Shown: positions 1 through 64,000 of the stretch, piece after piece | Position numbering within the stretch: position 1 is the first letter of the stretch | How the letters are laid out: the number at the start of each line of letters is the position of its first letter | Origin: an uncultured Opitutia bacterium | GTDB lineage: Bacteria > Verrucomicrobiota > Verrucomicrobiia > Opitutales > UBA953 | Direction: 5' to 3' | NCBI GenBank assembly: GCA_903840355.1 | Contig: CAIMFJ010000008.1 | Location: 124,001-188,000 of the forward strand | DNA: 64,000 bases | Notes under the pieces: model-generated | What the model saw: only the letters and a program-made list of their open reading frames with translations | Databases searched by the model: none | Told to the model about the DNA's origin: nothing | Position numbers and translations under genes: made by a program

Positions 1-387
1 CTGCTCTGCGGCGACCCCAGCAAGCGCTACGCCCTCTTCAGCAAACTAGCCGAAGAAGAGAAAGATGATGCCGAGACCCAAAATGAAATCGCTTGGCGCC
101 TCATCACGGAAAACCGCTTCCTCAAAAAGCCTAATTTCGAATTGGCTGAAATCTGTGCCGTCCGGGCCGTCAAACTGAGCCAGGAAAAAGAGGGCGATAA
201 ACTCGATACCCTAGCCCGCCTGCGCTGGCTCCAAAATCGCAAAACGGAGGCAGTTACGTTACAAGGAAAAGCCGTAGATGCCTCCGCTGGGACCGAGATG
301 CAAGCTGAGTTGCTTAAAACCCTAGAAGCCATGCGCAAAGGGGAGCTTCCTAAGGCCGAAGATGCCGACGATTCCGTCGGGCGATAA
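1..387 (+). CDS. C-terminal fragment of a TlpA/TPR-type protein (partial)
   Basis: The frame is open from the first base of the window and ends at a TAA, so only the last 128 residues are seen. The fragment is helical in character, with an NEIAWRL segment, a DTLARLRWLQ segment and an AVTLQGKAVD segment spaced like TPR helices. This resembles the helical tail that follows the thioredoxin domain in secreted TlpA-like proteins of Verrucomicrobiota and Planctomycetes. That resemblance is from memory of the family; no thioredoxin CxxC is visible because the N-terminus lies outside the window. A strong terminator follows, so it is the last gene of its transcript. Confidence 0.65.
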   Translation: MLCGDPSKRYALFSKLAEEEKDDAETQNEIAWRLITENRFLKKPNFELAEICAVRAVKLSQEKEGDKLDTLARLRWLQNRKTEAVTLQGKAVDASAGTEMQAELLKTLEAMRKGELPKAEDADDSVGR

Positions 388-406
388 CCCCACCCTCTGT
401 CCGCTC

Positions 407-437
407 AGGCCTGTGCACCCACAGGCCTTTTTTATTT
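407..437 (+). terminator. Intrinsic terminator after the TPR-type gene
   Basis: A perfect 9-bp stem (AGGCCTGTG at 407-415 with CACAGGCCT at 420-428) has a 4-nt loop and is followed by a T-rich tract at 429-437. It starts 20 bp after the stop codon of the upstream gene. Confidence 0.9.
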
Positions 438-509
438 ACCAACGGAGAGCCTTGACCGCTACTCCTCGCTTTCCTTTCTCTACAAGAGTCGCACTATCCC
501 TGCACACCC

Positions 510-1940
510 ATGACGACCAGTCGTAGTGCCCTTGAGCGAGCCCGCTCTGCCCTCCACCTCCGCTTGCTGAAAGCCCAGCGGAACCTTACGGAGCAACGCT
601 ACGGAGCTATGATCATCATCGGCGGTAATGATCAGTTCGCCGCATCCCAATTTGCGAACCAGCTCACTGATTGGCTCGATTCTCGCACTGTCCGCATCTG
701 TGCTCCTGATGTTCATTCCGCCGAACTTCACGGGCGACCCTTCCTTTGGCCTTACTGGCAACAAGCCCCTGCTCACGGCCAAATCACGATTGTCGTCCAT
801 GATTGGACCACGCGGACAGCCATCTCCGCCGCTCATGATGAAATCAGCGGTGATAAATTAAAAAGCCGGCTGAAATCGATTCGGTTATTCGAAGAATACT
901 TAGCCGCTCAAGGCGTCGCCGTCATCAAAATCTGGATCGATTCTCCCGAAAAAACTTTACGGAAACGTTGGCGCGAAGCTCAGGGCACCGAAGCCGAAGA
1001 GTGGGCGGTAAGCCGCGATGAGTTTTTGTTAACTAAGAAAAATATTCACGCCCGCACCAAAGCCCTACGTACCGCTTCTTCAGGTAAGAACCTACCGTGG
1101 AAGGTAGTCATCGGGGGCGAAAATAAACACCGCGACCTACAAGCAGGTCTCGCCGTCGTGGAACAACTCAAGCAGCCCAGCCGTCGCAAAGCCGCCAATC
1201 GGGTTAAAAAGCCAAGCTCACGCTCTCGCGGACTCCTTGAAAGTGCCACCGCCCACCCGACGCTGGATAAAAAAGCTTACTCGTCGCAAATCGTTAAACT
1301 GCAAAATCGTTTAGGCCATTTAACGCGAATCGCCGCCCAACGCGGCGTTTCCACGGTCTTAGTCATCGAAGGTCCCGATGCTGCCGGGAAAGGCGGTGCG
1401 ATTCGTCGCCTGTGCGCCAAATTAGACACCGCCCATTACCGAGTGCACCCGACGCCAGCCCCCACGCCAGAAGAAAAGGCACGTCCTTACTTGTGGCGCT
1501 TCTGGAATAAAACCCCTTGGGCCGGACACCTCGCCATCTTCGATCGTTCTTGGTATGGTCGGGTGATGGTGGAACGGGTTGAGAAATTTGCCACCGAAGC
1601 CGAATGGGCCCGGGCCTATAGCGAAATCAACGACTACGAAGCCCGCCTCGCCGAAACCGGCATCATCGTGCTGAAAATCTGGGTCAATATTTCCAAAGGC
1701 GAACAACTTCTGCGCTTCCGCTCACGTGAAGAGTCGCCCCACAAGCGCCACAAGATGACGTCGGAAGATTACCGTAATCGCCGGAAGTGGGATGAAAATT
1801 TGAAAGCAGCGGAAGATATGATTGCCCGCACCGACACCCCTCATGCTCCTTGGGTCGTGATTTCGGGCGACGATAAACGTTACGCGCGGATGGCCGTGCT
1901 CAAGGCGACTTGCCGGGCTTTGGCGGATCGTTTCGAGTAA
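510..1940 (+). CDS. ppk2: Two-domain PPK2 family polyphosphate kinase (polyphosphate:AMP phosphotransferase type)
   Basis: This 476-residue protein is a tandem PPK2, the size and layout of class II enzymes such as Pseudomonas PAP, which phosphorylate AMP with polyphosphate. The C-terminal copy is intact: Walker A GPDAAGKGG starts at residue 288 and the lid/Walker B DRSWYGR at residue 345. The N-terminal copy is degenerate: where the P-loop should be it reads IIIGGNDQFAASQF near residues 35-48, with no GK. Loss of the first P-loop is usual for this class. No convincing ribosome-binding site precedes the ATG, but the helix before the first domain supports this start. Its 3' end overlaps convergent mutY by 41 nt. 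Confidence 0.88.
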   Translation: MTTSRSALERARSALHLRLLKAQRNLTEQRYGAMIIIGGNDQFAASQFANQLTDWLDSRTVRICAPDVHSAELHGRPFLWPYWQQAPAHGQITIVVHDWTTRTAISAAHDEISGDKLKSRLKSIRLFEEYLAAQGVAVIKIWIDSPEKTLRKRWREAQGTEAEEWAVSRDEFLLTKKNIHARTKALRTASSGKNLPWKVVIGGENKHRDLQAGLAVVEQLKQPSRRKAANRVKKPSSRSRGLLESATAHPTLDKKAYSSQIVKLQNRLGHLTRIAAQRGVSTVLVIEGPDAAGKGGAIRRLCAKLDTAHYRVHPTPAPTPEEKARPYLWRFWNKTPWAGHLAIFDRSWYGRVMVERVEKFATEAEWARAYSEINDYEARLAETGIIVLKIWVNISKGEQLLRFRSREESPHKRHKMTSEDYRNRRKWDENLKAAEDMIARTDTPHAPWVVISGDDKRYARMAVLKATCRALADRFE

Positions 1941-2967
1941 ACCACTTTTGCAGCCACTGACGATGTGGACCGCTTAAAGAAGCGTGGGCCAACTCGGTCA
2001 TTTCCACCCACTCTAATTCGGCGTCGGTTTTGATTCTCTTTTTTAAATCCGACGTAAGTTTCACGGCATGCAAACGCTCTGCATACGTCACTGTGCCAAT
2101 CGTGCGTTTAGCAATTTGAGCCGGTTCAGTTTGAAGGGTTAATTGTAAAGACTCTGCCGTCGGCAATTCGCACATACCTCCCAGCCGCTTCGCCGTTGCT
2201 CCATAACGACGCAATAAAACCTGAGAGCCAGCCAGCACCACGAGGCGATCTACCGTCGCAAACTGACGTTTTTTAGGCGTGAACCGCGGGACAACTTCGA
2301 GGTCGGACTTACCTCGCGACTGGCAAAAATCCGCGAGTGGACAGGCATCGCAAAGCGGACCCGCCTTGCGACAAACCAAGGCCCCTAACTCCATCATGGC
2401 TTGATTGAAATCTCCAGGGTGTTGTGGATCAACGAGCTGATTAGCAAGGGGCTGAAAGTACTTCATCGCTTGAGCCCCATCGCGAAACTCTTGGCGCTCG
2501 CCCATTAAGCGTGCCAACACTCGAATCACATTACCATCCACCACCGCCACGGGCTCGCGAAAGGCAATACTGGCTATCGCTGCCGCGGTGTAAGGTCCAA
2601 CCCCCCGGAAATTTTGCCACCCTGCAGCGGTAGTCGGAACTTCGGACAACGCCGCCACCTCCTGCGCCAAACGCCAAAGGTTTTTGGCGCGCGAATAATA
2701 ACCTAGTCCCGCCCAATGGGCTAAAACCTCGGCCTCTTCGGCCTTCGCTAAATTGGCAAAATCTGGCCACTTAGAGACCCAACGTTCAAAGTACGGCAAG
2801 ACGGTCGCAATCTGCGTCTGCTGGCACATCAATTCGGAAACCACCGTGGCGTAAGCACTTGGCTTCACCCGCCACGGCAAGCGACGTTGATGCTTCTTAA
2901 ACCATGCCAAAAGAGCACTTCTTAAAGAAGGTGCCACTTGGCGAAGGTTGGACGCACGCAGAACCAT
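1900..2967 (-). CDS. mutY: A/G-specific adenine DNA glycosylase MutY
   Basis: MutY removes adenine mispaired with 8-oxoguanine or guanine in base excision repair. The 355-residue protein has the catalytic Glu45 in SELMCQQTQ, a helix-hairpin-helix (FRGVGPYTAAA, about 120-130) and the catalytic Asp144 in VDGNVIRV. The [4Fe-4S] loop C-x6-C-x2-C-x5-C uses Cys199, Cys206, Cys209 and Cys215. The region after about residue 235 corresponds to the NUDIX-like domain that reads 8-oxoG. Length and motif order are normal for the family. The gene ends inside the 3' end of the convergent PPK2 gene, so the last 41 nt encode both proteins. Confidence 0.95.
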   Translation of the reverse strand: MVLRASNLRQVAPSLRSALLAWFKKHQRRLPWRVKPSAYATVVSELMCQQTQIATVLPYFERWVSKWPDFANLAKAEEAEVLAHWAGLGYYSRAKNLWRLAQEVAALSEVPTTAAGWQNFRGVGPYTAAAIASIAFREPVAVVDGNVIRVLARLMGERQEFRDGAQAMKYFQPLANQLVDPQHPGDFNQAMMELGALVCRKAGPLCDACPLADFCQSRGKSDLEVVPRFTPKKRQFATVDRLVVLAGSQVLLRRYGATAKRLGGMCELPTAESLQLTLQTEPAQIAKRTIGTVTYAERLHAVKLTSDLKKRIKTDAELEWVEMTELAHASLSGPHRQWLQKWFTRNDPPKPGKSP

Positions 2968-3014
2968 GGGATGAGGCTGGATTTAGACGCAAAGGTGAGT
3001 AGACCTAAAGCACA

Positions 3015-4025
3015 ATGACCCGAAAGGCAAAACAGGACGACAGCGATGCCCCTAAAAAGGTCACTTCGCACACGGTGAAGTTAGAGGCCAAGCAAGCCGA
3101 CAAACTTAAAGCCATTCTTACCCAAAAGGGTTGGGTTAGTTTTCCGGTCGAGTATGCCGCCTTTGCGTTTAAAGGCGAAAATACCAATGTCGTACACTAC
3201 ACCTCGGGGAAATGCGTGATCTCGGGCAAGGGTACGGAAGACTTTGTAAAATTTATCCTCGAACCCGACGTCACGGGTGAAGCGGTGCTCGGCTACGATT
3301 CCGAACGCAATCCCGAGTGGTTTGAAGACCATGCAGGACTCGATGAATCCGGCAAAGGCGACCTCTTTGGTCCCGTGATTTCCTGCTGCGTCATGGCTCC
3401 AGGCTCAGTCGTCCAGGCTTGGATCGACCTCGGCATCAAGGATTCTAAAAAATTGACCGACGTCAAAATCGCCGAACTGGAAAAAGTCATTCGCTCTACA
3501 CCTGGCGTCGTCGTGAAAACCACCTTCGCGCGCATGGCGAAGTACAACGAACTCCACTCCCGCTTTGGCAAAAACCTAAATCGCCTCCTCGGCTGGATGC
3601 ACGCCACCTCGTGCGAAGAAGCGCTCAAGGCGTATCAAGAAATGCATGGCAAAAAACCAGCTTGGGGCCTGCTCGACCAATTCTCCGAAGAACCCATCGT
3701 GCAAAAAGAACTCGCTCGCAAGGGCGTGGAATTCGATTTGCGCATGCGCACCAAAGCCGAATCCGACCCCGTCGTCGCCGCGGCTTCCATTGTTGCCCGA
3801 GCCACTTTTGTGCGCGAGTTAGACCGTCTGTCGCACGATGGCGGCGTCCCCCTGCCTAAAGGCTCTGGAGCGGATGCCCGTAAAGCGGCGACGGAATTAG
3901 TAGGCCGACTAGGCCCGGCGATTTTAATCAACTTCGCCAAACTACACTTCAAGACCGCCTATGAAGCCCGCGGTCTCGAACCCCCCGCTCCTAAACCTTT
4001 CAAGCGGCGCCGTCCGCAGGAATAA
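3015..4025 (+). CDS. rnhC: Ribonuclease HIII
   Basis: RNase HIII cleaves RNA in RNA-DNA hybrids such as R-loops and Okazaki primers. The signature DESGKGDLFGPV begins at Asp110, which separates this from RNase HII (DEAGRG). The first ~100 residues form the TBP-like substrate-binding domain typical of HIII (HTVKLEAKQADKLKAIL onward). Further active-site segments are KDSKKLTD, LLDQF and AARATFVRELD. At 336 residues it is slightly longer than Bacillus HIII because of a basic N-terminal extension and a basic tail ending FKRRRPQE. It is followed after only 2 nt by the RNase HII gene, so the two are very probably co-transcribed. Confidence 0.95.
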   Translation: MTRKAKQDDSDAPKKVTSHTVKLEAKQADKLKAILTQKGWVSFPVEYAAFAFKGENTNVVHYTSGKCVISGKGTEDFVKFILEPDVTGEAVLGYDSERNPEWFEDHAGLDESGKGDLFGPVISCCVMAPGSVVQAWIDLGIKDSKKLTDVKIAELEKVIRSTPGVVVKTTFARMAKYNELHSRFGKNLNRLLGWMHATSCEEALKAYQEMHGKKPAWGLLDQFSEEPIVQKELARKGVEFDLRMRTKAESDPVVAAASIVARATFVRELDRLSHDGGVPLPKGSGADARKAATELVGRLGPAILINFAKLHFKTAYEARGLEPPAPKPFKRRRPQE

Positions 4026-4027
4026 AC

Positions 4028-4774
4028 TTGGCGAGATTAGCCCAATTCGACCGGAAGAAAATCGTCGATCGGCCTGGAGTAGTGGGCATCGATGAGGCCG
4101 GTCGTGGTTCGCTTTGCGGCCCCGTCATCGCCGCCGCCGTGTTTCTGCATCAAGATTTTTATACCGATACGAAAACGCTCAAACGCGTCCGCCACGCCAA
4201 CGACTCCAAGAAACTTTCGGCGCCCAAGCGACAGGAACTGCGCCAAGTACTGACCGACCTCGAGGGTGAAGGAAAAATCAAAACCGCGTGGGCGGCAGGA
4301 TCGGTTTTAGAAATTGCCGCTCATAATATTCTCGGTGCCACCCGCTTGGCCATGTCGCGCTGCCTGAGCCAACTCGCCCAAGGCGACCTCAAAGAATCTT
4401 TCGCCCATGCTGGCACCGAAGGCACGCTCTTCGGGCACCAACCCGACCGTCACTTTTTAGTATTGGTCGATGGCTTGCCCCTTAAACCTTTTGTTTGGCA
4501 ACATGAAGCTATCAAAGGAGGCGACGGTCGTAGCCTCGCCATCGCTTTAGCGTCTATCATCGCCAAAGTGGAACGTGACCAACTACTCGTCGAACTCGAT
4601 CAAACTTACCCGGAATACGGCTTCGCCCATCACAAAGGCTACGGCACGCCCGAGCACGTTGCCGCCTTACGTCGACTTGGACCAAGCCCCGTGCATCGCC
4701 ATTTATTCGTACAAAGCATCCTCGCCGGCGATGCGCCACCTCGCGACGAGCAAGCCGACTTGCCGTTTAATTAA
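4028..4774 (+). CDS. rnhB: Ribonuclease HII (TTG start)
   Basis: RNase HII incises at single ribonucleotides in DNA. The 248-residue protein has GIDEAGRGSLCGPV with catalytic Asp22/Glu23, the NDSKKLS segment, LVDGLPL with the third acid, SIIAKVERD with the fourth, and the C-terminal YGFAHHKGYGTPEH block. A stretch near residues 120-145 (HAGTEGTLFGHQPDRHF) looks like a family-atypical insertion. The start is TTG at 4028: an AGGA at 4018-4021 lies 6 nt upstream, inside the end of rnhC, which supports coupling to that gene. Its 3' end overlaps convergent bioC by 8 nt. Confidence 0.93.
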   Translation: MARLAQFDRKKIVDRPGVVGIDEAGRGSLCGPVIAAAVFLHQDFYTDTKTLKRVRHANDSKKLSAPKRQELRQVLTDLEGEGKIKTAWAAGSVLEIAAHNILGATRLAMSRCLSQLAQGDLKESFAHAGTEGTLFGHQPDRHFLVLVDGLPLKPFVWQHEAIKGGDGRSLAIALASIIAKVERDQLLVELDQTYPEYGFAHHKGYGTPEHVAALRRLGPSPVHRHLFVQSILAGDAPPRDEQADLPFN

Positions 4775-5471
4775 TCGCGACGGCGTCCACCAAAAGCCAA
4801 GCCCACGTGGCGTAAACGCCTTCGTCGCAACGGTGTAAGCGGTCGTAGTCGCGAATCAAAGAACGGAGGTTTCCAGGATCCAGCCGTGGGGCCCCAGTAA
4901 CGCCACTGCGGTGCAAGCTACGAAATAAATCCAGGGCTGAAGGGTAAGTTTCTGCTACCTCTAAGAGCCCGTGGGCTTTTACTTTAAAATCCGAATTCTT
5001 TAAGAGATTAAGCCACTGGGCCTTATCGCGCCAAAAGAGCGGGCCTTCGCCAACCAACTCACGCAGTTCAATTAAACAAGGGTCGCACGGGAGCCCTAAC
5101 AGCAACCGGCCTCCTTGGGGCAAAGCCGCGCGCCAATGACGTAATACCGCCGAGGGGTTAGAAGCCCAATGTAATAAACCCGACGAGGCCAAAGCCTTTG
5201 CGGGCTCAATCGGGCCAAAGGCATCATGCACTTGCCAGTGTGCATTAGGGACGGCCTGTTGCCCGAAGGCGACCATCGCCGGGGAATTATCAGTGGCCTC
5301 TACGCTCACACCTTGAGCTAATAATGCCGCTGTTAAAAAACCTGTGCCGGCGCCTAGCTCGGTCACTCGCATCCCCGGCTTAAATGGAGCAAACGCAGCT
5401 AACGCCTCGGCAAAACGTCGCTGGGGAGCGGCATTCGCTTCATAAGTGTCGGCTCGATCCTGAAAGCGCAT
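4767..5471 (-). CDS. bioC: Malonyl-[ACP] O-methyltransferase BioC
   Basis: BioC methylates malonyl-ACP with S-adenosylmethionine so that it can prime synthesis of the pimeloyl chain of biotin. The 234-residue protein starts with the BioC-like FQDRADTYEANAAPQRR, has SAM motif I ELGAGTGF at residues 38-45, and a later GLLHWASNP segment. The C-terminal half (PSALDLFRSLHRSGVTGAP) matches the 'LL..LK..G' region of BioC. It is the last gene of the six-gene biotin operon, beginning 6 nt after the esterase gene stops. Its identity rests partly on that context, since class I methyltransferases are diverse. Confidence 0.88.
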   Translation of the reverse strand: MRFQDRADTYEANAAPQRRFAEALAAFAPFKPGMRVTELGAGTGFLTAALLAQGVSVEATDNSPAMVAFGQQAVPNAHWQVHDAFGPIEPAKALASSGLLHWASNPSAVLRHWRAALPQGGRLLLGLPCDPCLIELRELVGEGPLFWRDKAQWLNLLKNSDFKVKAHGLLEVAETYPSALDLFRSLHRSGVTGAPRLDPGNLRSLIRDYDRLHRCDEGVYATWAWLLVDAVAIN

Positions 5472-5477
5472 GCAGTT

Positions 5478-6086
5478 TTAGTGAGTGGATAAAAATTCCC
5501 GCAGGTCGTGTCCTGCGCCACTGATTATCTGACAGCCCACGATGGCTTGGCAAACGCCCTCTGGATTTAAAAGGGTATCATTTTCACCTACATAGGCTTC
5601 CCAACCTGGAAGCAGTCCTTGGCGGGCAAAGGAAATTAGCGAAATGCCTGCGGGTTGACTCAAGCGATCCAACCCAGCCTTTAAATCAGGGAGATCGTAA
5701 GGTAGCCCTGACGTAGTCGCAGGCGGTAATCCAGCACGTTGCCGAAAGTCCGCTAAAGCAGCTTCTGGCTGGGTCTCTAACCACCGATGCAAGTAGCGCA
5801 CTTGCGTTTCCGAACAGCGTCCTGCCTTACCGTGCTCGGCACAAAAGGAAGTAAAAGGTGCTAAGAGTAAAACCTTGGCAGGAAAACGAACCCCACGGGC
5901 AGCGGCTTCCAACACCCAGTGAGCACCTAACGACCAACCAATCACCGCATCACAAGATGCCACCTGTTCAGCTGCCCCTTGCACAGGCGGGTAAATCACA
6001 TGCTCGGCCTCGGGGGCGTGGGCTACCGCAAGCGGGCGAATCTCTTCCAAAGCGACACCCCAACCACTGACCCAACCGATTTTCAT
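5478..6086 (-). CDS. Alpha/beta hydrolase, probable pimeloyl-[ACP] methyl ester esterase (BioG/BioH type)
   Basis: A 202-residue alpha/beta hydrolase with nucleophile Ser52 in GWSLGA, Asp170 in GENDTLL and His193 in GAGHDL, a complete triad. An early SGWG segment may form the oxyanion region. It lies between bioF and bioC, and its ATG overlaps the bioF stop (ATGA), so translation is probably coupled. The expected missing step of the pathway is demethylation of pimeloyl-ACP methyl ester, done by non-homologous or distant esterases (BioH, BioG, BioV and others). The size is closer to BioG than to E. coli BioH. The enzyme class is certain; the exact esterase subfamily is inference. Confidence 0.8.
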   Translation of the reverse strand: MKIGWVSGWGVALEEIRPLAVAHAPEAEHVIYPPVQGAAEQVASCDAVIGWSLGAHWVLEAAARGVRFPAKVLLLAPFTSFCAEHGKAGRCSETQVRYLHRWLETQPEAALADFRQRAGLPPATTSGLPYDLPDLKAGLDRLSQPAGISLISFARQGLLPGWEAYVGENDTLLNPEGVCQAIVGCQIISGAGHDLREFLSTH

Positions 6087-7228
6087 GACGGTAAGCCTTT
6101 CATTGCTTTTAGAAAATGATGGAGATTTTCGGGCGTTAAACCGCGGCGCAGGGAAATCCGTAAACGAGCCGTTTGGGTGGGAACCGTCGGGGGACGAATG
6201 GCCGACACTAAAAAGCCCGCCTCACGCAAACCATGAGCGTATTTTAAGGCCACGGCAGAATCACCCAATAAAACGGGGATAATAGGCGAATGACCAGCGG
6301 GCACACTAAAACCCGCTGCCGTCAAAGCTTCGCGCCAATCACGCGAGAGTTGATGCAAGGCTGGACGTTCCGAGGTCAAGGCTTGCACGCGTTGCACGGC
6401 TGCTAAGGCGGCGGCAGCATTACTGGGGGCTAAGTAGGTTGAATAAATAAACTCGCCCGAAAAATTAACAAGGGCGTCGCGCACTTCAGGAAGGTGACAA
6501 AGCACGTAAGCACCATGCGAGGCCAAGGCTTTGCCCAGCGTGCCGACCACGATATCAGCTGCCACTCGCACACCCTGCTCTTCTTGTAGACCTGAACCCG
6601 TAGCACCCTCCCAACCCGTGGCATGGGCTTCATCCAAAATCCAACAAAAGTTAAACCTTTCGCGCAATTGCGCCAAGCGACGCAAATCCGGACAATCACC
6701 ATCCATCGAGTAAACACTCTCGGTCACAACAAAGACCACGCCCTCCACCGGAGCCTCTTCTTGAAGCATTAATTCTAATGCATTTAAATCATTGTGCGGA
6801 AAACGACGTAACCGAGCCCCAGAAGCAAGAATGCCTGAAAGCATGCTGGCATGGACTAAGCGATCCGCCAGGACGACATCGCCCTTTTGGGGCAACCCGC
6901 CCAGCACCGCAGCATTGGCGGCAAACCCCGTGTTTAAAAGCAAACCATGAGGATAACCATGCCACGCGGCTAAAGTTTTTTCCAACGTTTCATGAATCGT
7001 CGTGTAACCTGTGACTAAGGGTGAGGCCGAAGAAGAGGCGCCCCAGACTTGCAGGGCCTCGGTCGCTGCCGCAATCACCGCAGGATCTTGAGCCAAGGCT
7101 AAGTAATCATTGTTGGCTAAATTAAGTAAGGTGCCGTGACTGAGCCGCGCTTCCGTTTTACGCCAAAGCCCTGCCTGCACGCGCTCCGCCAACTTTGCTC
7201 GTAAACGTGCTAACAGGGCCGCATTCAT
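6083..7228 (-). CDS. bioF: 8-amino-7-oxononanoate synthase BioF
   Basis: BioF is the PLP-dependent alpha-oxoamine synthase that joins pimeloyl-ACP and alanine. From the ATG at 7228 the protein has 381 residues. DEAHATG is at 199-205 and the PLP lysine is Lys233 in GTLGKALASHGAY. A longer in-frame extension to 7366 exists but would run into bioD and has no family support. The chosen ATG overlaps the bioD stop as ATGA, a standard coupling arrangement, and its product begins like known BioF. It overlaps the next gene by another ATGA at 6083-6086. Confidence 0.94.
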   Translation of the reverse strand: MNAALLARLRAKLAERVQAGLWRKTEARLSHGTLLNLANNDYLALAQDPAVIAAATEALQVWGASSSASPLVTGYTTIHETLEKTLAAWHGYPHGLLLNTGFAANAAVLGGLPQKGDVVLADRLVHASMLSGILASGARLRRFPHNDLNALELMLQEEAPVEGVVFVVTESVYSMDGDCPDLRRLAQLRERFNFCWILDEAHATGWEGATGSGLQEEQGVRVAADIVVGTLGKALASHGAYVLCHLPEVRDALVNFSGEFIYSTYLAPSNAAAALAAVQRVQALTSERPALHQLSRDWREALTAAGFSVPAGHSPIIPVLLGDSAVALKYAHGLREAGFLVSAIRPPTVPTQTARLRISLRRGLTPENLHHFLKAMKGLPS

Positions 7229-7848
7229 AATGCTAAATCTAGAAACTCGGGACGCTTGGCGCCGTAACGCGATTGCCCCAAGAGCGGAATTCCGGAGGCC
7301 TTTAAGCCCTCGCGATTCGATTGGGCCACCGCCCGAGACGGTTGGCCTTGGACGGCATTTAGCCACACCCCGGCTGGCCCATCATAAACGCGGCGCAAAT
7401 ACGCCATGGTTAGACGTGCTTGGTTAATCGCGCCCAAACGGTCTGGCACCACAACGACGACCACATCGGGTTGAATGGCTTGAATAAAATCCGCCCAATC
7501 CCGACCGGTCTTATCTAAAGGCACCGACAAACCACCCGCGCCTTCAATCACGCGACAAGGTGCCGCAGGCACTTGGCGATAAAGTTTTAAGAGTGTTTTA
7601 AAACTAAAGGACTGCCGGGCTAATTTAGCCGCCGTGAGGGGCGCCAAAGGGGCTGGCAGTGAAACCAAGGTATGGGCTTCCGCCCAATCTCCCGCGGCCA
7701 GACGGGCGTCATGCGGACGAGCAACGCCCGACTCAACGGGCTTAATCACTTGCGTGAAACCATCTTGAGCCAGCCGTTGTGCCAACCACCGCGCCACGTG
7801 AGTTTTACCCACGTCGGTGTCGCTACCGGTGACGAAAATAACTGGCAC
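7225..7848 (-). CDS. bioD: Dethiobiotin synthetase BioD (GTG start)
   Basis: BioD closes the ureido ring of dethiobiotin using CO2 and ATP. The 207-residue form begins at GTG 7848 with VPVIFVTGSDTDVGKT, where the P-loop GSDTDVGKT is at residues 8-16. A later EGAGGLSVPL segment is the typical BioD Mg/ATP region. An ATG at 7875 would add nine residues but lies inside bioB and has no ribosome-binding site. The GTG lies 2 nt beyond the bioB stop and has AAGG 7 nt upstream. The last codon overlaps the bioF start. Confidence 0.92.
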   Translation of the reverse strand: MPVIFVTGSDTDVGKTHVARWLAQRLAQDGFTQVIKPVESGVARPHDARLAAGDWAEAHTLVSLPAPLAPLTAAKLARQSFSFKTLLKLYRQVPAAPCRVIEGAGGLSVPLDKTGRDWADFIQAIQPDVVVVVVPDRLGAINQARLTMAYLRRVYDGPAGVWLNAVQGQPSRAVAQSNREGLKASGIPLLGQSRYGAKRPEFLDLAL

Positions 7849-7850
7849 GG

Positions 7851-8921
7851 TTAAGCCTTGGAACTGCAGCCACAACCCGTGTCATCGCCCGCGGCGACAA
7901 TAAACTCTTGAGGTTGAGGCCAAGGAGCGGCTTGAGCGGCACTGGGAGTAATCTCGCCGCGATGAACCCGACGGGCTTCATCCGGGTGCAATGGATGCAG
8001 CCCTAAGCGTTTCAAAAGATTCATATCCTCTTCGATTTCAGGATTACCCGTCGTCAGCAATTTCTCGCCTAAGAAAATCGAGTTCGCGCCAGCTAAATAA
8101 CACAGCGCTTGCGTTTCATCAGACATATTCGCCCGGCCAGCCGAGAGGCGCACCATCGCCTTCGGCATCAAAATTCGCGCCACGGCAATCGTGCGGACAA
8201 ATTCAATGGAGTCGACGAAGCGACGGCCCGCCAGAGGCGTGCCTTCCACTGCCACGAGGGCGTTAATGGGCACGGAGTCGGGCTGGGGGTTCATGCTCGC
8301 GAGTTCTACCAACATTTTAAGCCGATCATCGACGGTTTCACCCATCCCAATAATACCGCCAGAACATACTTCGAGGCCCGCTTTACGCACATTCGATAAC
8401 GTCTGCAGCCGGTCATCGTAAGTGCGAGTGGTAATGATTTTCGCGTAGTGTTCGCGCGAAGTGTCTAAATTATGATTATACACATCACAGCCTGCGGACT
8501 TCAAGCGCACCGCTTGTTGTTCGGTGAGCATCCCCAGGGTGCAACACACTTCGAGGCCCATGGATTTCACGCCACTGACCGTCTGCAACACACTATCAAA
8601 TTGTTTACCGTCGGCAACACGACGCCAAGCCGCGCCCATGCAAAAGCGCGTCGCACCACCGGCAGCAGCACGACGGGCATCCGCCAAAATAGTTTCGGTT
8701 TCCATCAACGCCTCAGCCTCAACAAAGGTGTTATGGTGTACCGACTGCGGGCAATAAGCACAGTCCTCAGGACACGCTCCCGTCTTGATCGACTTCAGCG
8801 TACAAAGTTGTACGCCCGCCGGATCTTGGTGAGCCTGGTGCACCTGTTGGGCTTTAAAAATTAGGGTGTTGAGCGGTAAATCATAAAGCTCGCGAGCCTG
8901 TTGGAGATGATGAGTAGTCAT
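7851..8921 (-). CDS. bioB: Biotin synthase BioB (radical SAM)
   Basis: BioB inserts sulfur into dethiobiotin. The 356-residue protein carries the radical-SAM CxxxCxxC as Cys50, Cys54 and Cys57 in [15 protein letters not shown]. The auxiliary-cluster regions ([24 protein letters not shown]) are present, as is [10 protein letters not shown]. The C-terminus ends in a cysteine-rich GCGCSSKA, which is common in BioB from many phyla. It is the second gene of the biotin operon, 13 nt after bioA. Confidence 0.96.
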
Positions 8922-8934
8922 AGTAGATAAAAGA

Positions 8935-10305
8935 TTAATGTAGCACCTCGGCCGTCGCGGCTTGGAGGGCTTGAAGCAGGTGACGCACTTCGGCGGGCGT
9001 GATGATAATGGGCGGCACCATTAAAATGGCATCGCCCAACGGACGGAGTACTAAGCCCTGCCGACGCGCGGCTAAACAAATACGATAAGCGGTACGCGCG
9101 TCAAGATGCCAAGCCGGCTCGCCAGCGGCGGCCCCAAAATCGATGGCTGCGGTTAAACCCAACTGACGCACAGCGTGCACGTTACAGTGGTCTGCAAATC
9201 GTGCCAAGCCTTCGCCTAATAACTGGGCACTCTCGGCTGGGCGCCCCGAAGCCAATAAGGGCCGTAATTTTTGCAACGAAGCCAAGGCAACGGCACACCC
9301 CAAAGGATTACCAGAAAAAGTGTGGCCGTGGAAAAAAGTCCGACCGCTTGAATAGTCTCCCAGAAAAGCTTCGTAGATGGACTCAGAAGTCAACGTGGCG
9401 GCTAAGGGTAAATAACCCGCTGCTAAACCCTTAGCTAAACAGAGAAAATCTGGCACCACCGATTCAGCTTCGGCGACCGTGATCGTGCCCAGTCGCCCAA
9501 AGCCGGTAAAAACTTCATCTAAGATGAAATGCACCTCGTAGCGGCGACACAGCTCGGCCACGCGACGCACCCAACCCGCAGGCTGTTGTTGCATCCCTGC
9601 CGCGCCCTGGACGCGTGGCTCTAAAATCAAACAGGCGAGGCGAGAGGCTGATTTCTTGAATAAATCCTCCAAGGCCTGGAGTTCCGCCACGCCATCCGCT
9701 GACTTTAAGACTCGGCCAGCACACTCGGCATAGGCCGGCACTGGCATATGCTGCACGGGGAATAACCAAGGATTAAAACGGGCGTGAAACGCCGAGCGCT
9801 CTCCCACTGCCATTGTCCCAAAGGTGTCGCCATGATAGGCTCCGACGAAACTCACCACGCCGGTTTTCTCGGTTCGGCCTTTCAACTGCCAGTATTGAAA
9901 GGAAAGTTTCAACGCCACCTCCACGGCCCCTGCGCCGTTATCAGTATAAAAACAACGCGGTAAAGCCCCGCCCGTAAGTCCGGCCAACTGCTCCGCCAAG
10001 GCCGTGGCGGTGGGGTGGTTTAAGCCTAATAAAGTAACGTGTGCAACTTGGTCTAACTGCTGCCGCAAGGCTTGGTTTAAATCGGGGTCATTATGTCCGT
10101 GAACATTCGTCCAAATGGACGCATTCCCATCCAAGTAACGCTGCCCCGCCTGATCGATTAACCAACACCCCTCCGCCCGAGCGATGTGCAAGCGCGGGTT
10201 ACCAGCATACTCCTGCATCTGCGTAAAAGGATGCCAGGCGAAGCGTTGGTCGGCTTCGTCGAGGCCTCGTGGAGTCGGCAACGTCGCTGGCAGGGCGGAC
10301 GACAT
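8935..10305 (-). CDS. bioA: Adenosylmethionine-8-amino-7-oxononanoate aminotransferase BioA
   Basis: BioA converts KAPA to DAPA with S-adenosylmethionine as amino donor. The 456-residue class III aminotransferase has the diagnostic WHPFTQM at residues 24-30, the PLP-phosphate region [25 protein letters not shown] and PLP lysine Lys292 in [10 protein letters not shown]. It is the first gene of the operon; its ATG is 28 nt from a BirA-like operator. No clear Shine-Dalgarno site precedes the ATG. Confidence 0.95.
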
Positions 10306-10332
10306 GCCACACGTTCTAAGGGAGAAAGCCCT

Positions 10333-10368
10333 GATTGTTAAGCATTAAGTGCCTCGAGGTTTACAATC
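10333..10368 (-). promoter_or_regulatory. BirA-type biotin operator upstream of bioA
   Basis: Plus-strand GATTGTTAAGC (10333-10343) and GGTTTACAATC (10358-10368) form an inverted repeat with 9 of 11 positions matching and a 14-nt spacer. The right arm contains GGTTTACAA, identical to the half-site of the E. coli bio operator as I recall it, and BirA sites elsewhere have 14-16 nt spacers. It lies 28 nt upstream of bioA, so BirA bound with biotinyl-AMP should repress the whole operon. No birA gene is in the window. Confidence 0.85.
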
Positions 10369-10381
10369 AAAACCAAGGCAT

Positions 10382-10421
10382 AAAAAACGCTTTTAACCCC
10401 CTTACAGGGCTAAAAGCGTTT
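10382..10421 (-). terminator. Intrinsic terminator of the Dabb gene
   Basis: An 11-bp perfect stem (10385-10395 with 10411-10421, AAACGCTTTTA) is extended by a 3-bp CCC/GGG pairing after one mismatch. On the minus strand it is followed by six T residues (complement of 10387-10382). It ends Dabb transcription and insulates the biotin operator just downstream. Confidence 0.88.
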
Positions 10422-10442
10422 AAGTCAGGAAAGGCAGTCGGC

Positions 10443-10739
10443 TTATTCGAAGTCGTAGATTTTCACCGAAGACCAGTAAGTCTTACAGCTATTCACGAAA
10501 TCTTGGTGAATGGGGTCGACCTGATAGGCATCATGGTCGGCCTTGTTCTTAAAGACAAACAACTCCGCAAAGTCGTAAGAACTATCAATAATATCGCGGT
10601 CGGCTACCGTGGGGCGACCCACATAGCTGCTCGCAATCGACTTGATACGCGAAAGGCCGAGCAACTTCGTTTCGAACTCCGAACGCTGAGCCGCGGTCAG
10701 GTCTTTACGTAAGTAAAAGAAAACAACGTGGTGGAACAT
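10443..10739 (-). CDS. Dabb (stress-responsive A/B barrel) domain protein
   Basis: A 98-residue single-domain protein beginning FHHVVFFYLRKDL, with later YDFAELFVFKNKADHDAY and HQDFV. This is the pattern of the dimeric alpha/beta-barrel Dabb family, whose members include stress-induced plant proteins and some small enzymes. No substrate can be read from the sequence. A GTG four codons upstream (10751) is possible, but the ATG gives the usual family start (histidines near the N-terminus). It is a single-gene unit with its own terminator. Confidence 0.82.
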   Translation of the reverse strand: MFHHVVFFYLRKDLTAAQRSEFETKLLGLSRIKSIASSYVGRPTVADRDIIDSSYDFAELFVFKNKADHDAYQVDPIHQDFVNSCKTYWSSVKIYDFE

Positions 10740-10785
10740 AAGGACGCCCACTCTTGAACAAGGAAGTAGAGAAGGAAATAAAAAA

Positions 10786-11478
10786 TTAGGGGCGAAAGAG
10801 GGTTAAGAGCCCCTCGGCTACTAAAGCATGCCCCGCCGCATTGGGATGATTCACTTGCGACATCAGCGACACCAACGGCGTGCCAGACGCGACCTTGGCT
10901 TGAAAAAGGGCGAAACTATCAACCAATAAAACTTGGTGTTCCTGCGCTAAAGCCCGCACCTGCTCGGCGTGTTGAAATAAAGGATCTTGAGGCTCTAACC
11001 ACTTGGCCGACTGATCCGGCGTAGGCGTCAAGAGGATGACTTTAACCCCTGCAGCCTTAGCGGCGACAATCATAGAGGTCCATGCCTGCTTCGCCGCGGG
11101 CAAACCAATCCTTCGATCGTTCAGCGAGTAATCAATCGTCACAACCGCTGGGCGTAAACTTAACACATCACGCGAAAATCGGGCGGCCCCCGCGACGGAG
11201 TTTTCTCCGCCAATCGCGGTCACAATCACGTTGAGCACCGCATGGGGATAAGCCTGACGTAAGCCAGTCTGCCAAAGTGCAGGGTAAGCTTGGTCACCAT
11301 GTACCTCGGGCGTTTTAAAATAACCTGAGGGTACGCTATGACCATGACACACAAAATTAATCGTATGGTTTTTGGGCCATTTCACCTGCAGGTCCTGCAC
11401 GATATCACCCAAGGCTGGATTGGGAGCAGCCCAAGCCGTCCAAACGCTGCCCCAAATTAAAATCAGACGCATCCACAT
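10786..11478 (-). CDS. Secreted SGNH/GDSL-type hydrolase
   Basis: A 230-residue protein with a short hydrophobic signal sequence ending AWA (about residue 17). SGNH blocks are visible: CHGHSVPSGYF in place of GDS (block I), AIGGENS (block II), YSLND (block III, the N of SGNH) and NHPNAAGH (block V His). The nucleophile region reads GHS rather than GDS, a variant seen in Verrucomicrobiota/Planctomycetes members. It is probably a periplasmic esterase or deacetylase acting on carbohydrate esters; the substrate is unknown. It is transcribed alone, divergently from rsmG. Confidence 0.8.
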   Translation of the reverse strand: MWMRLILIWGSVWTAWAAPNPALGDIVQDLQVKWPKNHTINFVCHGHSVPSGYFKTPEVHGDQAYPALWQTGLRQAYPHAVLNVIVTAIGGENSVAGAARFSRDVLSLRPAVVTIDYSLNDRRIGLPAAKQAWTSMIVAAKAAGVKVILLTPTPDQSAKWLEPQDPLFQHAEQVRALAQEHQVLLVDSFALFQAKVASGTPLVSLMSQVNHPNAAGHALVAEGLLTLFRP

Positions 11479-11594
11479 ACCCTCTTTTATTTAACATCAT
11501 AAAACCGAGGCAACTCCAACCCGACGTTCCTCCCTGTACACCACGAAAGCCCCTTGCCTCTCGCCCCCGAGCGTCCACGCTACCCCTCCGCGTT

Positions 11595-12263
11595 ATGCAG
11601 ACCGAACTCGCTCCGCTTTTTCCTGAAATTACTCCCGATCAGTGGGCTCAACTGACGGCCATGGCCGCCTTGCACCGGGAATGGAACGAGAAAATCAATT
11701 TAGTCTCCCGCAAAGACATCGAAAACCTCGAACGGCACCACTACGCGCCCTGCTTAGCGGCGATTAAGTTCCTCAAACTGATGCACGGAGCCCGCGTGAT
11801 CGACGTAGGGACGGGTGGCGGGTTCCCAGGTCTTATCCTAGCCGTGCTCTACCCGCACGCCCACTTTACCCTCGTCGATTCGGTCGGCAAAAAAATCAAA
11901 GTCGTCGAAGCCATCACGGAATCGCTGCATTTGAAGAACGTTGAAGTCAAAAATGCCCGGGCCGAAACCTTGCACCGCGAGCATGATTTCGTCACTGGCC
12001 GGGCGGTGGCGGACTTGCGCACCTTCGTCCATCAAACCAAACAACTTCTGGCCAAAGGCCAAAAGCACTCCCTGCCTAACGGCATCTTATACTGGCAAGG
12101 GGGCGACCCTGCCGTGGAAGCCGCAACGTCAGGCATTTCCCCGGTCTTCAGCTTCGAACTCCAGCCGTTACTTTGGAATGACGAGAAATTCTTGGGGAAA
12201 CGCATCGTTTTATACCGCACCCAAGACCTCTTTCATTGTAAAAAACCCGACCTGGTCGGATGA
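11595..12263 (+). CDS. rsmG: 16S rRNA (guanine-527-N7)-methyltransferase RsmG
   Basis: RsmG (GidB) methylates G527 of 16S rRNA. The 222-residue protein has the family entry WNEKINLVSRKDIENLERHH and SAM motif I DVGTGGGFPG near residue 75, followed by LVDSVGKKIKVV and VTGRAVADL. Length is normal. The 57 nt between it and metH contain no terminator, so the two may be co-transcribed. It is not next to mnmG or parA here, unlike in many genomes. Confidence 0.94.
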   Translation: MQTELAPLFPEITPDQWAQLTAMAALHREWNEKINLVSRKDIENLERHHYAPCLAAIKFLKLMHGARVIDVGTGGGFPGLILAVLYPHAHFTLVDSVGKKIKVVEAITESLHLKNVEVKNARAETLHREHDFVTGRAVADLRTFVHQTKQLLAKGQKHSLPNGILYWQGGDPAVEAATSGISPVFSFELQPLLWNDEKFLGKRIVLYRTQDLFHCKKPDLVG

Positions 12264-12320
12264 CACACGACTCCCGCCCTGTGCCTTGACCCTCGCATCG
12301 CAAACGCCACGGTAAAATCA

Positions 12321-16007
<3,687 letters not shown>

Positions 16008-16008
16008 T

Positions 16009-16338
16009 ATGGACGAAGCGGTTCGAACCAAAATTCTAAAAACCTTAGGCGAAACCACGGGGACCGAAGTTATCCGCTTCTTAACTCCGGACGGTTCGCT
16101 TTGTCATTTAGTAGAAGTGGCCGACCAGGCCGACATGGATTGGCCCGCGTGGGGTCAAGCGGCGGCGGTGTTGCAACGGTGGTTAGAGCAGCATGGCCGT
16201 ACTGCTACCGTGGCCCGCAAACTCGGCTATTTATCCTGCACCGCGGAGGCACAGAAAAGCATCCCCCTGGCATTACGCCAAGACTTAGCACAAGCCGTGC
16301 AACAGATGCTGGATCAATACGGCTTTGCGGAGGAGTGA
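16009..16338 (+). CDS. Small uncharacterised protein downstream of metH
   Basis: A 109-residue soluble, mostly helical protein that I do not recognise. It starts 1 nt after the metH stop, so it is probably translated from the metH transcript. No signal peptide, membrane segment or metal motif is visible; it has two isolated cysteines. Its 3' end overlaps the convergent LysE-family gene by 25 nt. The tight spacing and absence of a better frame support it as a real gene, but no function can be assigned. Confidence 0.6.
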   Translation: MDEAVRTKILKTLGETTGTEVIRFLTPDGSLCHLVEVADQADMDWPAWGQAAAVLQRWLEQHGRTATVARKLGYLSCTAEAQKSIPLALRQDLAQAVQQMLDQYGFAEE

Positions 16339-16955
16339 AGCATCGTCCAGACCTGCCACGCCATCAGTCCAGCCAACAACGCCCAAACGAGGCCCGTTAA
16401 GCGGTCCGTCAATCGCAGCACCCTAGGCGTGCGTAACAACGGACGTAACCGATCACCCAGAAAGGCATAAAAAGTCATCACGCTCGTTTCTGAGCCGATA
16501 GTGACTAACAAAAGTGCCAAGACACTCATCGGATGCCACGCATCGGTAGGCAGGTTGCTAACTTGAATAATCACCAACATCCAAGGAAAGGTTTTGGGAT
16601 TAGAAAAATTCACCCAAACTCCCCGCCCAAACAACTGCCAATCCACTCCGGCCATCGAGGCTACTTCGGGCAACTGCGAGCGCGGGCGAAAAATTAAACC
16701 ACACGCTAAATAAAGAAACCAAAGACTACCTAAAATCCCAATCACTGCACGCGCTAACGGGAAATGATTCGTCATCCAAATAGACGCCGCCAACGCAAAT
16801 AAGGTCTGCGGAATTTCGCCTACGGCCAAACCCAGCGTATGCCACAGCGTGCGTCGAAAGCCGTAAGTCAATGACGTCTCAATCGTCGATAAAACTGCCG
16901 GGCCAGGGGAAAGGCTGGCCATGAGGCAAATGCCAATCAGCACGCCTCCGTTCAT
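16314..16955 (-). CDS. LysE/RhtB family amino-acid exporter
   Basis: A 213-residue inner-membrane protein with about six hydrophobic segments. The N-terminal SPGPAVL and the mid-protein NFSNPKTFPW are hallmarks of the LysE/RhtB family, which exports amino acids such as lysine, threonine or homoserine. The substrate cannot be told from sequence. It is downstream of argH by 6 nt on the same strand, so an arginine-related role or simple co-transcription is possible. The 3' end overlaps a convergent small gene. Confidence 0.87.
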   Translation of the reverse strand: MNGGVLIGICLMASLSPGPAVLSTIETSLTYGFRRTLWHTLGLAVGEIPQTLFALAASIWMTNHFPLARAVIGILGSLWFLYLACGLIFRPRSQLPEVASMAGVDWQLFGRGVWVNFSNPKTFPWMLVIIQVSNLPTDAWHPMSVLALLLVTIGSETSVMTFYAFLGDRLRPLLRTPRVLRLTDRLTGLVWALLAGLMAWQVWTMLHSSAKPY

Positions 16956-16961
16956 AAAACT

Positions 16962-18368
16962 TTAGCGTAATGCCTTTTGCCAGCGCTTGATTTCGCGCTC
17001 CAGCGTCCGCGGACCGGGCATACCGATTTTTTCCCGGGACTGGAAGGCACGAGTCAAATTAAAGACCTCTTGCCACCCCTTGGTAAAAGCTGGATCAGCA
17101 GTGAGCGCGAGCTCTTGCGGAATCTCGTGTAAAGGCAGACGGTGTTTTTCGGCGATTGCTACTAAACGCCCGACCGCATGGTGGGCTTGACGGAAAGGCA
17201 TGCCCCGCACCACGAGCCAATCGGCTAAATCGGTGGCAAGTAACATCGGATCAGCGGCGGCCGCGTGACAACGCTCGCGATTAAACTTCGCACCCGCCAT
17301 CGTCGCTTCCGTGACCGCCAGTGCTAAAAGGATTTGATCTGCCGCATCAAACAGCGGGGGCTTATCATCCTGTAAATCACGATTGTAAGTTAAGGGTAAG
17401 CCTTTCGTCAGCGACAAGAGGTGTTGCAAGGAAGCTTGGAAGCGAGCCGCTTTACCACGGAGTAATTCCATGGAATCAGGATTGCGCTTTTGGGGCATCA
17501 ACGAAGAGCCCGTCGAAAACGCATCAGGCAAACGGACAAAGCCGAATTCCGTGGAAGACCACAGAATCATATCTTCGGCCAAGCGCGACAAGTGCACGCC
17601 GCAAAGTGCCGCCGCAAAACAGAATTCCGTAGCAGGATCGCGATCGGCCACCGCATCCATCGAATTAGTCGTCACGCGCGGACGACCTTTGGCGTCCACG
17701 AAACCCAATAATTTAGCCGTGATTTCACGCTTAATGGGCAAGGTCGTGCCGGCAATGGCGCCGGAACCAAGTGGACACCAGTTAGCAGCATCGGAAGCCG
17801 CGGCAAAACGTTTCCGGTCGCGATTAAACATCTCGACGTAAGCAAGCAAATGGTGGGCCACCGAAACAGGCTGCGCACGTTGCAAGTGAGTGTAACCTGG
17901 TACATACACCGTGGCATTCGCAGCGGCCAATTTCACCAAAGTCTTTAATAAAGCCACCAAGGCGCCTTCCACTGCCACGCACTGATCTTTGATCCATAAA
18001 CGCACGTCGGTCGCCACTTGATCATTGCGCGAACGAGCCGTATGCAATTTAGCGGCGGCGGGGACACGCTCCGTCAGAGCGCGCTCAATATTCATGTGGA
18101 CGTCTTCGAGTTCGAGTTGCCACTTGAATTTGCCAGCTTGGATTTCGCGGGCGAGCCCATCGAGCCCACGCACAATAGCGGCACATTCCTTGGCACTTAG
18201 AATCCCGACGCGAGCGAGCATCGTCGCGTGGGCTTTAGAACCACGAATATCTTGAGACCAAAGTCGGCGATCAAAGGAGACCGATTCTCCAAACTGCAAC
18301 ATCAACTCCGCTGGGCCAGCGCTAAACCGACCACCCCAAGTTGCCTGAGTTTTATGCTTTGCGGACAT
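16962..18368 (-). CDS. argH: Argininosuccinate lyase ArgH
   Basis: ArgH splits argininosuccinate into arginine and fumarate in the cytoplasm. The 468-residue protein shows the superfamily signature [11 protein letters not shown] (residues 287-297, with the catalytic serine), [11 protein letters not shown], and [12 protein letters not shown] with the conserved His161. Length is normal. No other arg gene is adjacent; the LysE-family exporter follows after 6 nt. Confidence 0.96.
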
Positions 18369-18412
18369 AATCCACCTATGTTCTGCAACCAGAAAACAGG
18401 CAAGTCCGTAAC

Positions 18413-18787
18413 CTAGCGATTCGTGGGCTTCGTGGGCTTCCCCGCGGGCTTCGTAACATTCACGGGCACAGGAGGCGGCAAACTATCAACCCGAATCACC
18501 AATTCACCAGGCGCGGCCACGCCCAAACGCTCGCGGGCTTGATCATTCACAAACTCCGGGTCGCGCGTGAAACGATCGAGGAACAAAGTCGTGCGCAACC
18601 GCTCGGCTTCCAACTTATTTAAATTTTCACGCTTCTGCTTTTCCGTATCGCGCAAAGCACCTAAACGCTCGGTCTCCTCGCGGTACGACGAAAGCATGAA
18701 AATGGAAACGGTGCAAAACGCGATGACAGCACACCACAGAAAAAATTTCTGCGTTTGCGGCTGTGACTCGAGCGTATCGACTTCCAT
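18413..18787 (-). CDS. FtsB/DivIC-like septum formation initiator
   Basis: A 124-residue bitopic protein: short cytoplasmic N-terminus, one membrane segment ([18 protein letters not shown], about 15-32), a charged coiled coil (about 35-80) and a [20 protein letters not shown] segment. This is the layout of FtsB/DivIC, which join FtsL and FtsQ in the divisome. A proline/lysine-rich tail ([16 protein letters not shown]) follows. Assignment is by architecture and the 'AR..LG...PGE' motif. Confidence 0.82.
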
Positions 18788-18842
18788 ATCGATGCGCCGA
18801 AGTGAAACCCAAAAAATGCCGAGGGCGAGGGGAAAATGATTC

Positions 18843-19313
18843 TTAGCGACCAGCAGCAGCGAGTGAACCTGAGAACTCCATGAAGGCCCAGACGAGCACG
18901 CCCGTCACGGACACGTAGTACCAAACCGGGAAGACCCAGCGGACTAATCGCTTGTGCTCCTCCAGTCGGTCGGACCGCGCTAACCAGACCGCCCGGATGA
19001 TGAACGGCGTAACCAAGATCGCGAGGAAGACGTGTGGTACTAGGATGAAATAATAAAGCACTTTGTCCCACGTCAGCCCCACCTCGGGTCGGTAAAGGAC
19101 GTTAGTCTTACCCAAGGCAACCCACAGGTGGACCTTAGAGGCCAAGTAGAGGGCGAGAAAGAGCGCTGAAGTCACCACCGCCAAGCCCATCGCCAGGCCA
19201 TGGCCACGGCGATCCCCGGCCTTAATGCGCAGGTAGCCGATGGTCAGGATGACGGTCGCCAAAAAGTTGGTGCCGGCAACGGAACGGGAAAGCACTTCGG
19301 TCGTGGAAGCCAT
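18843..19313 (-). CDS. DUF420 family membrane protein
   Basis: A 156-residue membrane protein with four predicted segments and conserved histidines (SKVHLWV, VPHVFLAI, EHKRLVRW) followed by WVFPVWYYVSVTGV. This is the DUF420 (YozB-like) family, often encoded near cytochrome oxidase or SCO genes; the biochemical role is not established. An in-frame TTG at 19352 would add 13 residues, but the ATG at 19313 (ASTTEVLSRSVAGTN) matches the usual family start. It lies 55 nt upstream of the FtsB-like gene on the same strand. Confidence 0.82.
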   Translation of the reverse strand: MASTTEVLSRSVAGTNFLATVILTIGYLRIKAGDRRGHGLAMGLAVVTSALFLALYLASKVHLWVALGKTNVLYRPEVGLTWDKVLYYFILVPHVFLAILVTPFIIRAVWLARSDRLEEHKRLVRWVFPVWYYVSVTGVLVWAFMEFSGSLAAAGR

Positions 19314-19414
19314 AATTGGCGTAAACCATTTTAGTTTCTCGAAAATATGCAAACTTTCCGCGATTTATCGCCTTAATCTCTCGTTAAGCAAACCTCTGCT
19401 ATCATACTACCCTC

Positions 19415-20518
19415 ATGAAAAAGTCGCTTGCCTGTACCCTCGCCCTCCTCGGTTGCAGCCTCTGGATTTATGCCACCAGCCCCTTAGCCATTTCGGGGCC
19501 ACCCTTGGTCAAAGCCGACAGCCAACCCCCTGGGCAAAACAAGGTCACCATCACCGTTAAAGGAGACAAGCGCATCATCGAGTCCAACGGCATACCCGAC
19601 CACTTAACCGCGTCCTTCCCCGATCGAGGCAATCCCAACAAAATTTCCGAACAAAAATACCACCTAGAAGTCCCACTCAACCCTCAACCCGCCACCCAAC
19701 CTATGGGGCGCTTCCCTTTTATCTGGGGAGTCGCGTTGAATGGCGTGGTCTTTGACCCGGGCACAGCCGAGGTTTATAATGATGGGGATCGGAGCAACCC
19801 TTGGCATTACGAAGCCTTGGTGAGCAACACCGAGATGGGGACGACTCCGCGGATCAAAGTCGGCCTCGGGCTCGACCAAAACCATGGTCACGTGCAACCG
19901 AACGGTGCCTACCACTACCACGGCTTACCGACCCTGCTGATTCAAAGACTCTCTGGCGGCGAAAAGAAGATGACCCACGTGGGATGGGCCGCCGATGGAT
20001 ACCCAGTCTATGCCATCTACGCCTACACCGACCCGAAAGATGCCAAGAGTCCGCTGAAAAATATGCGGAGTAGTTATCGCTTAAAAATGGCCGACCGCGG
20101 GGGGGATGGTAAAACGACTCCCACTGGCAAACCCGACGGCAGTTTCAGCTTGGATTTCGAATACGTCAGTGGTTTAGGCGACCTTGATGAATACGGCGGG
20201 CGCACCGGCGTGACCCCAGAGTTTCCCAACGGTACCTATTATTATGTACTCACCGAAGACTTCCCCTTCATCCCCCGGAAGCTCAAGGGTACGGCCGATA
20301 AGTCCTTTATGCGGTCCCAAATGGACCCACATGCGAATGCCAATGGTCAAACCAACGGAGGTGGACAACGTCAAGGCGGCCGCCCTGGTCGCCCAGGTCC
20401 AGGCGGTCCGGGCGGACCACCCCCGTTCGACGGTCCTCCACCCTTAGATGGACCCACGCCCCTCGACCGACCAAATCGGGGATCTGGGGGCAGCCAACCG
20501 GGCAGTTCTGGACAATAA
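19415..20518 (+). CDS. Secreted YHYH-domain protein with Gly/Pro-rich tail
   Basis: A 367-residue exported protein; the first ~22 residues form a signal sequence. The centre carries the YHYH motif (Tyr166-His169, GHVQPNGAYHYHG) that names this uncharacterised domain, along with GVALNGVVFDPGTAE and GWAADGYPVYAIYAY. The final ~55 residues are low complexity: a glycine/glutamine run, GRPGRPGPGGPGGPPP, then near-repeats of DGPPPLDGPTPLDRP. Histidines and acidic residues suggest metal binding, but that is inference. It is transcribed alone, divergently from the DUF420 gene, and ends at a terminator. Confidence 0.85.
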   Translation: MKKSLACTLALLGCSLWIYATSPLAISGPPLVKADSQPPGQNKVTITVKGDKRIIESNGIPDHLTASFPDRGNPNKISEQKYHLEVPLNPQPATQPMGRFPFIWGVALNGVVFDPGTAEVYNDGDRSNPWHYEALVSNTEMGTTPRIKVGLGLDQNHGHVQPNGAYHYHGLPTLLIQRLSGGEKKMTHVGWAADGYPVYAIYAYTDPKDAKSPLKNMRSSYRLKMADRGGDGKTTPTGKPDGSFSLDFEYVSGLGDLDEYGGRTGVTPEFPNGTYYYVLTEDFPFIPRKLKGTADKSFMRSQMDPHANANGQTNGGGQRQGGRPGRPGPGGPGGPPPFDGPPPLDGPTPLDRPNRGSGGSQPGSSGQ

Positions 20519-20522
20519 TAAG

Positions 20523-20548
20523 AAGACCTCCCACTTGGGAGGTCTTTT
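20523..20548. terminator. Terminator between convergent YHYH and PDZ genes
   Basis: A perfect stem (AGACCTCCC at 20524-20532 with GGGAGGTCT at 20537-20545) has a 4-nt loop and TTTT on the plus strand. On the minus strand the stem is followed by a weaker T-rich stretch, so it may work in both directions. Confidence 0.85.
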
Positions 20549-20558
20549 AGTTTACCCC

Positions 20559-21593
20559 TTAAGCACCTTGAGGGTTAGGCTTGGTCTTAGGCTTCTCAGG
20601 AGCCTCATCTCCCGACTTGGGCGTCGCACCCGGGATAGAGAAATGACCACCCTCCACTAACTTCAGTCGGTCGCGCAAATCTTTAGAGAGGGCCTTACGC
20701 TGCTCTGGGGTCGTCACATCGCCATCAAACAAAACCTTCCCGCTGGGATCTTTAATCACGGCGTGTTTCTTGCCGTCTTTCTCTTCAATCGAAACCGTCC
20801 CGCTTTGATCCGAAGCTAATGAGCTACTCGAAGCATGGGCACCATTACCGAAGCTAAAGGACCAAGACTTGGAAATCGACTGATGGGCCTCGGTCTGCGT
20901 CGTCGTTCCATTATTATTACCACTCAGGTCAAGAGGCGGAATCGGCATCCCCCTCGTGCGCATTTCTTCAAGGCGCTTTTGGACTTCGGGCGGCAAACCA
21001 CCATTCGGACCAATCACGACCACATTGCCTGGGCCAGACTGCACCAACCCTCCTGCTAGGGGATCGATATCAAAGGACTGACCATTAATCGTAACATGAA
21101 CACCTCCAGACGAGGGTGGAGTCATACTCGCATCGGGGGCGGCTTTGCGAAGGGTGCGTTGGCCGGCCTGAGGCGAACGAGCTCCTAACTTTAATTCAAC
21201 CACCTTAGCTTCGGCCCCATGCACCACCGTCAACTTCACGGCATCGCCCGCATGATGCATCCGCACTAAACTTTGGAATTGAGGCACGTTTAAGAGCACT
21301 TGGTCATCGAAGCGCGTCAGGATATCACCTTCTTCAATCACGCCCATCGAGGGACCCGCGGGGTCGACAAACTCCACGTGGATGCCGACCGCATTCGGAA
21401 TCTCTAGTTTACTCTCGGCTCGTACCTTATCGCTCAACTCACTCAAACTCAAACCGGCATAGGCGACTTGCAAGTGACTCGATACGGCGGGGGCGCCAGC
21501 GGCGGAGTTCTCGTTTTTTTCTTGAGCCTCAAGCGTGCCGATAAAACCCGCGAGGGCCATCATATGCAAGGGGACTTGTTGTAAGGGAGACAT
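20559..21593 (-). CDS. PDZ-domain protein, probably periplasmic
   Basis: A 344-residue protein with a weak N-terminal hydrophobic segment (HMMALAGFIGTLEA). A single PDZ domain spans about 65-135: IHVEFVDPAGPSMGVIEEGD, then VPQFQSLVRMHHAGDAVKLTV. The rest is low complexity with a proline-rich linker, a serine-rich patch and a basic/proline tail; no protease triad is present. It follows the ECF sigma factor and its membrane partner on the same strand, so it may be a sensing or effector part of that unit. That role is inference. Confidence 0.75.
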   Translation of the reverse strand: MSPLQQVPLHMMALAGFIGTLEAQEKNENSAAGAPAVSSHLQVAYAGLSLSELSDKVRAESKLEIPNAVGIHVEFVDPAGPSMGVIEEGDILTRFDDQVLLNVPQFQSLVRMHHAGDAVKLTVVHGAEAKVVELKLGARSPQAGQRTLRKAAPDASMTPPSSGGVHVTINGQSFDIDPLAGGLVQSGPGNVVVIGPNGGLPPEVQKRLEEMRTRGMPIPPLDLSGNNNGTTTQTEAHQSISKSWSFSFGNGAHASSSSLASDQSGTVSIEEKDGKKHAVIKDPSGKVLFDGDVTTPEQRKALSKDLRDRLKLVEGGHFSIPGATPKSGDEAPEKPKTKPNPQGA

Positions 21594-21639
21594 AGATTTA
21601 AGGGCTTTAAAAGGTAGCGTCGCAGTGGCGGGAATTTGT

Positions 21640-22065
21640 TTAATAAGTTTCTAAAGGAATCAGCGCCACCTGCTCCACGGGGCGATAGTTAATAAAATGT
21701 GCTTGGGTACGACGATCCTCCCAATGGGTCGTGTTTTCCCAGTGCAGCCGCAAAGGACGAGCAAAGGAACCATCGTCGAGGCGCACAGGTTGCAAGAGTT
21801 CTAAATTAGTGGGACCCTGCTCAGCACGCACTAACTGAAAATCGGGAGTGGCGGGCGACGGTGATGCCAAATGAAAAGCCACCACGACCATCGCCGCGGC
21901 CGTCGTCACGCCCGCAAACCAAGCAATGATGTTACCACGAGATGCGGCAGGAGCATCGAGCTCCTGAGCTAAGGCTGCGATGACGAGGGCCGGTACGGGA
22001 CGGGGACGAAGGTCGCGCAACGCGGCCACCAAATCATCGTCGGCGAAGTCGTTTTTATCATTCAT
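21640..22065 (-). CDS. Single-pass membrane protein, possible anti-sigma partner
   Basis: A 141-residue protein with one membrane segment (IIAWFAGVTTAAAMVVVAFHLA, written here as about residues 59-80) between a short acidic cytoplasmic part and a periplasmic C-terminal domain. It has no zinc anti-sigma (HxxxCxxC) motif. The ATG at 22065 overlaps the sigma-factor stop by 8 nt; an in-frame start at 22107 would lie deeper in the sigma gene. Position directly after an ECF sigma gene is typical of an anti-sigma factor, but nothing in the sequence proves it. Confidence 0.65.
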   Translation of the reverse strand: MNDKNDFADDDLVAALRDLRPRPVPALVIAALAQELDAPAASRGNIIAWFAGVTTAAAMVVVAFHLASPSPATPDFQLVRAEQGPTNLELLQPVRLDDGSFARPLRLHWENTTHWEDRRTQAHFINYRPVEQVALIPLETY

Positions 22066-22561
22066 AAGTTTTAGCGGTAAGTTGTTTACGGAGGGCTTCC
22101 ATCGCATAGCGCCACCGCGAGGCTGCGGTGTTCGGCGAAATTGCTAATTGGGCTCCGATTTGTTCGAAAGTGAGTTCGCCCCAGATTTTCAGGACCACCA
22201 CCTCGCGTTGTTCTGCCGGCAAAGTGGGCAAGCTGTCCAGCAAGGCTTGCTTGCGCGGGTCTTCTTCAGGCTCAAACCATGTCGTCATCTCCGAATCGGC
22301 ATACACCGACTGCTCCCGTAAAGCCCGGCGGTCCGTCTTGCGCAATAAATCGAGGGCCGCCCGGCGAATCGAAGTAACGACCAAAGCATTAGGATCTCCG
22401 GGTAAGTGACGTTGATGTTTCCAAAAACGCACAAATGCCTCCTGAATGACATCATCGGCATCCGCCTCAGAGCGCGTCCATTGCCGGGCAATAAGCCGAA
22501 GCCGAGCCCCGTTTTCAGCAAACCAGGCTCGCCAATCTTGATGGACGTGAGCGTCGGACAT
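22058..22561 (-). CDS. ECF-type RNA polymerase sigma factor
   Basis: A 167-residue sigma-70 family protein with region 2 (about 15-85, SEADADDVIQEAFVRFWKH) and region 4 (about 108-160, LPAEQREVVVLKIW then the helix-turn-helix LTFEQIGAQLAISPNTAAS). There is no region 1.1 or 3, which defines ECF sigma factors. It heads a three-gene unit (sigma, membrane protein, PDZ protein). It is divergent from the desaturase gene that opens the lipid region, only 68 nt away, which makes that region a candidate target. Confidence 0.92.
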   Translation of the reverse strand: MSDAHVHQDWRAWFAENGARLRLIARQWTRSEADADDVIQEAFVRFWKHQRHLPGDPNALVVTSIRRAALDLLRKTDRRALREQSVYADSEMTTWFEPEEDPRKQALLDSLPTLPAEQREVVVLKIWGELTFEQIGAQLAISPNTAASRWRYAMEALRKQLTAKTYE

Positions 22562-22629
22562 GACTTATAGTTGATAAGCGTCGGTCAGCGGAAATTTTGT
22601 CTAAGACCCTCGGCTCCCCAAGGATTAAA

Positions 22630-23664
22630 ATGGTCAAAGCAGTTGCGAAAAAAACCAAAACCCCTCTAGTTTCAACCTGTCCGATGCCCGTGCCTCCCCA
22701 AACCAACCCTGCAAGCCATTGGCTCAGGTCCATCGTTCGCTGGTTCGATAGCGATTACCTACCTGAGGGGGCAGAAAACCTGAAGAACACCCCGAAAGAA
22801 GTCGATTGGCCACGTACCATTCCCTTTATCATCCTGCATGCTGGCTGCTTGGGCGTAATTTGGGTTGGAGCTAGCCCCATCGCCGTCTGGACTGCGGTCG
22901 CCCTTTACTTCGTTCGGATGTTCTCGGTCACGGGTTTCTTCCACCGTTATTTTTCCCACAAGACCTACCGGACGTCCCGAGCCTTCCAATTCATCATGGC
23001 CCTCTGGGGGGCTACTTGTGTGCAACGCGGGGCACTTTGGTGGGCCTACACCCACCGGCATCACCACAAACACTCCGACCAAGAGGACGACAAACATTCC
23101 CCTGTCGTCGACGGCTTTCTGTGGTCCCACATCGGCTGGATCACGAGCAAGAAAAACTTTCCAACCGATTATAAACAGATTCCCGATTTAGCGAAATACC
23201 CGGAACTCGTTTTCCTGAATCGCTTCGACATTCTCGTCCCCTTCCTCTTTGCCCTGACGCTCTTCCTCACGGGACATTTCCTCGGAACCCACGGCTACCA
23301 AACCTCTGGACTGCAATTACTCGTCTGGGGCTTCTTCATTTCGACAACCGGACTCTTTCACGGGACCTCCTGCATCAATTCCCTGGCGCACGTTTGGGGC
23401 ACAAAGCGTTTTCATAATACCGAAGACGAATCGCGAAACTCTTTCCTCCTCACCCTCATCACGCTCGGTGAAGGCTGGCACAATAATCACCACCGTTACC
23501 AAGCCACGGTGCGCCAAGGTTTTTATTGGTGGGAATTCGACCCGACCTATTACCTCCTCTACCTGCTTTCTTGTACAGGTCTGATTTGGGATCTGAAAAA
23601 AGTCCCCGCTTCAATTTATCAGGAAGCAGCGCAGACAGCCAAAGACTCCACTCAGCGTGCGTGA
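22630..23664 (+). CDS. Acyl-lipid/acyl-CoA desaturase (first copy)
   Basis: A 344-residue membrane di-iron desaturase of the stearoyl-CoA delta-9 type. The three histidine boxes are HRYFSH (105-110), HRHHHKHSD (142-150) and GEGWHNNHH (280-288). Hydrophobic pairs flank them. The ATG at 22630 is preceded by AAGGA at a 5-nt distance, preferable to an in-frame TTG at 22597. It ends inside the start of the FAD oxidoreductase gene (8-nt overlap), so the two are an operon. It should supply the cis double bond that CFA-like methyltransferases modify; that link is inference. Confidence 0.93.
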   Translation: MVKAVAKKTKTPLVSTCPMPVPPQTNPASHWLRSIVRWFDSDYLPEGAENLKNTPKEVDWPRTIPFIILHAGCLGVIWVGASPIAVWTAVALYFVRMFSVTGFFHRYFSHKTYRTSRAFQFIMALWGATCVQRGALWWAYTHRHHHKHSDQEDDKHSPVVDGFLWSHIGWITSKKNFPTDYKQIPDLAKYPELVFLNRFDILVPFLFALTLFLTGHFLGTHGYQTSGLQLLVWGFFISTTGLFHGTSCINSLAHVWGTKRFHNTEDESRNSFLLTLITLGEGWHNNHHRYQATVRQGFYWWEFDPTYYLLYLLSCTGLIWDLKKVPASIYQEAAQTAKDSTQRA

Positions 23665-24934
23665 ACGAATTGCGATTGTGGGCTCAGGCATTAGCGGCCT
23701 GGGTTGCTTAAGGTTTCTCGGGCAACACCACGAGGTGACTTTATTTGACCGCGACCCGCGCCCCGGCGGGCATGCCCACACCATTGACGTGACGGAACCT
23801 GGCACCGGCAAACTCTTGCCGATGGACACAGGGTTTATGGTGTTCAATGAAGTCACCTACCCGCACCTTTGTCGTTTATTCAAAGAGCTTGGCGTCAAAA
23901 GCAAATCCACGCCGATGTCCTTCGCCGTGCGGCACGACCCCACCGGGCTCGAATGGTGCGGCTCTTCCGTACGCCACCTCTTCGCCCAACGCCGCAACCT
24001 TTGGAAACCCAGTTTCTGGCGGCTCCTCTGGAAAATCAATCGCTTCAATCAACGGGCGTTGGCGATGTGGAATTCGACCGAGGCCGAAAATTTAACGCTG
24101 CAAGCTTGGTGCGATAAAGAGCAACTCGGAGAAGATTTCTTACACCACTACTTACTGCCGATGAGTGCGGCCGTGTGGTCGACACCGAGCGAGAAAATGC
24201 TCCACTTCCCAGCCGCGACGTTACTGCGTTTCTTTTATAACCACGGCTTTCTCGGACTCAACACCCAGCACCCTTGGTTAACGTTGGAAGGCGGGAGTCG
24301 CACCTACGTCCAAGCGCTACTCGCCCGCTACCCCGCTCAACTTAAATTAGGTCAAGGAGCTCAAAGCGTGTACCGGGTGGGTCACGAAGTAGCCGTCCAA
24401 ACCGCACAAGGCGTGGAGAAATTTGATCGAGTCATCCTCGCCTGCCATGCCGATACCAGCATGAAACTCCTGACCGATGCGGACACCGAAGAGCGCCGTT
24501 TGGTAGGGGCGTTTGGCTATAATCAAAACTTGGCCATCGTGCACCGCGACATCAGTCCGCTCCCACGCACCGTCCGGGCCCGATCCTCATGGAATTACCG
24601 AACTTGGGAAGACGCCCAAGGAGTCCAAACTTCGACGCACTACTGGATGAACTCCCTGCAAGGGTTAACCGACAAAGGTGATTTCATCGTCACCATCAAT
24701 CACCCCGAACAAGTGCAGGCGGATAAAATCATCACCACGATTCCCACCGAGCATCCGCTGTTCAACTTGGCCGCCCTACAGGCGCAAAATGAAATCGCGA
24801 CCCTGAACCAACGCCCCCAACAACGCGTGCATTTTGCCGGAGCATGGCAGCGTTATGGTTTTCACGAAGACGGCCTGTGGTCGGCCCACCGCCTTTGCTC
24901 CCAGCTCTTAGGGCGCGACGCTTGGGAAAGTTAA
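23657..24934 (+). CDS. FAD-dependent oxidoreductase of the CFA/DUF1365-linked family (GTG start)
   Basis: A 425-residue NAD(P)/FAD-binding amine-oxidase-like protein. It begins with the dinucleotide motif GSGISG (residues 9-14) and continues DRDPRPGGHAHTIDV; DTGFMVFNEVTYP follows, then the substrate region. The end (VHFAGAWQRYGFHEDGLWSAHR) matches the subgroup that travels with DUF1365 and CFA-like genes in Proteobacteria. The GTG start overlaps the desaturase stop. It probably oxidises or reduces a modified acyl chain; the exact reaction is unknown. Its TAA stop shares TTAA with the convergent gene. Confidence 0.85.
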   Translation: MRERIAIVGSGISGLGCLRFLGQHHEVTLFDRDPRPGGHAHTIDVTEPGTGKLLPMDTGFMVFNEVTYPHLCRLFKELGVKSKSTPMSFAVRHDPTGLEWCGSSVRHLFAQRRNLWKPSFWRLLWKINRFNQRALAMWNSTEAENLTLQAWCDKEQLGEDFLHHYLLPMSAAVWSTPSEKMLHFPAATLLRFFYNHGFLGLNTQHPWLTLEGGSRTYVQALLARYPAQLKLGQGAQSVYRVGHEVAVQTAQGVEKFDRVILACHADTSMKLLTDADTEERRLVGAFGYNQNLAIVHRDISPLPRTVRARSSWNYRTWEDAQGVQTSTHYWMNSLQGLTDKGDFIVTINHPEQVQADKIITTIPTEHPLFNLAALQAQNEIATLNQRPQQRVHFAGAWQRYGFHEDGLWSAHRLCSQLLGRDAWES

Positions 24935-26223
24935 AATTTCACGCCCACGGCCGCCCGCTCCAAGCCCTCAACCTGTAAGAGGGTCGCAGTCTGTAAACTC
25001 GCTAGTGCCGCCACCTGACGATCAGGTACTTGTTCGAGGCGCGTGTTATAAAAGGTCACAATGCTATTATAGTATTCCCGGGCGAGGGCCAACCGGTCTT
25101 CAGTATCGACCAAGTTATTCTTCAATTCCCCAAAAGACTCCACCGCCAATAAATCTGGATACGCTTCCGTCAGCGCCAGCAACTGGGGCTTCACGGCAAC
25201 CAAGTTACTCGTTCCGCTTTGACCTCGCAGGCTGGCCACTAACGTTTGCACGGCGGCCTCGTGATTCCGATAGCCCTGCAAACAAGCGACCAAGGCAGGG
25301 ATTAAATCCGCCCGACGTTTTAACTGCACATCGATTAAGGACTGCGCTTGGAGGACGCGATTTCTCAAGCCGATTAAACTATTCAGCGCCATCCAAACCC
25401 ACCCTAACGCCCAAAGGATGACATAAAAGAATGGTCCTGCAAAAATGATTTTGTTATCAACAGTAGGAAGCAGGTTTTTGCAAAGAATCGACGAGCCCAA
25501 CGTGGTTAAAACCACGCCAGCCATCCCTAAAAACCAGTACCAAAAATTCTTACTGGAACTTAAATCTTTCTCCTTCCGCGGGCTAATTAAAAACATTTCC
25601 GAGGCCGGATCAGCGGCAATCTCTGCCGCTACGATATCTTGACGCTCTCGTGCCCGACCATGGACGAAAAGCGAAGTTCCCAAAGGAATCCCCTCTTCAA
25701 AAAAGCGGCGTCGGCCCGTAGAATCACTGATAGCTCCCTCCGGCCCTTTACCAAAATATAAAGGGTCGAGGGGCGTGTAAGTATCGTTGATGAAACTGAT
25801 ACACTCGATGTCAGCGCCTTCAGGACGCACCCAAAGAAAGCCCGTTTCATCTTTTAAATAAAACCCCGCGGACTCACTCCCTTCCGCCACCGTGGTCCAA
25901 CCGCGCTTGCTCACGGTGCGCGTACGCGTCTCGCCTGAACCATCTTTATAAGTCTCCGTCTCCCACCGTTGCCACTCTTCTTGAATCTTCCAATTATAGA
26001 GCACGCAGGGCTTCTCGGTCAGATAACTCGTAAACGGCTGTTGCACAACGCACACCCCTTCGATCTGCACTTCACCGACAAAAACACCTAAAGCCTTGGA
26101 TAACGGGGTGTCGTCAAGCAAACGGCGCCGGCGCCCAGCACGCAAAGCGCCGACTAAGCAGCCCAAGGCCAGTAACAGAAACAATCCAGCAAAGAGGAGG
26201 CCGTGCGGGTCTGAGGACGCCAT
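24931..26223 (-). CDS. GIDE-like domain fused to a LemA domain, membrane protein
   Basis: A 430-residue protein with a membrane segment at about 8-28, then a GIDE/MULAN-like (BAM) domain at about 42-218 with EKPCVLYNWKIQEEW and EGIPLGTSLFVHGRA. Two more membrane segments follow (about 227-248 and 260-281). The C-terminal part is LemA-like: NSLIGLRNRV, DVQLKRRADLIPALV, and EYYNSIVTFYNTRLEQVPD. There is no RING finger, so no ubiquitin ligase activity is implied. I chose ATG 26223 over an upstream GTG (26244) because AAGG precedes it. The gene interrupts the plus-strand lipid genes. Confidence 0.82.
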   Translation of the reverse strand: MASSDPHGLLFAGLFLLLALGCLVGALRAGRRRRLLDDTPLSKALGVFVGEVQIEGVCVVQQPFTSYLTEKPCVLYNWKIQEEWQRWETETYKDGSGETRTRTVSKRGWTTVAEGSESAGFYLKDETGFLWVRPEGADIECISFINDTYTPLDPLYFGKGPEGAISDSTGRRRFFEEGIPLGTSLFVHGRARERQDIVAAEIAADPASEMFLISPRKEKDLSSSKNFWYWFLGMAGVVLTTLGSSILCKNLLPTVDNKIIFAGPFFYVILWALGWVWMALNSLIGLRNRVLQAQSLIDVQLKRRADLIPALVACLQGYRNHEAAVQTLVASLRGQSGTSNLVAVKPQLLALTEAYPDLLAVESFGELKNNLVDTEDRLALAREYYNSIVTFYNTRLEQVPDRQVAALASLQTATLLQVEGLERAAVGVKF

Positions 26224-26323
26224 GGCCCTTAGTAAAATCACCACACTTAAAAGGCAAGTCCCCTCACTTTATTAGGAGTGCGAGGTTGCTCCGGGCCAAC
26301 TTCCTCATCATTTCCTTCTGAGG

Positions 26324-27175
26324 ATGGTTCGACTCTACGACGCCCATGTGATGCACGCCCGGTTGCGACCCAAGTCCCACCGTTTCACGCATGCAGCGTT
26401 CGCTTGTGGCGTTGATTTGGCTGACTGGGAGCAAATCGGCCAAGGGCTACTCTTACTCGGTGGGCGCGGTTCCCCCTATCAGTTCCGCGACGCTGACTTC
26501 CTCCCTCAAGCCCCGGTCTTTCAGCCCGAAAGCCCCCTAGCTACCTTTGGCGAACCTGGGCAAAAGCTCGCCGACCGCATCCGTGCATTTTGCACGTCGC
26601 AGGGACACCCCCTCCCCGAAGCGGCGCACCTGAGCCTCGTGGCTATGCCCCGGGCTTTTGGTAAATCCTACAACCCGGTCGTCTTTTATTTAATCACCCT
26701 TGAAGCAGAACTCTACGCGGGGATTGCCGAGGTTCATAATACCTTCGGCGAACGCAAAGCTTGGTTCATCCCCCCGTCTAGTTTGCAAACCGACGCTCAA
26801 GGTCAAAAATTCCTGCAGCTCCGCACCCCCAAGAACTTTTACGTTTCTCCCTTCTCAGAACTCGACACGGAATTCGTCTTCACCCTCTACGCTCCGACTG
26901 AACGTTTGGTCATGAAAGTAGATCATTATGAAAAGGGCGAACTCACCTTAATCAGCACCTGGACGGGCCGCCAAGTCCCCCTCACTGACCTTTGGCTCAC
27001 TTGGCTGACTTTAAAGGCCCCTTTACTCATCCTCAAAGTCATCACCCTCATCCACCTCCACGCCGCGTGGCTTTGGTTGGTGAAAAAACTTCCCTTTCGA
27101 CGCAAGGGGGAGGACATTCAGAGCCAGCGCAACCTGCGTCACCCCTCGCCCGAACTAAAACGTCTTCATGACTAA
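26324..27175 (+). CDS. DUF1365 family protein
   Basis: A 283-residue protein with the DUF1365 entry RLYDAHVMHARLRPKSHRF and the conserved SYNPVVFYL and NTFGERKAW segments. A hydrophobic stretch lies near 215-250. Family members are nearly always next to an FAD oxidoreductase and a CFA-like methyltransferase, as here, and are thought to act on lipids, but no reaction is established. Its stop overlaps the start of the next gene by 8 nt, implying coupled translation. Confidence 0.9.
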   Translation: MVRLYDAHVMHARLRPKSHRFTHAAFACGVDLADWEQIGQGLLLLGGRGSPYQFRDADFLPQAPVFQPESPLATFGEPGQKLADRIRAFCTSQGHPLPEAAHLSLVAMPRAFGKSYNPVVFYLITLEAELYAGIAEVHNTFGERKAWFIPPSSLQTDAQGQKFLQLRTPKNFYVSPFSELDTEFVFTLYAPTERLVMKVDHYEKGELTLISTWTGRQVPLTDLWLTWLTLKAPLLILKVITLIHLHAAWLWLVKKLPFRRKGEDIQSQRNLRHPSPELKRLHD

Positions 27176-28409
27176 ACCTGCTACCGCCCCGACCGATAAG
27201 CCCAGCTTGGCACGTAAATTCGTGCTCAAGGAACTCGGCCAATTATCGCAAGGCCACCTTTCGCTGCAATTGCCTGAAGGCACCCTCCTGACTTTTGGTA
27301 ACCCGACCGTCGCTGCGGGGGCGACGATGCACATCCAAGACGAGAACTTCTTTAGTCGACTGATTTTAGCGGCCGATATCGGGCTGGCCGAAAGTTATAT
27401 GGCGGGAGAATGGGACTCACCCGACTTGGCGGCGGTGATTGGATTTTTTATTCAAAATATCGAACGTACGCCAAACATGTCAGGCTCGGCCCGGCGCACC
27501 TTAGGGATGGGTCTCTGGCGCTTTGCTGATCGCGTCGGCCACCTCCTTCGCCCCAATTCCAAAAAAACCGTCCGGCGGAATATCGCCGAACACTACGACG
27601 TTTCGAACGACTTCTTCCAACTCTTCCTCGACCCGTCGATGATGTATTCTTCGGGACGCTGGACAGGGGTGAATACTTTAGCCGAGGCCCAGAAAGCCAA
27701 AAACGAAAGCCTCTGTCGCTTCCTGCAACTACAGCCTACGGATCACGTGATTGAAATTGGCACGGGATGGGGCGGCTGGGCACTGCATGCGGTCCAAAAC
27801 TACGGCTGCCGCGTAACTTCGCTCACGATTTCGCAAGCCCAGTACGATTTAGCCCAAGCCCGCATCAAGGCTGCCGGCCTGCAGGATCGCATTACCGTAC
27901 GACTCGAAGATTTCCGCGACCACCGTGGGACTTACGATAAATGTGTTTCCATTGAGATGATGGAAGCCTTGGGGCACCGCTACTTACCTGACTTTGGTCG
28001 CGCCATCCACCGCTTATTGAAACCTCAGGGCATTGCTGCGTTCCAATACATCACCTGTCCAGATAGTCGTTACGAACAATTCCGGCGGGGGGTCGACTTC
28101 ATCCAGAAGCACATCTTCCCTGGCTCACTTTTACTCTCCATCAATCGGGTGAATGAAATCATGACCCAGGCGGGCCATTTTCAGTTACACCGCTTGGAGG
28201 AATTCGGCCTCGACTACGCCCGCACCCTAGATGCGTGGTGCCAAAACTTTGAACAAAACCTCGAACGCGTCCGGGCCCTCGGTTTCGACGAAGCCTTCAT
28301 CCGGAAATGGCGCCTCTACTTCCGCTACTGCCAAGCCGCCTTTGCCCACCGCAATATCGGCGTGGTCCAAGCCGTCTACGTGCGCCCCAACCATCCCACT
28401 ATAAAATAA
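27168..28409 (+). CDS. CFA-synthase-like SAM methyltransferase (first copy)
   Basis: A 413-residue enzyme of the cyclopropane-fatty-acyl-phospholipid synthase family, with a lipid-binding N-terminal domain (to about 125), AEHYDVSNDFF, and SAM motif EIGTGWGGWA from Glu196. Two catalytic regions differ from E. coli Cfa. The YSC motif reads YSS (residues 160-162), and EHVG reads EALG (266-269). The QYITCPDSRYEQF and DFIQKHIFPGS segments fit the subgroup linked to DUF1365. The product may be a methylated, methylene or other modified acyl chain rather than a cyclopropane; that is inference. Confidence 0.88.
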   Translation: MTKPATAPTDKPSLARKFVLKELGQLSQGHLSLQLPEGTLLTFGNPTVAAGATMHIQDENFFSRLILAADIGLAESYMAGEWDSPDLAAVIGFFIQNIERTPNMSGSARRTLGMGLWRFADRVGHLLRPNSKKTVRRNIAEHYDVSNDFFQLFLDPSMMYSSGRWTGVNTLAEAQKAKNESLCRFLQLQPTDHVIEIGTGWGGWALHAVQNYGCRVTSLTISQAQYDLAQARIKAAGLQDRITVRLEDFRDHRGTYDKCVSIEMMEALGHRYLPDFGRAIHRLLKPQGIAAFQYITCPDSRYEQFRRGVDFIQKHIFPGSLLLSINRVNEIMTQAGHFQLHRLEEFGLDYARTLDAWCQNFEQNLERVRALGFDEAFIRKWRLYFRYCQAAFAHRNIGVVQAVYVRPNHPTIK

Positions 28410-28416
28410 CTTTCTT

Positions 28417-28800
28417 ATGAACCTCCGACGCCTCCTGACGGCTTATTTTATTTTCGTCCTGCTGGCCATGACTTGGGTCTCATGGCACGCCTGCGTCGCT
28501 CCCTCCATCAGCAGCCTACCAGCCTATACGGGCCGCGGACTTAATGTGCTAGATGGCTACGTCACGGTCTGTGGCGAGCCTTGGGGCTTAGCGACCATGT
28601 TTGATGCCTACTTTGGCTTCTTAGCGTTCTGGCTTTATATTGCATGGCGCGAAAAGTCTTGGCTCCCACGTCTCGCCTGGCTCCTCGCTTTGCTATTACT
28701 CGGCAACTTCGCCATCGCGGCCTACGCTTTGATTTGCTTGGCACAAAGCAACGAATGCTCGCTGACGAAAATTTTCTTCACTCCCAAAGGGCATGAATAA
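28417..28800 (+). CDS. Small membrane protein, DUF1475-like
   Basis: A 127-residue membrane protein with about three hydrophobic segments. The EPWGLATMFDAYFGFLAFW segment followed by an aromatic/charged turn (YIAWREKSW) resembles the DUF1475 family ('PW..AT..D.Y.....W...KE'). The role is unknown. It sits 7 nt after the CFA-like gene and overlaps the next gene by 8 nt, so it belongs to the same transcript. Confidence 0.68.
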   Translation: MNLRRLLTAYFIFVLLAMTWVSWHACVAPSISSLPAYTGRGLNVLDGYVTVCGEPWGLATMFDAYFGFLAFWLYIAWREKSWLPRLAWLLALLLLGNFAIAAYALICLAQSNECSLTKIFFTPKGHE

Positions 28801-29269
28801 GGTCGGCGCCTGGTTCAAGCGACGGGTGGTAGACCCTGTCGTCCAAGAGTTAAAAAAAGGGATTTCGCCCGAAGCCCTTGCCCTCGCTACCGCCGTCGGC
28901 ATCTTTCTTTGCGTCTCACCGATCATCGGCACAACCACGGTATTGTGCCTGTTTTTCGGATGGTTGCTGCGGCTCAATCAGGTCGTCCTCATGACGATTA
29001 ATTTTTTCTCCTACCCGCTACAAATCGCGATGATCATTCCCTTTGTGCGGCTGGGCGAATTCATCTGTCAAGCCGAGCCATTGCCCCTTAACCCCAAGGT
29101 TATGGTCGAAAGCTTTGCCGCTTCGCCGGCGCAATTCATGCGAGAATTCGGCATGGCGGGGGTTCATGGAATCCTAGGCTGGATCATCTCCGCCCCGCTG
29201 ATTATCGGGATTCTCCTCCTCCTACTACGCCCGTTGTATCGTCAAATCGCCCAACGCTGGAAACCTTAA
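28793..29269 (+). CDS. DUF2062 membrane protein
   Basis: A 158-residue protein with the DUF2062 pattern: SPEALALATAVGIFLCVSPI, then TTTVLCLFFGWLLRLNQ, and a hydrophobic hairpin near the C-terminus. DUF2062 domains occur alone or fused to glycosyltransferases, and their function is not established. The start ATG overlaps the preceding stop and its own stop is 1 nt before the next ATG, so it is tightly embedded in the lipid operon. Confidence 0.85.
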   Translation: MNKVGAWFKRRVVDPVVQELKKGISPEALALATAVGIFLCVSPIIGTTTVLCLFFGWLLRLNQVVLMTINFFSYPLQIAMIIPFVRLGEFICQAEPLPLNPKVMVESFAASPAQFMREFGMAGVHGILGWIISAPLIIGILLLLLRPLYRQIAQRWKP

Positions 29270-29270
29270 C

Positions 29271-30098
29271 ATGACCCCCTCACCGACCACACTCTGGCTG
29301 GATTTATTATTTAACTTCATCCTCCTGCTCGGTGGCGGCGTAGTTTATTTCAGCCTCTGCTGGTTAGCAGCCCGACGTCTTAATAATTATTCGATTGTCG
29401 ATGTTGCGTGGTCTTATGGCTTCGCACTCGTAGGAGCCTACTTCTTCCTCCTGCACTTCTTAGGCTACAACCTACCCCTCCCAGGATTGATGATGGCCGG
29501 GGCCACAATACTCTGGAGCTTGCGACTGGGCACGCACCTCGCCGTTCGTGTTTTTGGCCACCTCGAACAGGAAGACGGGCGTTACCAAAAAATGCGGGAA
29601 ACCTGGGGTGCTCAAACCCCACAAAAAATGTGGAATTTTTACATGCTACAGGCGGTCGCCTTAGCCCTCCTCTGCCTACCATTGTTAGCTTCGGCCCCTT
29701 TCCATGGCGCTAATGCTTTACACCTCTGGCACTGGATGGGACTCGGGCTCGTTATTAGTGCGATGCTACTCGAAGGCCTTGCCGATGCCCAGTTGAGTGC
29801 CTTCAAAAAAAATCCTGCGAATCGCGGTAAAGTTTGCGACTTGGGTCTCTGGAACTGGAGTCGCCATCCAAATTATTTCGCCGAATGGCTCATCTGGGTT
29901 GGGTTCTGGCTCTTAAGTTACAACGAAAGTTATTGGGGGCTCCCCGGCCTACTCTGTGCCCTCATTATGTATCACCTTTTAACCAAAGTGACGGGTATCC
30001 CCCTAACCGAGCAGCAGTTACTCAAGTCCAAGGGCGAAGCGTATATCGTTTACCAGTCTAGAGTTTCCGCTTTTTGGCCCCGTCCGCCGAAAAAGTAA
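29271..30098 (+). CDS. DUF1295 membrane protein (steroid 5-alpha-reductase-like)
   Basis: A 275-residue polytopic membrane protein. The C-terminal LWNWSRHPNYFAEWLIWVGF and the late GEAYIVYQSRVSAFWPR define the DUF1295 / 5-alpha-reductase-like fold, which includes NAD(P)H-dependent reductases and isoprenylcysteine-type methyltransferases. In related clusters it accompanies CFA-like enzymes and may reduce a double bond in a modified lipid; this is inference. It follows DUF2062 with a 1-nt gap. Confidence 0.87.
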   Translation: MTPSPTTLWLDLLFNFILLLGGGVVYFSLCWLAARRLNNYSIVDVAWSYGFALVGAYFFLLHFLGYNLPLPGLMMAGATILWSLRLGTHLAVRVFGHLEQEDGRYQKMRETWGAQTPQKMWNFYMLQAVALALLCLPLLASAPFHGANALHLWHWMGLGLVISAMLLEGLADAQLSAFKKNPANRGKVCDLGLWNWSRHPNYFAEWLIWVGFWLLSYNESYWGLPGLLCALIMYHLLTKVTGIPLTEQQLLKSKGEAYIVYQSRVSAFWPRPPKK

Positions 30099-30145
30099 TT
30101 CGACGAGTCATTTGCTTTGGAATTTAATTCTGCCTTATTAGCCCC

Positions 30146-31180
30146 ATGCCGGTGCTCGACCAAATTTTAGCGCAGGACCTCCTCCCTGATAAAGCCATCC
30201 GGTGGGGTATTCGGTCTTTATTAAAGAAACGTCTGAAGGATGAACGTGCCGAGGACGGCATCACGAGATCACTCAAAGTTGATCGCTTTGCGGGAGAATT
30301 ACGCACGATGCCCGTGGCGATTGAAACTCAAGCCGCCAATGACCAACACTATGAGGTCCCCGCGGCCTTGTATCAAAACTGTCTCGGCCCCCGACTCAAA
30401 TACTCGTCCTGTTATTATGTCACCGGCCAAGAGTCCCTCGCGGAAGCAGAGGAAGCGATGTTGGCGCTGACTTGCCAACGGGCGGAATTAGCCAATGGCC
30501 AAGAAATCTTAGAACTCGGTTGTGGCTGGGGATCGCTCACCCTGTGGATGGCCGAGCACTACCCTCAAGCCCGCATTACCGCAGTTTCCAACTCCGCCTC
30601 CCAACGGGCCTATATTGAAGGTCAATGTGCCCAGCGCGGTTTTAAAAATGTCCAGATTATCACCTGTGACATGAATCACTTCTCCTCGGCAGCAGGGCGC
30701 TTTGACCGGGTCGTTTCCGTTGAGATGTTCGAACACATGAAAAATTGGGCCGAACTGATGCGTCGCATCGCTCATTGGCTCAAACCGCGCGGCAAATTGT
30801 TTTTCCACGTCTTCACGCACCGCGACTGTGCGTACCATTTTCAATCCAAAGACGGTAGCGACTGGATGTCGCGACACTTCTTCACCGGCGGCATCATGCC
30901 ATCGAACTGCCTCGCCAGTCGCTTCCAAGACGACCTGAACCTCGAAACCCAGTGGGAAGTTCCGGGCCGGCACTACGGCCAAACTGCCGAACACTGGTTA
31001 CAAAACTTTGATAAGAATCGGGATAAAGTCATGCCCGTCTTAGCCGCCACCTACGGTGCCAACCAAGCTCGCAAGTGGTTCGCCTATTGGCGGATTTTCT
31101 TTATGGCCTGTGCCGAACTGTGGAATTTCCGTGAAGGTACGGAGTGGATGGTGTGCCATTACCGTTTCACCAAGAAATAA
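30146..31180 (+). CDS. CFA-synthase-like SAM methyltransferase (second copy)
   Basis: A 344-residue methyltransferase of a different branch from the first copy. It has TQAANDQHYEVPAALY, the intact YSSCYY with Cys89, SAM motif ELGCGWGSLT from about 123 and EMFEHM at 193-198, the last matching canonical Cfa. It lacks the long N-terminal lipid-binding domain. Close relatives are annotated either as CFA-like or as coclaurine N-methyltransferase-like; alkaloid chemistry is unlikely here. It is the last clear member of the plus-strand lipid genes, 47 nt after DUF1295. Confidence 0.86.
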   Translation: MPVLDQILAQDLLPDKAIRWGIRSLLKKRLKDERAEDGITRSLKVDRFAGELRTMPVAIETQAANDQHYEVPAALYQNCLGPRLKYSSCYYVTGQESLAEAEEAMLALTCQRAELANGQEILELGCGWGSLTLWMAEHYPQARITAVSNSASQRAYIEGQCAQRGFKNVQIITCDMNHFSSAAGRFDRVVSVEMFEHMKNWAELMRRIAHWLKPRGKLFFHVFTHRDCAYHFQSKDGSDWMSRHFFTGGIMPSNCLASRFQDDLNLETQWEVPGRHYGQTAEHWLQNFDKNRDKVMPVLAATYGANQARKWFAYWRIFFMACAELWNFREGTEWMVCHYRFTKK

Positions 31181-31231
31181 TCGACGAGTCCGCGTTTGCC
31201 TCCGAAGGCCGGGCGTGCTTGTTTTGCAGGC

Positions 31232-32161
31232 ATGGAGAGTTTTACCGCAAACGGAGTTCCCCTTGAACGCTGGAAAGTTGGCGCCGCCACTTACGAGACC
31301 TGCCTCACTCGGGGTGCTCGTCTATTACGCTGGGATTTAGACATCCCCGGTGGCCGACGCCAAATCCTCCATTGGCCAGCCGAAGGTTCACTGGATTTAG
31401 ATAAAATCGGTCACGTACGCGGCGGCAATCCCATTCTCTTCCCCTTCATGGGCCGCAATTATTGCGACGGCGAAAAGTTCGCGTGGCGAGCCTCCGATGG
31501 GGTAAAACGGCCCATGCCGCAGCATGGCTTCGCTCGTGACACGGAATTTAAAATCGTCGAACACAGCGCCAAACATGCGGTGGTTGAACTCGTCCCGAAT
31601 GCCCACACCCAGGCGTGTTACCCTTTTCACTATCGTTTCCGGATTCGCTTTGATTTCTTAGAGTTGTTTTTACGCATCACCTTCGAACTCACCAACGAAG
31701 ATCACCAGAACATCCCTTGGTGTGCCGGGCATCACTTTTACTTCACCCTCCCTTGGCACGCGGGCTTACAACGCCGCGATTACCGCGTTAAAATTCCGTC
31801 GAAAAAACAATGGCGCCATGCCGCCGACGGCAAACTCGTGCCCTTTGCCGATTTCAAAGGCACCACGGAAATCAATTTCGACAACCCCGCACTCTCCGAC
31901 TGCATCTTCACCAACCTAAAAGCCTCCACGGTACAATTCGGCCCGAAGTCGGGGGAAGAAGATATCACCGTAAAAGTCGGCGAAGAAGCCATCCCGGGAC
32001 CTTGGGCGACGATTGTCACCTGGACCTCGGATCCAGAAGCAGCCTTCTACTGCATTGAACCCTGGATGGGCCCACCGAATAGTCCGGAGCATAAAAACGG
32101 GCTCCACTTCGTGGAACCCGGAAAGTCTGATACCTTTGTTACTGAGGTATCTTTGATGTAA
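31232..32161 (+). CDS. Aldose epimerase family protein
   Basis: A 309-residue galactose-mutarotase-fold protein with GGNPILFPFMGR, the catalytic-type histidine in PQHGFARD, AGHHFYFTLP and the C-terminal EPWMGPPNS. Members interconvert sugar anomers, sometimes hexose-6-phosphates. The ATG at 31232 gives the normal family start; an upstream TTG (31196) would add twelve residues without support. It stands 51 nt after the second methyltransferase and may or may not share its transcript. Confidence 0.85.
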   Translation: MESFTANGVPLERWKVGAATYETCLTRGARLLRWDLDIPGGRRQILHWPAEGSLDLDKIGHVRGGNPILFPFMGRNYCDGEKFAWRASDGVKRPMPQHGFARDTEFKIVEHSAKHAVVELVPNAHTQACYPFHYRFRIRFDFLELFLRITFELTNEDHQNIPWCAGHHFYFTLPWHAGLQRRDYRVKIPSKKQWRHAADGKLVPFADFKGTTEINFDNPALSDCIFTNLKASTVQFGPKSGEEDITVKVGEEAIPGPWATIVTWTSDPEAAFYCIEPWMGPPNSPEHKNGLHFVEPGKSDTFVTEVSLM

Positions 32162-32170
32162 GCAAATCGC

Positions 32171-32437
32171 TTACTTGTTACCAGGATTGCTGATTGGCAA
32201 ATTGCCCGTCGACTTCTTTTTCTTAGCGGGAGCGGGAGCAGGCGTCGTGTTATTCGTCGCCACGGGAGCAGGCGTGGTCGTCGTAGTCGTGGGGGTCACC
32301 ACAGGGGTGAGGCCAGCCGCAGGGAGCGTATTCCCATCAAAACCACCATCGGTCACTGGGCTAGGGCCTTTTTTGGGTCCCATGCAGGAGGTGAGAGCGA
32401 TTGCTAAAACAGAGGAAACGATCAGGTTGCGTACCAT
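32171..32437 (-). CDS. Small Thr/Pro-rich lipoprotein
   Basis: An 88-residue protein with a signal sequence and lipobox LTSC near residue 18, so it is probably anchored by lipid in the periplasm-facing membrane. The mature part is low complexity: a threonine run (TPTTTTTTPAP), alternating alanine/proline and a lysine cluster (KKKKS). No domain is recognisable. It is divergent from the phosphatase gene, 36 nt apart. Confidence 0.72.
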   Translation of the reverse strand: MVRNLIVSSVLAIALTSCMGPKKGPSPVTDGGFDGNTLPAAGLTPVVTPTTTTTTPAPVATNNTTPAPAPAKKKKSTGNLPISNPGNK

Positions 32438-32473
32438 GGCTGTAGGTTTAAGGTTAGGGGGACTTTACTACGC

Positions 32474-32941
32474 ATGACGCATCGCACAAGCGCAGATTCT
32501 CATCCCTTGGTCTTGTTTATCTGCACCGGCAACTTCTACCGCAGTCGGCACGCCGAGGCCTATTTTAATTGGCATGCTACGCAGCAAAACCTGCCCGTTC
32601 GGGCCTTTTCACGGGGACTTTTAACGTCATTAGTCGCCGACGAACCGACGCTGCTATCAGTTAATACCGAGAAAAGACTCCGAGAACTAGGCATCCCGCT
32701 CCACTTAACGGGCTCGAGTCCAACTCAGTTACAGCCCGAGGACCTGATGAAAGCCCACAAGGCCATCGCCCTCAAACGCGATGAACACTATGAAATGATG
32801 CAGCTTTCGCACCCCGAATGGGCGGATCGCATCGATTACTGGACGGTGCATGACATCGACTTTTTGGACCCCAAGCACGCCCTTCCCCAAATCGAAGCAC
32901 AAGTGCATCGATTGGTAGAAGAGTTTAAGTTAAGAACTTAA
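32474..32941 (+). CDS. Low-molecular-weight tyrosine phosphatase / ArsC-like protein
   Basis: A 155-residue protein with the P-loop FICTGNFYRSRHAE: nucleophile Cys17, CX5R closed by Arg23, then Ser24. The YWTVHDIDFLDP segment near 127-138 supplies the acidic residue expected in this fold. The family covers protein-tyrosine phosphatases and arsenate reductases; no second redox cysteine pair is evident, so a phosphatase is more likely. Its TAA stop shares TTAA with convergent desaturase 2. Confidence 0.83.
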   Translation: MTHRTSADSHPLVLFICTGNFYRSRHAEAYFNWHATQQNLPVRAFSRGLLTSLVADEPTLLSVNTEKRLRELGIPLHLTGSSPTQLQPEDLMKAHKAIALKRDEHYEMMQLSHPEWADRIDYWTVHDIDFLDPKHALPQIEAQVHRLVEEFKLRT

Positions 32942-34101
32942 GCGGCCGAACCAGCGGCGCGGCGTAAGTTCTCGAGGTAACCAGCGGCCTCGTTCAGCAT
33001 CGCACGTAACTCAACCATCGTCTCGTGAGCGACCTCGGCCTTATTGGCTGCAGCTTCGCGCAGGGCTTCGGCACGCACGCCTAATTCCTTCGCTAACTCG
33101 TGAGCAGCAGCGATGGTCTTCTCCTTCAGTTGACGTTTATGCGCGTCTAAAGCTTTGGCTAAATTGTCGATATCACGACCGAGGGTCAGGCTCTTTTCCT
33201 TGAGCTCGGCAGCCATGATACGCGAATCAGGCACACGACGTAATTCTTCGGCTAAACCCACTTTCGAAAGCGTCCAGATGATCCACTTCGTCGGATCGAA
33301 CTGCCAGGCTTTCACGCCGTTGCGGTAATCATGCTGAAACTCGTGGTGGTAATTATGGTAGCCTTCACCGAACGTCAGCAACGCCACGATAGCGCTATCG
33401 CGAGCACTGTGCGTGGTCGAATAAGGCTGACGACCAACCATGTGACAAAGCGAATTAATACAGAACGTACCCTGCTGAACCACCACCGTGCGCAAAAGGC
33501 CGGCGATTAAGAAGGCGGCCAAAGCCGTCATCCCAGGGTGTTCAAACCCGCGCAACGTGGCGTAGCTCCAACCTAAAACCGCAGGCATGATAAAGCCCAC
33601 CACGAGACCAATCCATTGCACATAGCGGTGCTGCCACATGACCAGAGGATCGGCTTCTAAGTCCTTCACGTTATTGACGGGAGGCTTAGGTTTAAGGCGG
33701 AAAAGCAACCAGCCGATGTGGGCGTAGAAGAAACCCTTCGAAATATCATAAGGATCTTCATCTTCATCCACGTGTTTGTGGTGAATCCGGTGATCGGCAG
33801 ACCAGTCTAAGATGGAGTTCTCAAACGAAGCCGCGCCGAACAACGCCACGAAAAGCTTCACCGGCCACTTCGCCTTAAACGAAAGGTGCGAGAAGAGGCG
33901 GTGATATCCGAGGGTGATGCTGAAGCCCGTGGCGTAGTAGTAAAAAATAGCTAATGGCCAGATAAAGCCCCAGCCCTCTACTTGGGAGTACTTAGTCCAC
34001 AGGAACCATGGTACAACGGTGAGTGACAATAAAGCCGTGCCGATCAGGAAGATCGAGGTGACCCATTCGATGCGATAAATTGGGAAGTTTTTGAACTTCA
34101 T
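32938..34101 (-). CDS. Acyl-CoA desaturase with C-terminal helical tail (second copy)
   Basis: A 387-residue membrane desaturase with histidine boxes HRLFSH (67-72), HRIHHKH (104-110) and GEGYHNYHH (245-253). It is not a close copy of the desaturase at 22630. The core ends near residue 295 and is followed by ~90 residues of alanine/lysine/glutamate-rich helix (LAKALDAHKRQLKEKTIAAA and onward), which should form a coiled coil or amphipathic helix. Such a tail is not part of the family core. It is transcribed alone from the 113-nt gap before the next gene. Confidence 0.93.
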   Translation of the reverse strand: MKFKNFPIYRIEWVTSIFLIGTALLSLTVVPWFLWTKYSQVEGWGFIWPLAIFYYYATGFSITLGYHRLFSHLSFKAKWPVKLFVALFGAASFENSILDWSADHRIHHKHVDEDEDPYDISKGFFYAHIGWLLFRLKPKPPVNNVKDLEADPLVMWQHRYVQWIGLVVGFIMPAVLGWSYATLRGFEHPGMTALAAFLIAGLLRTVVVQQGTFCINSLCHMVGRQPYSTTHSARDSAIVALLTFGEGYHNYHHEFQHDYRNGVKAWQFDPTKWIIWTLSKVGLAEELRRVPDSRIMAAELKEKSLTLGRDIDNLAKALDAHKRQLKEKTIAAAHELAKELGVRAEALREAAANKAEVAHETMVELRAMLNEAAGYLENLRRAAGSAA

Positions 34102-34214
34102 AAAGGTGTACTATGGATAACGAATTCGGTGAAGCGAGCGCAAAGAAACCTTATAAAAGGCTAATTAAAGCGAATCTAAGGCAATTCTTAAGTATTTCTA
34201 TCGCAAAGCAAAAA

Positions 34215-34652
34215 TTAACTCGAACGACGGCGTCCCAGGGTGTTCTTCACCGCCAGCACCCGCACCGGCTCCCGCGTCTTAATCCACACGTCGCGTTCTT
34301 TTAATAATTTAGTGGGCAAACTCTGACAGGCATCGCCAAACGATGACACCGGCAGGCGTTGCCCTTTAGGTGAACCATTAAACGTACCAGCGACTTCCGA
34401 AATCTTGGCGGCCACTTCGCGGGGATCATCGTCTTCTAAAATCTGCACCACCCAACCCACCAAGTCCTTGGGCAAGCCCTCTTCAGGCTCGCTCACCAAA
34501 ACGACGTGTTGCTTCTTCGCAGGCTTCTCGCGCTCAACCACGTCTTCGGCCGCCGCCTCGCGAATCTGATTCAAAATCGTCGCCGAAAGGCGTACATCGA
34601 CGCCATTCTCACGCAACACACGCTGCACTAGTTCAATATCGACCTTAGCCAT
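34215..34652 (-). CDS. Uncharacterised 145-residue protein
   Basis: I do not recognise this protein. It is soluble, acidic in the middle and basic at the end, with a predicted helical N-terminus (AKVDIELVQRVLRENGVDV), a KKQHVVLVSEPEEGL strand-like segment and a C-terminal RVLAVKNTLGRRRSS. No catalytic motif is visible. A strong Shine-Dalgarno site (GGAGG, 4-5 nt before the ATG at 34652) supports it as a real, well-translated gene. Neighbours are unrelated in function. Confidence 0.7.
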   Translation of the reverse strand: MAKVDIELVQRVLRENGVDVRLSATILNQIREAAAEDVVEREKPAKKQHVVLVSEPEEGLPKDLVGWVVQILEDDDPREVAAKISEVAGTFNGSPKGQRLPVSSFGDACQSLPTKLLKERDVWIKTREPVRVLAVKNTLGRRRSS

Positions 34653-34772
34653 AAGTCCTCCAGTCAGAAGGACGAATCGCCAACTGGAAAGAACGAGTTA
34701 TTCCCAATAAAACCTCCTAAATCCCCCCTAAGCCATTGCACCAACAACCCTAAATGGCCTTATTTAAACCAC

Positions 34773-35384
34773 ATGCCTCAACCCTCTAAAGTCCTTGGCA
34801 AAGCTTGGGCCGACGAACAACGCACCCTCCGCGTTGCCAAACTTCAAGTGGCCCTGCGCGAACTACTCGCGACGTCGCCCCACTTTACCTTCGAAATCGG
34901 CTGCGGCCACGGCCACTGGTTAACCGCTTACGCCCAAAAGTTTCCGGAGAAATTTTGCCTAGGCATCGACCTCATCACCACCCGGGTAGAACGTTCGGTA
35001 CGCAAACAAACCATCGGCCAAATCAATAACGTTCACTTCCTGAAAGCTGAAGCAACGGAACTACTCGACGCCCTCTCGCCAGAGCATCAGCTGAACGAAA
35101 TTTTCATCCTCTACCCCGATCCTTGGCCTAAAACAAAACATCATAAAAATCGTTTTATAAATCAGGAAAACCTCGCGCGCTTAGCTAAACACGCCCCAAA
35201 CGGAGCCAAATTGCATTTTCGCACGGATGATTTAGATTATTATCAGTGGACGTTAGAGCATCTCAAACAAAACCCGGACTGGAAACTTTTGGAAACGGAA
35301 GCATGGCCGTTTGAGCGCACCACGTTTTTTGAAGAGCGGATGAAAGCAAAACGCGACTTGATTACCGAAAAACATTCGGCGTAG
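34773..35384 (+). CDS. trmB: tRNA (guanine-46-N7)-methyltransferase TrmB
   Basis: TrmB makes m7G46 in the tRNA variable loop. The 203-residue protein has SAM motif EIGCGHGHWL near residue 40, the family signature LYPDPWPKTKHHKNRF, FRTDDLDYYQW and the final TTFFEERMKAKRDL. Length is normal. It stands alone between the uncharacterised gene and pyruvate kinase. Confidence 0.95.
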   Translation: MPQPSKVLGKAWADEQRTLRVAKLQVALRELLATSPHFTFEIGCGHGHWLTAYAQKFPEKFCLGIDLITTRVERSVRKQTIGQINNVHFLKAEATELLDALSPEHQLNEIFILYPDPWPKTKHHKNRFINQENLARLAKHAPNGAKLHFRTDDLDYYQWTLEHLKQNPDWKLLETEAWPFERTTFFEERMKAKRDLITEKHSA

Positions 35385-35453
35385 TTAGAGGGTTTTTCAT
35401 CAGTTTGCCTAATTGGCCTCAGTAAAATTACTGGGAGTTTCCTTGCTTATTAA

Positions 35454-36908
35454 ATGGTCATAACTACTCATAAAACCGTGAAGCCATTTCGCCATACTCG
35501 CATCACATTTACCATCGGGCCTGCCACCGAGTCGGAAGAGCGTCTCGAGGCTGTCATCGCCGCCGGCGCCGATGTCGTCCGTTTAAACATGGCCCATGCA
35601 GATCATGCCTGGGTGCGTGCCACGGTCGAACGTGTCCGCAAGGTAAGCCAGCGGATGAAAAAGGAGCTGGCAATTATGATGGATATCAAAGGCCCCGAAA
35701 TCCGTACCGGAGCCCGGACGGAAGCCGCCCAACTCAAAGTCGGTCAATTAGTCGATGTGACCAGTGACCCCAGCACCCCCTCGGAAGACGGCATTTTAGT
35801 CATCCCTACCAACTACCCTCAGATGATTTCGGCTGTGCCTGTCGACGGCATCGTCCTCGTGGACAACGGTCTGATTCAATTGCGCGTACTGGCTCAAAAG
35901 TCTGACCGCTTACGCTGTAAGGTCGAACAGCCCGGCCCCCTCGGAAGCCGCCGCCACATCAACCTCCCTGGCGTCAAAGTCCAACTCCCCGCCCTGACCG
36001 ATAAAGACCGGGCTGATGTGGCCGTAGGCTGTGAAGTCGGCGTGGATTACTTCGCCCTTTCTTTTGTTCGCGAAGCCAACGACGTCGTCTCGCTGCGAGG
36101 CCTTCTTTTAGAACATCACTCCAAGGCTCAGATCATTGCTAAGATTGAAGACCAATCGGCCATTGAGCACCTCGGTGCCATTCTCCAAGCCACCGACGCC
36201 TTGATGGTCGCACGCGGTGACCTCGGAATTGAAATTCCTTACGAGACCTTACCTCAAGTACAACGCAAGGCCGTCGCGATGGCTATCGTCGCCCGCAAAC
36301 CCGTCATCGTGGCCACGCACATGTTGGAATCGATGATTCAAAACCCAGTGCCCACTCGGGCCGAGGTAACCGACGTTTCTAATGCGGTGCTTGAATTAGC
36401 TGACTCCGTGATGCTCTCGGGTGAAACCACGACCGGACAACACCCCGTGCGCTGTGTCGAAGTGATGGCCAAAATCGCCGTCACCACCGAACAAGATTTG
36501 CCGCGCGTACTCACACCCGAACAGCCCAATGACACGCCCAAAGTTAAACTACTGCGAGCCGCGGCGAGCCTTGCCCAAGACTTAGGCAATGCAGGCATCA
36601 TTGCCTTCACACGTAATGGTGACGTCCCCCGCACCCTCTCCTCGCTACGCGTCACGGGCTGCCCGATTTACGCTTTCATGGAAGAAGGGCATGTACACCG
36701 CAAAATGGGCTTACTTTGGGGCGTGAAATCTTTCCAAGTTAAATTCAGTGCCAAGGCGGAGGATAATATCACTCAAGCCCTCATTTTACTGCGCAATCAA
36801 GGCTACTGCATCCCTGGACAAATATTGGTAATCGTGACGAATGTGATCCTCGGACCACAAGTCATCGATAGTATCCAATTGCGCACCGTCCCTGCCGTCG
36901 AAGCTTAA
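35454..36908 (+). CDS. pyk: Pyruvate kinase
   Basis: Pyruvate kinase makes ATP and pyruvate from phosphoenolpyruvate and ADP. The 484-residue protein has the (beta/alpha)8 core with IMMDIKGPEIRTG, IIAKIEDQSAIEHL (active-site Lys), VARGDLGIEIP and MLESMIQNPVPTRAEV. The usual NFSH after 'RLN' reads NMAH and the usual DTKGPE reads DIKGPE. Those two positions normally help bind K+, so the cation requirement may differ. The C-terminal domain is complete. Its TAA stop shares TTAA with the convergent dehydrogenase. Confidence 0.93.
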   Translation: MVITTHKTVKPFRHTRITFTIGPATESEERLEAVIAAGADVVRLNMAHADHAWVRATVERVRKVSQRMKKELAIMMDIKGPEIRTGARTEAAQLKVGQLVDVTSDPSTPSEDGILVIPTNYPQMISAVPVDGIVLVDNGLIQLRVLAQKSDRLRCKVEQPGPLGSRRHINLPGVKVQLPALTDKDRADVAVGCEVGVDYFALSFVREANDVVSLRGLLLEHHSKAQIIAKIEDQSAIEHLGAILQATDALMVARGDLGIEIPYETLPQVQRKAVAMAIVARKPVIVATHMLESMIQNPVPTRAEVTDVSNAVLELADSVMLSGETTTGQHPVRCVEVMAKIAVTTEQDLPRVLTPEQPNDTPKVKLLRAAASLAQDLGNAGIIAFTRNGDVPRTLSSLRVTGCPIYAFMEEGHVHRKMGLLWGVKSFQVKFSAKAEDNITQALILLRNQGYCIPGQILVIVTNVILGPQVIDSIQLRTVPAVEA

Positions 36909-37771
36909 CGGAGTTCGAAGTAGCGTCGGGCTAAAGCCTGCGTACCCAAGTCGCCCTGGCCTGCCGCCACGACTTGGTCGTATAACTTCGCCGCCAACTC
37001 TAAGCCGGGCAACTGAATCTTCTGCTCTCGAGCCACGTCTAAGGCCAAACCGATGTCCTTGACGAAATGTTTAACGTAAAACCCGGGCGCAAAATCGCCC
37101 TTCAAGACACGCGGGGCTAAATTCAACAGGGCCCAACTCGAAGCGCCGCCGCCGGAAATGGATTGGAGCGTGGTTTCTAAATTCAACCCCGTCGCATGGG
37201 CAAAGGCCAAGGCTTCCGACATCGCAATCATCCCCGAAGCAATGCCGATTTGATTCGCTAACTTGCAAAGCTGACCAGTGCCAGGTCCGCCCTGCAACAC
37301 GATGGTTTTACCCATCGCCGCAAACAACGGCTTTACGGCCTCAAAGTCTGGAGCAGCTCCGCCGACCATAATCGTTAACGTGGCCTCGCGCGCACCGCGA
37401 TCACCGCCCGACACAGGTCCATCTAACGCCGCACAGCCGCGAGCTTGCGCGGCTTGGGCTAATTCACGAGCCAAAGCCGGACTAGAAGTCGTCATATCAA
37501 TCAGGATACACCCTTGCGCAGCGGTGGTTAAAAAGCCCTGAGGCCCGCGCCAAACTTCATCGACGTCTTGAGGGTAACCGACCATCGAGATGGCTACTTG
37601 GGCCCCGCGACAAGCCTCGGCCGGGGTATCAGCCCACTTAGCTCCGGCCTGTAGTAAATCTTCCGCCTTAGCTTTGGTACGCGTGGAGACCACCACTTCA
37701 TGCCCGGCTTTTAAAAGATGACCAGCCATACTTTTGCCCATGACCCCGGTGCCGACAAATGCGATTTTCAT
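36905..37771 (-). CDS. NAD(P)-dependent 3-hydroxyisobutyrate dehydrogenase family enzyme
   Basis: A 288-residue beta-hydroxyacid dehydrogenase with the dinucleotide motif GTGVMG at residues 7-12, the substrate signature DGPVSGGDRGA and the catalytic lysine in GQLCKLANQIG. STRTKAKAEDL after the second strand suggests NADP preference, since basic residues follow. Members act on 3-hydroxyisobutyrate, tartronate semialdehyde or succinic semialdehyde; the substrate cannot be decided here. Confidence 0.88.
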   Translation of the reverse strand: MKIAFVGTGVMGKSMAGHLLKAGHEVVVSTRTKAKAEDLLQAGAKWADTPAEACRGAQVAISMVGYPQDVDEVWRGPQGFLTTAAQGCILIDMTTSSPALARELAQAAQARGCAALDGPVSGGDRGAREATLTIMVGGAAPDFEAVKPLFAAMGKTIVLQGGPGTGQLCKLANQIGIASGMIAMSEALAFAHATGLNLETTLQSISGGGASSWALLNLAPRVLKGDFAPGFYVKHFVKDIGLALDVAREQKIQLPGLELAAKLYDQVVAAGQGDLGTQALARRYFELR

Positions 37772-37883
37772 AATCCAAACTAAATTAAGGTTTTTTCTAA
37801 ACTCGACCTAAAATTAAACTTCGCGATGCTGACACCTCGTTACGCAACCCGGCGGTCGTCCTCCTTCGACCTTCCTTCACCCT

Positions 37884-39071
37884 ATGTCCTCCGCTCCTCT
37901 CACGGTCACCGAATTAGCCCAAATTCTTAAAGGGACCTTACAAAAAGTTGGGGTGCTTGAACTGACGGGCGAAATCACGGGCTACAAAGTCTACGCCGCT
38001 TCAGGACACCATTATTTTTCCGTCAAAGATGCCGAGTCGATCTTGCCCTGCGTGCAGTATGGCTACACGGCTAAGTTTTTAAAATTTACGCCGAAAGAAG
38101 GCGACAAAGTCATCCTGAAAGCCAAAGCCGACGTTTACCATAAAACTGGCAAACTTTCGCTCATCGTCGAAAGCATGAAGCTCGCGGGCGAAGGCGACTT
38201 ATATCGAAAATACAAAGAGCTCGAAGCGAAGCTGCAAAGCGAAGGGTTGTTCGACGATAACCTCAAACGTCCGCTACCACCTTATCCCAAGGTCGTGGCT
38301 TTCGTGACCTCGGAACAAGGGGCGGTGTGGCATGACTTTACCGAAATCCTCAAGACCCGCCTCTGGAAGGGAACGGCTTGGCTGGTGCCCGTGCGAGTGC
38401 AAGGCGACACCTGCCCTGGCTCCGTCATCCATGGCCTCAAACGTGCGGAAGAAATTCCGGGCATCGACCTGATCGTCGTCGGCCGGGGCGGTGGCTCCAT
38501 GGAAGACCTTTGGGGCTTTAATGATGAAAGGTTAGTTCGGGCCGTACGGGCCTGTAAGATTCCAGTCATTTCAGCCGTAGGTCACCAAACCGATTTCACC
38601 CTCTGTGACTTCGCTGCCGATCGTCGGGCGGAAACGCCCACCGCAGCCGCTGAATTAATCGCCTCGGGCCAAAACCAACTGCGTCAGCAATTGGCGACCC
38701 TGCGCCTGAAGCTCGAGCAACACTCTCCCGCCGCTAAGTTATTAAGCTATCACCAAGACCTCGAACTCTGCCGAGAAAGGTTGAGCAGTGCGGTGGCCGA
38801 AGCCATCAGTGACCGAAAGCACACTTTGAGCGAACTGCGCAGCGAATTGCATCGCCTGTCCCCTCAATCAACCCTGCGCGTCGCTCGCGAACGGCTAACT
38901 CAACTGGAAAAGCGCCTCAACTCAACAGGCTTCAACTCCGTCCTCGCACGTGGCTACTCAATTGTTCGCGATGAAGCAGGCCACGTCGTCAGCTCTCATA
39001 AGAAAGTGACGAAGGGCCAGCGCCTCCGACTGAAATTTAAAGACGGCGACGCGGAAGCGACGGGGAATTAA
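37884..39071 (+). CDS. xseA: Exodeoxyribonuclease VII large subunit XseA
   Basis: XseA is the catalytic subunit of exonuclease VII, which degrades single-stranded DNA from both ends. The 395-residue protein has the N-terminal OB fold (LTVTELAQILKGTL, then ASGHHYFSVKD), the catalytic-core segments DLIVVGRGGGSMEDLWGFND and SAVGHQTDFTLCDFAADRRA, then a coiled-coil region and ARGYSIVRD. It is slightly shorter than the E. coli enzyme. The small subunit gene xseB is not adjacent. Its stop shares TTAA with convergent proS. Confidence 0.94.
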   Translation: MSSAPLTVTELAQILKGTLQKVGVLELTGEITGYKVYAASGHHYFSVKDAESILPCVQYGYTAKFLKFTPKEGDKVILKAKADVYHKTGKLSLIVESMKLAGEGDLYRKYKELEAKLQSEGLFDDNLKRPLPPYPKVVAFVTSEQGAVWHDFTEILKTRLWKGTAWLVPVRVQGDTCPGSVIHGLKRAEEIPGIDLIVVGRGGGSMEDLWGFNDERLVRAVRACKIPVISAVGHQTDFTLCDFAADRRAETPTAAAELIASGQNQLRQQLATLRLKLEQHSPAAKLLSYHQDLELCRERLSSAVAEAISDRKHTLSELRSELHRLSPQSTLRVARERLTQLEKRLNSTGFNSVLARGYSIVRDEAGHVVSSHKKVTKGQRLRLKFKDGDAEATGN

Positions 39072-40594
39072 TAAGCCTTAGCCATCACGACGCGACGGAA
39101 ACTGGGCTCGCCCGTGACCACGCATCGACCTGGCTCATCCGGAGCATCCAAGGGAATGCAACGGATGGTGACTTTTAATTCTTCTTTTAAGCGACGCTCG
39201 ACTTCTTTACTGCCGTTCCAATGGCACAAGGCAAAGCCGCCATGGACTTCCGCTTTGTCGGGATTCTTAGGCGTGAAGAAGGCCTTCAGCTCTTCCCAAG
39301 TGTCAATGCGATGAGTGTGAGCGGCACGGTGTGCTTTGGCACGAGCCAAGAGGTTGTCTTGGATGGATTGCAAGCGGCTCACGATGGAGCTCACAAATTC
39401 AGCACGGGGGACGCCGGCTTTTTCCCCGGTGTCACGACGTGCCACAAACACGCTCTGGGAAGCAAAGTCACGTGGACCGACTTCGACGCGCAGTGGTACG
39501 CCCTTCTTCACCCAACCCCAAACTTTATCACCCCCGCGCAAGTCGCGATTATCAATCGTGACCACAATCTTGCGGTCATGGAAACGCTGAGCGGAGAGCT
39601 CTTTCTGCAAGGATTGGCAATATTCTAGAATCTGTGCCTTGGTCGCTTCATCCTTGTAAATCGGCAAGATAACCACGTGCTGCGGGGCTAAACGAGGCGG
39701 GGCCACGAAGCCATCATCATCCGAGTGCGTCATGATCATGCCACCGATGAGACGGGTTGAAACGCCCCACGAGGTGGTGTGCGCTAATTGCATCGTGCCG
39801 TTTTCATCTTGGAAGCGAATGTTACAAGACTTCGCAAAATTTTGCCCGAGGTAGTGCGACGTTCCCGCCTGCAAGGCCTTACGATCTTGCATCATCGACT
39901 CGATGCAAAGCGTATCCACCGCTCCTGGGAAACGCTCCCCTTCGGTCTTGCGACCCTTGATGACGGGCATCGCCATGTAGTTTTCCGCAAAGTCAGCGTA
40001 GACTTCGAGCATCTGACGCGTTTCAGCTTGGGCTTCCTGCTCCGTGGCATGCACGGTGTGACCCTCTTGCCATAAGAACTCAGCCGTGCGCAGGAAGAGA
40101 CGCGTGCGCATTTCCCAGCGCACCACGTTTGCCCACTGATTAATTAAAATCGGTAAGTCGCGATAAGACTGCACCCACTTCGAATACGTTTCGCCGATGA
40201 TGGTTTCCGACGTCGGACGCACAATGAGGGGCTCTTCTAATTCGCCCGCGGGTACCAACTTGCCATCAGGACCTGCTTCGAGGCGCGAGTGGGTAACGAC
40301 GGCACACTCTTTAGCAAAGCCATCCACGTGCTCGGCTTCTTTTTGCAGGTAGCTGACAGGAATAAAAAGCGGGAAATAGGCATTCACGTGACCCGTCTCT
40401 TTAAAGAGCGCATCCAAGTCGCGTTGGATATTTTCCCACAACGCGTAACCCCAAGGCTTAATCACCATGCAACCGCGCACGGGGCTATTCTCCGCAAGGT
40501 CAGCGGCCTTGATCACTTGTAAATACCACTCAGGATAATCTTCGGCACGCGTAGGCGTGATGGCCGTCTTGGGTTTAGAAGCAGGCTGGGACAT
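39068..40594 (-). CDS. proS: Prolyl-tRNA synthetase, type 3 (archaeal/eukaryotic-like)
   Basis: ProRS charges tRNA-Pro. From the ATG at 40594 the protein has 508 residues and starts SQPASKPKTAITPTRAEDYP. It has class II motif 2 (FLRTAEFLWQEGHT), IVRPTSETIIGETYSKW, and an anticodon-binding domain (PQHVVILPIYKDE), and ends with a C-terminal zinc-type domain terminating in VVMAKAY. It lacks the INS editing domain of E. coli-type ProRS, which marks the short type 3 form. An upstream in-frame extension to 40687 runs into prmC and has no support. No T-box fits upstream. Confidence 0.94.
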   Translation of the reverse strand: MSQPASKPKTAITPTRAEDYPEWYLQVIKAADLAENSPVRGCMVIKPWGYALWENIQRDLDALFKETGHVNAYFPLFIPVSYLQKEAEHVDGFAKECAVVTHSRLEAGPDGKLVPAGELEEPLIVRPTSETIIGETYSKWVQSYRDLPILINQWANVVRWEMRTRLFLRTAEFLWQEGHTVHATEQEAQAETRQMLEVYADFAENYMAMPVIKGRKTEGERFPGAVDTLCIESMMQDRKALQAGTSHYLGQNFAKSCNIRFQDENGTMQLAHTTSWGVSTRLIGGMIMTHSDDDGFVAPPRLAPQHVVILPIYKDEATKAQILEYCQSLQKELSAQRFHDRKIVVTIDNRDLRGGDKVWGWVKKGVPLRVEVGPRDFASQSVFVARRDTGEKAGVPRAEFVSSIVSRLQSIQDNLLARAKAHRAAHTHRIDTWEELKAFFTPKNPDKAEVHGGFALCHWNGSKEVERRLKEELKVTIRCIPLDAPDEPGRCVVTGEPSFRRVVMAKAY

Positions 40595-40665
40595 AGAGAT
40601 GACTAAAAAAGTAAAGAAAGCCCGAGGGCAAGGAGCGAGCAAAGAAATCCGGCGAAGGGGTGAGA

Positions 40666-41511
40666 TTAGCCCTTTTGCACCAACCAAAAACGCGGGCGAC
40701 CACTGAGGTCCGGCAACCCTTGTAAATGCGTGTAGCCCAGCTGCACCGAGAGAGCTTCCAGGGCGGGATGTTGGGCAATTCCCGTTTCGCAGAGTACCCA
40801 GCCACCGGCCCGCAAGTGTGGCCCCGCCCCAGTTAATATTTTATTTAAATCCGCCAGTCCCGCAGCGGGTGCCACGAGGGCCGTCAAAGGGTCGAATTGC
40901 TTCACCTCGGGCTCGGCCGTCGCCAACTCTTCCTCCGTGAGATACGGGGGATTAGACACGATTAAATCATATTCCCCTTGAACGTCGCTCCACCAATCAG
41001 AGCGATGAAATTGCACCCGTTCAGCTAAACCACAAGCCACCGCATTTTCTTGAGCTAAGGCCAAGGCATCGAGCGAGAGGTCGACCGCGTGCACCTGCCA
41101 AAGCGGCCGCTCCGCCGCCAAGGCTAAAGCAATGGCTCCGGAGCCAGTACCAAGGTCTAAGACTCGCACAGCTTGTTCTGCCGGAAAAAGTTTCAACGCG
41201 TGATCAATCAACTCCTCGGTTTCCGGTCGCGGAATCAGCGCTCGCCGATCGGATTTTAACATTAAATCCCGAAACTCTACTTGGCCTAAAATATGTTGGA
41301 GTGGTTCGCGTTGTCCACGCCGCACTACCATGTCTCGTAAGCGCTGCACTTCTACTTCGGTAAGCAAGCGCTCAAATTGTAAATAAAGATCCAAGCGCTT
41401 CAGCCCCAATCCCCCTGCCAATAAATGCTCTGCTTCGCGGCGGGCTTGAGGCAGCCCTTTACGCGCCAAAAAGTCCGTGGCCTTCTTCAGCGTGTCTAAA
41501 AGGTTTTGCAT
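40666..41511 (-). CDS. prmC: Peptide chain release factor glutamine methyltransferase PrmC
   Basis: PrmC methylates the GGQ glutamine of release factors RF1 and RF2. The 281-residue protein has an N-terminal helical domain, motif I DLGTGSGAIALALA near 119 and the catalytic VSNPPY loop (DLIVSNPPYL). The ATG at 41511 overlaps the upstream tsaC stop as TGATG, so translation is coupled. An adjacent TTG one codon earlier is less likely. The pairing with tsaC is common in bacteria. Confidence 0.94.
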   Translation of the reverse strand: MQNLLDTLKKATDFLARKGLPQARREAEHLLAGGLGLKRLDLYLQFERLLTEVEVQRLRDMVVRRGQREPLQHILGQVEFRDLMLKSDRRALIPRPETEELIDHALKLFPAEQAVRVLDLGTGSGAIALALAAERPLWQVHAVDLSLDALALAQENAVACGLAERVQFHRSDWWSDVQGEYDLIVSNPPYLTEEELATAEPEVKQFDPLTALVAPAAGLADLNKILTGAGPHLRAGGWVLCETGIAQHPALEALSVQLGYTHLQGLPDLSGRPRFWLVQKG

Positions 41512-42497
41512 CAACGCGCGGCCGCTCGCGTTAAGCGGTCATTATAAGCTAACCCCAAGCCCACGGGTGCGGCGAGTTCAACGTAGATTTGGGCAAAACC
41601 GCGTTCATCAAGTTGGCGCAGGAGTGCAAATAAATGAGGGGCCGCAGCTTCGACGCCGCCTAGCTCGCTTAAATAAAAGACGGCACCCGTCAGTGCAGCG
41701 GGACGTTGCAAGAAAACCACGGCCGCACCTGCCTCCACCGTTGGTACCGTACCCTGGGGAAAAAGTTTCACCGCGGTCCGCGGGCTGTAGTGTCGCTCTA
41801 ACATACCCGGCGCCAGTTGGGCTTGTTGCGCAGGAGCAGCACGTTGCCAAACCTCAATCGGACCTAATTTTTGCTGCAAGGCTTCCAGCGTAATCGGACC
41901 AGGGCGCAAGAGGCGGACGCGGTCTGGCTGAGATAAATCGAGGATGGTAGACTCTAACCCATGCTCGCAGGCGCCGCCATCAACAATCCACGGACAACGC
42001 TCGGCCAAAGACGTCCGCACGTGCCCCGCTTGGGTGGGACTAATGTAGCCAAAAGGATTCGCACTGGGTGCCGCTAACGGACAACCACTACGTTGTAAAA
42101 CCTCCCGAAACAAGGGATGTGCAGGTATGCGAATCGCTACCGTGTTTTGACCCGCGGTCACTAAATCGGGGACCACGGAGCGGCGGCGCAAAACGACCGT
42201 CAAAGGACCTGGCCACCAGCCCGCGATTTGCTCCAAACGAGCATCGGGGACGGCGAGCCGGGCTAGGGCGGACAAATCGAGCACATGCACGATTAAGGGA
42301 TCAACCAACGGACGTCCTTTGATGGCAAAAATTTTCGCCACGGCCTGCTCATTCAAGGCATCCGCCGCCAACCCATAAACCGTTTCGGTTGGCAGAGCCA
42401 CACACTCCCCCTGACGCAACAAATCAGCCGCCCGTTGCAAATCGGCGGGTTGCGCGGTGAGGTAAGGTGGTAAGGGTGAATTCAAAGCTGCAGTCAC
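41511..42497 (-). CDS. tsaC: Threonylcarbamoyl-AMP synthase, Sua5 type (TsaC)
   Basis: This enzyme makes threonylcarbamoyl-AMP for the t6A37 tRNA modification. The YrdC domain has ALPTETVYGLAADA, KGRPLVDPLIVHV and APSANPFGYISPT. A C-terminal Sua5 domain follows the linker (APGMLERHYSPRT), so it is the long form, 328 residues from GTG 42497. A GTG at 42572 is also in frame, but it sits directly behind the T-tract of the rpsR terminator, and the extra 25 residues look non-conserved. The start is therefore uncertain. It is coupled to prmC. Confidence 0.88.
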   Translation of the reverse strand: MTAALNSPLPPYLTAQPADLQRAADLLRQGECVALPTETVYGLAADALNEQAVAKIFAIKGRPLVDPLIVHVLDLSALARLAVPDARLEQIAGWWPGPLTVVLRRRSVVPDLVTAGQNTVAIRIPAHPLFREVLQRSGCPLAAPSANPFGYISPTQAGHVRTSLAERCPWIVDGGACEHGLESTILDLSQPDRVRLLRPGPITLEALQQKLGPIEVWQRAAPAQQAQLAPGMLERHYSPRTAVKLFPQGTVPTVEAGAAVVFLQRPAALTGAVFYLSELGGVEAAAPHLFALLRQLDERGFAQIYVELAAPVGLGLAYNDRLTRAAAR

Positions 42498-42572
42498 GTT
42501 GTCGTAAGCCCCCAAGGGAGTCCCGTTCTTTATTACAAAAAGAAACAAGGGGGCAACTCCCCAAACAGGCAC

Positions 42573-42595
42573 AAAAAAACCGCCTTAGAGGCGGT
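42573..42595 (-). terminator. Intrinsic terminator of rpsR
   Basis: On the minus strand a 7-bp stem ACCGCCT/AGGCGGT (positions 42595-42589 and 42585-42579) with a 3-nt loop is followed by seven T residues (42579-42573). It starts 26 nt after the rpsR stop and argues against an upstream start for tsaC. Confidence 0.88.
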
Positions 42596-42620
42596 CTTCA
42601 TTTTTCGATGAGCAACCAAA

Positions 42621-42815
42621 TTACTTCATCGTGATCATGTTGCGGGCGCGCTTCACGGCCTTAGCAACATGTCGTTGTTGACGAGCGGTGAGGCCCGTTA
42701 ACTTGCGTGGCAAAATCTTGCCCGTTTCGGTCACATAACGGGACAAAGCCTCAGGCTCGGTAAAATCGAAGTCGAGGGGGTTGCGCGAACGCTTAAGCTT
42801 ACCTTCAGTGGTCAT
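42621..42815 (-). CDS. rpsR: 30S ribosomal protein S18
   Basis: S18 binds S6 on the platform of the 30S subunit. The 64-residue protein contains [20 protein letters not shown] followed by VKRARNM, the family signature. The N-terminus is short. No rpsF, ssb or rplI flanks it, unlike the usual rpsF-(ssb)-rpsR-rplI cluster. No CXXC zinc motif is present. It ends at a strong terminator. Confidence 0.95.
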
Positions 42816-42918
42816 GGGAGGTTTGGAAGTAAGAGTCGGGATGATTTGGGCAAGGAGGAAAATGAAAGATGACGATTTAGGGCTAAAAATGACCTAAAAA
42901 TGGCAAAATTTAACAAGA

Positions 42919-43683
42919 TCAGCCCTTTTTGGCCCGTCGGAGGGCCATCAGGAACTCCACATTACCCTCACCGCCGACAATCGGAGACGGGATGACGCCG
43001 AGGACTTCAGCCTGCGGGAGACGAGTCGCCGTGTCGGTTAAACCCTGCACGACCCGGGCATGAATCAGGGGATCTTTAATCACCCCACGTGCTTTATCAG
43101 CTTCGGCCTTCGTCGCCTCAAACTGCGGCTTAATTAAACAAACCAAATATCCACCCTTCCCGACGCGCTCCCAGGCGACTGGCAAAATAAGGTTTAGTGA
43201 AATGAACGACAAATCCATCACCACGATATCATAAAAGGCTTGGGGCAACGTCACTTGATTCAACTCCCGAGCGTTCAGCTTCTCGAAATTCGTGACGCGA
43301 CTGTCTTGTCGAAGTTTGGCGTGCAGTTGAGCCGTACCAACATCGACACATGTGACCGCGGTGACGCCATGCTGCAACAGACAATCGGTAAAACCTCCCG
43401 TCGACGCCCCAACATCTAAACCCACATAACCATCCACCTTGATTTGAAAATGCTCTAAGGCGGCACATAATTTTTCACCACCGCGTGAAACGAAGCGCGG
43501 AGGCTGATCGACGGTCAAAACCGCATCTTCCGGAAAAGACTGCGAAGGCTTTTGCACCACCGCATCAGGACCAGAACGCACTTTGCCACCCAAGATGAGT
43601 GCTTGTGCCACCGAACGCGAGGGAGCCAACCCGAGCTTCAACAAAAGCTCGTCGGCACGTAATCTCCCAGGCTTGGCGGCCAT
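42919..43683 (-). CDS. tlyA: TlyA-type rRNA 2'-O-methyltransferase
   Basis: TlyA-family enzymes 2'-O-methylate cytidines in rRNA. The 254-residue protein has an S4 RNA-binding domain (RLRADELLLKLGLAPSRSVA, to about 60) and an FtsJ-like Rossmann domain with RGGEKLCAAL, GLDVGASTGGFTDCLLQHG and VMDLSFISL. LIKPQFEA and NVEFLM follow, giving the K-D-K-E set. It is 3 nt after thiG, so it is read from the thiamine transcript, although the functions are unrelated. Confidence 0.92.
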   Translation of the reverse strand: MAAKPGRLRADELLLKLGLAPSRSVAQALILGGKVRSGPDAVVQKPSQSFPEDAVLTVDQPPRFVSRGGEKLCAALEHFQIKVDGYVGLDVGASTGGFTDCLLQHGVTAVTCVDVGTAQLHAKLRQDSRVTNFEKLNARELNQVTLPQAFYDIVVMDLSFISLNLILPVAWERVGKGGYLVCLIKPQFEATKAEADKARGVIKDPLIHARVVQGLTDTATRLPQAEVLGVIPSPIVGGEGNVEFLMALRRAKKG

Positions 43684-43686
43684 AAA

Positions 43687-44484
43687 TTAATCCAAGAAAC
43701 CGGTAAGCGGTGAAGTCGGTTGGGCCACGGAACTCGCAACACCCAAGCCTGCCTGACGGGCTTGCTCCCCAGCTTCCACCGCCCAGCGGAACGCTTGGGC
43801 CATCGCCACCGGATTAGGCGACGAAGCAATCGCGGTGTTCACCAAGACGGCCGACGCTCCTAGTTCCAAGGCCTCCGCTGCTTGCGAAGGTGCCCCAATC
43901 CCCGCATCAATAATCACAGGCACCTTGGCTTGCTCGATGATGATTTTTAAAAAGTCCCGCGAAAGCAGACCGCGATTCGAACCAATCGGAGCACCCAAGG
44001 GCATCACCGCAGCCGCACCGACTTCTTCAAGACGCTTAGCCAAGACAGGGTCCGCGTGAATGTAAGGTAACACCACAAATCCCTTTTTTACCAATTGCCG
44101 ACAAGCCTCCAACGTTTCTACCGGATCGGGCATTAAATATTTGGGATCAGGATGAATTTCTAATTTCACCCAATGCGTCTGCAATGCCTCGCGTGCCAAC
44201 TCGGCCGCAAAGACCGCTTCGGTGGCCGTACGAACGCCCGAAGTATTCGGCAAAACTAAATGTTTTTGGCGATCGAGGGCCGACAAAATGCTGTCTTCCG
44301 AGGAGCCGAAGCGCACGCGCTTAATCGACATCGTCACCACTTCAGCACCCGAGGCGTCTAAAACCGCTCGGAGCTGTGCCGAGGAAGCGTACTTACCCGT
44401 CCCCGTAAAGAGGCGGGAATTAAAAGTTCGGTCGGCAATGCGAAGCGAGGCCACAGTGGTTTTACAATTAGAGACTGCACTCAC
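43687..44484 (-). CDS. thiG: Thiazole synthase ThiG
   Basis: ThiG forms the thiazole ring of thiamine from deoxyxylulose phosphate, dehydroglycine and ThiS thiocarboxylate. The 265-residue TIM-barrel protein has FTGTGKY, the Schiff-base Lys107 in [10 protein letters not shown], and phosphate-binding [10 protein letters not shown] and [19 protein letters not shown], then [14 protein letters not shown]. Length is typical. Its partners in the window are ThiS, a TenI/ThiE-like protein and ThiE; no thiF, thiH or thiO is present here. Confidence 0.96.
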
Positions 44485-44507
44485 TTGTCCAGCCCACGCA
44501 ACGAAAT

Positions 44508-45122
44508 CTATAATGACGTCGCCTGCACTAATTCACGGGCTGCTTGCACCGGTTGGGCCGAACGGGCGATGGCTCCGCTGACGGCAATCCCGTGCGCTCC
44601 TAAGGCTCGCAACGTTGCGTAATCCTCTAAATTCACCCCGCCAATCGCATAGGTCGGTAAAGGTGCTGCCTCTTGGATTAAGGCCTGCAACGATGCCGCC
44701 GTGTGCACGGGGGCCAACTTCTGTTTACTCTGAGTCATCCGCCACGGACCAACGCCAGCGTAATTAACGGTGACACCTTGCAGCCGACCTAAATCACGCG
44801 GGGTGTTAAAGGTGACGCCAATGATTGCTTGCGGGCCCAAGCGCGCACGGGCCAACGCGGGCGGGGCATCCTCGGCTCCCAAATGAACTCCGTGGGCGCC
44901 CACTGCGAGAGCTACCTCAACGGAATCGTTCACTATAAAAATCGCGCCCTGCACCCGACAAGCGGCCGCGAGCGGTTCGGCTAATTTAATCCAATCAGCC
45001 ATCGCAAGACCTTTAGCCCGAAACTGAATCCAACGCACACCGCCTGCCAGCGCTGCTTCAACTTGTTGAGCATGACTCCAAGCCACGCCATCCAAGGTGA
45101 GAAACTGGAGATGCGGGTACAT
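44508..45122 (-). CDS. thiE: Thiamine-phosphate synthase ThiE
   Basis: ThiE couples HMP pyrophosphate with thiazole phosphate. The 204-residue TIM barrel contains IQFRAKG, the [10 protein letters not shown] Mg2+ site, [20 protein letters not shown] in place of the usual S-x-H segment, [15 protein letters not shown] and YAIGGVN. These are the standard ThiE blocks, though the S-x-H block is altered to TFN. It lies 7 nt after the second ThiE-like gene. Confidence 0.9.
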
Positions 45123-45129
45123 GCCCTCT

Positions 45130-45807
45130 TTAATATTTTCGCTTCAGCGGACGCATGGACTTGCCCGACCACGCCCGTTCAATTTCCAAAAATGCCCGCA
45201 CGGGATGATCACTCTTCCAGACCGCTCCAATAAAGGCGGCTCCATCAAAACCTAACTGACGCACCTGCGGAATGTGTTTAGCCGTCACCCCACCCAACGC
45301 AAAAACAGGGCAGCCACCTTGGGATTTCCAGCGCTCGACGATTACTTGGTGTTCTAGGGGGGTACGACGTGGACGATAGTCTTTCTTTGAAATCGAATCA
45401 AACAACGGCGTTAAGAAAACATACGCACAATTTTTATCCGTCTGGCACAATTCATCAAAACTATGACACTTCGCACTCAACTTAGCGGACTTCGGCCATT
45501 GACGGGGTGCGCGGTGCGTCGGGTGAATCTGTAAACCACCCAATTTACGCTCGGTGACGAGTTGCGGATGCTCTTCGAGCACGATGCGCGGCCAGAACTC
45601 AGGCGGCAGGGCATCGAGGAATTTTAAATAATCGAGCACTTCCCAATCGTGACGGTATTGCACATGCAAGCGACCCAACCCTGCATCGAACAAACGCCGC
45701 ACCATCTTTACATCCAAACTCCCATCGTTAGGCGTAAACAAAATTAAATTGTCGGGCGCCGGCTGTTCCGGTTCCGCGACAAATAACCCTTTAATAAATT
45801 TCAGCAT
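45130..45807 (-). CDS. TenI/ThiE-like TIM-barrel protein of the thiamine cluster
   Basis: A 225-residue TMP-TENI superfamily member, diverged from the adjacent ThiE. The ThiE K/ND residues are not recognisable (HVQYRHDW and IVLEEHP). The later blocks remain: GLQIHPTHR, KCHSFDE, YVFLTPLFDSISKKDY and FALGGVT. This resembles ThiE-like proteins of Bacteroidota and TenI thiazole tautomerase. The ATG at 45807, just after thiS, is preferred to an in-frame start at 45879 inside thiS. A tautomerase role is the simplest fit but is inference. Confidence 0.8.
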   Translation of the reverse strand: MLKFIKGLFVAEPEQPAPDNLILFTPNDGSLDVKMVRRLFDAGLGRLHVQYRHDWEVLDYLKFLDALPPEFWPRIVLEEHPQLVTERKLGGLQIHPTHRAPRQWPKSAKLSAKCHSFDELCQTDKNCAYVFLTPLFDSISKKDYRPRRTPLEHQVIVERWKSQGGCPVFALGGVTAKHIPQVRQLGFDGAAFIGAVWKSDHPVRAFLEIERAWSGKSMRPLKRKY

Positions 45808-45812
45808 AAGGA

Positions 45813-46013
45813 TCAGCCACCCTGAGCGGCCTTGATAATTAAGATTTGGCACCCCTCCTGCAGGGTTTGCGTGGCCCAAGTTGCCCGAGGCACCACGATG
45901 CCATTAAGCGCCACGGCGACCCCCCATTCCTGCGACACCCCTAGTTCTTCTAAAAGAACCATGAGGGCATGTGCGGAAGTCTCCCGGGGCTCTTCATTGA
46001 CAAAAACACGCAT
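45813..46013 (-). CDS. thiS: Sulfur carrier protein ThiS
   Basis: ThiS carries sulfur as a C-terminal thiocarboxylate to ThiG. The 66-residue ubiquitin-fold protein starts RVFVNEEPRETSAHAL, has VAVALNGIVVPR, and ends AAQGG with the required Gly-Gly. The ATG at 46013 matches the normal ThiS start; a longer frame to 46052 is not supported. It heads the thiS-tenI/thiE-like-thiE-thiG-tlyA run. I found no TPP riboswitch in the ~90 nt between it and the divergent cyclophilin gene. Confidence 0.93.
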   Translation of the reverse strand: MRVFVNEEPRETSAHALMVLLEELGVSQEWGVAVALNGIVVPRATWATQTLQEGCQILIIKAAQGG

Positions 46014-46102
46014 GCGAAAAGGTAACCTGTGCAGAGTCACGCCCAGTGGCAAGCGGAGGTTTAAGGTTGAGAAACGAACTCCAAAGCCTTTGGTTTAAAG
46101 AC

Positions 46103-46741
46103 ATGAGTCCCACCCGCCTTTTCCTGGCTACCGTCCTCTTGGCGACTTCGCTTTTTGCCGAAACTCCTTCCAAACCTATGCAAGACTCCTCCTCCACCCC
46201 TCCTCAAGCTATCATCCATACTAACTTTGGTGATATGACGATTGAGTTTTGGCCTGATGTCGCCCCCAACACAGTGGCCAACTTCCTCAAGCTCGCACGC
46301 GAAGGCTTCTACAAAGGCACGGCTTTCCACCGTATTATCAAGGGTTTCATGATTCAAGGGGGTTGCCCTAATTCCAAGGTCGATGCCAAAGGCGTCCCAG
46401 GCACGGGTGGTCCAGGCTATCAAATCAAAGCCGAATTCAATAATCGCTCCCACGTACGCGGCGTGATCTCGATGGCTCGTTCCTCTGACCCCGACAGCGC
46501 TGGTAGCCAATTTTTCATCTGCCACCAGAAGGCGACTTTCTTAAATAATAAATATACCGCCTTCGGTAAACTCATCGCCGGCGAAGATGTTTTAGATAAA
46601 ATCGCCGAAGTACAATGCTTTGGCCCTGAAGGTTCGACCCCAACGCAACGCGTCGAAGTCATTGATGTCGAAGTGGTTGGCGAAAAGAAGACCGCTGCTA
46701 AATCCGACGATAAAGGCAAGGATACTAAGGGAAATAAGTAA
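46103..46741 (+). CDS. Secreted cyclophilin-type peptidyl-prolyl isomerase
   Basis: A 212-residue protein with a signal sequence (about 1-18, ending LFAE) and a cyclophilin domain: HTNFGDMTIEFWPDVAP, FHRIIKGFMIQGG (catalytic Arg), SMARSSDPDSAGSQFFI and NNKYTAFGKLI. A lysine/aspartate-rich tail (AAKSDDKGKDTKGNK) follows. It should assist protein folding in the periplasm. The ATG at 46103 is chosen because it gives a proper signal peptide. Confidence 0.92.
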   Translation: MSPTRLFLATVLLATSLFAETPSKPMQDSSSTPPQAIIHTNFGDMTIEFWPDVAPNTVANFLKLAREGFYKGTAFHRIIKGFMIQGGCPNSKVDAKGVPGTGGPGYQIKAEFNNRSHVRGVISMARSSDPDSAGSQFFICHQKATFLNNKYTAFGKLIAGEDVLDKIAEVQCFGPEGSTPTQRVEVIDVEVVGEKKTAAKSDDKGKDTKGNK

Positions 46742-46797
46742 TTAACCCTTCTGTCTTTACAGCCAAGCCCGCCGCTTCAACCTAACTTCCCTTCCCC

Positions 46798-47325
46798 ATG
46801 AAAACCCTCCGTCACCTCGCCCTACTCCCCCTGGTAGCCGCTGCTGCCCATGCTTACACCATCGAATTCGAATTGGGTAAGAGCAACCCCTCGTCGTTGG
46901 ACAACTCCAGCGTCGTTGGTCTCAATGTTGCTACCGGTATTGGTTCCAGCGATTTCGAAATCGGTGCTAACCTCACCTCCTTCGACGTCTCGAACTCTGC
47001 CGTCAACGCTTCCAGCACCGCGCGCGATGCTTCGATCGACCTGACCTACAACCTCAACTCCAGCAAGGGTGGCATTCGTCCTTACGTGGGCGTGGGCTTA
47101 GGTTATGCTTGGTTCTCGAACAACAGCTCGAGCAACGCCGCTAACTTCTCCGGCTCCTGCTTAACGACCGCTGCCTTCGTCGGCATCCGTTTCGCCCTCT
47201 CCGACACCGTGGATATCAACTTCCAAGCTCGTAACGTTGAATTGCTCGACGCCAAGACGGTAGGTAACGGCAAGCACACCGTGAATGACTGGCAGTCCAT
47301 CGCCGGCATTCGCTTGAAGTTCTAA
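46798..47325 (+). CDS. Outer-membrane beta-barrel protein
   Basis: A 175-residue protein with a signal peptide cleaved after AHA (about residue 19). The rest alternates polar and hydrophobic residues as in a small eight-stranded barrel, with GGIRPYVGVGLGYAWF typical of OmpA-like/OMP_b-brl proteins. It ends in the barrel-type terminus AGIRLKF with a final aromatic residue for BAM recognition. The codon usage is notably uniform, suggesting high expression. A strong terminator follows. Confidence 0.86.
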   Translation: MKTLRHLALLPLVAAAAHAYTIEFELGKSNPSSLDNSSVVGLNVATGIGSSDFEIGANLTSFDVSNSAVNASSTARDASIDLTYNLNSSKGGIRPYVGVGLGYAWFSNNSSSNAANFSGSCLTTAAFVGIRFALSDTVDINFQARNVELLDAKTVGNGKHTVNDWQSIAGIRLKF

Positions 47326-47346
47326 GTCGACTTTAAGCTCTAAAAC

Positions 47347-47378
47347 AAAGGCCACCAACGTAAGTTGGTGGCCTTTTT
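47347..47378. terminator. Bidirectional intrinsic terminator
   Basis: A perfect 13-bp stem (AAAGGCCACCAAC at 47347-47359 with its complement at 47364-47376) with a GTAA loop is followed by a T-rich stretch on the plus strand. On the minus strand GTTTTA follows, so it may also end the convergent esterase transcript. Confidence 0.93.
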
Positions 47379-47398
47379 ATTGGCAATCTTGCAGAGGC

Positions 47399-48256
47399 TT
47401 ACGGGGTCAAAAGGCCGCGATCTTTCAACCAAGCACCGAGGACGTTGGTCCATTCGCGGGCAGCAAGGCAACGCTCCGAGGCGCCCCAACCGTGACCCCC
47501 TTTAGCCCACACGTGCACTTCTGCACTGCCGCCCATCGATTTCAGTTTAGCCGCTAAAGCCATCGAGCCTTCGGCGGGGTAACCATCATCCGCACTATGG
47601 GCAAAGAAAGCAGGTGGGAGAGGCTTTTGACTGACGGCGGGAATCACACCGTCGGGGCCATCACGCAACGTGCTATCAGGTTTATCTTTTTCAAAAAGGT
47701 AAGCGGGGTAAACCATCACCGCAAAATCAGGACGAGGGGCACCAGCTTCCGCAGGAGCGTACGCCACGCGCGCCGCTAAATTACCACCCGCCGAGAAACC
47801 CAAGATGCCCACCTTCTTCGCATCACCATTCCATTCCGCAGCCCGAGCACGCACGATTTCCAAAGTCTTGCGTGCATCCATCACAGGTACCACCCATGGC
47901 TTCAGCGGATCACGACGTGGTACGCGATAACGCAAAACCACCGCCGCACAGCCTAGAGCATTTAAACGCTGAGCCACTGTGACGCCCTCATGCTGCTCGG
48001 CTAAAATACCATAGCCACCTCCCGGACAAATAATCACCAAAGGCGAACCGGGTTTAGCAGCAGGCCAAGGAACGAATTCTGGGATAAAGACATCCCCGCG
48101 GTGTGAGTCCTTCGTGATGGTGCCTTTTAAATCAGCGCCTGGCTTGGGAGTAAGGGTTTCGGCCGGCGGAGTGCCGTCCCACACGGGAATCGGAGCTAAG
48201 GGTTCAGCCATCAGGGAAAGGGTCATCAAACCGACTAAGGCGGCTAAGGTTTTCAT
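47399..48256 (-). CDS. Secreted alpha/beta hydrolase (esterase, BD-FAE/acetylxylan-esterase-like)
   Basis: A 285-residue exported protein with a signal sequence ending LMAEPL. The alpha/beta hydrolase core has ICPGGGYG (oxyanion), nucleophile Ser155 in GFSAGG, Asp223/224 in HSADDGYP and His255 in GGHGWG. This subgroup includes carbohydrate esterases that release acetyl or feruloyl groups from plant polysaccharide; the true substrate is not shown. It is transcribed alone. Confidence 0.86.
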   Translation of the reverse strand: MKTLAALVGLMTLSLMAEPLAPIPVWDGTPPAETLTPKPGADLKGTITKDSHRGDVFIPEFVPWPAAKPGSPLVIICPGGGYGILAEQHEGVTVAQRLNALGCAAVVLRYRVPRRDPLKPWVVPVMDARKTLEIVRARAAEWNGDAKKVGILGFSAGGNLAARVAYAPAEAGAPRPDFAVMVYPAYLFEKDKPDSTLRDGPDGVIPAVSQKPLPPAFFAHSADDGYPAEGSMALAAKLKSMGGSAEVHVWAKGGHGWGASERCLAAREWTNVLGAWLKDRGLLTP

Positions 48257-48291
48257 CTTAATCTTAACCTACATTAAATGACTTTGTTCCC

Positions 48292-48324
48292 AAACAAAAA
48301 CGGCACCGTGATTACGGTGCCGTT
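48292..48324 (-). terminator. Intrinsic terminator of the FKBP gene
   Basis: An 11-bp stem AACGGCACCGT/ACGGTGCCGTT (48299-48309 with 48314-48324) with a 4-nt loop is followed on the minus strand by T-rich sequence. It lies 22 nt after the FKBP stop. Confidence 0.87.
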
Positions 48325-48345
48325 GCAAGAAGCTGATTTTAAGGA

Positions 48346-49095
48346 TTACTTGAAATCGACCAATTCGACTTCGAATTCCAAGACCGCACCACCAGGGATG
48401 GGACCTTGACCGCGCTCGCCGTAAGCGAGAGCTGCCGGAGCGAAGAGCACGATTTTGCCACCCTTAGCAATGAGTTGCACGCCTTCGGTCCAAGCAGGAA
48501 TCACTTGGCTCAAGGGGAACTCGGTTGGCTCGTTATTACGAGTCGTGGTGGAATCAAAGACCTTACCGTCGATGAGCTTGCCCGTGTAGCGGCACTTCAC
48601 CGTGGAATCTTTGGTAGGCTTCGCACCCGAACCAGCTTCCACAATCTTGTAGCGCAAACCCGAAGCGGTCTTCGTGAAAGACTTGTCGGCATCGATTTTG
48701 GCTAAGAAAGCTTCGTTCTCTTTCGCAAAGCGACCAGCCTTGGCACCCGCGCGTTCGCTCAAGAACTTTTGCGCAGAGTTGATGAAAGCTTCATCAGGCT
48801 TGAAGCTAGGCTGCTCACCTTTAGCGGCGGCACGGATCCCGGCCAACATCGAGGCGAATTCCTCTTCCGTAGGCTCGAGCTGACCCACCACAGCGGGCAA
48901 GTCGCTTTGCGAAACGAGGAAGAAAGCCTGCAAGTAGAAGGCTTGTTTTTGTTGTTCAGGGGTCAGTGGTTTCACTTCGGGTGTGGGTTTAGGAGAGGGA
49001 GCAGGAGCAGGGGCCGCACCAGCTGCGGGAGCGGGATCGGCGGCCTGGAGAGATGCGGCAGCCAGAGCTAACGCAGCGAGGACGGGGAGTTTCAT
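48346..49095 (-). CDS. FKBP-type peptidyl-prolyl isomerase (Mip/FkpA-like)
   Basis: A 249-residue exported protein. The signal sequence ends near LQAADP and is followed by an alanine/proline-rich linker (residues 19-45). A helical dimerisation region (about 45-135) and the FKBP domain follow (about 140-249: KTASGLRYKIVEAGSG, KCRYTGKLIDGKVFDST, AYGERGQGPIPGGAVLEF). It is not lipid-modified, since there is no lipobox cysteine. It is 21 nt downstream of carB on the same strand. Confidence 0.92.
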   Translation of the reverse strand: MKLPVLAALALAAASLQAADPAPAAGAAPAPAPSPKPTPEVKPLTPEQQKQAFYLQAFFLVSQSDLPAVVGQLEPTEEEFASMLAGIRAAAKGEQPSFKPDEAFINSAQKFLSERAGAKAGRFAKENEAFLAKIDADKSFTKTASGLRYKIVEAGSGAKPTKDSTVKCRYTGKLIDGKVFDSTTTRNNEPTEFPLSQVIPAWTEGVQLIAKGGKIVLFAPAALAYGERGQGPIPGGAVLEFEVELVDFK

Positions 49096-49116
49096 GGTAT
49101 TAGGGATGTATCGAAA

Positions 49117-52100
49117 TTAGGACCGCAGGGGAAGCACCTTTGCGTGCTCTTGGAGAGAATTAACCGTCAAGGCCCGCTGACGTAAGGACTTAATCCCCAT
49201 GACTGCGGCCCGGGCGGCATTCATCGTCGAGGCCATGTAAACCCCGCGTAAAACAGCCTCCGAACGCATCGCGTTCTCATCCTTGCGCGGCAACATACCT
49301 GCCGCCGTGTTTACAATCATCTGCATCTGTCCGTTCTTCAAGAGATCGAGGACGTGCGGACGAGCCCCTTCAGAAATCTTACCCAAACGCGTCACCTTCA
49401 CCCCAGCGGCTTCCAGGGCGGAAGCGGTGCCGCTCGTAGAATAAATGCTGAAACCGAGGGCGACTAAATCGCGGGCGACTTCAATCGCCATGGCTTTATC
49501 GCGATCCTTCACCGACAAGAAGGCATTCCCCTTGGTAGGCAAAGCAGGCTGCGCCGCCATTTGTGCCTTAGCGTAAGCCATGCCTAAATCGTCATCCACG
49601 CCCATCACTTCACCAGTCGAGCGCATTTCTGGCGACAAGGTCACGGGAGCACCTAAGAAGCGGCTGAAGGGGAAGACGGATTCTTTAATCGCCCAATAAG
49701 GAGGACGAATTTCTTTCGTAAATTGTAAGTCTTTCAACTTCGCCCCGAGCATGCACAGCGAAGCCAATTTCGCTAAAGGGACGCCAATAGCTTTAGAAAC
49801 AAACGGCACCGTGCGCGAAGCACGTGGATTTACTTCCAACATGTAAACCGTCTGATCTTTAATCGCGAATTGGATGTTCATCAAACCCACCACGCCTAAG
49901 CGCTTCGCTAAGGCGTGCGTGATGCGACGAACTTCGTCAATAATCGCGGGCGAAAGCGTGTGCGGAGGCAACACCATGCCGGCGTCACCCGAGTGCACAC
50001 CCGCATGTTCAACGTGCTCCAACATCCCGCCAATCACCGTAGTCTCGCCATCGGAAATCGCATCGACGTCGAGTTCAATGGCGTCTTCTAAGAACTTATC
50101 TAAGAGCACCGGCTTGCCAGGAGCGACTTCGAAGGCTTCGCGAACCACGGACTTCAGTTCATCCATACCATAGACGATGAACATCCCGCGACCGCCCAAG
50201 ACGAAGGAAGGACGGAGTAAAACGGGGAAGCCAATCTCTTCGGCATAACGATAAGCTTCGTCGAGCGAAAGGGCCGTGCGGTTCACGGGCTGACGAATGC
50301 CTAATTCAATCAAGATATCTTTGAAGAGCTGGCGGTCTTCAGCGAGGGCGATACTGCTGGGCGAAGTGCCCACCACTTTAACACCGTTCGCTTCTAAGTC
50401 CGCAGCGAGGTTTAAAGGCGTTTGGCCACCAAATTGAACAATGGCCCCAATGCATTTTTCCGTGCGGTAAATTTCCAAAATATCTTCGAGCGTCAAAGGC
50501 TCGAAATAAAGGCGGTCCGAAGTGTCGTAGTCCGTCGATACCGTTTCAGGGTTCGAATTCACCATCACGGTTTCATAGCCCGCAGAACGCAACGCATACG
50601 AAGCGTGCACGCAGCAGTAATCGAACTCAATCCCCTGGCCGATCCGATTAGGCCCGCCGCCCAAGATCATCACCTTCGGCTTGGAGGAAGGACGGACTTC
50701 CGTCTCATCTCCATAAGAAGAATAGAAGTAAGGCGTGAAGGATTCGAATTCCGCCGCACAAGTATCCACCAAACGGAAGGTCGTCTTCACCCCTGCGGTT
50801 TGACGATGCTGGTAAATTTGAGCCGGGGTTAAACCCGTCGCATGGGCAATTTGACGATCGGCAAAGCCCGCTTCTTTCGCTTGGCGCAACAAGTCATCAC
50901 TTAACTTGCTACCCGCCGCCCGCATCGCGAGTTCGAGGTCAACAATCTGACGCAACTGTTGCAAGAACCAGGGATCAATTTTGGAGAGGCCGAAAATTTC
51001 TTCATTCGTGAGCCCCGCTAACATCGCATAGCGGAGGAAGAATGGACGCTCGGGATTCGGACGCGCTAAACGACTCCGAATCTCCGTGAGGTCAGGGAAG
51101 CTGACATCCCCATGCTTACCACCACAACCGAAGCCCCAAGCGCCGACTTCCAACGAACGCAGGGCTTTCTGGAAAGATTCTTTAAAAGTACGACCGATGG
51201 CCATCGCCTCACCCACGGACTTCATCGCCGAAGTCAGCGTCGTATCCGCTCCCACAAACTTCTCGAAGGTAAAGCGCGGGATCTTGGTGACCACGTAATC
51301 AATCGTCGGCTCGAAACACGCCGGCGTCGACTTGGTGATATCATTCTTTAATTCATCGAGCGAATAACCCACCGCCAACTTCGCGGCGATTTTAGCAATC
51401 GGGAAGCCCGTGGCTTTGGAGGCCAAAGCGGATGAACGCGACACGCGGGGATTCATTTCGATCACAATCATCCGACCCGTCTCGGGGTTTACGGAGAATT
51501 GGATATTCGAACCACCCGTTTCCACGCCGACGGCACGGATAACAGCGAACGAAGCATCGCGCATCAACTGATATTCTTTATCCGTAAGCGTCATGGCTGG
51601 AGCCACCGTGATGGAGTCGCCCGTGTGCACCCCCATCGGGTCAAAGTTTTCAATGGAGCAAATGATCACACACTGATCTTTGTGATCTCGCATCACTTCC
51701 ATTTCATATTCCTTCCAGCCCAATAAACATTCTTCCACCAGCACTTCATGCACGGGCGAAGCATCTAAGCCCGCTTGCACCATGTGTTCATATTCTTCGC
51801 GGTTGTAAGCGATTCCACCACCCGTGCCGCCCAACGTGTAAGAAGGACGGATGATGATGGGAAACTGACCACCCACCACTTCGATCGATTCACGAGCCGC
51901 TTCTAAAGTTTTCACCACGCGCGAACGGGGCACATCGAGCCCGATATCGAGCATCAACTTTTTGAAAATCTCCCGGTCTTCGCCGCGTTCAATCGCCGCT
52001 TCTTTCGCGCCGATTAATTCCACCCCATATTTAGCCAACACTCCCGTGCGAGCGAGTTTAAGCGAAAGGTTGAGCGCCGTCTGACCACCCAAGGTGGGCA

Positions 52101-52359
52101 GCAGGGCATCGGGCCGTTCCTTGGCAATGATGCGTTCTACCGACTCGACGGTGAGCGGTTCCACGTAGGTGACATCTGCCGTTTCCGGATCAGTCATAAT
52201 CGTAGCGGGATTGGAATTCACCAGCACCACGCGATATCCTTCTTCGCGCAGGGCTTTACAGGCTTGCGTGCCTGAATAATCGAATTCGCAGGCTTGGCCG
52301 ATGATGATCGGGCCAGAGCCAATGATGAGGATGGTGCGGATATCGGTCCTCTTGGGCAT
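49117..52359 (-). CDS. carB: Carbamoyl-phosphate synthase large subunit CarB
   Basis: CarB makes carbamoyl phosphate for arginine and pyrimidine synthesis, using ammonia delivered by CarA. The 1080-residue protein is complete. It opens [23 protein letters not shown]-grasp half 1 (about 130-400) and half 2 (about 680-935) each show their glycine-rich loops ([17 protein letters not shown]), with an oligomerisation region between them and an MGS-like allosteric domain at the end. carA is not adjacent. It is divergent from folB. Confidence 0.97.
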
Positions 52360-52477
52360 ACGTTGTGCGACTGTCAGCGACCCTTGGAAGGGTGGTCAAG
52401 TGGGGACTTCTAACAAATGCAAGTTAGCCGTTCGGATGACGCTTGCACCTAGGGTGCCAGAATGCCTTTATCAGGTC

Positions 52478-52840
52478 GTGGACATCATCCGGATTGCAGG
52501 CATTAAGTCATTTGGCCACCATGGCGCCCTTCCCGAAGAAAAACGGCTAGGCCAACGGTTTACCGTGTCCGTCGACCTTGAAGTCGACACCCGTCCAGCC
52601 GCCGCGACCGATGACTTGAACAAAACGGTCGATTACGCCGAAGTGATCAGGACCGTCGAAGGCCAGCTCACCGGCAAGCCTGTCTACTTAATTGAAACCC
52701 TCGCCCAGCAAATCGCCGCCCGGATTTTGGCGACTTTCCCCGTGACCCAAGCCGTCACCGTCGAAGTTACCAAGCCTTTTGCCCCCGTTGCCGCGGAATT
52801 TGAGTCTATTTCGGTTAAAATCCGCCGGGAACGGGTGTGA
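52478..52840 (+). CDS. folB: Dihydroneopterin aldolase FolB (GTG start)
   Basis: FolB converts dihydroneopterin to hydroxymethyl-dihydropterin in folate synthesis. The 120-residue protein begins at GTG 52478 with DIIRIAGIKSFGHHGALPEE, has KTVDYAEVI, LIETLAQQIAARIL and the TVEVTKPFAP segment with the catalytic lysine. The longer open frame starting at 52301 would overlap carB and gives no family match. The GTG yields normal length. It overlaps folK as GTGA. Confidence 0.92.
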   Translation: MDIIRIAGIKSFGHHGALPEEKRLGQRFTVSVDLEVDTRPAAATDDLNKTVDYAEVIRTVEGQLTGKPVYLIETLAQQIAARILATFPVTQAVTVEVTKPFAPVAAEFESISVKIRRERV

Positions 52841-53376
52841 AACCGCGCCCCACGCAGTATATCCTCGGACTCGGTAGTAACCTCGGAAACCGGGAGGATT
52901 ACCTTGCTAAGGCCTTGAATGCCATAGGGTTAATCACTGGGACTGAAATCCTGGCGATTTCTCCCGCCGTGGACTCCGATCCGGTAGGCTACGCGGACCA
53001 ACCTAATTTCTTAAACCTTTGCTGTTTAATTACTTCGGAATTAAATGGACCCGAGCTCATCGCCCAGACTTTGGCGATTGAGGCCCAGTTGGGTCGAGTC
53101 CGCACCGCCGAACGAAACGGCCCGCGCTGCGTCGACATCGATATTCTCTTTCAAAGCCAAGGAACCATTGATTCACCAGAATTGACCCTCCCCCACCCTA
53201 GGTGGTCATCCAGAAGTTTTGTCATCATCCCCCTAAGACATCTCCTCCAGACGCCTCCCCTCGCCAACGACCCGCAATGGGCTTGGCTTAGGACGGAGGT
53301 CGCGGGACTCCCCACGAGTTCCGCCGGGCTCCGTGCATGGAACGGACCGACCCCCTGGAACCTCCCGACGTCATAA
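52837..53376 (+). CDS. folK: HPPK FolK (GTG start)
   Basis: FolK pyrophosphorylates 6-hydroxymethyl-dihydropterin. The 179-residue protein starts with GTG overlapping the folB stop. It contains YILGLGSNLGNRE near the N-terminus, FLNLCC, RNGPRCVDIDILFQ with the Mg2+-binding aspartates, and LPHPRW. The tail is longer than in E. coli. Its 3' end overlaps comEC by 40 nt. Confidence 0.93.
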   Translation: MKPRPTQYILGLGSNLGNREDYLAKALNAIGLITGTEILAISPAVDSDPVGYADQPNFLNLCCLITSELNGPELIAQTLAIEAQLGRVRTAERNGPRCVDIDILFQSQGTIDSPELTLPHPRWSSRSFVIIPLRHLLQTPPLANDPQWAWLRTEVAGLPTSSAGLRAWNGPTPWNLPTS

Positions 53377-54962
53377 CCACCGACCGTTTCGGCCATACTC
53401 CCGCCCTTTGGTTCGTCCTGCCCTTAGTCATCGGAGGCAGTTTAGACCTAGCCCTGAGTCCTCCAACGGGAACTTGCCTGCTCAGCGGACTCGGCTGTTT
53501 CCTGCTCACGACTTGGCTCATCACGAGGTCGGAAAAAATCTTCCTCCTCAGTTTCACCCTGGGCACCGTGCTCACGAGTGCGGCTTGGCATCAACTACGC
53601 GTCCCACCTACTACCCCGCTGACGTTCGCCCACCGCTACGGTGAATTTTCTCTGCTCGTCGAACAAGCGCACCCCAAACTAAAGGGCCTAGGTTGGACTG
53701 GCTTTGGCATCATCACCGATCGAGACGATGAATTATTTCGCCGTCGTGTGGCCGTGGCGGCTTACGGCCTTTGTCCCACGCCAGGAGCTGAAATTAAAAT
53801 CAGCGGACACCTTAAACCCCTGCCCCGCCAGCCCACAGGCTTTGACCGTTGGGTCCAATCGCAAGGGGCGAGTCTCAAACTCACGGGCGGAAAAACCTTG
53901 GGCACACTCATCCCCGCCTCAACGTTCCGGCAGTGGTGCCAGCACCAACAAACTTATTTAGAACAATGGTGGCGCACGTTGCCTTGGGCTGACGAGGAAG
54001 GCGGAGCATTGTTAGCCGCCACTATGTTGGGGCGCACGGCACTACTACCTGATGAAGCCCGACAAGCTTTCATGACTACTGGCACCCTGCATCTGTTTGC
54101 TATTAGCGGACTCCATATCGCCGGCATGGCGGGAGCTTTATTATGGTTCACTAAAAAACTTCGCCTACCGGAAATCCCTTCGGGCATCGTTATCTTAGGA
54201 TTACTGTGGCTCTACGTTGAAATCACCGGGGCTTCACCTTCTTCGCTCCGTGCTTGGATGATGGCACTTGTACTTTGGTTAGGTCAGCGAAACGAACGTT
54301 CTACGTCGGCCCTCCAATCCTTGGCGCTTGCTGGAACCGTGACGCTTTTAATCAGCCCCGAAGCTCTGACCGATCCGGGCTTTCAACTCTCTTACCTCGC
54401 CGTACTCGCCATCATTACCTTAGGCACCAATTTAAGTGAGGCTTTAACGCGACCTAACCTAGCGGATCGTCTCACCGCCCGCAGTGCCCCCAGTGGGTGG
54501 CAACGCCAACTGCGGACTGGACGCGACTGGCTAATTACCGCCCTGTGCGTTTCATGGTCAGCCACGATTGCTGGACTCCCCGTATCCCTGTTCTTTTTTG
54601 GACAAACAAGTTTAAGCGGGCCGGTAGCGAATCTCATCCTCGTTCCCCTTTCGGAAATCCCCTTGCTTTGCGGCCTGCTCTCCACCGCCTGTAGTTTCTG
54701 GTCTGAACTTTTACCCCTCGCAGCTTGGTGCAATGGAGTCGCGGCGGGGTGTTTAAAAATCATGACAAGCGTAGCCAACTATTTAGCCCAAATGCCTTAT
54801 ACCGTTTGGTACTTTCACGTAACGGAGCTTTGGCACGGAGCCAGCGGGGCACTCGGCGTATTGCTTGGCTGCTTAGCATTAGCGAACAACCGCCGCCTCA
54901 GCCATTTATTGGGCTTTCCCTTAATCCTATTACTCGGCTGGTTGATACTAAACCTCTACTAA
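53337..54962 (+). CDS. comEC: ComEC/Rec2-type competence membrane protein without the C-terminal hydrolase domain
   Basis: ComEC forms the inner-membrane DNA-uptake channel. The 541-residue protein has an N-terminal membrane region, a soluble OB-like part (about 95-210) and the Competence domain with LHLFAISGLHIAGM, GASPSSLRAWMMA and DPGFQLSYLAVLA. It then has several more membrane segments and ends in the membrane. The metallo-beta-lactamase domain that follows in Bacillus ComEC is absent, a common shortened form. It begins 40 nt inside folK. Confidence 0.88.
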   Translation: MERTDPLEPPDVITTDRFGHTPALWFVLPLVIGGSLDLALSPPTGTCLLSGLGCFLLTTWLITRSEKIFLLSFTLGTVLTSAAWHQLRVPPTTPLTFAHRYGEFSLLVEQAHPKLKGLGWTGFGIITDRDDELFRRRVAVAAYGLCPTPGAEIKISGHLKPLPRQPTGFDRWVQSQGASLKLTGGKTLGTLIPASTFRQWCQHQQTYLEQWWRTLPWADEEGGALLAATMLGRTALLPDEARQAFMTTGTLHLFAISGLHIAGMAGALLWFTKKLRLPEIPSGIVILGLLWLYVEITGASPSSLRAWMMALVLWLGQRNERSTSALQSLALAGTVTLLISPEALTDPGFQLSYLAVLAIITLGTNLSEALTRPNLADRLTARSAPSGWQRQLRTGRDWLITALCVSWSATIAGLPVSLFFFGQTSLSGPVANLILVPLSEIPLLCGLLSTACSFWSELLPLAAWCNGVAAGCLKIMTSVANYLAQMPYTVWYFHVTELWHGASGALGVLLGCLALANNRRLSHLLGFPLILLLGWLILNLY

Positions 54963-55007
54963 AGACAGCAGGCTTGCCATCGGTGCGTTGCCCCTAAAGT
55001 TGATTCG

Positions 55008-57482
55008 ATGCGTCTGAGTGTATTCGTGTTAGGGATTTGCCTTGGTCTAATCAATTCCAGCCTGGCGGCCAGCGAGCCTCAGGAATGGTCCGGCATCTAC
55101 CCTCAACTCGCTACCTTCAACAACGAAGGCGAATGTGGCACGGGGGCCGTCGTCCCGTGGGCTGACCGACTCTGGGTGGTTTCGTATGGACCACACCTCC
55201 CTTACGGCTCGAGCGATAAACTTTACGAAATCACTCCCGACCTCCAACAAATCGTTCATCCTGAAAGCGTCGGCGGCACGCCCGCCAATCGACTGATTCA
55301 CCGCGAGTCGCAACAACTCCTGATTGGACCTTACGTGATCGATGCCCAACGGCACGTGCGCGTGATTGCTCCTAAATTAATGCCCGGACGTCTAACGGGG
55401 ACAGCCCGTCACCTGACCGATCCCGCCCACAAAGTTTATTATGCCACGATGGAAGACGGGCTCTACGAAGTCGATGTCAACACCCTCGAAGTCACCGGCT
55501 TGATTAAAGAAATTAAAAATAATCCCAAACCAGGCCAAACCAACGAAGTGCATCCCGCCACGATTAAGTCGACGCTTCCTGGCTACCACGGCAAGGGCCT
55601 TTATTCTGGGCAAGGGCGCTTAATCATCGCCAACAATGGCGAAGACACGCCGCTCGCCCAAACCAACCCCGACATAGCCAGTGGAGCCTTGGGCGAATGG
55701 CAAGGCACGGGCAACTGGAAGCTTATCCGTCGCAACCAATTCACCGAAGTCACGGGCCCTGGTGGCATCGAAGGCAACCTCCACCCAGAACAAGACCCCG
55801 TCTGGACGATTGGATGGGACTACCGTTCGCTCATCCTTATGGTCATGGAAAACGGTCAGTGGACCAGCTACCGTCTGCCCAAAGCCAGCCACACTTACGA
55901 TGGGGCCCACGGCTGGAACACCGAATGGCCGCGTATTCGTAATATTGATACCGGCACGGACTACCTGATGACGATGCACGGGATGTTCTGGAAATTCCCG
56001 GCAACGTTTTCGGCTAAAAACTCGGCGGGCATCGCACCGCGTTCGACCTACTTAAAAATCATCGGCGACTTCGCTCGCTGGCAAAACCGCCTCGTCTTCG
56101 GGTGCGATGATGCCGCCAAATCCGAGTTCCTCAACAAGCGCCCGCTCAAAGAACACCAAGCGGCGCCGGGCCAATCGCAGTCGAACCTCTGGTTCACCTC
56201 GCTCGATACGCCCGACCGACTGGGCCCCGCACTCGGCCGGGGTAGCGTGTGGGTTGATGAAGCGGTACCAGCTGGGCAGCCTTCCGATGCCTTTCTGCTC
56301 AATGGCTTTGACCGTCGGGCACTTTATCTGGCCCACGATCGTACGGCTCCTTCAACCTTTAATCTCGAAGTCGACGTTGAAGGTCACGGGCAATGGACCG
56401 CGTGGAAAGCCGTGCAAATCGAACGTGACCAAGCGGGTACTTGGCTCGAATTACCCAGCAGCCTGCATGGTGCTTGGATTCGAGTCATTTCCCAACGCTC
56501 CCAACAAACAGCCTCGGCAACTTTCCAATACAGCAACCTCGATCATCGCGGCACTTCGCCCTCGGAGATTTTTGCTGGGCTTTCTCGGGCCAATGACCCC
56601 AACTCCCAAGGTGCCTTTGTGCTCACACGCGGCGGGAATCTTCGCACCCTCGCTGTTTTAAGCAGTCAGATTCATCAAGGTGAGACCACGCAAGGCAACC
56701 TCTATGAACTCAATGCACAGATGGAACTAGTGCCGATCAAAGATCCTAAGATTCGCGAAATCTACACCAAAAATAATCCCATCCCTCAAGGCGTCTTGAG
56801 CCTCGATGAGGCCTCTGTGATTTACGAGGAAGGTAAAACGCACTGGCGCTTACCGCGCTCGAATGAGCCAGGCTTCGATGCCTTGCTCGCGAAAAATACG
56901 CTACGCAAAGCCCGCGAAGCCGTAACGGAACGCGACCTCTTTCAAGCGCACGGAACTCTCTACGAGCTGACCGCACTTAATGCGGGTGGTGCGATTCGGA
57001 TGCGCCCCATCGCCTCCAGTCCCTTTGCCATCCATGACTTCTGTTCTTACCGCGGGTTACTCGTGCTCACGGGTATCAACCCTGAAAGCACCACTCCCAA
57101 CCATCACATCATTCGTTCCGCCGATGGCGCCGCGAGTGTTTGGGTGGGAGCTATTGACGACCTTTGGCAACTCGGCAAACCACGCGGTCACGGTGGGCCT
57201 TGGTTGAAGACGCAAGTCACTAAACAAAATCCCTCGGATCCCTACCTCTTCACTGGTTACGACCAAAAGACGCTCGTGTTAGAGAATCATGGTACCGCTG
57301 TCGCGGAGGTCACAGTAGAACTCGATGCCGCAGGCAACGGACATTTTGCCGCTTACCAAACCTTCACGGTCGCGCCGGGTGCTAAAGTCACCCACCACTT
57401 CCCCGATTGGCTCAACGCCTATTGGCTGCGCACGGTTAGTTCCACGGATGGCATTTTAAGTGCGCAACTGACCTACGAATAA
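55008..57482 (+). CDS. Large secreted protein of unknown function with an internal repeat
   Basis: I do not recognise this 824-residue protein by family. A signal sequence ends near SSLAASEP. The first ~390 residues carry repeated short strands (GRLIIANNGEDTPLA, DYRSLILMVMENGQWTSY) that suggest a beta-propeller-like fold. Residues about 393-510 and 709-824 are two copies of one ~115-residue module: both pair a PSD(A/P)(F/Y)L... segment with GFD/GYD, an (E/A)GHG/GNGH turn and an (A/N)-W-(I/L)R ending. No catalytic motif is visible. It should be periplasmic or extracellular. Confidence 0.7.
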   Translation: MRLSVFVLGICLGLINSSLAASEPQEWSGIYPQLATFNNEGECGTGAVVPWADRLWVVSYGPHLPYGSSDKLYEITPDLQQIVHPESVGGTPANRLIHRESQQLLIGPYVIDAQRHVRVIAPKLMPGRLTGTARHLTDPAHKVYYATMEDGLYEVDVNTLEVTGLIKEIKNNPKPGQTNEVHPATIKSTLPGYHGKGLYSGQGRLIIANNGEDTPLAQTNPDIASGALGEWQGTGNWKLIRRNQFTEVTGPGGIEGNLHPEQDPVWTIGWDYRSLILMVMENGQWTSYRLPKASHTYDGAHGWNTEWPRIRNIDTGTDYLMTMHGMFWKFPATFSAKNSAGIAPRSTYLKIIGDFARWQNRLVFGCDDAAKSEFLNKRPLKEHQAAPGQSQSNLWFTSLDTPDRLGPALGRGSVWVDEAVPAGQPSDAFLLNGFDRRALYLAHDRTAPSTFNLEVDVEGHGQWTAWKAVQIERDQAGTWLELPSSLHGAWIRVISQRSQQTASATFQYSNLDHRGTSPSEIFAGLSRANDPNSQGAFVLTRGGNLRTLAVLSSQIHQGETTQGNLYELNAQMELVPIKDPKIREIYTKNNPIPQGVLSLDEASVIYEEGKTHWRLPRSNEPGFDALLAKNTLRKAREAVTERDLFQAHGTLYELTALNAGGAIRMRPIASSPFAIHDFCSYRGLLVLTGINPESTTPNHHIIRSADGAASVWVGAIDDLWQLGKPRGHGGPWLKTQVTKQNPSDPYLFTGYDQKTLVLENHGTAVAEVTVELDAAGNGHFAAYQTFTVAPGAKVTHHFPDWLNAYWLRTVSSTDGILSAQLTYE

Positions 57483-57592
57483 AGTTTTGGCGGTTTATCG
57501 ACTAAAAGTAACCAGTTTGGAAAGTAGTTCGCCGTGATTCCGCTTGAAGTAAGAAGCGGAAACCGTTCCATTCGACGCTCGTTCTTCGACCT

Positions 57593-58123
57593 ATGAGCCA
57601 AGACAAACCCAAACATGACGACCTTGAAGGCGCGCCCTTCCGCTTCGCCATCGTGAAAGCCGGGTATAACGGCAAGCTCGTCGAAGCCCTCTATCAACAG
57701 GTGTGCCAAACCCTTTTGGCTAAACGCGTCCTGCCTGATCATATCAAGACATGGTCGGTGCCAGGTTCGGGCGAGATTCCCTATTTAGTCAACTTGGCTG
57801 CCATCACCCAAGAGTATGATTGCATCATTGGTCTCGGAGTCGTGATTGCGGGCGACACGCCGCACCACGAAATCATCGCGCACTCCACTGCCAAAGCGAT
57901 GCAAGACATCGGACTGCAAACCCAAGTACCTATTATCAATGGGATTGTGGTAACGAATAACCTCCAACAAGCCGAAGTCCGTTGCCTCGGCCCTCAAGCA
58001 CGCGGACATGAATTCGCAGAAGCGGCCCTGGTGATGGCCCAACATCAATTAAAATTTCAAGAACACCTCGATGACCTAGGGCTCTCCCGCGACTCGGCCG
58101 AGGATTCTTTCGAGCAAAACTAA
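57593..58123 (+). CDS. ribH: 6,7-dimethyl-8-ribityllumazine synthase RibH
   Basis: RibH condenses the two precursors into lumazine, the last intermediate before riboflavin. The 176-residue protein has FRFAIVKAGYNGKLVEAL, the VPGSGEIP loop, LGVVIAGDTPHHE with the catalytic histidine, and NGIVVTNNLQQAEVR. The family 'GxVIRGxTxH' reads GVVIAGDTPH here, so a position often occupied by arginine is alanine. A C-terminal tail extends beyond the core. It heads ribH-nusB-ftsY, 1 nt before nusB. Confidence 0.9.
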   Translation: MSQDKPKHDDLEGAPFRFAIVKAGYNGKLVEALYQQVCQTLLAKRVLPDHIKTWSVPGSGEIPYLVNLAAITQEYDCIIGLGVVIAGDTPHHEIIAHSTAKAMQDIGLQTQVPIINGIVVTNNLQQAEVRCLGPQARGHEFAEAALVMAQHQLKFQEHLDDLGLSRDSAEDSFEQN

Positions 58124-58124
58124 C

Positions 58125-58610
58125 GTGGAAGACAATCCTCCTCCCTCTTCGGACTCGCCCGAAACGACGCCCGTTAAACGGAATCGGCGTCGCGACAACC
58201 GCGTGGCCGCGATGCAATTTCTCTATTCTTGGGAAATACAACGGCACGGCGACATGGTCACGGGGCTCTTCGATTTCTTCCAAAATCGCGAACAGCCCCG
58301 CGAATACTATTCTTTCGCCGAAGAACTGATTCAAGGCGTCATCCGAGACTTAGCCCTGATCGATGAAGTCATCGCTAAGTATACGCAGAACTGGGCCTTT
58401 TCACGGATTGCCCGGGTCGACCTCGCAATCTTGCGCATCGCCATCTTCGAACTCATGCGCCGGACCGACATTCCTCCCGTCGTGAGCATCAACGAGGCGA
58501 TTGATATCGCCAAAGAATATTCGACCGAAGAATCCAAACGCTTTGTGAACGGGATTTTGGACAGCTATAAAGAAGAGTTGCGTCGCGATCCTCGCCGAGC
58601 CGAAGGCTAA
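58125..58610 (+). CDS. nusB: Transcription antitermination factor NusB (GTG start)
   Basis: NusB binds BoxA RNA with S10 in ribosomal RNA antitermination. The 161-residue helical protein has a basic N-terminus after a disordered stretch, then RRDNRVAAMQFLYSWEI, WAFSRIARVDLAILRIAIFE, PPVVSINEAIDIAKEYS and KRFVNGILDSYKEEL. The ribH-nusB order is widespread in bacteria. The start is GTG, 1 nt after the ribH stop. Confidence 0.93.
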   Translation: MEDNPPPSSDSPETTPVKRNRRRDNRVAAMQFLYSWEIQRHGDMVTGLFDFFQNREQPREYYSFAEELIQGVIRDLALIDEVIAKYTQNWAFSRIARVDLAILRIAIFELMRRTDIPPVVSINEAIDIAKEYSTEESKRFVNGILDSYKEELRRDPRRAEG

Positions 58611-58613
58611 ACT

Positions 58614-59516
58614 ATGTTAGGCGGCTTTTTCCAACGTCTGAAATCGGGGCTGAGTCGCACCGCGGAGGCCGTTAGTAATTTGCTCTCCAAACCGATTGAT
58701 GCGCAATCGGCCGAAGCCTTGCGTACGCAGTTACTCGCGGCTGACTTTGGCCCCGTCACCACCGAAGAAATTGTCACCGCCACTCAAGCCGCTTGGAAAA
58801 ATAATGCCAGTGCCCGTCAAGCCGGCCCAGCCGAAGCAGCGGCCGAGGCCATTGAAAAAGCCCTGAGCCTTCCGACCGCTCCGGTCACCACCCACCCCTC
58901 CACGGTAATCATGTTACTCGGGGTTAATGGTGCCGGCAAAACCACGACGGCGGCCAAGTTGAGTGCACATTGGCAACAACAACAGAAGAAATGCCTCTTC
59001 GGAGCCTGTGACACTTTCCGCGCCGCCGCGGGAGAACAATTACAAGCCTGGGCCGGACGCATCGGCGTAGAAGTCATTGGCGGAGCCCATGGTGCTGACG
59101 CCGCGGCCGTGGCCTTTGATGCTGTCAAAGCCGGTGTCGCTCGCGGAGCAGATTATATTATCTTAGATACCGCAGGGCGCTTACACACCAAGAGCCACCT
59201 CTTAGAAGAGTTGCGAAAAGTCGTCCGCGTCACCGCCAAAGCCCTGCCCACCGCTCCCCATGAAAAGTGGCTCGTGGTCGATGGCTCACTCGGGATTAAC
59301 TCCTTGGAGCAGGCGCGTATTTTCCATGAGTCGGTTGGCCTGACGGGCTTAATCGTGACCAAGTTAGACGGCACGGCCAAAGGAGGTGCGTTAGTAGCCA
59401 TTGTTCGCGAATTAAAAATCCCCGTCCGCTTTATCGGGGTGGGTGAGAAACCCGAGGACCTCCAACCCTTCGAAGCCCGGGCTTACGCACGTTCCGTTGT
59501 GGGATTAAGTGCGTAG
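58614..59516 (+). CDS. ftsY: Signal recognition particle receptor FtsY
   Basis: FtsY is the membrane-associated GTPase that docks SRP-ribosome complexes. The 300-residue protein has a short N domain (about 1-95) with almost no acidic A domain. The G domain has G1 GVNGAGKTTTAAKL near 104, DTFRAAAGEQL, DTAGRLH, TKLDGTAKGG and GVGEKPEDLQPF. It starts 3 nt after nusB. Confidence 0.95.
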   Translation: MLGGFFQRLKSGLSRTAEAVSNLLSKPIDAQSAEALRTQLLAADFGPVTTEEIVTATQAAWKNNASARQAGPAEAAAEAIEKALSLPTAPVTTHPSTVIMLLGVNGAGKTTTAAKLSAHWQQQQKKCLFGACDTFRAAAGEQLQAWAGRIGVEVIGGAHGADAAAVAFDAVKAGVARGADYIILDTAGRLHTKSHLLEELRKVVRVTAKALPTAPHEKWLVVDGSLGINSLEQARIFHESVGLTGLIVTKLDGTAKGGALVAIVRELKIPVRFIGVGEKPEDLQPFEARAYARSVVGLSA

Positions 59517-59557
59517 GTTGGCTTGCCAGCACCGCAGAATCGCACCAGCGTCTAGGT

Positions 59558-60652
59558 ATGTCGGCTGAAACCGTCACTGTTGCCCTCGGCGATCGTTCCT
59601 ACCCGGTGAAAATCGGGATTGGGATTCGCCAAGAAGTTTTGGCTGAAGCCCAACGGCGCTTAGCTCAAGGCTCACGCTGCGTGGTCGTGACTTCCCCTGC
59701 CGTCGCCCAAGCACAGAGTCATTTTGTGCAATCTTTAGCACAGTTAATGCCTGTGTTAGTGACAGCCCAAGATGGCGAAACGACTAAGTCCGTGCAGGAA
59801 CTCGCTCGACTCTGGGTTTTTTTTGCGGCTCATAAATTAAACCGCGATGGAGCGGTGTTTGCTTTAGGTGGCGGCGTGATTGGTGACTTGGCCGGCTTTG
59901 CCGCGGCGTCTTACTTACGAGGCATCGATTTTTATCAAGTGCCGACCACGCTCTTAGCCATGGTCGACAGTTCGGTAGGGGGCAAAACAGGCATCAACCT
60001 CACGGCAGGCAAAAACCTCGTCGGCAATTTCCATCAACCCACCGCCGTGTGGGCTGATCCAGAATTACTCGCCACCTTACCCCCTCGCGAATTTGCCGCA
60101 GGCATGGCCGAAGTGATCAAACACGGCTTGATTGCGGATGCCGACCTCTTTGGCCTGCTCGAACAAAACGCCCCGCTTAACTGGAAGCATCCGCTTTTAC
60201 CTAAAGTCATTCGCCGTTGCGTGGAGATCAAAGCCGCGGTCGTCGCCAGCGATGAACGCGAAACCAAGGCCGAAGGCGGCCGCGCTTTGCTTAACCTCGG
60301 TCATACTTTTGCCCACGCAATTGAAGCAACAGCTGGCTACGGCACTTACTTACATGGCGAGGCCGTCGCCATTGGTTTGGTCATGGCAGCACGTCTTTCG
60401 GCCACACTACACCGTTGCACCCCAGCTCAAGTAGAAGCCGTAATCGCAACCGTCAAAGCCCACGAATTGCCCACGCACCTGCGCACTCCTTTACCTTTAG
60501 CGCAATTAATGGCGACGATGCAGAAGGATAAAAAAGTCCGGGCCGGCAAACTCCGCTTCGTACTACAAGAAAGCATTGGCGGCGCGAGTACCTCAGACCA
60601 AGTACCCGAAGCCTTGGCTCAAGAAGTACTGCGTCAAGGCGGCGCTCAGTAA
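59558..60652 (+). CDS. aroB: 3-dehydroquinate synthase AroB
   Basis: AroB cyclises DAHP to 3-dehydroquinate, the second shikimate step, with NAD+ and a metal. The 364-residue protein has ALGGGVIGDLAGFAAASYLRG, PTTLLAMVDSSVGGKTGIN, the metal-binding AGMAEVIKHGL glutamate, LLNLGHTFAHAIE and HGEAVAIGLVMA. All match the family. It lies 41 nt after ftsY and is convergent with a small lipoprotein gene. Confidence 0.96.
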   Translation: MSAETVTVALGDRSYPVKIGIGIRQEVLAEAQRRLAQGSRCVVVTSPAVAQAQSHFVQSLAQLMPVLVTAQDGETTKSVQELARLWVFFAAHKLNRDGAVFALGGGVIGDLAGFAAASYLRGIDFYQVPTTLLAMVDSSVGGKTGINLTAGKNLVGNFHQPTAVWADPELLATLPPREFAAGMAEVIKHGLIADADLFGLLEQNAPLNWKHPLLPKVIRRCVEIKAAVVASDERETKAEGGRALLNLGHTFAHAIEATAGYGTYLHGEAVAIGLVMAARLSATLHRCTPAQVEAVIATVKAHELPTHLRTPLPLAQLMATMQKDKKVRAGKLRFVLQESIGGASTSDQVPEALAQEVLRQGGAQ

Positions 60653-60663
60653 AGCAGGCCAAC

Positions 60664-60894
60664 TCAGGGATTGGGGCCCACCGCGGGTTTCGCAGCACGC
60701 CAATCGCCTTTTAATAACCGGTCGTTATTCTTTTCGTTAGCCGCCTTAATTTGCTCGGAGAGTTCGGCTTCCTTCGCAGGCGCCCCAGAAAGTGCGGCCG
60801 CAGCGGGCGTCTTTTCCGTCACGAAGGAAGGCTCGTTGGGCGGTACCGCGCAACCGACTAAACCTAATAAAACCAAGTAAAGAAAAGGTTTCAT
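60664..60894 (-). CDS. Small lipoprotein
   Basis: A 76-residue protein with signal sequence and lipobox LVGC at residues 12-15, so Cys15 should be lipidated. The mature part is charged and alanine-rich with no domain I recognise. It begins 2 nt after the stop of the mutase gene, so it is co-transcribed with it. Function unknown. Confidence 0.68.
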   Translation of the reverse strand: MKPFLYLVLLGLVGCAVPPNEPSFVTEKTPAAAALSGAPAKEAELSEQIKAANEKNNDRLLKGDWRAAKPAVGPNP

Positions 60895-60896
60895 GA

Positions 60897-62822
60897 TTAT
60901 TCGGCGCGACGTTTGGCGTCTTTTTCCAACCAGGTGCGTAATTCCAGAGCCGCCGCCTTGGCTCGTTCGCGCGCCGCGGGCAGATCATCCGCATCGGTCA
61001 CTTCCGCTCGGGCGAACGAATAGAATTTCGCTTTGGGTTCTGTGCCTGAAGCACGGACCGCAACGCGACGGCCATCGGCTAACTCGGCGATAATAAATTC
61101 TTCACGCGGCACCCGATCACCTTCGGCATCCAAAACCTCATCCTGATCGTAATCCGTCACCTTGAGTACTTCAGTGCTGGCGATTTCCCGCGGGGGCTTC
61201 GAGCGCCAAGAATCTACCAAGCGACGAATCGCCGCGGCACCTTCCGAGCCTTCAAATGTTAAGTTGAGCAGGTCTTCATGGTGCGCCCCATGGCTCAAAT
61301 GCAAGACATCCAGAGCATCAAGCAAGGTGCGACCGCGCGATTTCAACACCGCGGCAAATTCACAAAGCATCACCACCGAGGCGTTCGCATCTTTATCGCG
61401 CACCGCGTCATCCGCCAAATAACCGTAACTCTCTTCAGCACCTAAAAGGAATAACGTAGAGTAGCGTAAAGCCAGTGGAGCCCGACGACGCAGCGGTAAT
61501 TGCGGAGCTGCGGCATCGACTGCCGTTTGCAATTTTTGCGACCAACGCTCCAACTTGCGGGCAATCCACTTAAAGCCCACCAACGTCTCCACACAGCGCA
61601 CTCCATGACGGGCACAAATCGCCGCGACCAATGGGGTTGTGACGAGTGATTTGACCACGGCCGCTTGCGGGGAACCATTGGCTGGCAAAATCCCTGCATC
61701 CTTGAGCGCAGAAATGCGAAACTCGGTCAACAACGCCGCCACTTCATTACCCGTCAACAAACGGTAACCCCCTTTAGGCAAGGGGCAGGCAATCCCAACC
61801 CGATCAGCATCAGGATCGGTCGCCACCACTAAGTCCGCACTCACCTCTTCGGCTAATTTTAAGCCTAGGACGAAGGCAGAAGCATTTTCAGGATTAGGCG
61901 AAGGCACGGTGGGGAAACGACCATCATGTTCGCGCTGTTCTTCGACCACATGCGGATCAATGCCAATCCGACGTAACGCCGGAATAACCATCACATCGCC
62001 CGTACCGTGCAGATTGGTATAAACCACTTTGGGCGTGTGGCGGGCAATCACATCAGGGTTCAACACCACGCCTGCTAAACGGGCTAAATAAATATCTTCC
62101 GTGGCCGCATCGACGGTCTTCACGCGACTAATATCTTTATCTAAAAATTCGGCCACATCGGCAGGACCTAACTTAGCGACCTCAGCCACGATAGCGGCAT
62201 CATCAGGAGGCAACACCTGCCCCCCATCGGCTAAAGAACATTTAAAACCATTATCATGCGAAGGATTATGGCTCGCCGTGATTACCACTCCCGCTTGCGC
62301 ACCGAGTTGACGCAGCGTAAAACTCAGTTGGGGCGTCGAGCGTGGGCCAGCGAACAAGTAGGCCTCACCACCCAATTGCGTCCAGGCACCCGTGATGAGT
62401 TCAGCGAAGTGACGCGAAAAATGGCGGACGTCATGGGCCACGACCAAGCGAGCTTCCGGGTGTTTGACTGAGACGTGCTTCCAAAGCCCCACAATCGCGC
62501 GGAGTACATTGATGTCATTCATCGTAGCCGTCCCAATCGCGGCTCGCACCGGCAAGCCATCTGGACCCAATTCATTGGCGGCCGACACCCGGCCGACCGT
62601 CCGACCGCGCATCCCGCCGGTGCCAAAGGCGATACCTTTATAGAAACGATCCTCTAATTCGGCCCAAGCCCCCTTGTTAACCAAGTCTTGCAAGGCCTCT
62701 ACCGACTCCGTGGGAAGCGCCCCAGATTGGAGCAAAGAAGCGGAGTTTTTGAGGGCATCAGCAGAAAGTAGCCCCTTTTTCTGGGCAACCTGCAGGGCGG
62801 AAAGGACATCAGCGGAACTCAT
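60897..62822 (-). CDS. Phosphohexomutase (phosphoglucomutase/phosphomannomutase family)
   Basis: An alpha-D-phosphohexomutase of 641 residues, on the long side for the family. FGTGGMRGRTVG is at 66-77, the phosphoserine loop TASHNPSHDNGF has Ser184, the metal loop DPDADR is at 336-341 and LLGAEESYGYL supplies the sugar-binding EES. The C-terminal domain has VRASGTEPKAKFY. It resembles the PgcA-like branch that interconverts glucose-1- and glucose-6-phosphate; mannose specificity cannot be excluded. Confidence 0.91.
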   Translation of the reverse strand: MSSADVLSALQVAQKKGLLSADALKNSASLLQSGALPTESVEALQDLVNKGAWAELEDRFYKGIAFGTGGMRGRTVGRVSAANELGPDGLPVRAAIGTATMNDINVLRAIVGLWKHVSVKHPEARLVVAHDVRHFSRHFAELITGAWTQLGGEAYLFAGPRSTPQLSFTLRQLGAQAGVVITASHNPSHDNGFKCSLADGGQVLPPDDAAIVAEVAKLGPADVAEFLDKDISRVKTVDAATEDIYLARLAGVVLNPDVIARHTPKVVYTNLHGTGDVMVIPALRRIGIDPHVVEEQREHDGRFPTVPSPNPENASAFVLGLKLAEEVSADLVVATDPDADRVGIACPLPKGGYRLLTGNEVAALLTEFRISALKDAGILPANGSPQAAVVKSLVTTPLVAAICARHGVRCVETLVGFKWIARKLERWSQKLQTAVDAAAPQLPLRRRAPLALRYSTLFLLGAEESYGYLADDAVRDKDANASVVMLCEFAAVLKSRGRTLLDALDVLHLSHGAHHEDLLNLTFEGSEGAAAIRRLVDSWRSKPPREIASTEVLKVTDYDQDEVLDAEGDRVPREEFIIAELADGRRVAVRASGTEPKAKFYSFARAEVTDADDLPAARERAKAAALELRTWLEKDAKRRAE

Positions 62823-62921
62823 AAGACCCCCTCAGTCTTACCCTCTCTCGGCCCGGCACAAGCCCGGACGTTTGGCAGGGAGAGTTGACACTTTCCCGCC
62901 CTTGGTAAGGGTTGACCCCCC

Positions 62922-63653
62922 ATGCCTGAAGACCGCTCCAAGCAGCCCCCCGCTGGCGACGACCGTAATTTCGTCGTTGTTGATGAAGATTTCGTGAATG
63001 CGGATACCGAAGACCGCCTCTGGCTGTTCTGGGAACGTAACAAGACGGTCATCATCCGCACCTCCGTCGTCATCTGCGTCGCCGTCTTAGGTTCGCTGGC
63101 TTATTATTTCTGGAAAGAATCTGCCCGCGAAGAACTCGGCCGCGAGTACGTGGCTTGTCAGGACGAAGCCGCCCGCCGTGCCTTTGCGGCCCAACACCCT
63201 GGCGAACCCTTAGCGGCGGTCGCTCTCTTAGAAGTAGCGGATGATTTAAAACAAGCCGGCAAATTAGCCGACGCTGCCAAAGCTTACGAAGCTGCCGACA
63301 AGGCCGCGACGCAAGCGGGTGACTTACCAGCGGTGAAAGCCTTGCGCGGTCGGGCTCGTTTATACGCTGCCTTAACTCGCCAAGAACTCGGTGAAGCGGG
63401 TGCCGATAGTGCCCTTGCCGCCGTCGCAGATGATCCTCTCATCCCTGAAACCTTGCGTGGTTACGCCATGCTGACGCTCGCCAACCTAGCCGTTACCAAA
63501 GGCGACACCGCCACGGCCACCAAGTGGCTGAACTCAATGGATAAACGCCTACGTGCGGGTCATATTTGGCAAACCGACAAAAACTGGCTAGTCCGTTCGG
63601 AGCCCTCGTTGCTGAATAATCCCAGCAACTCTCCTGCTCCTAGTAGCAAGTAA
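62922..63653 (+). CDS. YfgM-like membrane-anchored TPR protein
   Basis: A 243-residue protein with an N-terminal cytoplasmic part (RLWLFWERNKTVIIRTS), one membrane segment (about 48-66) and a helical TPR-like domain (LAAVALLEVADDLKQAGKLA, then AYEAADKAATQAGDL). The architecture matches YfgM and similar envelope TPR proteins that interact with SecYEG or periplasmic chaperones. Such a role is inferred from fold only. The C-terminal tail is serine/proline-rich. Confidence 0.72.
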   Translation: MPEDRSKQPPAGDDRNFVVVDEDFVNADTEDRLWLFWERNKTVIIRTSVVICVAVLGSLAYYFWKESAREELGREYVACQDEAARRAFAAQHPGEPLAAVALLEVADDLKQAGKLADAAKAYEAADKAATQAGDLPAVKALRGRARLYAALTRQELGEAGADSALAAVADDPLIPETLRGYAMLTLANLAVTKGDTATATKWLNSMDKRLRAGHIWQTDKNWLVRSEPSLLNNPSNSPAPSSK

Positions 63654-63654
63654 A

Positions 63655-64000
63655 CTAGCGAGCCGCTGGTGGCTCGCTCGATGGTGGTGCTTGCGTGAAA
63701 ATTGCGCGGTGAATCGGCGTGGGATAAGGTTCGCCGGGACGAGCTTGGGCCCAAAGAATCCGGTTCAACTCATCCTCAGGGGCAAGGTCGTAATCGGAAA
63801 AATCCATCCGATTCGATTCTTCCGCAAAGACGGAGAATAACGAGTTCTTGGCCTGCAAGTTCACCTTGGGCATTTGCACTTCATACTCCGTCAACACAGG
63901 TTGCTTTTGAAAGGCGTTAAACATGGGTGTCGCGCCTGCATCATACTGCGTCAAAGGCGGCAGGCCTAAAATCAACTCAATCGTGCGAATCATACTCGCT
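63655..64000 (-). CDS. C-terminal fragment of a phosphoesterase/alkaline-phosphatase-like protein (partial)
   Basis: The frame stays open to the window edge, so this is the last ~114 residues of a longer gene running in from the right. MIRTIELILGLPPLTQYDA followed by GATPMFNAF is the C-terminal pattern of the phosphoesterase family (PF04185 type), often fused to a YncE-like propeller. An internal ATG at 63993 is therefore not the start. The catalytic metal ligands lie outside the window. A small hairpin overlaps its last codons. Confidence 0.75.
   Translation of the reverse strand, partial: ASMIRTIELILGLPPLTQYDAGATPMFNAFQKQPVLTEYEVQMPKVNLQAKNSLFSVFAEESNRMDFSDYDLAPEDELNRILWAQARPGEPYPTPIHRAIFTQAPPSSEPPAAR

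Follow-up and report, generated by a model that had tools for sequence, protein, structure and literature searches.

We identified a gene cluster in an uncultured Opitutia bacterium that probably directs the synthesis of furan fatty acids on membrane phospholipids; these would be methylated, and most likely dimethylated. The cluster lies in a contig stretch of 64,000 nucleotides (the window). Its genes between 22681 and 31180 encode, in order, an acyl desaturase, UfaD, UfaO, UfaM, a DUF1475-like protein, a DUF2062 protein, a DUF1295 protein and FufM (Table 1). All four characterised enzymes of the furan pathway have orthologues within this single locus, in a stretch of 7.5 kb. The reactions of UfaM, UfaD, UfaO and FufM were demonstrated in alpha-proteobacteria (PMC7380195). 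The first-pass annotation of this DNA had suggested a kinship to the methylated and furan fatty-acid chemistry of Rhodobacter, and that kinship can now be stated specifically as orthology to four named enzymes. The evidence observed here lies in the gene content, in orthology and key residues, and in the conserved order of the genes.

Table 1. Features of the furan fatty-acid locus and its flanks, in window coordinates.
Feature	Position	Strand	Supporting match or observation
155-aa protein, putative non-zinc anti-sigma, overlaps sigma gene	21640-22107	-	no Pfam match
ECF sigma factor, divergent from des1, candidate regulator	22058-22561	-	Sigma70_r2 and r4_2 over cut-off
ECF/des1 intergenic region	22562-22680		conserved element GTCAAAGCAGTTGCGAA at 22633-22649 (alignment of nine genomes of the family)
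Acyl desaturase, des1	22681-23664 (first called from 22597)	+	PF00487 FA_desaturase
UfaD orthologue, predicted FAD-dependent desaturase of methylated acyl chains	23657-24934	+	PF01593 Amino_oxidase
LemA/GIDE-domain protein, 437 aa	24931-26244	-	PF04011 and PF12483
UfaO orthologue (DUF1365)	26324-27175	+	PF07103, 173 bits
UfaM orthologue (methylase 1), predicted SAM-dependent acyl methylase	27168-28409	+	CMAS, 262 bits
DUF1475-like small hydrophobic protein	28417-28800	+	PF07343, weak (21.4 bits, cut-off 22.3)
DUF2062 membrane protein	28793-29269	+	PF09835
DUF1295 membrane protein, distantly related to 5-alpha-steroid reductase/ICMT	29271-30098	+	PF06966, 221 bits
FufM orthologue (methylase 2), predicted SAM-dependent methylase giving dimethyl furan	30146-31180	+	CMAS, 138 bits
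Second desaturase, des2, Delta9-like	32938-34101	-	PF00487

The genes named in the first-pass annotation all proved real, with Pfam matches that mostly exceed curated cut-offs, and the gene spacings (-8, -8, +7, -8, +1 and +47 nt) agree with its description. The 2.27-Mb genome has no desaturases other than the two encoded here, and no CMAS protein beyond the two of this locus scores over the cut-off. Because these genes are the only ones of their kind in the genome and the set recurs in a phylum-wide draw of loci, the gene set is not a chance assembly. One gene absent from the earlier list codes for a LemA/GIDE-domain protein. It separates the FAD gene from the DUF1365 gene on the opposite strand, and the cluster is therefore not one uninterrupted operon. 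This gene was present in 10 of 11 loci from the family of the window organism and in none of the 82 loci outside it, and it was not found in the sister genus L180. It is a genus-level insertion and probably stands outside the pathway. The break in co-transcription that it causes counts against the furan reading, as do the modest identities of UfaO and UfaD. A search of the window with Rfam returned no RNA families, and no relatives of DUF1365 were found among viral contigs.

We assessed the conservation of the module in the phylum-wide draw, which comprised 84 loci. UfaD, UfaO and UfaM occur together in 63 of these, and the six core genes (the four furan enzymes plus DUF1295 and a desaturase) in 29. 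The module is kept across many families in the draw. Conservation of the order beyond close relatives, which the first-pass annotation had named as its check, was borne out: the order recurs outside the family, outside the class and on an Acinetobacter plasmid; rearranged forms occur in Burkholderia, Cupriavidus and Streptomyces. Genes for the epimerase, phosphatase, PDZ protein, LemA protein and the sigma factor of this family served as internal controls, and each was found in 0 of 82 loci outside the family. The proposal that des2, the epimerase and the phosphatase belong to the cluster did not hold, as they adjoin the module in this family only. We rejected these three, together with the PDZ and LemA proteins, as pathway parts for want of conservation beside the module outside the family.

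Methylase 1 is an orthologue of UfaM. It is 39% identical to UfaM from R. palustris, compared to 29% for the other CMAS paralogue of that organism and 31% for E. coli Cfa. In the tree it falls within the UfaM clade (support 96/87), apart from CFA synthase. The fold family and the positions of the catalytic Glu239 and Tyr317 are shared with E. coli Cfa, but in methylase 1 His266 of the Cfa bicarbonate site is replaced by Gln, as it is in 87 of 87 UfaM-type proteins. The same His-to-Gln change occurs in plant enzymes whose products are cyclopropane acids, and it is therefore diagnostic of the clade but not of the product.

The cluster could end with methyl-branched acyl chains, either mono- or dienoic, or with cyclopropane ones, the homologues of UfaO and FufM acting elsewhere. 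UfaM alone gives 11-methyl-12-octadecenoate in R. sphaeroides, and ufaM from Halomonas does likewise in E. coli (PMC12089945). UfaO is the least conserved member of the set, at 28-29% identity to the R. palustris protein, which favours a stop before the furan. Its genomic context argues the other way. The UfaO gene adjoins the UfaD gene in nearly all loci (within 9.5 kb in 78 of 84) and is fused to that for UfaM in 12, and the protein retains the invariant residues of its family (H11, R13, N139, T140, K170, S175 and P176), which R. palustris UfaO also has. FufM-type proteins, moreover, join UfaD, UfaO and UfaM in 42 of the 84 loci. We consider an early stop unlikely, and we propose from these sequence features that the UfaO orthologue is the O2-dependent enzyme that forms the furan ring. 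The fusions lend support to a possible direct hand-over from methylation to ring formation. A single-sequence structure model of UfaO (pLDDT 42) was too poor for a fold search, and its profile had no relatives in the PDB.

Methylase 2 shows 48-50% identity to FufM from Rhodopseudomonas and about 21% to UfaM. It groups with FufM at full support (100/100), and the UfaM and FufM clades are both apart from E. coli Cfa. All methylase 2 and FufM proteins keep His266 and share Phe268. The top sequence match in the PDB is a coclaurine N-methyltransferase (CNMT; 6gkv, E 5.4e-71), and methylase 2 could accordingly be read as an N-methyltransferase of that kind or as an enzyme of another lipid, which would leave a monomethyl furan acid as the only product. 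We find this quite improbable. FufM from R. palustris itself belongs to the CNMT-like clade and is 49% identical to methylase 2, CNMT-like LIME1 from Arabidopsis is the plant counterpart of FufM (38% identity, PMC10940516), and methylase 2 accompanies UfaD, UfaO and UfaM in many families. Methylase 2 was not found in 5 of the 11 loci of the window family, at least three of which cover the region only in part, and the dimethyl step is therefore not shared by the whole family.

The UfaD orthologue has a single match in each of four Rhodopseudomonas genomes, at 35-37% identity and adjoining UfaO and UfaM, and it keeps the GxGxxG and GFHEDG residues. A pathway of the BfaA/BfaB type, in which methylation is followed by FAD-linked reduction to a 10-methyl branched saturated acid, likewise combines a CFA-like methylase with an FAD enzyme (PMC5660069), but it is very improbable here given that the FAD protein is an Amino_oxidase family member orthologous to the desaturating enzyme UfaD, that BfaA is by its description an FAD-linked oxidoreductase compared with MurB, and that DUF1365 is missing from BfaAB sets as described.

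The furan pathway would need an unsaturated substrate, and we propose des1 as the source of the monounsaturated acyl chain. Its three His boxes are intact and their residues nearly invariant among 62 homologues, and des1 occurs together with DUF1365 in 45 of the 84 loci. Translation probably starts at the ATG at 22681 and not at the TTG at 22597, since the ATG is conserved in an alignment of relatives and the sequence upstream diverges like non-coding DNA. A second possible supplier is des2, which is syntenic with the cluster only in the window family. No FabA was found over the cut-off in the genome, and the desaturases are therefore the likely origin of unsaturation.

The remaining genes may supply accessory functions. 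DUF1295 is the likeliest missing partner of FufM and a candidate extra pathway enzyme: the two genes are directly paired in 36 cases, and they also adjoin in the relatives of R. palustris examined. For the R. palustris DUF1295 gene, PMC7380195 lists an RPA0923 mutant. The protein scores 28.3 bits against PF02544, over the cut-off of that family, and its profile matches 7c83, 7bw1 and 4a2n, which include both reductases and ICMT. D172 and N201 in its C-terminal half are kept in 61 of 61 sequences, and E205 in 54 of 61. A single-sequence structure model (pLDDT 54) was too poor for a fold search. In Chlamydomonas under singlet oxygen, genes for CFA1, CFA2, DUF1365 and DUF1295 are co-induced (PMC4067076). 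One speculative role, to which we give little credence, is that of an NADPH-dependent reductase acting on the ene-dione (dioxoene) from an oxidised furan lipid; the resulting 1,4-diketone would lose water and re-close to the furan. If so, a sacrificial antioxidant would be recycled by the cell and not spent. The DUF1475-like gene, placed between methylase 1 and DUF2062, occurs in 26 of the 84 loci and the DUF2062 gene in 25. Both are cluster members, with a less secure claim to assisting the route than DUF1295.

We infer that the enzymes carry out the same reactions as their alpha-proteobacterial counterparts. In this model, des1, with or without des2, would first convert a saturated acyl chain to a cis-monounsaturated one. 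UfaM would transfer a methyl group from SAM to this chain, the double bond shifting in the process, and UfaD would create a second, conjugated double bond. UfaO would then insert an O2-derived oxygen to close the furan ring, and FufM would place a second methyl group on it. If des1 acts as a Delta9 enzyme on 18:0 and the regiochemistry of R. sphaeroides applies, the ring would span C8-C11 (7D7-type) and not C10-C13 (9D5).

Regulation may involve the ECF sigma factor encoded divergently from des1, which is conserved at the cluster only in the window family. The first-pass annotation had drawn an analogy to RpoE-ChrR, and in the strict sense this fails. The sigma factor is 28% identical to Rhizobium RpoE, and its 155-aa partner, conserved in the same family only, has one hydrophobic segment (58-82) and no Cys; the ChrR zinc motif is therefore absent. 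Membership in the RpoE-ChrR group (ECF11) was ruled out by the anti-sigma sequence. The 15-base core of the intergenic element has one exact copy in the genome. Relaxed matches to this 15-mer were no commoner than in a reversed control (43/43 versus 59/57), and we therefore drew no regulon.

We compared the locus to known systems. The R. sphaeroides and R. palustris pathway (PMC7380195) uses the same four enzymes, and the adjacency of UfaD, UfaO and UfaM is shared with R. palustris. The window differs in its distant lineage, in having a single locus with a dedicated desaturase and DUF1475-like and DUF2062 genes, in regulation that is not of the ECF11/ChrR type, and in the LemA/GIDE gene that splits the locus in this genus. 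Plasmid pYH12207-1 of Acinetobacter piscicola carries the order found here (desaturase, FAD, DUF1365, CFA-like, DUF1295, methylase 2) but lacks the DUF1475-like and DUF2062 genes; it is annotated by domain only, and a histidine kinase and a lipocalin adjoin. Plants have the three functional families as AtUFAMD1, AtUFAO1 and LIME1/AtFUFM1 (PMC10940516). In plants UfaM and UfaD make up one fused protein; in the window they are separate, whereas the fusions in the phylum-wide draw join UfaO to UfaM. Literature pairing "Verrucomicrobi" with "furan fatty acid", in the text available, consisted of diet, gut-microbiota or serum-metabolite studies, among which we found no pathway report for the lineage.

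To our knowledge, the bacterial furan pathway has been worked out in two alpha-proteobacteria only. Furan fatty acids are antioxidant membrane lipids that also occur in fish and plants and accumulate in fish and human diets. The locus represents a compact gene set for heterologous expression, and its conservation offers DUF1295, the DUF1475-like protein, DUF2062 and the dedicated desaturase as candidates for missing parts of the pathway. If our reading is correct, a large and mainly uncultured bacterial group would have the complete dimethyl pathway encoded at a single locus and could represent an overlooked source of furan fatty acids.

All of the genes listed by the first-pass annotation, which had proposed that this region makes an unusual acyl lipid, were found between 22058 and 34101. 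The two FA_desaturase proteins of this region are the only ones in the genome (2.27 Mb in 8 contigs, 99% complete), and no CMAS proteins but the two found here pass the Pfam cut-off.

Features of the proposed furan cluster, with pathway genes under the names of their orthologues, and of regulatory genes beside related clusters (window coordinates unless a locus is named)
Feature	Position	Strand	Remark
PDZ-domain protein	20559-21593		downstream of putative anti-sigma
Putative anti-sigma, 155 aa	21640-22107	-	overlaps ECF sigma
ECF sigma	22058-22561	-	divergent from des1
GTCAAAGCAGTTGCGAA	22633-22649		17-nt element
Desaturase (des1)	22681-23664	+	probable start, ATG 22681
UfaD (FAD protein)	23657-24934	+
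LemA/GIDE-domain gene	24931-26244	opposite	between FAD gene and DUF1365
UfaO (DUF1365)	26324-27175	+
UfaM (methylase 1)	27168-28409	+
DUF1475-like	28417-28800	+
DUF2062	28793-29269	+
DUF1295	29271-30098	+
FufM (methylase 2)	30146-31180	+
ECF sigma, L199	2499-3065		beside desaturase
ECF sigma, L226	2983-3564		beside desaturase
ECF sigma, L257	3215-3799		beside desaturase

Furan fatty acid synthesis, as described by Lemke et al. (2020, PMC7380195), uses a SAM methylase (UfaM), an FAD desaturase (UfaD) and a DUF1365 protein (UfaO). These three were shown there to be enough to make the monomethyl furan acid 9M5-FuFA, whose ring oxygen derives from O2, and Rhodopseudomonas palustris FufM was shown to add a second methyl. 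We drew Rhodopseudomonas genomes with a neutral light-harvesting query and searched them with the window proteins. Each of four genomes yielded a single match to the FAD protein, and in both wider loci inspected this match adjoins DUF1365 and CMAS genes in a UfaD-UfaO-UfaM cluster. Methylase 1 shares 39% identity with R. palustris UfaM, against 31% with Escherichia coli Cfa and 29% with the other CMAS paralogue, and a maximum-likelihood tree places it inside the UfaM clade (96/87), separate from Cfa. Methylase 2 is about 21% identical to UfaM and 49% identical to an R. palustris FufM candidate, assigned not by locus tag but because it is the CMAS paralogue farther from UfaM, matching the description in PMC7380195; the two group together in the tree (100/100). 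All 87 UfaM-type proteins, including methylase 1, carry Gln at the position of the Cfa bicarbonate-site His266. FufM-type proteins all retain this His and share a Phe at the Cfa Ile268 position. The window DUF1365 protein has every UfaO invariant (H11, R13, N139, T140, K170, S175 and P176).

The gene order, whose conservation bears on the first-pass proposal, is kept in other families and other classes. DUF1365 is present in 88 of 388 genomes drawn phylum-wide, and we fetched wide loci for 84 of these. Within 9.5 kb of DUF1365 we counted UfaD in 78 loci, UfaM in 68, FufM in 53, DUF1295 and a desaturase in 45 each, DUF1475-like in 26 and DUF2062 in 25, all lower bounds owing to contig ends. UfaD, UfaO and UfaM co-occur in 63 loci, of which 42 also have FufM; the core set of six, which adds DUF1295 and the desaturase, is complete in 29. 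These counts too are lower bounds. The window's exact order is the commonest arrangement (13 loci); four more loci differ in lacking the desaturase and three in lacking DUF2062. The epimerase, phosphatase, PDZ, LemA/GIDE and 155-aa genes and the particular ECF gene that flank the module in the window genus occur in none of the 82 loci outside its family (f1), and thus serve as an internal negative control. Beyond the phylum, an Acinetobacter plasmid carries the window's order (desaturase-FAD-DUF1365-CFA-DUF1295-methylase 2), and plasmids of Burkholderia, Cupriavidus, Rhizobium and Streptomyces carry rearranged versions.

Variant clusters were also found. UfaO and UfaM are fused as one protein, near 660 aa in most cases, in 12 loci (L190, L191, L193, L194, L196, L203, L222, L223, L225, L238, L244 and L264), whereas in plants UfaM is fused to UfaD. 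Methylase 2 was found in 6 of 11 f1 loci, some absences being owed to contig ends, so a monomethyl furan product is possible in some family members. FufM-UfaD-UfaO clusters without UfaM nearby occur in L242, L243, L245, L247, L249, L252 and L253; in L246 and L254 the desaturase, DUF1295 and UfaM are grouped separately on the other strand. Chalcone isomerase-like genes lie near furan clusters in L202, L211, L223, L242, L245, L249, L266, L033 and L036, as seen in Burkholderia and Cupriavidus. Lipocalin genes lie near some other furan clusters.

DUF1295 stands immediately 5' of methylase 2 in 36 loci, and in the two R. palustris relatives inspected its gene is a neighbour of FufM. In Chlamydomonas, SAK1-dependent induction by singlet oxygen covers a DUF1295 gene as well as DUF1365 and two CFA-like genes (PMC4067076). 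The C-terminal half of DUF1295 is kin to 5-alpha-steroid reductases and isoprenylcysteine methyltransferases. Its D172 and N201 (61/61 sequences) and E205 (54/61) align with the Asp, Asn and Glu of solved steroid reductases. Dioxoenes are alpha,beta-unsaturated diketones and could therefore be used by a 5-alpha-reductase-type enzyme. They arise by oxidation of furan acids (PMC12595405), and we infer that DUF1295 could be a candidate reductase of furan-derived dioxoenes.

The des1 transcript cannot simply continue into DUF1365 because the LemA/GIDE gene intervenes on the opposite strand; a separate promoter is thus needed in the 79-bp gap before DUF1365. This insertion is confined to the window genus and interrupts an order otherwise kept. 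We placed the des1 start at its probable ATG because the DNA 5' of it lacks coding-type conservation among nine family members. The ECF/desaturase intergenic region of f1 contains the conserved element GTCAAAGCAGTTGCGAA, whose 15-nt core has a single exact copy in the genome.

The divergent ECF sigma gene and its 155-aa partner are conserved solely in f1, where the PDZ gene is conserved with the partner. The RpoE-ChrR likeness drawn by the first-pass annotation did not hold in the strict sense: the partner has no Cys and so lacks the ChrR zinc motif, and the sigma factor is just 28% identical to a Rhizobium RpoE. The furan-cluster desaturase of another family (f39) has a different ECF gene as its neighbour in the three loci tested by Pfam, which suggests that ECF control has been recruited repeatedly. 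Genes for ECF or anti-sigma factors also lie next to the clusters of Burkholderia, Rhizobium and Streptomyces. Elsewhere, furan-lipid genes respond to singlet oxygen via sigma-E (PMC6852236) and to blue light (PMC9758184). Given these responses and the ECF/anti-sigma neighbours, a stress-linked role for the window cluster is plausible by analogy.

Follow-up and report, generated by a model that had tools for sequence, protein, structure and literature searches.

The 824-residue protein encoded in the window, the whole stretch of 64,000 nucleotides analysed here, contains a real internal duplication: a unit of predicted propeller blades plus a beta-sandwich module is present twice, with the second copy shortened. 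The family to which it belongs is undescribed and carries no name yet. It is possible, with a confidence that stays somewhat short of even, that these proteins constitute a new carbohydrate-active enzyme family across Verrucomicrobiota, Planctomycetota, Bacteroidota, and Actinobacteria. Such a family would derive from an intracellular sugar enzyme with a single propeller and a single module, which became an exported protein once it had undergone one old duplication; the catalytic propeller would have been retained in copy 1, and copy 2 would have lost about half its blades and retained the more ancestral module. The gene is single copy in its 2.27 Mb genome and lies 45 bases downstream of a comEC-type gene (Competence, E 4e-54) and 110 bases upstream of a lumazine synthase gene (ribH-type, E 5.6e-36); a Pfam scan of the window places no sugar genes beside it. 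The protein had been described as secreted, and its hydrophobic N-terminus (maximal 11-residue hydrophobicity mean of 3.03, predicted helix at residues 2-18) agrees with this. The parts of the protein are compiled in Table 1.

Table 1. Coordinates of the gene and of the parts of its product in the window
Feature	Residues	Position	Strand	Basis or remark
Whole coding sequence		55008..57482	+	824 aa, exported two-unit protein, one frame
Probable signal peptide	1-20	55008..55067	+	Hydrophobic N-terminus; cut site by eye
Unit 1, predicted seven-bladed propeller	27-389	55086..56174	+	Predicted model, VIA Z, conservation; carries conserved His/Arg/Lys/Glu
Module 1, predicted beta-sandwich	391-509	56178..56534	+	Shuffle test, model, hhalign
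Unit 2 blades, about 4 predicted blade-like groups, shortened copy	516-707	56553..57128	+	hhalign, model
Module 2, predicted C2-like beta-sandwich	708-824	57129..57479	+	hhalign, fold search
Duplicated segment, copy 1	267-509	55806..56534	+	hhalign E 2.3e-33
Duplicated segment, copy 2	596-824	56793..57479	+	hhalign E 2.3e-33

The preliminary description reported two segments of about 115 residues that align with each other. Their local alignment scores 139, compared with a mean of 29.4 (s.d. 5.5) for shuffled sequences, and none of 500 shuffles scored as high. The motifs quoted for them are present in both copies (PSDAFLLNGFD and PSDPYLFTGYD, a G-H-G or G-N-G-H turn, and W490-I-R or W806-L-R). 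Profile self-comparison had been named as the test able to refute the likeness; with profiles built from 60 relatives, hhalign matches residues 391-509 to 708-824 over 117 columns (99.9%, E 2.9e-35). Shuffles and profiles together rule out a chance likeness of the two modules. The repeat is moreover longer than noted, the copied segment of about 230-240 residues being twice the length first seen, with 225 aligned positions (Table 1), 55 of which are identical in the window protein. Even without the modules, the blade regions still match (96.2%, E 2.2e-9). As the two long segments match each other, each module was duplicated together with the blades preceding it.

An AlphaFold2 model of the protein, calculated with 60 sequences, reaches a pLDDT of 92.9 and a pTM of 0.92. 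Its strand lists place seven blades of unit 1 within residues 27-420, the last one shared with the start of module 1, and by strand order these are seven four-stranded blades, so that the propeller proposed for the first part of the protein is recovered as a predicted seven-bladed ring. For unit 1, VIA-align yields Z-scores as high as 18.4 (rmsd 3.6, with 278 positions aligned within residues 28-407). WD40 proteins and streptogramin B lyases are tied among these rows, which makes unit 1 a propeller of no telling kind. Unit 2 alone (residues 516-824) is predicted with a pLDDT of 95.4 and a pTM of 0.90. Ahead of its module it comprises about 190 residues in about four blade-like strand groups, where unit 1 has seven blades in about 360 residues, and according to the strand lists of the predicted model it does not form a complete propeller ring. 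In a fold search with unit 2, the best rows cover approximately residues 724-824; since the module took up the rows, this search hardly probes the initial 90 residues of the unit. The proposed layout of a propeller plus a module twice over is therefore retained for unit 1, but not for the blades of unit 2. A propeller-plus-module unit was indeed copied, but its second copy is shorter and no longer carries several of the conserved residues.

The module is, in the predicted structure, a C2-like beta-sandwich with XepA (Z 9.0, rmsd 2.1, 93 aligned) and YomS (Z 8.9, 92 aligned) as nearest folds; the next row has a Z of 7.3, and CBM6 and CBM32 appear with Z of about 6. That no known family came to mind for the protein holds at the level of sequence, where no family model exceeds its cut-off, though the fold of the module is recognisable. 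Nothing above cut-off in Pfam, NCBIfam, PHROGs, or the PDB chains covers the 824-residue protein, and hmmsearch with the 60-sequence profile finds none of 177635 distinct PDB sequences at E up to 10. There is no sequence match to PL24, PL25, FoRham1, or GH145 in this PDB set, which may not hold each family; passages of one paper name PDB entries for PL24 and PL25 (PMC8377490). Chains of PL24, PL25, PL42-type, and GH145 are also absent among the best 50 VIA rows for unit 1, which does not exclude them. The C-terminal phospholipase C domain PLipase_C_C (PF05506) matches the window protein with 17.3 bits (E 0.0097), under the curated cut-off of 24.4, and is matched at E up to 0.01 by six of 60 relatives (best 2.9e-5). 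These weak matches agree with a likeness between XepA and the C2 domain of phospholipase C drawn in passages of PMC6834076. A literature search, mostly short of full text, together with passages of PMC8377490, PMC12915356, and PMC6834076, brought up no earlier description recognisable as this family. A phage or plasmid origin was considered and rejected: no phage record matches, and the one plasmid record, from Spirosoma oryzicola, is annotated as a hypothetical protein.

At least 583 related stretches from several phyla are present in one genome collection. The gene is found in 22 of the 25 searched genomes of its genus (its own included, G000-G024) and in one of 13 genomes from other families of the order; in samples of 286 genomes from the class and 387 from the phylum, 75 and 73 genomes, respectively, have a profile match. 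In Bacteroidia it is rare (5 of 345 genomes), which fits transfer. The gut copy from Phocaeicola coprophilus (L100) has an in-frame stop in the matched stretch and may be broken or misassembled. Longer family forms with extra regions (L191-L195) measure 1158-1325 aa in the fetched stretches, with open frames up to 1500 aa, and two family copies adjoin or lie a few kilobases apart on four contigs (G258:C2, G235:C1, G327:C7, and G398:C46). Next to the two-unit form stand one-unit relatives, represented by 19 fetched proteins of about 460 aa with one propeller and one module, which share a mean identity of 37% with unit 1; their last blades partly match both units (e.g. residues 289-342 of the L162 protein). 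These relatives seemingly have no export signal. The 11 with a start motif found show no hydrophobic N-terminal segment (maximum 1.13), and the remaining eight were judged by eye from their first residues, compared with an N-terminal hydrophobicity of at least 2.0 in 66 of 80 two-unit proteins.

Conservation is concentrated in propeller 1, where 149 of 363 positions (41%) show an identity of 95% or more among 60 relatives, compared with 16% in module 1, 17% in the unit 2 blades, and 18% in module 2. Propeller residues common to the two-unit and one-unit forms include E42, Y60, R95, H98, R128, H135, E149, H194, K196, D271, R289, K292, H295, H301, E306, R309, R311, D354, and D367; in the module, W415, S426, E454, D456, W490, and R492 are among those shared. 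Unit 2 retains these six module residues as well as D271, R289, R311, and D354, and has P, L, and L at the counterparts of H295, H301, and E306. H324 is retained in unit 2 as H648 and is absent from the set common with the one-unit forms. Since unit 2 additionally shows its own set of conserved charged residues (R633, R636, E637, E641, and R642), it is not a mere remnant.

The gene context in relatives points to sugars, most clearly in Bacteroidota. In six of 13 Bacteroidota loci (L082, L093, L171-L174) susD lies directly upstream on the same strand, preceded by susC. Individual loci add two GH29 fucosidases, a sulfatase, two SASA esterases, and a GDSL esterase (L102), GH2, GH43, DUF5703, and a beta-helix protein (L175), a sulfatase beside the gene (L173), or GH29 after it (L082). 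At L101 the gene lies between GH3 and an FAD oxidoreductase, and at L172 two genes before GH88, an enzyme that often acts on lyase products and is seen near the gene in this one locus only. Among the 108 nearest neighbours in 58 loci outside the window's genus there are 6 sulfatases, 5 AraC regulators, 3 GH29, 2 GH43, and 2 SusD; the 112 genes further out contain 2 sulfatases and 1 SusD, with AraC, GH29, and GH43 outside the best 25 families and so present at most once each (one GH29 does occur, in L102). Sugar-related genes are thus weakly enriched beside the gene in these loci. Outside Bacteroidota, neither a conserved operon nor a constant gene partner was found among the loci examined. At the one-unit loci, LacI regulators account for 9 of 55 scanned neighbours (17 loci), several of them divergent. 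A PF12831-type FAD-dependent oxidoreductase flanks eight loci from several phyla (L053, L061, L069, L092, L098, L101, L105, and L107), in some directly adjoining the gene, and the pathway of the propeller protein may include an oxidation step. In relatives of the window's genus, an 865-aa protein without Pfam match is encoded downstream of the gene (L028:13484-16084, minus strand), with similar proteins in eight loci. The host genome itself (G000) holds 21 sulfatase genes and no GH29 match, suggesting that the organism feeds on sulfated glycans that are not capped by fucose; fucose chemistry in the host organism, considered on account of GH29 near the gene in some relatives, was rejected for this reason.

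A conserved propeller in an exported, sugar-linked protein favours an enzyme acting through propeller 1, and we give about even chances to a putative glycan-degrading activity of this kind, exported and of an undescribed family. The propeller face with E42, R95, H98, R128, H135, H194, K196, H295, H301, E306, and R309 would make up a pocket for an acidic sugar chain (uronic or sulfated), which would be bound there and cleaved through either hydrolysis or the beta-elimination known from propeller lyases. The two C2-like modules, together with unit 2, might give the substrate site its shape or enlarge it, or else serve to hold the glycan or a surface. Several observations argue for an enzyme: the His/Arg/Glu set recurs in one-unit relatives of only 37% identity to unit 1, with H295, H301, and E306 lost in unit 2; propeller 1 by far exceeds the remainder of the protein in conservation; and SusC-SusD, GH29, sulfatases, GH88, GH2, GH43, GH3, and esterases occur near the gene in relatives. 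It is weakened by the lack of a sequence match to a solved enzyme and by fold rows that single out no enzyme, as well as by the weak context outside Bacteroidota, the absence of sugar genes beside the gene in the window, and the host genome without GH29.

The position behind SusC-SusD is typical of SusE/F. A binding protein therefore has to be weighed, namely a counterpart of SusE/SusF at the surface or in the periplasm that has no catalytic activity and uses its propeller and sandwich modules to pass glycan to an importer. The six loci with the gene directly after susD, the lipoprotein-like starts of some relatives (L098, L102, L107; by eye), and the CBM6 and CBM32 rows of the module would suit such a role. 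We nevertheless consider it less likely than an enzyme, as the one-unit relatives lack an export signal and as charged and His residues conserved over so many organisms would be unusual in a binder. A small one-unit gene without export signal beside LacI is more readily explained as coding for an enzyme than for a surface binder.

The history of the duplication is reflected in a tree of 107 modules (121 columns), which is unrooted and has many weak inner forks. All 44 first modules fall on one side of a branch with support of 100/99, all 44 second modules on one side of another (99/97), and the 19 one-unit modules in between. The separate grouping of module 1 and module 2 indicates one old duplication, and a single event in a one-unit ancestor, predating the spread over phyla, would be the simplest reading of these sequences. 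Mean identities between modules amount to 44% for one-unit modules and module 2, 35% for one-unit modules and module 1, and 31% for modules 1 and 2. One-unit proteins thus have blades resembling unit 1 and a module resembling module 2, as expected if they had arisen from an older two-unit form through loss of the middle; this reversed order is rather improbable, since their modules fall between both groups and not inside module 2, within the limits of the tree given above.

Least probable, and in our view quite unlikely, is that the C2-like modules bind a lipid, a membrane, or the envelope surface and that the substrate of the protein is a lipid or a polymer of the envelope instead of food glycans: XepA and YomS, described as C2-like in passages of PMC6834076, and the weak PF05506 matches would suit this, but the PF05506 score is below cut-off and the neighbours are sugar genes wherever gene context is informative.

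If the protein is an enzyme, it would close a gap in our picture of how acidic or sulfated glycans are opened by bacteria of freshwater, soil, and gut, and would be a clear case of an enzyme duplicate that was dismantled in part as both copies came to be exported. Irrespective of this, the family is widespread and has no relative by sequence in Pfam, NCBIfam, or the PDB, and its small one-unit members make it directly testable by crystallography and assays.

Among known systems, XepA, YomS, and the C-terminal domain of phospholipase C share the fold of the module at 8-10% identity but have no propeller. The streptogramin B lyase Vgb shares the seven-bladed propeller (Z 18.1, rmsd 3.8, 270 aligned with unit 1) at 11% identity and has no module; as it is tied with unrelated WD40 propellers, the likeness is one of fold only. 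The periplasmic double-propeller sensors BT4663 and BT3049, found among the Foldseek and VIA rows, likewise combine propellers with a beta-sandwich, whereas the window protein lacks a kinase or regulator part and its unit 2 is an incomplete propeller. With PL24, PL25, FoRham1, and GH145 it has both a seven-bladed propeller, as predicted, and a glycan context in common, and it differs from them by the additional partial second unit and the two sandwich modules. In FoRham1 and its relatives, catalysis is attributed to His, Arg, and Tyr in passages of PMC8377490, which list His85, His105, Tyr150, and Arg166 in the FoRham1 cleft; at the sequence level, residues of the same kinds are conserved in the family of the window protein.
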